From a virus: DNA of 26,400 bases. Location of the stretch: the IMG/VR virus record IMGVR_UViG_3300035698_003365, positions 1 to 26,400 of that record; one strand, written 5' to 3'. Numbering within the stretch: the stretch's first letter is position 1; each line of letters begins with the position of its first letter. Below, one piece after another: positions 1 to 26,400 of the stretch. The position numbers were made by a program, and so were the translations under genes. A model generated the notes under the pieces. It saw nothing but the letters and a program-made list of their open reading frames with translations, did no database searches and was not told the origin of the DNA.

Positions 1-2
1 AG

Positions 3-38
3 GCACATGGTAACGTGCCGAGAATGGAGGGTGAATGA
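3..38 (+). CDS. C-terminal end of an upstream gene (partial)
   Basis: Frame 3 reads AHGNVPRMEGE and then a stop at 36-38. Its TGA overlaps the ATG at 35-37 in an ATGA arrangement, the same coupling seen between several of the next genes, so this is probably the tail of a small gene that begins before the window. Only eleven codons are visible and no function can be given. Frame 1 is also open to 48 but uses rarer codons for this genome. Confidence 0.35.
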   Translation, partial: AHGNVPRMEGE

Positions 39-88
39 ACAATCTTAAACAATACAACAAAGATGAATTATATGGAGAGGATAAATGA
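35..88 (+). CDS. tiny 17-aa ORF in the overlapping leader chain
   Basis: ATG at 35 follows a GGAGG at 26-30, and the ORF ends in a TGA (86-88) that overlaps the ATG of the next gene at 85. The product MNNLKQYNKDELYGEDK is polar and matches no family I know. It may be a real micropeptide or a coupling leader that hands ribosomes on to the zinc-knuckle gene. The Shine-Dalgarno site and the overlaps on both sides support it; the very short length counts against it. Confidence 0.35.
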   Translation: MNNLKQYNKDELYGEDK

Positions 89-399
89 ATAAGAGATATT
101 TAAGATCATTAGGGAATCTTCCGGGAAAACATCCTCATGGGAAAAGAAGGAACTATAAAGCTATTTGTAAACAATGTGGAGAAGAATTTCAGAGGGATAA
201 TTATCAAAAGAAGAAGCAGGATTTCTGTTCTCTGAAATGTAGAGGTAAATTTCAAGAAACTCTAATAGATGAGAAATTGATGATGGAGCTATTTTATGGA
301 GAATGCAATATGAATCGATCCGCAGTTGCCCGGAAGATGGGATTATCAAAGTATGTTATTACAAATCGAATTAATCAAATCTTACAGGAGGGAGAATGA
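85..399 (+). CDS. zinc-knuckle plus helix-turn-helix small protein
   Basis: This 104-aa basic protein has two visible parts. A C-x2-C ... C-x3-C set (C28, C31, C48, C52) looks like a zinc ribbon or knuckle. A C-terminal helix-turn-helix-like stretch follows (about residues 75-100, NRSAVARKMGLSKYVITNRI). That architecture fits a small DNA-binding protein, either a late-gene regulator or a packaging accessory. The ATG lies after GGAGAGG (74-80) and overlaps the stop of the upstream tiny ORF. Its stop overlaps the start of the next gene. DNA binding is inferred from the motifs only; the target is unknown. Confidence 0.65.
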   Translation: MNKRYLRSLGNLPGKHPHGKRRNYKAICKQCGEEFQRDNYQKKKQDFCSLKCRGKFQETLIDEKLMMELFYGECNMNRSAVARKMGLSKYVITNRINQILQEGE

Positions 400-560
400 T
401 GATTAAAAGATATAAAATATATGAAAGTAATTATCACACTGTAGAAGAAGAATCTCCTGATGGGAAGTGGGTAAAGTTTCAGGATATAAAAGATTTGGCT
501 GATGAAGTTTGTATAAGCTGTGAAGAGGAATTAAATCTATTTCTTAAAGGGGAAGAATGA
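399..560 (+). CDS. small hypothetical protein (53 aa)
   Basis: ATG at 399 shares its A with the stop of the zinc-knuckle gene and follows AGGAGGGAG (387-394). The 53-aa product is acidic (MIKRYKIYESNYHTVEEESP at the start) with a C-x2-C pair (VCISC, near residue 40). Its TGA (558-560) overlaps the next start at 557, so it is translationally coupled on both sides. I do not recognise the family. The reading frame is supported by the ribosome-binding site, the coupling and codon use like that of its neighbours. Confidence 0.6.
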   Translation: MIKRYKIYESNYHTVEEESPDGKWVKFQDIKDLADEVCISCEEELNLFLKGEE

Positions 561-832
561 TGATAAGACAAGAATTTCTTAAACTTGTAATAGCTTCACC
601 TCTTTCAATTTTGTTTGGTAAAGAAAAAGAATTGGAGGAAATGATATTCACTGAAGAGGGAGAAGAAATTTTAAGGATGAAACATTATTCCGAGTATATT
701 AAGAATGGTGGGCATTGTGTAGCTTTTGGAATTAAAACAACTGGCTGGGTAGATGTAACTTTAGAAAGAAATAGTTTGGATACAGTTCGCCCAATTACTA
801 CATTCACCGTTAAAAGGCTGGAGCTATTATAA
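557..832 (+). CDS. hypothetical protein (91 aa)
   Basis: The start is either of two adjacent ATGs (557 or 560) after GGGGA (549-553); the second has the better spacing. The protein is mixed alpha/beta with no transmembrane segment. Its middle (HCVAFGIKTTGWVDVTLERN) suggests beta strands. The TAA shares its last A with the next ATG at 832. No family is recognised. Its place in the overlapping chain suggests co-expression with the zinc-knuckle gene. Confidence 0.6.
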   Translation: MMIRQEFLKLVIASPLSILFGKEKELEEMIFTEEGEEILRMKHYSEYIKNGGHCVAFGIKTTGWVDVTLERNSLDTVRPITTFTVKRLELL

Positions 833-1011
833 TGAAGCTATTGGTTAAAGCTGAGATTCAGGTAGAAAAGGATCATCCAGATTTATGTTCTGGGGAATGC
901 CAATTTCTTGATACTGGATTAGGAGCTTGTGATCTATTTCAGGCTTCTGTCAATAATGGATTTATGGTATTTAACAGATGTGAAGAATGCTTAGAGGCTG
1001 AGGTTGAATAA
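832..1011 (+). CDS. small cysteine-rich protein (59 aa)
   Basis: ATG at 832 overlaps the previous stop, and the frame runs to TAA at 1009-1011. The 59-aa product carries five cysteines: C19, C23 and C33, then a C-x2-C pair at C50 and C53 near the end. That spacing is compatible with one bound zinc or iron, but fits no family I can name. The N-terminal half reads like a short beta hairpin (MKLLVKAEIQVEK). It is the last gene of the left-hand chain. Confidence 0.55.
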   Translation: MKLLVKAEIQVEKDHPDLCSGECQFLDTGLGACDLFQASVNNGFMVFNRCEECLEAEVE

Positions 1012-1158
1012 AAAGGAGGAAATCAATAGGAATATAGGAGTAGAGGATTAAAAGCTCTTAGAATCGATGACAGACCCCTTAAAGAAAGGATTATGCGGAT
1101 GAATGAAGATGGGAATGGATATTTAAGAATAAGAAAGAGGATAATACATCCTGAATAG
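1012..1158 (+). pseudogene. start-less ORF remnant with orphan Shine-Dalgarno
   Basis: A perfect AAGGAGGA (1013-1020) is followed by no usable start codon: downstream frames meet TAG at 1027 and 1035. The frame open from 1030 to 1158 encodes a protein-like basic stretch (RGLKALRIDDRPLKERIMRM near its middle) but has no ATG, GTG or TTG before the internal ATG at 1093, which would leave only 21 aa. It shares 17 bp, in the same reading frame (LKALR), with a second start-less frame at about 14032. A decayed gene is the simplest reading; a non-AUG start cannot be excluded. Confidence 0.3.
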
Positions 1159-1192
1159 AAGATAGAAATATATAGAAGAAAGGTAGATATAC

Positions 1193-1221
1193 AATTCCTA
1201 TAGATAGACAGGAATTTTTTT
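1193..1221 (+). terminator. Rho-independent-like terminator
   Basis: AATTCCT (1193-1199) pairs perfectly with AGGAATT (1210-1216) across a 10-nt loop, and the right arm runs directly into a T stretch (1215-1221). The stem has few G/C pairs, so termination may be leaky. It lies at the end of the small-gene chain and ahead of the packaging genes. Confidence 0.5.
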
Positions 1222-1233
1222 ATTTAATATATT
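1205..1233 (+). promoter_or_regulatory. sigma70-type promoter for the late operon
   Basis: TAGACA (1205-1210) and TATATT (1228-1233) are each one base from the -35 and -10 consensus and are separated by exactly 17 bp. The -35 box lies in the loop and right arm of the terminator hairpin just described. The spacer is T-rich. The start of transcription would fall near 1240, just ahead of the small terminase gene. Confidence 0.5.
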
Positions 1234-1236
1234 AAA
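1223..1236. promoter_or_regulatory. perfect AT palindrome over the -10 box (possible operator)
   Basis: TTTAATATATTAAA is a perfect 14-bp inverted repeat that covers the proposed -10 box. A dimeric regulator could bind here. In an AT-rich genome such palindromes also arise by chance, so this is a suggestion only. Confidence 0.25.
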
Positions 1237-1266
1237 CATAACGAAAATAGCTAAAGTGTAGAAGGT

Positions 1267-1659
1267 ATGGGAATGACAGTAAGAAGAGTAAAGAAAACTA
1301 TTAAGGAGAAGAGAGCAGATAATGGGTTACTAAAGCCGTCTGCTCGTAGGACTTCCCGTTCAAAGGAAGATCCTACCATACCTCGATTGAATGAGCTTAG
1401 AGAAGCTTTATATCTCTTTGAAAAGCTAAATGGTAAAGAGTTATACAAGCATCTAATAGAAAGAGCTTTTGAAAGTGATGCTGTCCTTGCAGTCCTAATG
1501 AAGAAGTTGGTTCCAGACTTGAAACAAGTATCCGGATCAATAAGCGCAAACATTCATAATACAGTAGACTTTTCTAAACTAACTCAGGAAGAGATTGATG
1601 CCCAACTCAAGTTGTTTAGAGCTTCCCTCTCAGATGGGAATGAAGGAACGAAAGATTAG
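1267..1659 (+). CDS. putative terminase small subunit
   Basis: This 130-aa protein directly precedes and overlaps the large terminase gene, the usual place for TerS, which recognises phage DNA and recruits TerL. It has a very basic N-terminus (about residues 1-35, many K and R). Helical segments follow (about 40-90) with the stretch LMKKLVPDLKQVSG, then an acidic tail. I see no clear helix-turn-helix at the N-terminus, so the call rests mainly on position and size. The start could be ATG 1267 or 1273; the ribosome-binding site is weak (GAAGG, 1260-1264). Confidence 0.5.
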   Translation: MGMTVRRVKKTIKEKRADNGLLKPSARRTSRSKEDPTIPRLNELREALYLFEKLNGKELYKHLIERAFESDAVLAVLMKKLVPDLKQVSGSISANIHNTVDFSKLTQEEIDAQLKLFRASLSDGNEGTKD

Positions 1660-3211
1660 ACTCCTTCAATTTGAAGCTGAGAGTAAGATAAGGAAAGCAA
1701 GAATCTCTTTCTGGGATTACTGCCAGCTTAGGGCTCCTGACTTCTATTTAGATGATAGGCATTATCTCTGGATACTCTGTACCACTCTTCAAGATCTCTA
1801 TGAAGGAAAGCTATTAAGGAATAGACATCCTGATATTCCATATAAGAAACTCATTATTAACATGCCTCCAAGATTTGGTAAGACCAGAACTCTCATTCTA
1901 TTCTGTGAATGGGTATTGGGAGTTAATCCTACAAATAGAATTATTGCTTGTTCTTATAATGATGATGCTGCTTCTGACTTTTCCCGATTCACAAGAGATG
2001 GTATAGCTGAAGAGAAGAATCTTCCTCATCAGATAGTCTTTTCAGATATCTTTCCTTTTAGTAGGATTAAGGAAGGATATGCTTCATTCCATAAATGGGC
2101 TTTAGAAGGACAGTTCTTTAGTTACTTGGGAGCTGGTATAGGAGGATCTATTACTGGTAAAGGTGGAAACATCCTAATCAATGATGATCCCGTTAAGAAT
2201 GCCCAGATAGCTATGAATCAAATAGCTCTTGAGAGCATCTTTAAATGGTATACAGGTACTTTCCTATCAAGAAAAGAAAAGGATGCAATAGAGATACTTA
2301 ATATGACGAGATGGGCTATAGATGATCTCACTGGGAAGGTTAAGGATCTATCTAATTCTTTTCTCTGGTATGAAATCATATTTGAAGCGATGGATGAGGA
2401 AACTGGAGAGATGTTATGTGAGGATATATTATCAAGGGAAGAGTATGAAGAGAAGAAGGTTTCAATGGATCCCATGATCTTCCGGGCTAATTATCATCAG
2501 ATAGCTATTAATGAAGAGGGTAGGCTTTATAAAGAGCTAAAGGAATATGATAGGCTTCCTAAAGACGAGAATAAGAATATTCTATTTGATAGAATCATCA
2601 ATTATACGGATACAGCAGATGAAGGTTCCGATTATCTCTGCTCTATCTCAGCTTTAGAGTATCAAGGGGATGCTTATATCTTAGATGCTTATTATACCAA
2701 AGAAGGAATGGAGATTACTGAAAAGGAAACAGCTTTCCGATTGTCATATAATAATGTAGGGTTGGCTAAGATAGAATCTAATAATGGTGGTAGAGGCTTC
2801 GCAAGGGCTCTTCAAAGAATTCAGCATGAAGAGTATAAGAGAGAAACTTTAATGCTGGAGAAGGAAGTTAAAAAGAAAACAAGAGAAGGTGGGAGCTGGA
2901 TAGAACAGGGAGTGATAGAACAACCTACAATAGAAAGAATAGATGGATGTAGGAAGTGGAAAAGAGTTCCAATCACTTGGTTCCATCAATCCATGAATAA
3001 GAGAGCAAGAATTCTATCTGAATCTAACTATGTGATGCAGCATGTATTCTTTCCTAAGAATTGGCATATCAAATTTCCTGAGTTTCATAAAGCTCTTACA
3101 TTTTATCAGAGAGAAGGAACTAATAAGCATGATGATGCTCCTGATGCTTTAACGGGCTTAGTAGAGATGATTGCAAGAGGTAGACCGAAAGCAAGGATTA
3201 TATCAGCTTAA
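1634..3211 (+). CDS. terL: terminase large subunit (packaging ATPase and nuclease)
   Basis: TerL drives DNA translocation through the portal and cuts concatemers. From ATG 1634 the protein has 525 aa. The ATPase half has a Walker A-type PPRFGKT at about residues 78-84 and a Walker B-type ILINDDP at about 180-186. The nuclease half shows acidic motifs in YTDTADEGSDY (about 325) and DDAPDAL (about 499), with ESNNGG between them. These fit the terminase family with a RNase H-like nuclease. The frame stays open to TTG 1595 or ATG 1598, but those codons overlap the TerS gene and the homologous core begins after residue 20, so 1634 or 1640 is preferred. Confidence 0.93.
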   Translation: MGMKERKIRLLQFEAESKIRKARISFWDYCQLRAPDFYLDDRHYLWILCTTLQDLYEGKLLRNRHPDIPYKKLIINMPPRFGKTRTLILFCEWVLGVNPTNRIIACSYNDDAASDFSRFTRDGIAEEKNLPHQIVFSDIFPFSRIKEGYASFHKWALEGQFFSYLGAGIGGSITGKGGNILINDDPVKNAQIAMNQIALESIFKWYTGTFLSRKEKDAIEILNMTRWAIDDLTGKVKDLSNSFLWYEIIFEAMDEETGEMLCEDILSREEYEEKKVSMDPMIFRANYHQIAINEEGRLYKELKEYDRLPKDENKNILFDRIINYTDTADEGSDYLCSISALEYQGDAYILDAYYTKEGMEITEKETAFRLSYNNVGLAKIESNNGGRGFARALQRIQHEEYKRETLMLEKEVKKKTREGGSWIEQGVIEQPTIERIDGCRKWKRVPITWFHQSMNKRARILSESNYVMQHVFFPKNWHIKFPEFHKALTFYQREGTNKHDDAPDALTGLVEMIARGRPKARIISA

Positions 3212-3229
3212 CATAGAGAGAGGTATGAG

Positions 3230-3283
3230 ATGAGAGGTGTCATTAGACTCTATACAGTTGAATTAGAGAGAGTGAAAAGATGA
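3230..3283 (+). CDS. possible 17-aa leader ORF before the portal gene
   Basis: ATG 3230 opens a frame encoding MRGVIRLYTVELERVKR that stops at 3281-3283, overlapping the portal ATG (3280) by four bases. The portal gene has only a weak Shine-Dalgarno site of its own, so translation of this short frame could deliver ribosomes to it. It has GAGAGG (3217-3222) upstream. Small size keeps confidence low. Confidence 0.25.
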   Translation: MRGVIRLYTVELERVKR

Positions 3284-4650
3284 AACTATTTGGATATGAT
3301 TTTAATGTATCAAAAGCAGCTAATAAATATCTTCCTGCTATCATCCCTTCATTCTTTCAAGGAAGAGAGTGGGCTAAGAGGGGTGATGATAGATCACTAT
3401 TAGCTGCTTATCAGTCTTGGGTCTATGTAGCTTCTTCAAGGAACTCAGCTACCTTTGCTGATGTGAAGATGAAACTCTTTGTCGCTAAACCAAAATCTTC
3501 AACAAAGCTATTAGTTCCTTCAAAGAAATTGGTTACTAAGGAACAGGATAGATTATTTAGGGATTATGGGGATCTTCCTTGTGTCAGGAAAGCAGAGGAG
3601 TTGGAAGAGATCACAGTTCATCCTCTTCTGAATCTTATTACCAATGTCAACGAGTATATGAATAAAACTGATTTGAAGTATATCACTAATCTCTATCAGG
3701 AATTGACAGGGGATGCTTATTGGTATATGAAGAAAGGTGCTTTAGGAGTTCCTTCCGAGATCTGGCCTTTACCTCCGGACAGGATGTATATCATTCCGAG
3801 TCCTACGGATTTCATCTCTCATTATGTTTATAAGCTCGGAGCAAGGAAGATCCGGTTTGAAGTAGATGAGATCATTCATTTCAGATGGCCTAATCCTAAT
3901 GATGTTTATTATGGAGCTTCTCCTTTACAAGCAGTAGCAGAAGCTTTTAATATCAATCAGAATATGAATCAGTTTGAAAATGCCCTGTTCACGAATAATG
4001 CCAGACCGGAAGGATTCTTTACAACTGACCAAGCTATTGATGATACCTCTTTTGAAAGATTGAAAGCTGAGGTCTTAGAGGTTTGGTCAAGTTCAATCAA
4101 TGCAGGGAAGTCAGGACTACTGGATAATAATGTTAAGTATCAGCCTATCAGTTGGAAGCCAAGAGAGTTAGGATTTCTTAAAGGTAGGCAATGGACCAAG
4201 TCTGAAATCTTTGAGGCTTATGGTACTCCATTAGGATTGTTTGATGAGAAAGCTAATCGAGCTAATGCAGAAGCTGCTCAATATGTCTATCTAAAATTTG
4301 GGATCTCTCCAAGAGTGAATATGTTTGTGGAGAAACTGAATGAGAAAGTCACTCCTCTCTATGATGAGAAGCTTTTCTTAGCAGCTGAGAATGTGGTTCC
4401 TGAAGATAAGGAATTCCAACTGAAGGAAGATACAGAGTTGATTAAAGCTTCTGTCAGATCGATTAATGAAGTTAGGGCAGGTAGAGGGGATAAACCAGTA
4501 GAAGGTGGAGAAGAACCATTAGTAGGAAGAGGATTAGTTCCTCTGAGTCAGGCAGGACAATTACCAGCTCCTGTTCCTCCTCCTGATGAGAATGTAGAAG
4601 AAGCAATAGATAGGTTATCAGATATGATCGTTGAAAGGATTGCTGGCTGA
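3280..4650 (+). CDS. portal protein (HK97-type family)
   Basis: The portal forms the dodecameric ring at one capsid vertex through which DNA passes. At 456 aa it has the usual length. Recognisable stretches include the N-terminal region (QSWVYVASSRNSATFADVKM), the LYQELTGDAYWYMKK segment, EIWPLPPDRMYIIP and DEIIHFRWPNPNDVYYGASP, then the clip/stem region EIFEAYGTPLGLFDE typical of phage_portal proteins. The C-terminus is proline-rich and acidic. It lies between TerL and the Mu F-like gene and overlaps the latter in a TGATG arrangement. Confidence 0.92.
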   Translation: MKLFGYDFNVSKAANKYLPAIIPSFFQGREWAKRGDDRSLLAAYQSWVYVASSRNSATFADVKMKLFVAKPKSSTKLLVPSKKLVTKEQDRLFRDYGDLPCVRKAEELEEITVHPLLNLITNVNEYMNKTDLKYITNLYQELTGDAYWYMKKGALGVPSEIWPLPPDRMYIIPSPTDFISHYVYKLGARKIRFEVDEIIHFRWPNPNDVYYGASPLQAVAEAFNINQNMNQFENALFTNNARPEGFFTTDQAIDDTSFERLKAEVLEVWSSSINAGKSGLLDNNVKYQPISWKPRELGFLKGRQWTKSEIFEAYGTPLGLFDEKANRANAEAAQYVYLKFGISPRVNMFVEKLNEKVTPLYDEKLFLAAENVVPEDKEFQLKEDTELIKASVRSINEVRAGRGDKPVEGGEEPLVGRGLVPLSQAGQLPAPVPPPDENVEEAIDRLSDMIVERIAG

Positions 4651-5615
4651 TGGGACATAACCATGACTCCGGGATTGTTCTTCCGGATACATACAGAGGG
4701 ATAGATTACTTCCAGATTCTTTCGGAAGAGCCTGAAAAGGTTTCTTCTGAGATTGTTAGGAAGCTATGTGAAAAAAGGGAATTCCTTTTGGATCATGGTT
4801 TGCTGAGAAAGAATCTTGGGGATATCAGGAATATATCTGATGAACTCAGGAAAGAGATATGGGAGAAGTTCATTGATGCTTCTGATCCTCTGGTCAAATC
4901 CTTTGAGAAAGATTTGAAACCTGTCTTTAGCAAACAAGAGAAATCGGTTCTGGCAAACATAGCAAGAAAGCCTCCTCCTAAATCTGCTTTAAAGAAATTG
5001 ACTCAGGAGCAGGAAAGATTTATTGATGCTTGGCTATTCGATCAGGGTAAATGGGTTAAGGAATTTTCAAAGACAGGGAAGCCTCATATTGAAGGAGGGA
5101 CTTTTGCCGGAGGAGTGAATGCTCTTGATGCTTTGAATTTGGATCAACCGTTCGATGTGACTGATCCTGCTGTCCTTGCCTTTGTCAAGAAAAAGAGTTT
5201 TGCTTTCTCATTTGAAATCAATAAAACTACAGCGGCTCAACTGAGAACTACCTTAGGAGCGGCTTTAGGGAATGGTGAGAGCATTAAACAGATTACAGAT
5301 AGGGTACAGACTGTCTTTGGGTTTGCTGATTCCTACAGAGCGAGAATGATAGCTCAGACTGAAACTATTGGCTCTGTCAACTTTGGAGCGATGGAAGGGA
5401 ATAAACAAAGTGGAGTTGTCTGGGGGACTCAATGGTTAGGTTCTCTCGATGAGCATATTAGGGAGTCTCATGAAGAAATGACTTTGGATGATGAGTCAGC
5501 AAAGCTTGGCACTACTTTTTCTAATGGATTAGAATATCCCGGAGACTCTTCAGGAGATGCTGAGGAAGTTATTAATTGTAGATGTACTACCAAGCCTTTA
5601 ACAGAGAAACCATGA
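4650..5615 (+). CDS. Mu F-like / SPP1 gp7-like minor head protein
   Basis: The C-terminal domain (about residues 190-312) carries the hallmark sequence of the phage Mu F family: RARMIAQTET at 230-239, LDEHIRESHEEM around H274, FSNGLEYPGD at 290-299, and a final VINCRCT with C310 and C312. In Mu and SPP1 this protein associates with the portal, is packaged in the prohead and aids assembly or DNA ejection. The N-terminal 180 residues are helical and less conserved. The ATG shares bases with the portal stop, so expression is coupled. Confidence 0.85.
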   Translation: MGHNHDSGIVLPDTYRGIDYFQILSEEPEKVSSEIVRKLCEKREFLLDHGLLRKNLGDIRNISDELRKEIWEKFIDASDPLVKSFEKDLKPVFSKQEKSVLANIARKPPPKSALKKLTQEQERFIDAWLFDQGKWVKEFSKTGKPHIEGGTFAGGVNALDALNLDQPFDVTDPAVLAFVKKKSFAFSFEINKTTAAQLRTTLGAALGNGESIKQITDRVQTVFGFADSYRARMIAQTETIGSVNFGAMEGNKQSGVVWGTQWLGSLDEHIRESHEEMTLDDESAKLGTTFSNGLEYPGDSSGDAEEVINCRCTTKPLTEKP

Positions 5616-5623
5616 GGAGGAGT

Positions 5624-7279
5624 ATGATGCCAGAAATGATAACACAAAGATTGAAGCTAAAGGATGTCTTTCCAGATATGGCTTCCGATCTTTGTGAGGA
5701 GTATGGTTTAAAGTCTGAAGATGCTGAATATGTAAGAAAGGGAATGACTCTTTCTGTTGGTGATATCGAGTTTAAGGAGGGAGAGAGGGCAGTCATAGCT
5801 GTTATCAATACAGCAGCTAAGGATAGGGATAATGAGATAGTAGATCCTAAAGGAGCTGTTCTGAAGGATTATAGAAAGAATCCTGTTGTTCTATTTGGTC
5901 ATAATCATCATGATCTTCCTATTGGGAAAAACATTTGGATTAAACAAGATGACAGAGGACTTATAGCTAAAACTGTTTATGCCAATACAGAGAAAGCTAA
6001 TGAGATTTTTAATTATAGGAAAGATGGATTCCCGATGGCTCAGTCTATTGGATTCATTCCTCTTAAAACAAGGGATGTAACTGAGAGTGATCCTGAATTT
6101 AAACTTGGAGTCAGAAGAGTTTATGAGAAGTGGCTCTTGCTGGAATATTCTGATGTTCCGGTTCCTTCAAATCCGGAAGCTTTACAGATAGCAATTTCAA
6201 AAGGATTAGATGGATGGGATGAGTGTAAGGACTTAATGATTCAGGTCATAGATAACAGGGGAGAGGAAGAGACATCAAAAGAGACTTCCATCGATGAAGA
6301 AAACTCAATCACGGATGAACTCACCTCTCCCAATGAAAAAGAAGAAGCTAAGATAGAATCCCTTCTTAAATCCGTTCCATTAAAAAAGGAGAATGAAGAT
6401 GAAGAAATTTCTGGATCCGACCACGACTTAAAAGAAGAGATACCAACAATCTCTGATGAAGATAAGGAAAAGGAGATTGAAGAAGATTTAAAAGATCTTG
6501 ATCTTGTTGATTTTTTAATTATGAATGATGTTCCTGATTTCACTGATCCGGAGAAAGATCAACTCAAAGCTTTCATTCAAACTATTAAAGATACAAAGCC
6601 CGGATGGGATGAGAATGATTCCTCTTTCTGCTATCGTTTAAGAGATCCATTTCAATTTGAGGATGGCTCTTTCCGAGTTGTAATTCTTCAGAGTGGAAAT
6701 CATAAAGTCAAGGCTGTGATGGGAAAGTCTGCTTCTAATCCTGAAGAGCTAAAAATTCAGAGTCTTATCTTCCCGAAAAAAGAAGCTTGGGCTTTGGATA
6801 GAGCGAAGGGTTGGTTGAAAGATCATCCGGATGTAAAGAAAGATATTACTGATTCATTAATGAAAACATTTATGGAGGTGGCCTATGGGAACGGGATTCT
6901 TTTAGATGAGAATGAAGAAAAGGCGGGAAGAGTTCTATCAAGTAAGAATAGAACTACTATTCAAACAGCTGTTAAGGCTATGGAGGCTGCTTCTACCGCT
7001 CTCAATATTCTTTTAGAGGCTACCACTCCATCTTCTGATTCTGATGCGGGAGAAGAAGGATTTGAAGAAGATAATAAAAAAGAGCTTGAAGAAATTTATA
7101 CTTTAGAATTTGAAGCTGAAATTGAACCAGAGGAAAAGGAGATAGAAATAGAGGAGAGGTATGAAGTAGATCTAAATCAAATAAAAGATACTTCTGATGC
7201 TCATATAAAAACAATAGTAAAAGAATTAATCAAAGAAGCTGTTGGAGAAGGTTTATTGATTGCACAAGGAAAGGTCTGA
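5624..7279 (+). CDS. prohead protease with long acidic C-terminal extension
   Basis: The N-terminal ~190 residues match the HK97 prohead protease family (serine peptidase S78): FGHNHHDLPIG carries the candidate catalytic histidine (about H93-H95) and QSIGF the candidate serine (S141), followed by EYSDVPVPSNPEAL. A long acidic, low-complexity linker (about 215-300) leads to a second domain (about 326-406, CYRLRDPFQFEDGSFRVV through AKGWLKDH) that I have seen recur in phage proteins. The end is coiled and acidic. At about 550 aa it is far longer than a plain protease (about 200 aa). ATGs at 5624/5627 follow GAGGAGG; the frame opens earlier at 5582 inside the upstream gene. Confidence 0.8.
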   Translation: MMPEMITQRLKLKDVFPDMASDLCEEYGLKSEDAEYVRKGMTLSVGDIEFKEGERAVIAVINTAAKDRDNEIVDPKGAVLKDYRKNPVVLFGHNHHDLPIGKNIWIKQDDRGLIAKTVYANTEKANEIFNYRKDGFPMAQSIGFIPLKTRDVTESDPEFKLGVRRVYEKWLLLEYSDVPVPSNPEALQIAISKGLDGWDECKDLMIQVIDNRGEEETSKETSIDEENSITDELTSPNEKEEAKIESLLKSVPLKKENEDEEISGSDHDLKEEIPTISDEDKEKEIEEDLKDLDLVDFLIMNDVPDFTDPEKDQLKAFIQTIKDTKPGWDENDSSFCYRLRDPFQFEDGSFRVVILQSGNHKVKAVMGKSASNPEELKIQSLIFPKKEAWALDRAKGWLKDHPDVKKDITDSLMKTFMEVAYGNGILLDENEEKAGRVLSSKNRTTIQTAVKAMEAASTALNILLEATTPSSDSDAGEEGFEEDNKKELEEIYTLEFEAEIEPEEKEIEIEERYEVDLNQIKDTSDAHIKTIVKELIKEAVGEGLLIAQGKV

Positions 7280-7382
7280 TCATCAGGTTCTATCTTCCCG
7301 GAAATATCTAAGAAATATTAGGGGATAAATAAACTGGAGATGAGAATTATTAATCATATAACATTTAGAAGGAGAAGAACAG
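7280..7382. other. short gap before the capsid gene
   Basis: This 103-bp gap holds the capsid gene's Shine-Dalgarno site (GAAGGAGAAG, about 7369-7378). A TATAAC (7357-7362) resembles a -10 box, but no acceptable -35 sits 16-18 bp upstream. I see no terminator. Confidence 0.4.
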
Positions 7383-8675
7383 ATGCCGGATGATAACAAA
7401 AATGTAAAGACTCTTACTAAGGATGAGCTTGAAGGAATCATCAAAGAAAACATTAAAGGTCAGCTTGCTGCCCGTGATATTGTCGAGACAGATGAGATTA
7501 AAGGGACAATTAAAGAAGTCATTCAGGAATGTCTGAAAGATGTTGGGGCTTCTACTAAGAAAACAATCTTTGATGAAGAGAGGGAAGACCCTACTGGTGG
7601 GTTTGTGAATTTTGCAGACTTTGCTAAAGAGGTGTATGATTCTGGAGATGGTATGACAAAACCTTCTCCAAGACTGAAAGCTTATCTGGATAAGACTGAA
7701 GGAATTGAGAAAGCTGTCGGTTCCCCTACTCAGTCTCTTGGATCTCTTCAGGCAGGTGGAGCTTTGGTTCCTCCTGAATATTCAAATGCCGCTCTTGTGA
7801 AAGCTAAAGAACGTTCTTCAATCATGGGCAAAGCCAGAGTCATCCCTATGGGCTCCAATGTTATTGAGATCCCTTATATTAAAGATTTCAATAATTCAAA
7901 TGGGACTGTTGCTGGTAATGTGAAGTTCCGCTGGGTTGCTGATAATGCTCAGGGTACTGGGAATGATGTTGAGTTTGAAATGGTAGAACTGAAACTCCGC
8001 GAAGCTAATTGTCTTGTTTATGTTGGTAACAGGCTCATGGATTTCTCTCCTGTATCGATTCAGCCTTTCATAACTACGGCTGTTGATGATGCTCTTGATC
8101 TGGCTCTTGCAAATGCTTTTGTAAATGGGACAGGAGCTGGTCAGCCTCTTGGAATCCTTAATTCTGATGCTCTTATTGAAGTACCTAAAGAGTCAGGACA
8201 GGATGCAGATACTTTGGTTTATGAAAACACTCTGAATATGTTGGCAAGGTTCTTTGGGAAACAGGGATCTTGGTATGGTAGTAGGACAGTTATTCCTCAG
8301 CTCGGAGTGATGCAGGTTTCTGTTGGTACTGGTGGCTCGGCTGTATTCATTGCTGGGAATGGTGGAGTTCAACAGGCAACTGGCTCTTTCCCCGGTCAGC
8401 TTCATGGGGCTTCCTTAGAGTATGAACAGATCATGCCTATTCTTGGTGATACTGGCGATCTTGCTTTCTGTGATTGGTCTCAATACCTGATAGGTCAATT
8501 CTCTGGGGCTCCCGGAATGAAGATGACTGAATCTGCTCACCTGAAGTTTGATTATCGTCAGCACGCTTTCCAGTTCACTTTTTACATTGATGGACAGCCG
8601 TGGTGGCCACAACCTTTTGCTCCTCTCAAGGGAGATACGCTTTCACCGTTCGTTACCACTGCTGAAAGAGCATAA
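7383..8675 (+). CDS. HK97-fold major capsid protein
   Basis: This protein builds the icosahedral shell. The first ~115 residues are charged and helical (starting MPDDNKNVKTLTKDELEGII) and resemble the delta scaffolding domain removed by the prohead protease. The mature region begins near GGALVPPEYSNAALVKAKER (125-144) and shows the order expected of phage_capsid proteins: the IPYIKDF strand, LANAFVNGTGAGQPLGILN (the hallmark NG.G...P.G), and a C-terminal FCDWSQYLIG and FAPLKGDT. At 430 aa its length is normal. Cleavage would fall somewhere between residues 105 and 125. Confidence 0.93.
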   Translation: MPDDNKNVKTLTKDELEGIIKENIKGQLAARDIVETDEIKGTIKEVIQECLKDVGASTKKTIFDEEREDPTGGFVNFADFAKEVYDSGDGMTKPSPRLKAYLDKTEGIEKAVGSPTQSLGSLQAGGALVPPEYSNAALVKAKERSSIMGKARVIPMGSNVIEIPYIKDFNNSNGTVAGNVKFRWVADNAQGTGNDVEFEMVELKLREANCLVYVGNRLMDFSPVSIQPFITTAVDDALDLALANAFVNGTGAGQPLGILNSDALIEVPKESGQDADTLVYENTLNMLARFFGKQGSWYGSRTVIPQLGVMQVSVGTGGSAVFIAGNGGVQQATGSFPGQLHGASLEYEQIMPILGDTGDLAFCDWSQYLIGQFSGAPGMKMTESAHLKFDYRQHAFQFTFYIDGQPWWPQPFAPLKGDTLSPFVTTAERA

Positions 8676-8691
8676 ATACGGTTCTTATGAA

Positions 8692-8709
8692 TCCTTTCCG
8701 ATAAAAGGA
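8692..8709 (+). other. small hairpin after the capsid gene
   Basis: TCCTTT (8692-8697) pairs with AAAGGA (8704-8709) over a 6-nt loop. No T-run follows, so it is not a convincing terminator. It may protect or punctuate the abundant capsid mRNA. Confidence 0.3.
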
Positions 8710-8735
8710 AAACACTTTAATTAGAGGTAAAGATT

Positions 8736-9443
8736 ATGTTTGGACAAGAAGGTTTTCAGAATGAAGGTTATGTAATGATTCCTCCGCAGGAATTCAATGA
8801 TGCTGCTGTTGGTTCTGCTTGGATCGATATGAGTAAATATGGTCATGCTACAGTTGTAATAATGATGGGAGATACAGTTGGTGGAACTTTAGCTGTGACT
8901 CTTAATCAAGCAACTGCTCAGGCAGGAACCGGGGAAAAGACTTTGGCTTTCACTCGTGAAATGTCGAGTGGACAGAAGCTCGTAGTTAATACTGTATCCG
9001 GAACTTTCTCAGTAGGTGAAACAGTAGAAGGTGGAACTTCTGCATTGACCGCTGAGGTTTATGAAGTCGGTCCTGACTATCTTCTGGTAAGAAATCTTAC
9101 TGGAGGAACTACTTGGACAACTACCGAAACAGTTACAGGTGGAACCTCAGCTGCAACTTGTAAAATGAATGGAACAGGGGAAGCCGAGAATATTCTTTTT
9201 CCTACTTATACAGCTCCTTCAAGTACATTCACAATTCCAGCTGTAACTTATAAGACTTATGTTCTTGAGGTTGATGCTGAGTCTCTCGATGTTGATAATG
9301 GTTTTAGTTGGATGCAGGTTGATATTACTGATCCGGGTGCTGGGGTATATGCTGGTGGGTTGATTATCTTGAAGAACCCCCGACATAAAGGGATTCCGAT
9401 GCCGGATGCTCTTGGAACAGCAAAAATAACTTCAACTGCTTAA
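8736..9443 (+). CDS. putative head decoration / virion structural protein
   Basis: This 235-aa, glycine- and threonine-rich, predicted all-beta protein lies directly after the capsid gene, the place usual for decoration proteins. The first part (MIPPQEFNDAAVGSAWIDMS) and the end (YAGGLIILKNPRHKGIPMPD) read as one fold. Between them are two copies of a GETVxGGTSAxTA unit at about residues 94-108 and 130-144, a repeat seen in other phage structural proteins. No signal peptide or membrane segment is seen. The decoration role is inferred from position and composition. Its Shine-Dalgarno site is AGAGG (8725-8729). Confidence 0.5.
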   Translation: MFGQEGFQNEGYVMIPPQEFNDAAVGSAWIDMSKYGHATVVIMMGDTVGGTLAVTLNQATAQAGTGEKTLAFTREMSSGQKLVVNTVSGTFSVGETVEGGTSALTAEVYEVGPDYLLVRNLTGGTTWTTTETVTGGTSAATCKMNGTGEAENILFPTYTAPSSTFTIPAVTYKTYVLEVDAESLDVDNGFSWMQVDITDPGAGVYAGGLIILKNPRHKGIPMPDALGTAKITSTA

Positions 9444-9467
9444 TTAATTTTTTAGGGAGGATTCTTT

Positions 9468-9794
9468 ATGTGGCGTTATCATCTGACAAAAGATTTTATG
9501 GGGCAGAAGGTTGGGACTCTTGTTGAGGCTAACCAACTGTCAGTCATAAATAAATTGGAGGGTGATGATAAGAATCCTCCGATTGGGGAAAAGTATCTTG
9601 GCAGCTGTAAAGGAATACTATTAATAAAATCTAAAGCTATTCCTAAAAAAGCTGTAAAGAAAGAGGTTCCCAAACCAGTTGAAAAAAAGATTGAAGTTCC
9701 AAAAGAAAAAGAAAAAGTAAAGGAAGTAGTTTCAGTAACAAAAAGTAAAAATAGAAATACTTCCAGCCGGAGAAGAAAATCTATTAAAGGCTGA
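9468..9794 (+). CDS. small virion-associated protein with Lys-rich tail
   Basis: The 108-aa product starts MWRYHLTKDFMGQKVGTLVE, a short domain resembling small phage proteins built on a G-x-x-V/L ... A-x-x-L-I pattern. It ends in about 55 residues of alternating K, E, V and P and a basic finish. The same N-terminal pattern recurs in the next gene (MWIFLTRRWMGRRKGTKM), so the two are probably paralogous. GGGAGGA (9454-9460) precedes the ATG. A head-associated or nucleic-acid-touching tail is possible; the function is unknown. Confidence 0.5.
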   Translation: MWRYHLTKDFMGQKVGTLVEANQLSVINKLEGDDKNPPIGEKYLGSCKGILLIKSKAIPKKAVKKEVPKPVEKKIEVPKEKEKVKEVVSVTKSKNRNTSSRRRKSIKG

Positions 9795-9815
9795 GTATGA
9801 GAAAGGAGTTTTATT

Positions 9816-10022
9816 ATGTGGATTTTTCTTACCCGTAGATGGATGGGCAGGAGGAAGGGAACCAAAATGAATTTGCAAGAACCAGCAGCTTTGTCACTCA
9901 TTCATAGGGGAACGGCAAGAGAAGCCAAACCGGAAGAGAGAAAAGAAAAGGTAGAACGTCCTTCTGGAGTGAAAAGAGTTATGAAGGATACAATGTTGAG
10001 TGAATCGCCTGCTGTAAAATAA
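9816..10022 (+). CDS. small paralogue of the preceding protein (68 aa)
   Basis: The protein begins MWIFLTRRWMGRRKGTKMNL and continues EPAALSLIHRGTAREAKP, matching the small phage pattern in which a G-x-x element is followed by an A-x-x-L-I-x-x-G-x-A segment. It has a basic tail. It is close to the previous gene in start motif and length of the folded part. AAAGGAG (9801-9807) precedes the ATG. No function is known. Confidence 0.5.
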   Translation: MWIFLTRRWMGRRKGTKMNLQEPAALSLIHRGTAREAKPEERKEKVERPSGVKRVMKDTMLSESPAVK

Positions 10023-10034
10023 GGAGGATAAAAA

Positions 10035-10895
10035 GTGAAATTAAAAATAGTCAGTTTTCTTTCTCTATTCTGTATTATCTGCCTGATTCTTGCTTCATCT
10101 GTTTCAGCAAAGACAGAATCTTATTGGAGAGGTATACCAGATGATTTAGGAAGGAATATGACTTTCCGGAATTCTAATTGGAGTTCTACAAAAGGTGAAT
10201 CTATTTGGGAACTGTCTCCTGATGGAATCATAAATGATATAGCTCTTTTTTGGGGGACAACTGACGATTTCTTTATAGTTGATTATAAAACTACTATTGA
10301 TTCAGATGCTCAGAATCTTAATTTTTATCAGTCTACTATAGTTCAGAATGGAACTTCAACATTCCATACTAATATCTCATTAGCTGATTCTATTAATGGA
10401 GGAGTATTACAAATACAATCCAGTAAGATAGAAAATGATGGGGCTCAGTTCCAAGCAATTCAGGAAGATTTCTATCTTGATACAGACAAACCAATCTGGT
10501 TTGAAGCAAGAGTGAAATTAAATGATGCTATTGAGACTGATACTCTTATTGGATTATGTATTAGGGATACTTCACTTCTGACTGCCGTTACTGATGGGAT
10601 CTATTTCAGGAAGGTTGATGGAGCAGCTTCTATTAATGCTGTATCAGAAAAGAATAATACTGAAACTGAGACAGATACCACTATTGATTTTGCAACTGAA
10701 ACTTGGGTTAAGCTTGGATTCTTCTGGGATGGTACTGATGAAGTAAGATTTTACGTGAATGGAATTGAGAGAGCTAAACACTCAACAAATTTACCTAATG
10801 ATGAGAACATGACTATCTCATGGGCATTCCTGACAGGAGAGGGAGCCCAAAATTCACTTTATGTAGATTATATTAAAGCCGTTCAAATACGGTAG
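10035..10895 (+). CDS. signal-peptide protein with concanavalin/LamG-like domain
   Basis: A GTG start follows AAGGAGGA (10021-10028). The first 25 residues form a classic signal peptide: basic start, hydrophobic core LFCIICLILA, and a SVSA site before K26. The C-terminal half (about 150-286) reads as a concanavalin/laminin-G beta-sandwich: FEARVKLND, a TWVKLGFFWDG strand, VRFYVNGIERAKH and YVDYIKAVQI. Such domains often bind glycans. A signal peptide is unusual inside a phage head module. The product may be exported by the infected cell (a moron-type gene), or the N-terminus may be a non-cleaved anchor. Base composition matches neighbouring genes. Confidence 0.65.
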   Translation: MKLKIVSFLSLFCIICLILASSVSAKTESYWRGIPDDLGRNMTFRNSNWSSTKGESIWELSPDGIINDIALFWGTTDDFFIVDYKTTIDSDAQNLNFYQSTIVQNGTSTFHTNISLADSINGGVLQIQSSKIENDGAQFQAIQEDFYLDTDKPIWFEARVKLNDAIETDTLIGLCIRDTSLLTAVTDGIYFRKVDGAASINAVSEKNNTETETDTTIDFATETWVKLGFFWDGTDEVRFYVNGIERAKHSTNLPNDENMTISWAFLTGEGAQNSLYVDYIKAVQIR

Positions 10896-10936
10896 AATCT
10901 CAACAATGGTTAGAACCCAGAAAAGGGAGAACAATT

Positions 10937-11902
10937 ATGGGAACTAAAACAGCTTTATTTTCAAGGAAAACCTCCGGTGGAGTGGTTGCAATCGAAAGCC
11001 AAGACATAACTACTGGAGATAGATTTTATGTTGATTCGGGAAATGCTGATAATGGAGATACCGTAGGGCATGGTAAAAATCCTGATATCCCCTTTGCTAC
11101 TATTGATTTTGCTATCGGTCAATGCACGGCAAGTAATGGAGATATTATTTATGTAATGCCCGGTCATGCTGAGACTCTTTCCGGTGAAGCAGACATTACC
11201 GTTGATGTCGCTGGGATTATGATTAAGGGTCTCGGTTGGGAAGGGAGTAAACCTCTTCTTAGTATTGATACAGAACATACTGAGGCAGCTCCTATTCTTA
11301 TCAGTGCTGATGGATGCGTATTTGAGAATTTTAAACTCTTAGGAGCTAATGCTGGTGGATCAAAAGTAGCTATTGAAATCACTGGGGATAATACCAGAAT
11401 AGCTAAATGTGATTTCCGGGAAACTTCTACAGATACAGAATTAGGAGTTGGTGCTGGATATGGAGTAATCACTTTACTTGATACTGGTGGGGCAATAGAT
11501 GAAGTCATTATTGAAGATTGTACAATGTATGGTCTTGCTGGTAATGATGAATCTTTCCTTTCTGTTACTGATGGATCGAATGGAGCCACTAATGTTACAG
11601 TAAGACGCTGTTATATTGTTGGGACATTTGCTGATGATTGTATTCAGGGAGATGTTGGTTCTGATGTAAATACAAAATGGTATATTCAGGATTCTACATT
11701 GGGTAGCTCCTCCGCTGCTGTGATTACAATGGATACCGGAGCAGTCTGGTATCTGAGCAATCTAATTGTTTATGGTATTGCTGGAGCAAATCAGCCGATT
11801 GTAGGATATGCCGCCAGCTTTATGAATAATATTATGTCTTGTGAACCAGGAGCTTACGCAGCTAATACTCTTACTGGTAGTGTCTCTAACTTTGGGGCAT
11901 AG
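10937..11902 (+). CDS. right-handed beta-helix virion protein
   Basis: This 321-aa protein opens with a short lead (residues 1-25) and then GDRFYVDSGNADNGDTVGHG and PFATIDFAIGQCTASNGDII, the start signature of phage parallel beta-helix proteins. Repeating short strands follow (GIMIKGLGWEG, CVFENFKLLGA, TRIAKCDFRET, VIIEDCTMYG, VTVRRCYIVG), one rung every 20-30 residues, as in pectate-lyase-like folds. These often act as adhesins or depolymerases. No catalytic residues can be named. The ATG follows AAAGGGAGA (10921-10929). It is placed next to head genes, so a capsid-surface fibre is possible. Confidence 0.65.
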   Translation: MGTKTALFSRKTSGGVVAIESQDITTGDRFYVDSGNADNGDTVGHGKNPDIPFATIDFAIGQCTASNGDIIYVMPGHAETLSGEADITVDVAGIMIKGLGWEGSKPLLSIDTEHTEAAPILISADGCVFENFKLLGANAGGSKVAIEITGDNTRIAKCDFRETSTDTELGVGAGYGVITLLDTGGAIDEVIIEDCTMYGLAGNDESFLSVTDGSNGATNVTVRRCYIVGTFADDCIQGDVGSDVNTKWYIQDSTLGSSSAAVITMDTGAVWYLSNLIVYGIAGANQPIVGYAASFMNNIMSCEPGAYAANTLTGSVSNFGA

Positions 11903-11917
11903 GAAGGAAGGAAACCT

Positions 11918-12106
11918 ATGACAGTAGTTCTAATAAATTCGATTCAGAATTTCATAGGATTATCATCTGATACAAGACCGACCGCTCCTCCAGCTGGTTC
12001 AACATTTACTGAAACTAATACTGGTAAGAAGTGGATATACAATGGAGTTCAATGGGCTGAAGATCTGACTTTGATATATGCTGTTTATGAAGCAGGTAGA
12101 GCCTAA
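11918..12106 (+). CDS. small virion-associated protein (62 aa)
   Basis: The sequence SSDTRPTAPPAGSTFTETNT followed by GKKWIYNGVQW matches a short motif common in phage structural genes (D-T-R-P ... P-x-G-S-x-F-x-E-x-x-T-G-x-x-W-x-Y-x-G-x-x-W), which looks like a small beta fold found at the ends of fibre-type proteins. AAGGAAGGAAA (11903-11913) precedes the ATG. It lies between the beta-helix gene and another beta-rich gene and may be a separate subunit of the same surface structure. Confidence 0.5.
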   Translation: MTVVLINSIQNFIGLSSDTRPTAPPAGSTFTETNTGKKWIYNGVQWAEDLTLIYAVYEAGRA

Positions 12107-12117
12107 AGGAGTAAATA

Positions 12118-12723
12118 ATGGAAATCGAAGGAAGGGTAGGTAGAATTACAGGAGCGGATGGAAGTGTCAATACGCTGAGAACTGATTCTGGTGGGGCTCT
12201 TGTTGTTTCAGGAGGTGGAGGTTCATTAGCTGAGGCAGCAATAGCTGGGAGATTATTTTCAGTGAATAATTCAACTAAGGTTGCGACCTCAGCAGGAATA
12301 ACAACTACTTGGACCGGTTTAGCTGTGTCTAATCCTACTGGTAGCGGTAAGAATATGATTTTTCATGAGTTTGGCTTTGGTCAGATGTTAGCAGCTGATA
12401 CGATTGGAGCGATAGGTTTGCAGACAGCTTCTATTGCGGTTCCTGTCAAAGCTCTTACAATTTATAATACTCTTGATGGGGCGAGTAATGGAGATTCCGT
12501 AGCTTATGCTGATGATGGAGCTACTCTTGTAGTTCCAGTTCTCAAGAGAATATTTGCTTCCTATGATGATGCTGCTGCAACAGGGGAGAATCCTCTTCCA
12601 AATATTTATAAGCTTGATGGTAGCTTGGTTATTCCTCCGGGAAGGACAGTAGCTACTTATACGACTCTGGCAACGACAGCTTGCTATGTTTTCTATCTTA
12701 TCTGGGAAGAGGTTGATGCATAA
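12118..12723 (+). CDS. beta-rich virion structural protein (201 aa)
   Basis: The N-terminus (GRVGRITGADGSVNTLRTDS, then a GGGG stretch) resembles the small attachment region that precedes beta-sandwich heads in phage fibre and decoration proteins. Residues 40-201 are alternating hydrophobic strands ending YVFYLIWEEVDA. There is no signal peptide. GGAG (12109-12112) precedes the ATG. The fold and position suggest a member of the head-surface cassette; the function is unproven. Confidence 0.5.
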   Translation: MEIEGRVGRITGADGSVNTLRTDSGGALVVSGGGGSLAEAAIAGRLFSVNNSTKVATSAGITTTWTGLAVSNPTGSGKNMIFHEFGFGQMLAADTIGAIGLQTASIAVPVKALTIYNTLDGASNGDSVAYADDGATLVVPVLKRIFASYDDAAATGENPLPNIYKLDGSLVIPPGRTVATYTTLATTACYVFYLIWEEVDA

Positions 12724-12728
12724 ATATT

Positions 12729-12759
12729 AAAAGGGGTGGTAATAAAAATCATCCCTTTT
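12729..12759 (+). other. intercistronic RNA hairpin
   Basis: AAAAGGGGTG (12729-12738) pairs with CATCCCTTTT (12750-12759), including one G-U pair, over an 11-nt loop. The right arm ends in four T, followed by A, so termination would be weak at best. It sits just before the Shine-Dalgarno site AAGGA of the next gene and may adjust downstream expression or mRNA stability. Confidence 0.45.
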
Positions 12760-12773
12760 AAAAAGGATTCGAT

Positions 12774-12989
12774 ATGATAGTAGATAAAAATACAGATAAG
12801 AATTTTAAAGCTATTGTAGCAAAAACTGGAGATGGTCCAAAACCAGCAGGAGGAGTTTCCAGAGGGGCTCAGGAATATATTCTTCTACCTAATACTGCTT
12901 ATGTCCTTTTATTGACAAATACAACAGCGGCAGCTAATGCTCATTTACTTGAAATGGATTGGTATGAGCATACGGATAAAGGAGTTTAA
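12774..12989 (+). CDS. small virion-associated protein (71 aa)
   Basis: The protein ends LLEMDWYEHTDKGV, a tail that recurs in small beta-sandwich phage proteins (strand then WYEH). The centre (EYILLPNTAYVLLLTNTTAA) alternates as beta strands. It follows the hairpin and directly precedes the neck connector gene, with AAGGA (12763-12767) before its ATG. It may be the closing half of a structural unit with the preceding gene. No specific role can be given. Confidence 0.45.
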   Translation: MIVDKNTDKNFKAIVAKTGDGPKPAGGVSRGAQEYILLPNTAYVLLLTNTTAAANAHLLEMDWYEHTDKGV

Positions 12990-12991
12990 TA

Positions 12992-13606
12992 ATGTCCTAT
13001 AATTCTATAGAATCAGCAAAGGCTCTGGTAGGAGTAGATCTATCTCAAGAATTATTGGATGAAGCTCAAGCTCTTATTCATCAAGTGACTGAATATAGAT
13101 GGGAAACTATAACTGCTACTGAAACTTATTCTACAAGAGATTTCAGGACAGCCTATGCTCCTCCATCTAATCCTTCCTATTCTGGATTACCGAGAGAAAG
13201 ACTTTATAGCTCTAAAGTTTTATTTATTAAAATGCCTGTTATAACTATTTCTTCATTCACTGTTGATGATGAGGATATGACTGAAGGAACTCATTATGAT
13301 TTGAAAGAGGATATCGGAGAGATAGCCATTATTTATTTTCCTTCTACCGGGACTGCTTCTCTGGCAGGATTAGGTGATATAGCTATTACTTATACCTACG
13401 GATATGGTTCAAGTCATAAGTTCTTTCCATTGGTGAGAGGAATAGAAGCAAGGATAGCTTTACTATTACAATGTAATCCTTTGCTTCTTGCTTCTATTGA
13501 TCTCAAGGGAGACAGGACTGTTTTTAGTGGGGGGCTTGGTTCCCCTCTGGAGAAATTATTAGAAAGAGTCCCAAAGCTCTATCATGTAAGGAGGGCTTTT
13601 ACTTGA
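12992..13606 (+). CDS. head-tail connector (gp6-like adaptor)
   Basis: Adaptors of this family form a ring beneath the portal. The 204-aa protein begins with short helices (IESAKALVGVDLSQELLDEA, QALIHQVTEYRW), as in connector proteins. A beta region follows with KVLFIKMPVITISSFTVDDE and GEIAIIYFPS, then the hallmark DIAITYTYGYG strand and a last long helix (LVRGIEARIALLLQ). It precedes the head-closure gene and overlaps it in a TTGA arrangement. A GGAG sits about 9 bp before the ATG. Confidence 0.75.
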   Translation: MSYNSIESAKALVGVDLSQELLDEAQALIHQVTEYRWETITATETYSTRDFRTAYAPPSNPSYSGLPRERLYSSKVLFIKMPVITISSFTVDDEDMTEGTHYDLKEDIGEIAIIYFPSTGTASLAGLGDIAITYTYGYGSSHKFFPLVRGIEARIALLLQCNPLLLASIDLKGDRTVFSGGLGSPLEKLLERVPKLYHVRRAFT

Positions 13607-13974
13607 CCTGTTGGCGATTTCCTGATACCTGTACGATTCTAAGAAGGCAAGCTACTGATGAGATTGGTGGGGTAGCTGCTGATGAGTATGATGTCTATAA
13701 AGAAGACGAGCCTTGTGATTTTGATGAAGCTCCGGGGAAGTCAGAACTTCAGGATGATGCCGGGAGGGATATAGTTCATGATAGTATGATCCGAATCAAA
13801 GAGGAAGTTCTAATTACTGATATGATTCTAATGAATGGTTTTCAATATAAGCCTTTATTAGTTCTTCCTCTGAGAAGTAGTATAACCAGAATCATTCAAT
13901 ATTATAGGATACCTCTTCAAAGACATAGAGAAGTTACTGATGCGGCTCAACAAAGGGAACCAATAATAAAATAG
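13603..13974 (+). CDS. head-closure / head-tail joining protein
   Basis: The opening WRFPDTCTILRRQATDEIGG with a following beta barrel (PCDFDEAPGKSE, DSMIRIKEEVLITDMILMNG) is typical of head-closure proteins, which plug the connector and receive the tail. The start is a TTG at 13603, supported by AAGGAGGG (13588-13595) seven bases upstream; the upstream gene's TGA overlaps it. The length of 123 aa is normal for the family. The C-terminus is basic and less conserved. Confidence 0.7.
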   Translation: MTCWRFPDTCTILRRQATDEIGGVAADEYDVYKEDEPCDFDEAPGKSELQDDAGRDIVHDSMIRIKEEVLITDMILMNGFQYKPLLVLPLRSSITRIIQYYRIPLQRHREVTDAAQQREPIIK

Positions 13975-14008
13975 AATAGAGTAATTCTAACAATTTTAAA
14001 GAGAAGGG

Positions 14009-14116
14009 TTAATACTTTATACTCAAGAACAATTAAAAGCTCTTAGAAAGAGGATATACTATCTTAAAAGAGTATTCAAAGGAGGTAAAGATGAAAACAA
14101 GGAATCAATTAATTGA
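14009..14116 (+). pseudogene. second start-less small frame with LKALR motif
   Basis: The frame open from 14000 to TGA at 14114-14116 encodes a protein-like basic helix (TQEQLKALRKRIYYLKRVFK) preceded by GAGAAGGG (14001-14008), yet the codons available as start are TTA or ATA. It may be a small gene whose ATG has become ATA (14012), or one using a rare start. The rest of the 116-bp gap between neighbouring genes shows no other signal. It shares 17 bp in frame with the remnant at 1030-1158. Confidence 0.3.
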
Positions 14117-14240
14117 TGGGTATCAGAAAGGAACTTTGACAAAAGAAGAAAAGGCTTATGTTGAAGCTACTCCTTTACTGATGCTGAACATCAATGGGGC
14201 TGAGAAAGCTCCTGTAAAGAGAAGGAGGAAAAATGTCTGA
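14091..14240 (+). CDS. small protein (49 aa) before the beta-rich module genes
   Basis: A near-ideal AAGGAGGT (14080-14087) precedes ATG 14091. The 49-aa product (MKTRNQLIDGYQKGTLTKEE at the start, PVKRRRKNV at the end) is helical and basic at its C-terminus. Its stop (14238-14240) overlaps the next ATG (14233) by eight bases, so the pair is coupled. No family is recognised. The ribosome-binding site and coupling make the gene credible despite its size. Confidence 0.6.
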   Translation: MKTRNQLIDGYQKGTLTKEEKAYVEATPLLMLNINGAEKAPVKRRRKNV

Positions 14241-14772
14241 TCTTACTATGAAGAATCTTCCCGGAACTGGACCACTTATTCGTGGAGATTTTGGATCTGG
14301 TACAAGGGCAGCGCAAGATTTTCTTAATTTTCAGTTGGATAATTCAGAAGTATTCTCTGTTGATTCAACTGGACTTCCTGATCCGGGGGGGAACCAAGCA
14401 ACAAGACAGGTAATAATTACTGTTGGGGATATTCCTGCTGATGCCGATGCTCTTGAAAACTTCCTTGTTGAGTTTAGAGGAGGAGTAGTTATTACTGCTG
14501 GATATATTTGGGTTGATACAGTGACTGCTGATGGTACTACAAATAAACAGACTATCTCAGTTAAAAGATCAAATGATGATGCTGAAGTTTTTGGATATAC
14601 CACAGCAGCCACAAATCCCGGAATAGCTTTGGGGACTTGGACTTCTCTTGGAGCCGCTGGTAATACGGCTCAAGCAGCAGGAGAATACCTTTATGTTGAT
14701 TATTCTAAGACAGTCGGAGGATTAATTATGTCCGGCTTATCTTTCAAAATTCACTATACTATGAGTTCATAA
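14233..14772 (+). CDS. beta-rich virion protein, single module
   Basis: This 179-aa protein shows one copy of a module also found twice in the next gene: a short lead strand pair (FLNFQLDNSEVFSVDSTGLP) then a beta-sandwich beginning VIITVGDIPADADA and ending LIMSGLSFKIHYTMSS. No signal peptide or membrane segment is seen. It starts inside the end of the preceding 49-aa gene after GAAGGAGG (14220-14227). Because it lies between the head-closure gene and the tail-terminator gene, it may be a neck or capsid-surface decoration protein. Confidence 0.5.
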   Translation: MSDLTMKNLPGTGPLIRGDFGSGTRAAQDFLNFQLDNSEVFSVDSTGLPDPGGNQATRQVIITVGDIPADADALENFLVEFRGGVVITAGYIWVDTVTADGTTNKQTISVKRSNDDAEVFGYTTAATNPGIALGTWTSLGAAGNTAQAAGEYLYVDYSKTVGGLIMSGLSFKIHYTMSS

Positions 14773-14786
14773 GGGAGGTGGAATAG

Positions 14787-15893
14787 ATGCCTATAATTGA
14801 TTTTGAGGATACTTTTGGAAATGATCCTTGTATTGATATTGACATTAGTAATAAGAGGGATGCTCTTTCTTATTATAATGATGGAACAAATCTCTTCCGT
14901 CTCACTAAAGATGGTTATCTCTTTAGTTCTGGTGGATGGGAGAAGAGGCAGGTTCAAGTTAATATAGGAGATGTAGCAGCTGATTCTGATGATTTTACTA
15001 TTCCTCTATTATCTACTAATGTTCCAATTACAATTGAGAATGTTGAGATAGCTACGGATACTACTGTTGCAGCAAGTGCTACTCTCTACCAAACTATTAA
15101 TCTTTATAATTCAGGTTCTACAACTGCAATTAGTACAGCATTGACTACAGCTACTACTGGATTCACTCTTCATGTTCCGAGAGCTTTTGCAAGTATTTCT
15201 TCTACTCTTGGAAAAATTGCTGCTGGAAAATCTCTTTATATGACTATCACAAAAGCTTCAACAGGAACGGCTCTTTCGGGGGTAACTGTTGCTATTACTT
15301 ATACAGTAGATATTCCTGAAGCTGAGAGTGGGACTTCTACTGATAATATTATAAGAGTTATCAATGGTGAAGCTGGAGCAAATGGAATGGTTGAATCTGA
15401 TCATCTTCAGAGAGATCATCTTAGGTTACGGAGAAATGGAGTAGATGTTTTCAGGATTGATGTAGCTGGTATTATGAAACCGGGTTGTGATTATACTCCT
15501 CCTGATATGTATTATATGCAATGTGCTAATGTTGGGACTATTGTTTCCGCTGATAGTGCAGCTAAAAAATCAGCTTTATTCTCACCCAATGGGACAGCTA
15601 CGATTAAGAAAGTTTATATGGCTGTTGATGCTGCTCATGCTACTGATTCTGATACTAATTATATGCAGATATTGGTAAAGGATAATTCAGGGAATGTTCT
15701 TGTTGATGCTTATATTGATGGTCCTCAAACTGAATCAGCTATGGTAGCTGGAATATTTCAGGATATGGGAACTATCAATGATGCCTATTCTGTTATTACA
15801 AGTTCAGAATCTCTTCAGGTAGAATATCTGGAAACAGGAACAGCTACTGATATTGCAAGATTGACTTTTTGTGTTCTCTATACCTATGAATGA
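14787..15893 (+). CDS. beta-rich virion protein with two tandem modules
   Basis: The 368-aa protein consists of two related halves. Half one has the lead DALSYYNDGTNLFRLTKDGY and a sandwich opening VQVNIGDVAADSDD and closing VTVAITYTVD. Half two has the lead DHLRLRRNGVDVFRIDVAGI and a sandwich opening CANVGTIVSADS and closing LTFCVLYTYE. The same plan occurs once in the preceding gene, which implies duplication. GGGAGGTGG (14772-14780) precedes the ATG. The stop overlaps the frame of the next gene. A fibre-like or neck decoration role is inferred from fold pattern and position. Confidence 0.55.
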   Translation: MPIIDFEDTFGNDPCIDIDISNKRDALSYYNDGTNLFRLTKDGYLFSSGGWEKRQVQVNIGDVAADSDDFTIPLLSTNVPITIENVEIATDTTVAASATLYQTINLYNSGSTTAISTALTTATTGFTLHVPRAFASISSTLGKIAAGKSLYMTITKASTGTALSGVTVAITYTVDIPEAESGTSTDNIIRVINGEAGANGMVESDHLQRDHLRLRRNGVDVFRIDVAGIMKPGCDYTPPDMYYMQCANVGTIVSADSAAKKSALFSPNGTATIKKVYMAVDAAHATDSDTNYMQILVKDNSGNVLVDAYIDGPQTESAMVAGIFQDMGTINDAYSVITSSESLQVEYLETGTATDIARLTFCVLYTYE

Positions 15894-15901
15894 GGAAGAA
15901 T

Positions 15902-16327
15902 ATGTCCGGAGCTGATACATTAGTTGATGCTGAAGGAGCAGTAAGGGATTATCTGGCTTCTGAAGAAGTGAATCTTAGACTGACTAATTCAGGAGATTCT
16001 ATTAAAGTCTATGAGCATGAATTTAATTCAGATGCTCCTGATACTTGTATTAAGGTTGTGGCTTCTGGAGGATCAGGTGATAAGTATCTGGTTCTTGATT
16101 ATCCTTTAGTAAGGGTCTGGGCTCGTTCTAATAAGGTTCCAACAGCTAAAACTCTCATAGCAAGGGTAGATGATGAACTACATAGATTTGGTCCAGCAGA
16201 ACTCAACTCTGAGGTTTTCTGTAATGCGATGTTAAGGAATACAGGAAAAGAAAGATTGGATGATCCTGATAATGATCTCTGTCAGTATTTTATTCTTTAT
16301 AATATGATTTGCCGGAGGATTAATTAA
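15902..16327 (+). CDS. putative tail terminator / tail completion protein
   Basis: This small alpha/beta protein (141 aa from ATG 15902) has an N-terminal helix (TLVDAEGAVRDYLASEEVN), a central strand set (YLVLDYPLVRVWARS), a helix (TAKTLIARVDDELHRFGP) and a final strand (YFILYNMICR). That plan fits tail terminator proteins, which cap the tube before it joins the head, and it lies just before the gp10-like gene and the tube gene. The ATG at 15890 overlaps the previous stop (ATGA) but lacks a Shine-Dalgarno site; 15902 follows GAGGAAG. Confidence 0.55.
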   Translation: MSGADTLVDAEGAVRDYLASEEVNLRLTNSGDSIKVYEHEFNSDAPDTCIKVVASGGSGDKYLVLDYPLVRVWARSNKVPTAKTLIARVDDELHRFGPAELNSEVFCNAMLRNTGKERLDDPDNDLCQYFILYNMICRRIN

Positions 16328-16767
16328 TGCCTTCACAAAAACCAGTATTTGAATTACAGGTAATGGGGATTCCTGAATTGATTAAAACCTTTTCAAATTA
16401 TTTCTTTGATGTTGGGTCTTCCCCATTTTTAATTGATGCTCTGGCAAAATCTGGTAAGGAGGTAGAAGCAAAAGCAAAAGATCTTCTTCAGGAGAAAATT
16501 TATAATACTCCGCAAAGAGGGGATTATGTAAGAACAGGATTGTTGAGAGCAAGGACTATTTCTGATTCTCCCAAGATTGTTTCTGAAGGAATGACAGTCA
16601 GTATAAAATCAAAACAGTTTTATGCTGTCTATATTGAATTGGGAACAAGTAAAATGGAACCAAGAGCTTTTCTACTTCCAGCAGTTCAATCTAAATCTGA
16701 TGATATTTTGAAAAATATAAATAAGGGATTGACTAATTTTCTAAAAGCAAAAGTTGTTAAATCATAA
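16327..16767 (+). CDS. HK97 gp10-like neck/tail protein
   Basis: The family signature is clear: a helix with AKSGKEVEAKAKDLL (about residues 39-53), then a loop TGLLRARTIS (about 70-79), strand SIKSKQFYAVYIELGTSKM, and PRAFLLPAVQS near the end. Proteins of this family assist head-tail joining. Length 146 aa is typical. The ATG (16327) shares its A with the preceding stop. Its neighbours, a tail-completion candidate and the tube gene, agree with the call. Confidence 0.8.
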   Translation: MPSQKPVFELQVMGIPELIKTFSNYFFDVGSSPFLIDALAKSGKEVEAKAKDLLQEKIYNTPQRGDYVRTGLLRARTISDSPKIVSEGMTVSIKSKQFYAVYIELGTSKMEPRAFLLPAVQSKSDDILKNINKGLTNFLKAKVVKS

Positions 16768-16782
16768 ATAAGGGGAAATAAC

Positions 16783-17331
16783 ATGACTGATATGACCATC
16801 ACTCCTACTGCTATTGAATTGGGAGCTTGCCAGATTTCTTTTGGTGGAACTGATTTGGGGGCTTCTTCCGGAGGGGTTACTTTTACTTATACTCCGGGAT
16901 TTGTAGATTTTGTTCCTGATCAGCTCACTATGAAGGTCAAGAAATTCTTGACTTCAGAAACAGCTGAGGTAGTTGTTCCTCTTGCCGAATATACTGTGAA
17001 TAATCTTGAAATAGCTATTCCGGCAGGAACTAAAGTAACTGATGGAACAAATGCTACAAAACAAAAGCTTGATTTCGGTGGAGGCTGTATAGCTACGGCT
17101 GATTATGAAGAGCTTATTTTAACTCCGGTTTCTTGTGGTTCAGGGACTCTTGATACCGATGCAAATCTCAAGGTGACTCTTTATAAGGCAGTAGCTACTT
17201 CAGCTGTTCCTATCGGGTTTAATAAGGATGGAGTTAGAGTTATTGAGGTAACCTTTGATGTTATTCAAGATTCTACGAAAGATGCTGGAAAGCAGCTTGG
17301 TGTTCTTGGTGATGCTACTGCTACTGCATAA
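16783..17331 (+). CDS. major tail (tube) protein
   Basis: The 182-aa, beta-rich protein lies directly between the gp10-like gene and the assembly chaperone genes, the conserved position of the tail tube gene. It contains GACQISFGGTDLGASSGGVT near the start, a strand EVVVPLAEYTVNNLEIAIPA in the middle, and a KDGVRVIEVTFDVIQD strand at the end, a usual pattern for siphovirus tube subunits. AGGGGA (16771-16776) precedes the ATG. No sheath gene lies before it, in agreement with a non-contractile tail. Confidence 0.75.
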   Translation: MTDMTITPTAIELGACQISFGGTDLGASSGGVTFTYTPGFVDFVPDQLTMKVKKFLTSETAEVVVPLAEYTVNNLEIAIPAGTKVTDGTNATKQKLDFGGGCIATADYEELILTPVSCGSGTLDTDANLKVTLYKAVATSAVPIGFNKDGVRVIEVTFDVIQDSTKDAGKQLGVLGDATATA

Positions 17332-17365
17332 TTGATTTAAATTTTGAGAAAGGGGAGAAAGGAAA

Positions 17366-17848
17366 ATGGTTACTAAAAAGAAAGAAGTTCAAAAAGTTCC
17401 GGAGGTTGTTGAAGAAGAAGAACAAAATATTGAGGAAATGGAAATAACTCAGCCGGAAGATTGGAAAAAGAAACATCTGAATCTTAGGAAAATTAAACTT
17501 CCAAGCGGGGAGGTTTTCCAAGTGAAGGATGTTTCTCTTCCATCTATGGCTACAATGGGGTTTATTCCTCTTCCTCTTTTATCAAGAGTTGTTGAGGTTA
17601 GTCAGGTTTTAGCTAAAAGTGGAAAATCTAAAGACAAACAAGTAGAGAATCTTAAAGAAGATGATATGCATGGATTGGATACTATAGTTAGAAAGGTAGC
17701 TGTTCAAGCTGTGGTGAATCCAAAACTTTCAGAGGATAAAGATGAAGTAGGGACCATTCCTGTAAATGATATCGATTTCTATGATCTACTTTTTGTTTTC
17801 CAAAGTTGTGTAAGAGGAGGAGCGGAGAAATTCTCCAAGTTTTTTTGA
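17366..17848 (+). CDS. tail assembly chaperone, upstream frame (gpG-like)
   Basis: The 160-aa product has an acidic low-complexity N-terminus (about 1-35), a small beta unit (LRKIKLPSGEVFQVKDVSLP) and helical segments (LDTIVRKVAVQAVVNPKLSE, DIDFYDLLFVFQSCVRGG). Such chaperones coat the tape measure before the tube polymerises. It ends in SKFF at AAG TTT TTT TGA (17837-17848), a run of seven T before the stop, the probable site of recoding into the next frame. AAAGGGGAGAAAGG (17351-17364) precedes the ATG. Confidence 0.7.
   Translation: MVTKKKEVQKVPEVVEEEEQNIEEMEITQPEDWKKKHLNLRKIKLPSGEVFQVKDVSLPSMATMGFIPLPLLSRVVEVSQVLAKSGKSKDKQVENLKEDDMHGLDTIVRKVAVQAVVNPKLSEDKDEVGTIPVNDIDFYDLLFVFQSCVRGGAEKFSKFF
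17824..17836 (+). other. hairpin next to the frameshift site
   Basis: GGAGA (17824-17828) pairs with TCTCC (17832-17836) around a 3-nt loop, three bases upstream of the T run. It could influence ribosome slippage. With the following T stretch it also resembles a short terminator, but it lies inside the coding frame. Confidence 0.35.
17840..17846 (+). promoter_or_regulatory. programmed ribosomal frameshift site (+1 or -2)
   Basis: The upstream frame reads TTT TTT TGA. Skipping one T, with the P-site phenylalanine tRNA re-pairing on the next TTT while TGA waits in the A site, gives GAT AAG AAC and continues without interruption into the downstream frame. The arrangement parallels the CTT TGA site of bacterial release factor 2. 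The -1 frame stops at TAA 17863, so -1 slippage is excluded. The downstream frame is open from 17814, so the shift must occur between there and 17846. Confidence 0.65.
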
Positions 17849-18107
17849 TAAGAACTTTCAAGTAATAATGTTGGATAGGCTTTGTGAAAAATATGGGCAG
17901 AGACCTTCTGATGTTTTAGGGATTGAAAATCCAAAAGATAAACTTGATTTTGATATGGCTTTAGTTTTCCAAGCTGGTTATTTGAAAAAGCAGGAAGAGG
18001 ATAAGATTAAGGGAAAAGGAGAAACCCTTCCTAATGAGACAGATTCACAAAGAGTTCAGAGAATAAGAAATCAATTTGCGGTGGTTCAAGGAGTCAAGAA
18101 GGTTTAG
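17847..18107 (+). CDS. tail assembly chaperone, downstream frame (gpT-like)
   Basis: If translated by frameshift, the extension continues DKNFQVIMLDRLCEKYGQRP then SDVLGIENPKDKLDFDMALV, a pattern typical of the second part of tail chaperones (D-x-x-C-x-x-Y-G-x-x-P-S and an L-D-x-A helix). An ATG exists at 17868 but has no Shine-Dalgarno site, which supports expression only as a fusion. The extended form is expected to contact the tape measure protein and tube subunits. It directly precedes the tape measure gene. Confidence 0.65.
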   Translation, partial: DKNFQVIMLDRLCEKYGQRPSDVLGIENPKDKLDFDMALVFQAGYLKKQEEDKIKGKGETLPNETDSQRVQRIRNQFAVVQGVKKV

Positions 18108-18121
18108 GGAGGTGAGTATTA

Positions 18122-21085
18122 GTGGCTGATAATATTAATGCTGGAAATTTAGTGGTTAGCATTTTAACTCAACTAACTGATTTCAAAAAAGGAATTGATA
18201 CAGTTGGGAAGAAGCTTGAAACAACCTCTAAAAAAATAATAAAGAATAAGGATGCCATTAGAAAAGCTGGGATCGCTGTAGGGGCTGTTGGGGCTGCTAT
18301 CACTGCTGTAATGGCCTTAGCTGTAAGAGATGCCGCTCGCCTTGGGGATCAATATCAGAAGATGTCCCTGAGAACTGGAGAGGCTGCTGATACTTTATCT
18401 TCTCTTGCTTTCGTAGCTGAACGATCAGGATCAAGTATTCAAGTTATTGAGAAGGCTATTAAAAGAGCTGCTGTAAATATGAATGATGCCTCCAGAGGGA
18501 TAGGGGAGGCTAAGGATGCTTTTGAAGAACTTGGAATTACTGTTACTGAAGCTGATGGTTCTTTAAAAACTGGTTCTCAGATCCTTCTGGATTTTGCTGA
18601 TGCTACAAAAGATATGACAGATAATACTCTAAAGGCAGCTTTAGCTCAGGATATCTTTGGAAGAGCTGGAACTGAACTTCTTCCTTTCTTTGCTGAAGGT
18701 TCTGCTGGGATAAAAGAACTTCAGGAAGAGGCTGCAAGATATGGAGTAGTAATAGGAGATATTGCTGCTGGTGAAGCTGCTGAGTTTACTGATGCAATGT
18801 CAAATTTAAAAGCTTCTCTTAGAGGAATTTTTCTTACTCTTGGACAAGACCTTATTCCGAAATTAACTCCCTTGATAAATGGAATGGCCGATGTTACTTC
18901 TAATATAACAGAATTTTTACGAGAACATCCAAATATGACTTCTTTTTTAGTAGCTTTTACAACGGCTCTTGGAGCTGTAGCTACTGCTATTGGAGCAATA
19001 ATGGTAATAGGAGTTGGACTCCCAGCTTTCATTGCCGGTATTGCTGGTCTTGGAATATCTTTAGGAACTGCTGGAATAATTCTTGGAGGTTTGGCTGCTT
19101 TTGCTGCAGCTATTGCTTTATTAGGTACTAATTGGAATAACATAAAAGCTATATTTGAAACCGCTTGGGATGAGGGAATTAAACCAATAATAACAGGTTT
19201 GGGTGATGCTTTTGAAACAGCTTGGGGGATTATTGAGCCTCTTATAGAAGATTTAACCGATCCTCTTATCTCTGATTTAAAATCAGGAGTAGATGATTTA
19301 AAGGATGCTTTTGGTTTTGTATGGGATAAAGTTAAAGAAGTATTTGAATTAATAGTTCCTATAATTACAGATTTTACTGTAGTAACTTTTGGGGCTTTAT
19401 TATTAGTTCTTGAAGAGGCGATAGATGGTTGGATACTTATCTGGGATGCTGTTAAAGCTGCTTTTGATTTAATAAGACCTGTTTTAGAAAAAATAGTAGA
19501 TGTTACTTTAGCTGCTTTAATAGTAACAATGGATACAATAAAAGGTGGATGGGATTTAATTTGGAAAGAGGTTAAGTCTGCTTTCGATTCAATTGAAACT
19601 AAAGTAGTTGATGTATCCTCAGCTATTTGGACTGCTCTTGACCCTGTCATAACTGGAGCAATAGAGGGATTTGGTTTTGTTTGGGATGCTGTTAGAAATG
19701 CTTTTAATTCTATAAAAAATAAAGTTTATGGACAAGATGGTGTTATAACAAGAATGCTTGGTGCATTTAATAATTTATTTCATGGTCTTGGGATTGAGAT
19801 TCCTGCTCTTTCTACTTTATGGGAAGCAGTAGGAACTGAAGTTAAAGATACAGTAGGGGATGAAACTTCTGGGATTATTGGAAAATGGAATGCTGTAAAA
19901 GATAAATTTGCTGAAAATATGGATGATATTGTAGAAGATAGTGGAGATGCGATGGATGATGTTGTTACCGCTAATGAGGATGCTGAGTCAAGTCTTGATG
20001 GAATAAGAGAGACTTGGTTTTTTGAAGAGGAAGAAAAAAATCGTAAATTTCGTGAAGCTGAGGATATAAGAATAGCTGAATCTCTTGCAGCTTATATAAA
20101 ATTAAAAGAGGATGAGTTAAGAGAAGAGGAAAATTTTTTAGCTAATTTAATAACTAAATATGGTCCTAATTTAACAGAACAAGAAAGACTTCATGCTTTA
20201 TCCTTAAAGCAAAGAGGGGAAGATTATCAAGCTTATATTGATAATCTCCTTGAACTTTCTAAATGGGAACAATTCTGGAAAGATATAACAGATGGATTTG
20301 CTGGAGCTTTTGAAGATGCTCTTGGAGAGTTTTATGAAACTCTTTTAGAGGGTGGTGGCTGGAGTAATGCTTTTAAAGAAGCTGGGGAAGTTTTTAAAAG
20401 AGCTATGATTCAAGCTACTTCTGATTTACTTGCTGAATGGACTATAGGATTCTTTGCTGATGTAATAGGTGAAATCACAGGATGGTTTTCTCTTCTCAAT
20501 CAAATTCCTTCTGCTGGTAAAATATCTATTGGCAATAAACTATCTACAGCAAGAGGAGCTGCAGAAAATTTAACTGGGGAATTAAATCCTCTCGGTCAAC
20601 AGCAAGTTGGCCCTGAAGTTATTCCAACGTATACTTTAGATGGTCCAGCAGCTATTGCTTTAGCTATAGCTAATCTTGGAATTGATATAGTTAAAACATT
20701 AGGAACTGGAGTAATTGATATTCTTGATTCTTTATTTGGTAAAGATATAAAACATCAATTTACTCAAGTTGAACTTGATCATTTTCTTGGTGGTCCGCAA
20801 GCTTTTGATATTACAAGTGGGGGTCTCTCAAAGATTGCTGGTAGTTTTGCGATGGGAGGAATTATCCCCGGAGCAGAGGGACAATCTCAATTAGTTGTTG
20901 GTCATGGTGGAGAAGAAGTTTTAACGAGAGATGATTCAAGACATTCTATGAATAGAGGTGGAGGAATCTCAGTTACAATCACTGGGAATAATATTAATAG
21001 TGAATTGGATATAAGAAGATTAGGGGAAGCTGCAGGTGAAGCTATATTGAATCAATTAAAACTCCAAACTAAGTTTGTGAGATAA
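18122..21085 (+). CDS. tape measure protein
   Basis: The longest gene here (987 aa), starting at GTG after GGGAGGTGAG (18107-18116). Tape measure proteins set tail length; at about 0.15 nm per residue a tail near 150 nm is suggested. A membrane-like segment (about 50-68) and a long one (about 272-338) may form the ejection channel. Residues 70-190 (DAARLGDQYQKMSLRTGEAA through LPFFAEG) match the phage minor tail/TP901-type core. Residues 399-558 hold four units of exactly 40 residues with W-D-x-V-K/R. A charged coiled coil (about 630-715) and a C-terminal GGIIPGAEG ... GGEEVLTRDD follow. Confidence 0.9.
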   Translation: MADNINAGNLVVSILTQLTDFKKGIDTVGKKLETTSKKIIKNKDAIRKAGIAVGAVGAAITAVMALAVRDAARLGDQYQKMSLRTGEAADTLSSLAFVAERSGSSIQVIEKAIKRAAVNMNDASRGIGEAKDAFEELGITVTEADGSLKTGSQILLDFADATKDMTDNTLKAALAQDIFGRAGTELLPFFAEGSAGIKELQEEAARYGVVIGDIAAGEAAEFTDAMSNLKASLRGIFLTLGQDLIPKLTPLINGMADVTSNITEFLREHPNMTSFLVAFTTALGAVATAIGAIMVIGVGLPAFIAGIAGLGISLGTAGIILGGLAAFAAAIALLGTNWNNIKAIFETAWDEGIKPIITGLGDAFETAWGIIEPLIEDLTDPLISDLKSGVDDLKDAFGFVWDKVKEVFELIVPIITDFTVVTFGALLLVLEEAIDGWILIWDAVKAAFDLIRPVLEKIVDVTLAALIVTMDTIKGGWDLIWKEVKSAFDSIETKVVDVSSAIWTALDPVITGAIEGFGFVWDAVRNAFNSIKNKVYGQDGVITRMLGAFNNLFHGLGIEIPALSTLWEAVGTEVKDTVGDETSGIIGKWNAVKDKFAENMDDIVEDSGDAMDDVVTANEDAESSLDGIRETWFFEEEEKNRKFREAEDIRIAESLAAYIKLKEDELREEENFLANLITKYGPNLTEQERLHALSLKQRGEDYQAYIDNLLELSKWEQFWKDITDGFAGAFEDALGEFYETLLEGGGWSNAFKEAGEVFKRAMIQATSDLLAEWTIGFFADVIGEITGWFSLLNQIPSAGKISIGNKLSTARGAAENLTGELNPLGQQQVGPEVIPTYTLDGPAAIALAIANLGIDIVKTLGTGVIDILDSLFGKDIKHQFTQVELDHFLGGPQAFDITSGGLSKIAGSFAMGGIIPGAEGQSQLVVGHGGEEVLTRDDSRHSMNRGGGISVTITGNNINSELDIRRLGEAAGEAILNQLKLQTKFVR
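19316..19795 (+). repeat. 120-bp degenerate tandem repeat in tape measure gene
   Basis: Four units of 120 bp (19316-19435, 19436-19555, 19556-19675, 19676-19795) each start with codons for F/L-V/I-W-D/K-x-V-K/R-x-x-F-x-x-I. The register is exact to the base for all four starts. Outside the conserved start the units have diverged. A looser W-containing copy precedes them (about 19160-19250). Confidence 0.75.
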
Positions 21086-21086
21086 T

Positions 21087-22328
21087 ATGATAGTTGTTAC
21101 AATAAATTCGGTTGAGGTTTATACAAAAGAGCTTTCCATTGTTAATAGACTTACTCATGCTCCGGATGTATGTAAATTCTTTCTAATGGATCCTGATTCT
21201 ATTCCTACTGCCGGGCAGGAGGTTTTCTGTTATGTGGATTCTACTTCCGGAACTGTATTATTCGGAGGGATAGTAGTTTCAGTAACAAAGAGTAAATTAG
21301 AACCAAATCAAACTCCGGCTTTAAGAAAATATTCTTATTTTGTAGAGTGCCAAGATTTTTCAAGATTACTTAATCAAAGATTGGTTATTGAAAGCTACGC
21401 TGATAAAAACTCTCTTGAAATTATAACTGATTTTGTAGATGATTTTACAGATTCAGGATTTAGCTTTACAGTAAATAATGTAGAAACCAGTGCGGATATT
21501 TCAGCTATAGTTTTTGATTATATTCCTGTTTTTGATTCTATCTCCCAACTTGCCGATATACTGAATTGGGATTGGTATGTTGATTATGCAAAGGATATTC
21601 ATTTCTTTGAAAAAGATACTCGTCCTGCCCCTATAAAAGTGGATGATACTACGATTTCAAGTAGCATTAGAAATCTAAAAATAAAGAAGGATTATTTTCA
21701 GGTAAGAAATAGGGTATATGTAAGAGGGGCTTCACAAGAAACTGGTCCATTAAATCAAGCCATAGCAGCAGATGGAACAGCGAGAATTTGGACAGTGGCT
21801 TATGAACCTTATGATATGACCCTTACTATCGATTCAGTTCCTCAGACTATAGAAGTTGATGTTGTTAATCCTGATGATGGTACTTATGACTTTTTTTATA
21901 ATACAAAAGAAAAATATGTTAAAGCTGCAGATTTTACTCCTACTCCTACTCCAGCAGCTGGAGAGATATTAGTAGCTTCTTATATGTATTTTGTTCCATT
22001 GATTGTGAGAGTTGATGATTTGGATTCTCAAGTTGATATAGCTGCCTTAGAAGGAGGGGATGGGATTTATGAGACTATCATACGGGATGACTCTCTTACT
22101 TCCTTAGAAGCCGCGAGAGACAGAGGAACAGCTGAAATGAATCAGTTCAGTAAGGTAGGGGTAGCTGGATCCTTTGAAACTTTTGAAACTGGATTTTCAG
22201 TAGGACAAACTATAGTTGTGGATGCTACTGGATATGAAGATTATTCCGGGAGTTATCAAGTTGTGGAAGTAACAATAATTCCTAAGGGTCCAAACTTTGA
22301 AGAGTATATAATTAGATTTTCCTCATAG
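21087..22328 (+). CDS. tail hub / baseplate-like protein
   Basis: This 413-aa protein follows the tape measure gene and matches the gp27/gpD-type hub pattern: N-terminal strands (VVTINSVEVYTKELSIVNRL, GTVLFGGIVVSVTKSKL), then YFVECQDFSRLLNQRLV, the helix NSLEIITDFVDDF, VFDSISQLADILNWDWYVDY, and a C-terminal SLEAARDRGTAEMNQFSKV with VGQTIVV and YQVVEVTI. Such proteins close the tail tube and anchor fibres. No enzymatic domain is visible. The ATG lies one base after the previous stop and has no strong Shine-Dalgarno site, so coupling is likely. Confidence 0.75.
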   Translation: MIVVTINSVEVYTKELSIVNRLTHAPDVCKFFLMDPDSIPTAGQEVFCYVDSTSGTVLFGGIVVSVTKSKLEPNQTPALRKYSYFVECQDFSRLLNQRLVIESYADKNSLEIITDFVDDFTDSGFSFTVNNVETSADISAIVFDYIPVFDSISQLADILNWDWYVDYAKDIHFFEKDTRPAPIKVDDTTISSSIRNLKIKKDYFQVRNRVYVRGASQETGPLNQAIAADGTARIWTVAYEPYDMTLTIDSVPQTIEVDVVNPDDGTYDFFYNTKEKYVKAADFTPTPTPAAGEILVASYMYFVPLIVRVDDLDSQVDIAALEGGDGIYETIIRDDSLTSLEAARDRGTAEMNQFSKVGVAGSFETFETGFSVGQTIVVDATGYEDYSGSYQVVEVTIIPKGPNFEEYIIRFSS

Positions 22329-22338
22329 GAGTTTTTCA

Positions 22339-22542
22339 ATGGCTGAATATGATTTAAAAGATTTTCTTCTTTCTTTGGTTAATGATAGAGCAAGAATACT
22401 CCTTACTCCGGATGCTACTCTTGATGTGTTGAAAGTTTTGCTTGAGAATTTTACAATAACTGAAACTTCTATTTCTACTTCAAAGGGATCCCATCCTTCA
22501 AAATGGGATCAGGTTACTTGGGATTTATTTACTTGGGGATAA
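22339..22542 (+). CDS. small tail protein with W-rich C-terminus
   Basis: The 67-aa product ends KWDQVTWDLFTWG, a periodic W-D-x-x-x-W-D-x-x-x-W ending known from small phage tail-tip proteins, where the aromatic run may dock onto a partner. The first half is helical (YDLKDFLLSLVNDRARILL). It lies between the hub gene and the next tip gene with ten bases before it and four after. The precise function is unknown. Confidence 0.5.
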   Translation: MAEYDLKDFLLSLVNDRARILLTPDATLDVLKVLLENFTITETSISTSKGSHPSKWDQVTWDLFTWG

Positions 22543-22546
22543 TTGA

Positions 22547-23038
22547 ATGAGAAAACTAATAGATTTTTTTAATAGATTTTTTAAAGTTAAAGAAGGCTTC
22601 AGTCTTTCTGGAAAAGTAACTTATACTTTTGAGGATATTTATACTGGAGTAAAAAGGGTTAAAGAAAAAAATAATTTAGTAGTAACTGCTGCAAAAGAAA
22701 TGATAGCTAAGAGATTAGCTCAAGTAGGGAATGATTGTAATATAACTTATGTAGCTGTTGGAACGGATAATACAGCTCCGGCAATAACAGATACTACTCT
22801 GGGAACGGAACTTGCCCGGAATGCTTTGACTACAATTTCAAATTCTTCAGTAGTTATTAATGCAAGAGGATTCTTTGGGGCTGGAGAAGCTAATGGGAAT
22901 CTTGAAGAAATGGGATTGTTTGGGGAAGCAGCAGGAGCAGGAGCCGATACAGGAACCCTATTTAATCATGCTTTAATGAGTGAAGTTAAATCTACAGCAG
23001 AAACTCTTACAATAGATATTACTATTACAATTTCATGA
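22547..23038 (+). CDS. tail-tip structural protein (163 aa)
   Basis: The core matches a recurring phage family: NNLVVTAAKEMIAKRLAQVG, ITYVAVGTDNTAPAITDTTL, then ARGFFGAGEANGNLEEMGLF and GTLFNHALMSEVKS with a final ETLTIDITITIS strand. These proteins are beta-rich and lie in tail-tip or baseplate modules, often beside fibres. The N-terminal 30 residues (MRKLIDFFNRFFKVKEG) form a basic amphipathic lead. The ribosome-binding site is weak, which suggests coupling to the previous gene. Confidence 0.6.
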   Translation: MRKLIDFFNRFFKVKEGFSLSGKVTYTFEDIYTGVKRVKEKNNLVVTAAKEMIAKRLAQVGNDCNITYVAVGTDNTAPAITDTTLGTELARNALTTISNSSVVINARGFFGAGEANGNLEEMGLFGEAAGAGADTGTLFNHALMSEVKSTAETLTIDITITIS

Positions 23039-23050
23039 GGGGGATAGATT

Positions 23051-23404
23051 ATGGCTATAGCTTATGCTAAAACTTCAGAAGTAACTCCGGGGATAACAAC
23101 TGCAGCAGCTCAACAATATAATTCATTAATGGCTGAGGCAAAGGGAGCAGCTGAAGGAATCCCTCTTCATGATGTAGATATTGTAATAGCTTATACTGGA
23201 TTTAAAATTAATACTATTACTCTGACTGATAATTCCGGGGATACTCCTTATATTATTACAGCTGTTGGGACAGCTACTTATACAGGATTTAAATTAACTC
23301 AGATTGCTTGGGTATTTGATGCCGGAGAAATGAATGTGACAATGACGGAAGTATTTTCTTATACAGGATTTCAACTTACTGGAGTAGCAAGAACTTTATC
23401 ATAA
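23051..23404 (+). CDS. tail-tip protein with three YTGF repeats
   Basis: The 117-aa protein starts with a helix (TPGITTAAAQQYNSLMAEAK), typical of phage tip proteins that begin with a capping helix. It then carries three strand units each opening with Y-T-G-F (residues 48-51, 77-80 and 104-107), spaced 29 and 27 residues apart, as in beta-hairpin repeats. AGGGGGA (23037-23043) precedes the ATG. The repeats may form a small beta-prism or stalk. No further function can be inferred. Confidence 0.55.
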   Translation: MAIAYAKTSEVTPGITTAAAQQYNSLMAEAKGAAEGIPLHDVDIVIAYTGFKINTITLTDNSGDTPYIITAVGTATYTGFKLTQIAWVFDAGEMNVTMTEVFSYTGFQLTGVARTLS

Positions 23405-23414
23405 GGAGAAAGAT

Positions 23415-24386
23415 ATGGCTGGAAATGTTGCGGATGCTTTAGCTACTTCTATTTATTCTAATGTAGTTAAATATGGAACTTGTGATTCCGGAATGGGAGC
23501 TTCTACAATTACTATTGTTAGTGCTGATTTTGCTGGATTCGGGGATGATTATTTTAATACTAACTGGGTTATGTCTATAGTTAAGAATACTAATTCTGTC
23601 GGGAATCTGCCAGAGGGAGATTATCAGGATATAACTGATTTTGTAGATGCTACTGGAACATTTACCACTACGGCATTTAAAGCTGATGTAGAAGAAGGTG
23701 ATATAATTCTGGTATTTAGAAAGGGTTCTATATTAACCGCAAAAGACTTGGCTTTTATGGGTGTATCAGGACCACCTACGCTGAATGAACACTTTAGTAG
23801 CGTAGCCCTGAACGCAGCGCCCGATACAGATGTATGGACAGTAGTAAAAGATAATGATGGCTCGTGTGTTTTAAGTGGTAGCAACCTCTTTTTGATTGTA
23901 ACAGCGGGCAGTGCGGGAACAAACGATACCTATGCGTGGGCTGTGTCAACGAAGATGTATAATGTAACTACACCTACCACATCTACACATTTTAAGGCCC
24001 GTGTAATGATTCCTGACTTAACAGGTGAGGCGGGTTTTGGACTCTATGTTACTTGGGGAACACCTACAGCAGATCGCTTTGATGGTAATTTTTATTACGC
24101 TGGTTTTTATGTTAATAATGATGTGGTTACTGCAAATAGTAATGATGCTGACGGAGCAGCAGAGGCTACAACAGTAACAACAGCTTTTGCAAATGGCGCA
24201 TGGGTTGTCGTAGAAATCGTATGGACAGCTACAAGTATACTGTATTATGCTGATGGGGTTTTGGTTGCAACCCATACAAGTAAAATCCCCACAACTTCCT
24301 TAGCACCAGCTCTTTCAACAAAGAATACCAATGGAGTCGGAACAATTATAAACTGTTCGTATGTCGAAGTATGGTCTGAGCAATAA
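23415..24386 (+). CDS. mosaic tail-tip protein with C-terminal concanavalin-like domain
   Basis: The first ~117 residues (ending in DIILVFRKGSILTAKDLAFM) have the codon style of the neighbouring genes and look like a short tail attachment domain. From about residue 118 the codons change (more GGC, CGT/CGC, GCG and AAC) and a concanavalin/LamG-type sandwich begins at LNEHFSSVALNAAPDT: FKARVMIPDL, AWVVVEIVWTATSILYYADG, VATHTSK and INCSYVEVWSEQ. That fold commonly binds glycans, so receptor binding is plausible. GGAG (23404-23407) precedes the ATG. Confidence 0.6.
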   Translation: MAGNVADALATSIYSNVVKYGTCDSGMGASTITIVSADFAGFGDDYFNTNWVMSIVKNTNSVGNLPEGDYQDITDFVDATGTFTTTAFKADVEEGDIILVFRKGSILTAKDLAFMGVSGPPTLNEHFSSVALNAAPDTDVWTVVKDNDGSCVLSGSNLFLIVTAGSAGTNDTYAWAVSTKMYNVTTPTTSTHFKARVMIPDLTGEAGFGLYVTWGTPTADRFDGNFYYAGFYVNNDVVTANSNDADGAAEATTVTTAFANGAWVVVEIVWTATSILYYADGVLVATHTSKIPTTSLAPALSTKNTNGVGTIINCSYVEVWSEQ

Positions 24387-24401
24387 AAGGAGGCTTATTA
24401 T

Positions 24402-24611
24402 ATGAGTATATACCCAGAAATGGCAAGCAGAACAACGAGGATTATTAACGACATTCCATACCATGTGAGAATGTTTGGCATGGATGGCGTGGTTTTGGAA
24501 GAGGAACTTACGCCTATTCCCGCTAAGAAGATAGTTAAGATGATGAATGCTGATGGTACAGAAGACATAGTAAAGCGTGAAGAGGCAGACTTATCAAGTG
24601 TTAAAATGTAG
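24402..24611 (+). CDS. small protein in the foreign-looking segment (69 aa)
   Basis: The product starts MSIYPEMASRTTRIINDIPY and is mixed and charged with no membrane segment. Its codon use (GGC, CGT, AAC, CCC) resembles the second half of the preceding gene rather than the rest of the window, so the two probably arrived together. AAAGGAGG (24386-24393) precedes the ATG. No family is recognised; a fibre chaperone or companion of the receptor-binding protein is one possibility from position alone. Confidence 0.5.
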   Translation: MSIYPEMASRTTRIINDIPYHVRMFGMDGVVLEEELTPIPAKKIVKMMNADGTEDIVKREEADLSSVKM

Positions 24612-24646
24612 GAAGGGCTTGGCTTCTTTAACTGGGGGATAAAGGG

Positions 24647-24961
24647 ATGAATAAGGAAGAACCAATAAAAGAATCTTTAAATGGTTCATTTTGGAGATTA
24701 TCTAAAGCCGCTCAAGTTTCAATGTGGATTATTATGTTGGCTCTTATGATTTTAACTTTTGTCTTTGGAAGGGAAAGTATTAGTGGAGGAGTTCAGGAGA
24801 ATACTTCCGATATTAAACTTCATCGAGTTCAAATTGATCAGAATGAAGAGGATATTGTTGAGATTAAAGATGAGATAAAAGAGAATCAAAAAGAGTTAAG
24901 GGAAGATTTAAAAGAACAGTCTAATAAAATTGATGATATTTATAAGGCAGTAACGAAATGA
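24647..24961 (+). CDS. membrane-anchored coiled-coil protein
   Basis: The 104-aa protein has one membrane segment (about residues 25-40, MWIIMLALMILTFVFG) followed by a charged heptad-type helix to the end (IKLHRVQIDQNEEDIVEIKD and on). Single-anchor coiled-coil proteins of this size occur in phage lysis cassettes (haemolysin XhlA-like or spanin-like), but here the anchor is N-terminal, unlike XhlA. Its stop overlaps the next start (ATGA). GGGGGA (24634-24639) precedes the ATG. The role in lysis is inferred from position only. Confidence 0.55.
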   Translation: MNKEEPIKESLNGSFWRLSKAAQVSMWIIMLALMILTFVFGRESISGGVQENTSDIKLHRVQIDQNEEDIVEIKDEIKENQKELREDLKEQSNKIDDIYKAVTK

Positions 24962-25464
24962 AATGGTTTTGGTGGGACAAGTATTTTAGGAGAAAGGAGA
25001 AGAAGAAAATACTACTTGAAATAAAAAGAACCACTACTGGTAGGGAAGGTTCTTTTGGAGTGATTTATGCTAAGGGTTATATGGGATTTTCCGGGGAACT
25101 CCCGTGGAAGAACAATCGTCAAAATGTGTCTTGTATTCATTCTGGTATTTATACAGGACAAGTTGACAAGAAGGTTCTCATAGGAGGGCTCCCGGTCATT
25201 AGGCTTCATGAAGTAAAAGGGAGAACTGGGATTCTAATTCATGTAGCTAATTATTTTGGGGATGAAACTGAAGGATTGAAAACAAATGTGAAGGGTTGTA
25301 TCGGAGTAGGATATGGAACGGGGGAATTGAAAGGACAGAAAGCTATTCTCAAATCAAAGGAGGCAATGAAAGATTTGTTGGATTTGGTAGGGGATGAGGT
25401 AGTAGCAATATCTGTTGAAGATTTAAATGATAAGGAGGAAAATTATGATAGGGAAAATTCTTAG
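24958..25464 (+). CDS. DUF5675-family protein (lysis-region)
   Basis: The pattern GELPWKNNRQNVSCIHSGIY (about 46-65), then IRLHEVKGRTGILIHVANY (about 81-99) and VKGCIGVGYG (111-120) identifies a DUF5675 protein, a phage-associated family of unknown activity. H84, H95 and C114 are conserved-looking; the H ... G-C-I arrangement recalls the YkuD L,D-transpeptidase active site, which is my comparison and not an established relation. An N-terminal basic/aromatic stretch (MKWFWWDKYFRRKEKKK) may touch membranes. It lies between two membrane-protein genes where an endolysin is expected. Confidence 0.65.
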   Translation: MKWFWWDKYFRRKEKKKILLEIKRTTTGREGSFGVIYAKGYMGFSGELPWKNNRQNVSCIHSGIYTGQVDKKVLIGGLPVIRLHEVKGRTGILIHVANYFGDETEGLKTNVKGCIGVGYGTGELKGQKAILKSKEAMKDLLDLVGDEVVAISVEDLNDKEENYDRENS

Positions 25465-25804
25465 TCTGATTATGGAGAACTCAGGGCTCCTTTCTTTAGT
25501 AGGAGGAGCAGTAGTTATTTTTATTCTAAAGAAGATCGATAATAAAAAGATAAAAGGATATGTCCGTATTCCCTTTGATAAGGTGGAAATAATCACTTCT
25601 AAGGCCTGTTATGCTGGAGGGGTAGCTCTTACCCTTGGTTTATCAAAATGGCCTTATACAAAGCGTTTATGGAACTCTACTATTGAACCTTATTTTATTG
25701 ATACTTTAGATAATGTAGTTGTTACTATTATTCAAGGAATTACAAGAGTTATCAATGGAGCTGTAAAGGGGCTAATAGAAGGACTGAGATCAGACAATGG
25801 ATGA
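25445..25804 (+). CDS. small membrane protein, holin-like or lysis accessory
   Basis: ATG 25445 follows AAGGAGG (25432-25438) at ideal spacing, so it is preferred over the in-frame ATG 25427. From there the protein has 119 aa with a membrane segment at about 13-29 (SGLLSLVGGAVVIFILK), a short hydrophobic patch (about 54-68) and a C-terminal amphipathic helix (about 88-112). It overlaps the end of the DUF5675 gene by 20 bases and the next gene by 8. Holin function is possible but unproven. Confidence 0.5.
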   Translation: MIGKILSLIMENSGLLSLVGGAVVIFILKKIDNKKIKGYVRIPFDKVEIITSKACYAGGVALTLGLSKWPYTKRLWNSTIEPYFIDTLDNVVVTIIQGITRVINGAVKGLIEGLRSDNG

Positions 25805-26021
25805 AGAGAAGAAAGATAAAAGACCAGCTTGGTTAAAGAAAACTAATTATGGGATAGGTCTACTCATAGCTTCTGGGATATTAGCAGCTTTCCCTCCGGC
25901 TACAATTTTAGTTACTCTTGGATCAGTAGGGGTTACTACTCATGTATTGGCTACGAGTCTAATGTATTTAGGAAATGCTTTAGGGGTTTATGGAATAGCT
26001 GATAGAGTAGCTAAAAAGTAA
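25797..26021 (+). CDS. putative holin (two membrane segments)
   Basis: The 74-aa protein has a charged N-terminus (MDEEKKDKRPAWLKK), two hydrophobic segments (about 18-42 and 47-66) and a short basic tail, the plan of a class II holin, which forms lesions in the inner membrane at the end of infection. It starts eight bases inside the preceding gene and is the last + strand gene before the terminators. No endolysin of a known class is visible nearby. Confidence 0.55.
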   Translation: MDEEKKDKRPAWLKKTNYGIGLLIASGILAAFPPATILVTLGSVGVTTHVLATSLMYLGNALGVYGIADRVAKK

Positions 26022-26054
26022 TTGGGCGTTCTTGAATCTCCTTTCTCCGCCCAA
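26022..26054. terminator. first hairpin after the late operon
   Basis: TTGGGCG (26022-26028) pairs perfectly with CGCCCAA (26048-26054) over a 19-nt loop. On the + strand it is followed by A-rich DNA; on the minus strand it is followed by ATTACTTTTTA, so it may act mainly for transcripts coming from the right. Confidence 0.5.
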
Positions 26055-26059
26055 AAGAA

Positions 26060-26100
26060 ACTCCCCGGATAGTCCTATCTCCTTCCGGGGAGTTTTATTA
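26060..26100. terminator. strong bidirectional Rho-independent terminator
   Basis: ACTCCCCGG (26060-26068) pairs perfectly with CCGGGGAGT (26085-26093) over a 16-nt loop and is followed by TTTTATTATTT. The sequence to the left (AAAAGAAA) gives a T-rich tail on the opposite strand, so it can end both the late operon and the convergent minus-strand genes. Confidence 0.85.
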
Positions 26101-26115
26101 TTTATGTTTTTAGAC

Positions 26116-26310
26116 TTAGAATAATTCCATAATATAATCTGGTTCTAAGCCAAAGTATTCTTCACAGATGTATTCTGCCGTAAGATCATTTTCTTCAAGT
26201 CGCCTATTAAATTCCTCCTTAGCTTCCTTAAAAAGTTCATCTGCTTCTTCTACTGTTATATTATCTCTTCTTACAAGAATCTCTCTGATTGTTTCTTCTC
26301 CTACTTCCAT
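26116..26310 (-). CDS. small acidic phage protein (64 aa), minus strand
   Basis: Read from 26310 down, the protein starts MEVGEETIREILVRRDNITV and ends ICEEYFGLEPDYIMELF. The R-R-D-x-x-T-x-E-E-A and E-Y-x-G-L-E-P-D-Y elements recur in small phage proteins of unknown function. On the minus strand the ATG is preceded by AAAAGGAGGAAGGGG, a strong Shine-Dalgarno site. The gene converges on the late operon with the terminator between them. It probably belongs to a separate, likely early, transcript. Confidence 0.7.
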   Translation of the reverse strand: MEVGEETIREILVRRDNITVEEADELFKEAKEEFNRRLEENDLTAEYICEEYFGLEPDYIMELF

Positions 26311-26323
26311 CCCCTTCCTCCTT

Positions 26324-26400
26324 TTAAAATGAACTCTCTAAAATCTCATCTCTGATTTCCTTCATTTCTTTATATCCAATACCAAGATATTTTCCAAAGC
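26324..26400 (-). CDS. partial minus-strand gene running off the right edge
   Basis: The minus strand is open from the window edge to TAA at 26324-26326 and encodes FGKYLGIGYKEMKEIRDEIL then ESSF. The stop is followed within 13 bases by the start of the next minus-strand gene, so the two are likely one operon. Only 24 codons are visible and no family can be named. Confidence 0.5.
   Translation of the reverse strand, partial: FGKYLGIGYKEMKEIRDEILESSF

Follow-up and report, generated by a model that had tools for sequence, protein, structure and literature searches.

The window (the whole stretch of DNA analysed, 26,400 nucleotides, positions 1 to 26,400 of IMG/VR virus record IMGVR_UViG_3300035698_003365) is a tailed-phage structural region with terminase, portal, capsid and tail genes. 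Two overlapping reading frames, here termed G and T, lie between the genes for the major tail protein and the tape measure protein (Table 1), which is the placement of a lambda G/GT-type gene pair. The genes neighbouring G and T are intact.

Table 1. Features of the G/T locus, with positions in the window
Feature	Position	Strand	Basis
Major tail protein (Ig-like), gene before G	16783..17331	+	phrog_2175 E 7e-27, phrog_885 major tail protein
G: N-terminal product (160 aa) of a probable tail assembly chaperone gene, with TGA as its stop	17366..17848	+	PF24117, phrog_6280, phrog_4336, position, predicted fold
SD-like AGGAGG, 19-22 nt upstream of slip codon	17815..17820	+	enrichment among loci, post hoc
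Putative slip site TTT TTT TGA (T7 + stop), with a Phe codon in the P site and UGA in the A site	17840..17848	+	aligns with the family's invariant Phe column
T: +1-frame extension, 86 aa, DKNFQV...GVKKV	17847..18107	+	phrog_6541 match, profile comparison
ATG within T, an unlikely initiation codon	17868..17870	+	only 3-nt SD match upstream
Tape measure protein, gene after T	18122..21085	+	phrog_8462 tail length tape measure E 4e-52

The 3' end of G reads AAG (17837), TTT (17840), TTT (17843) and TGA (17846), with the seven-T run at 17840-17846. The frame of T, with GAT at 17847 as its first codon, is open upstream to 17814 and hence across the G stop, giving an overlap of 35 nt. Its offset relative to G is +1 (or -2). 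The -1 frame meets a TAA at 17863, so the downstream frame does not lie where a canonical -1 slippery heptamer would deliver the ribosome. T has no evident translation start of its own: only a 3-nt match to a Shine-Dalgarno (SD) sequence precedes the ATG at 17868, unlike the good SD sequences read upstream of G and of the tape measure gene. An earlier sequence-only reading had described these frames and the poorly served ATG, and both descriptions were confirmed. An open +1 frame of 97 codons at the end of G has a probability of about 0.0009 under a first-order random model. Among the 34 genes of the window, G alone ends in TTT TGA; runs of seven T occur four times on the plus strand of the 26.4 kb and are thus not rare.

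G matched DUF7391 (PF24117) with an E-value of 1.1e-8, above the Pfam cut-off, as well as phrog_6280 (E 2.4e-7) and phrog_4336, annotated as 'tail assembly chaperone' (E 2.1e-6). T matched phrog_6541 (E 1e-5). The AlphaFold2 model of G (pLDDT 74) matches tail assembly chaperones of Arthrobacter phage Wollypog and several mycobacteriophages among the predicted structures of BFVD, with a probability of 1.00. A comparison of the G model with the PDB gave no reliable match, the HK97 chaperone 2ob9 appearing weakly at E 7.8. Pairwise identity to the nearest homologues is only about 20-30%, so homology was tested by profile comparison and not by BLAST alone. Against an alignment of 24 relatives, G scored P 87% and E 4.5e-6; T, compared with the T domains of 24 relatives, scored P 94% and E 1.2e-7. 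The relatives share the same PHROG families, phrog_6280 being found in 24/24 G domains and phrog_6541 in 22/24 T domains. By homology of both G and T, the window locus belongs to this phrog_6280/phrog_6541 chaperone family, and two PHROG families of unknown function are thereby joined into one predicted frameshifted tail chaperone and given a role.

Homologues of both halves were found at 39 further loci, and in Predator, which was found afterwards by fold. Their sources are uncultured viruses and phages or prophages whose hosts are Bacillota or Actinomycetota. A phrog_6541 search of bacterial genomes gave two loci with both halves, which served as starting points. Further searches added Dulem virus 36, bajarodcaudo virus 5, Streptococcus phages Dp-1 and MS1, Bacillus phage BSP7, two more genome loci, 23 IMG/VR loci, virus Rctr41k, Gordonia phages Terapin, Suzy and DumpTruck, Curtobacterium phage Shrew, and Microbacterium and Arthrobacter phages; the spring-water phage MW202444 was reached via the T domain. 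Exact duplicates were removed from the 39-locus table, in which several near-identical pairs remain. With the searches used, neither IMG/VR nor INPHARED nor the GTDB genomes yielded a close relative of the window. Searches with the chaperone, tape measure and tail proteins and with alignments, run on IMG/VR and the GTDB genomes, gave none either; the single-protein scans used exact 8-residue words, which moderately diverged relatives may have escaped. When bacterial genomes were searched by phylum, those sampled contained only four homologues, and the TGA variant did not recur. Relatives of the terminase shared no chaperone with the window in the records examined.

An alignment of the junction in related phages, proposed in the sequence-only reading as a check, speaks against separate genes. 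T is in the +1 register in 40/40 homologous loci (the 39 in the table and Predator), and the junction in all of them is a TTT followed by C, once by T. The overlap of each relative contains exactly one such codon. The A-site codon is CGT in 29 loci, CGC in 7 (Predator included), CCT in 2, TCT in 1 and CTG in 1; TGA occupies this position in the window alone among all loci compared. The window thus shares with the family the +1 register of T and a UUU followed by a pyrimidine (here U) at the conserved Phe, and lacks the CGN in the A site found in 35 of the 39 other loci and in Predator. CGN is also missing from L019, L046, L057 and L064 and is therefore usual for the family, not defining. The junctions of these four loci (L064 is phage Triscuit) provide TTT_CTG, TTT_TCT and TTT_CCT as natural A-site variants.

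The slip codon falls on an invariant Phe column in two alignments (A7 and A10). The RPS motif of T lies 18 residues from this Phe, as counted on the sequences of the window, Dp-1, Dulem virus 36 and bajarodcaudo virus 5. The TTT is retained even in the GC-rich phages Aesir, TinyMiny and Gilda despite their preference for TTC; in these three the region's roughly 30 Phe codons include no other TTT. From local codon use, the chance of TTT at every site was estimated at about 1e-7 to 1e-8 (30 loci, relatedness ignored). The slip codon lies 2 to 39 codons before the G stop in relatives and 0 codons before it in the window. Predator, reached only via a structure match, provided an out-of-sample check: the predicted site was then confirmed as ACC_TTT_CGC, with T at +1. 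Six phages served as controls (SSU5, nickie, RHEph10, GBK2, S-CBS1 and Shpa); they resemble the window in their tape measure, tail or terminase proteins but have chaperones of other families. All have the second frame at -1 (6/6); the +1 offset is therefore not an artefact of such gene pairs.

The locus is very probably a lambda G/GT-type tail assembly chaperone gene with a +1 shift at TTT TGA, as judged from sequence and homology. The earlier suggestion that a +1 (or -2) shift joins the two chaperone frames at TTT TTT TGA is thus supported by 40 homologous loci, with +1 favoured over -2. Most ribosomes would terminate at the TGA at 17846 and release G. A minority would pause while peptidyl-tRNA-Phe occupies UUU and the A site holds the UGA stop; the tRNA would slip one base forward, from UUU to UUU within the seven U, and reading would resume at GAU AAG AAC to give a G-T fusion (SKFF-DKNFQV...) of about 246 aa. 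By analogy with lambda, G would bind the tape measure protein, and the T domain would probably recruit the tail tube protein. What we observe is the frames, the homology of both halves and the +1 register with UUU_Y throughout the family; the slip and its efficiency are inferred. At the sites of all family members, the Phe tRNA in the P site would sit on UUU and be able to re-pair one base forward on UUC or UUU. UUU_Ynn allows ready +1 shifting by bacterial ribosomes (Atkins 2016, PMC5009743), and at UCC_UUU_CGU in a eukaryotic virus the +1 shift was shown by mass spectrometry (PMC3498833).

A -2 ribosomal frameshift on the seven T, which is the mechanism in phage Mu (PMC5009743), would reach the identical frame with one extra Phe (SKFFFDKN), and the run would let tRNA-Phe re-pair two bases back. 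It is nevertheless unlikely here: family sites of the form NNC_TTT_CGT do not permit this re-pairing of Phe, all of them permit UUU to UUC at +1, and parsimony favours +1. The usual sites of the family would offer no re-pairing after a -2 slip, so the ancestral direction was probably +1. For the window itself, where the seven T would permit -2 too, the direction is provisionally assigned by homology.

Transcript slippage on such homopolymer runs is known (reviewed in PMC5009743), and slippage of RNA polymerase on the seven T could shorten the run to six U in some transcripts and so place G and T in one frame. This is very improbable, because nearly all relatives have only three T and must therefore shift on the ribosome, and because seven T are short for efficient slippage. 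An assembly error or a mutation in the T run is equally improbable. With eight T the site would be a textbook -1 heptamer (T_TTT_TTG) and the T domain would lie in the -1 frame; with six T the two frames would simply be fused. Homopolymers are error-prone in some sequencing methods, and the contig stands alone. T lies at +1 in every homologue, however, and in none at -1 or in frame, and the neighbouring genes are not disrupted. Conservation in the relatives argues against a sequencing error, against an ancestral -1 site with eight T and against two independent genes. The last of these, two separately translated genes with incidental proximity and offset, is the least credible: termination at 17846 could feed re-initiation at the ATG at 17868, but this ATG has no SD sequence, the frame of T extends upstream past the G stop without interruption, start codons are missing from the early part of T in several relatives (none within the first 26 T codons of L019, L034 and L043), and the conserved Phe and TTT at the junction would be left unexplained.

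Returning to the +1 shift at TTT TGA, candidate stimulatory elements were considered. The hairpin GGAGA (17824-17828)/TCTCC (17832-17836) pointed out earlier is present and stops 3 nt short of the T run; its folding, however, is no better than that of shuffled sequences (z -0.74 and -1.48; 51/200 and 16/200 as good), and it is probably due to chance. The region downstream, at 17849-17950, folds more stably than shuffles (z -2.35, 3/200; window only). In 9/33 loci an SD-like element precedes the slip codon by 14-23 nt (the window, L019, L042, L055, L058 and L062-L065), compared with 2.4 expected from synonymous-codon shuffles, in a test chosen after the pattern had been seen and on loci that are not independent. 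Its spacing fits neither prfB nor dnaX, nor any known rule.

The likeness to the release-factor-2 recoding site held in part. The window has UGA in the A site and would allow the +1 re-pairing of UUU to UUU, as in the P-site tRNA slips of prfB (CUU_UGA) and of tsh of a Listeria phage (CCC_UGA) (PMC5009743, PMC10274946), which are other genes with other P-site codons. prfB needs an SD sequence 3 nt upstream of the slip codon, and the window has none there; a prfB-like SD was rejected on spacing, the nearest strong one (AGGAGG) being 19-22 nt upstream. The expectation of an uncommon variant also held in part, for the stop codon in the A site and not for the +1 direction, which is the rule in this chaperone family.

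Tail chaperones are known to use -1, -2 or +1 shifts in different phages (Atkins et al., PMC5009743). Phages lambda and Mu have the gene position and two-product logic of the window, with shifts of -1 and -2, respectively. Several actinophage records already carry tail chaperone annotations with a +1 shift: the length of the joined G-T CDS in the SEA-PHAGES records of Aesir, Wollypog, TinyMiny and Gilda fits a +1 join only, and the training cases of PRFect from SEA-PHAGES include 350 forward sites (PMC10274946). These four and Terapin, Suzy and Predator (DUF7391/phrog_4336) have a homologous or same-fold chaperone before the tape measure gene with T at +1; their TTT_CGT or TTT_CGC lies 22-39 codons before the G stop, whereas the TTT_TGA of the window is at the stop itself. 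In Dp-1, MS1, Dulem virus 36, bajarodcaudo virus 5 and BSP7 (phrog_6280 and phrog_6541), both domains are homologous to those of the window and in the +1 register, with TTT_CGT at the site in place of TTT_TGA. For the tail chaperones of HF1-group haloviruses and HSTV-2 a +1 shift at a TTT-CGC motif has been proposed (PMC7230728; PMC5009743); the likeness is one of direction and motif, and the hosts are archaea. The UUU_CGN motif of the phage relatives is identical to that of influenza A PA-X (UCC_UUU_CGU) and the amalgaviruses, where +1 shifting was found by mass spectrometry (PMC3498833), but those genes are unrelated, CGN is rare in the hosts, and the window has UGA, not CGN. A literature search, made largely without subscription papers, found neither this chaperone family described as a bacteriophage UUU_CGN family nor a UUU_UGA tail chaperone site. 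Tail chaperones in phages of Bacillota and of Actinomycetota have conserved the UUU_CGN +1 motif, which is best known from eukaryotic viruses.

On comparison of the loci, the UUU_UGA of the window can be regarded as a derived variant of the family's usual UUU_CGN, and as a naturally occurring one with which to explore the A-site feature that drives the shift. One tentative and rather doubtful extension is that, with a stop in place of the sense codon, slipping competes with termination and the site acts as a tail chaperone switch sensitive to release factor 2. In that case the ratio of G to G-T, and hence tail assembly, would depend on the level of release factor 2 in the host.

The terminase (1595-3211) shares 50% identity with that of Geobacillus phage GBK2 and 48% with that of an Alkalicoccobacillus gibsonii locus, which suggests a Bacillota host. 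The major tail protein has its closest matches, at about 30% identity, among the Ig-domain tail proteins of SSU5-type phage-plasmids, whose chaperones are of a different family with a -1 offset; tail tube and chaperone therefore appear to have been exchanged independently.

Annotators usually call T a separate hypothetical gene or overlook it. It is a separate hypothetical gene in the records of Dp-1, MS1, Dulem virus 36 and bajarodcaudo virus 5, unannotated in BSP7 (L034) and a misc_feature in Rctr41k (L058). All of these records (L026-L029, L034 and L058) could be corrected to a +1 joined CDS.
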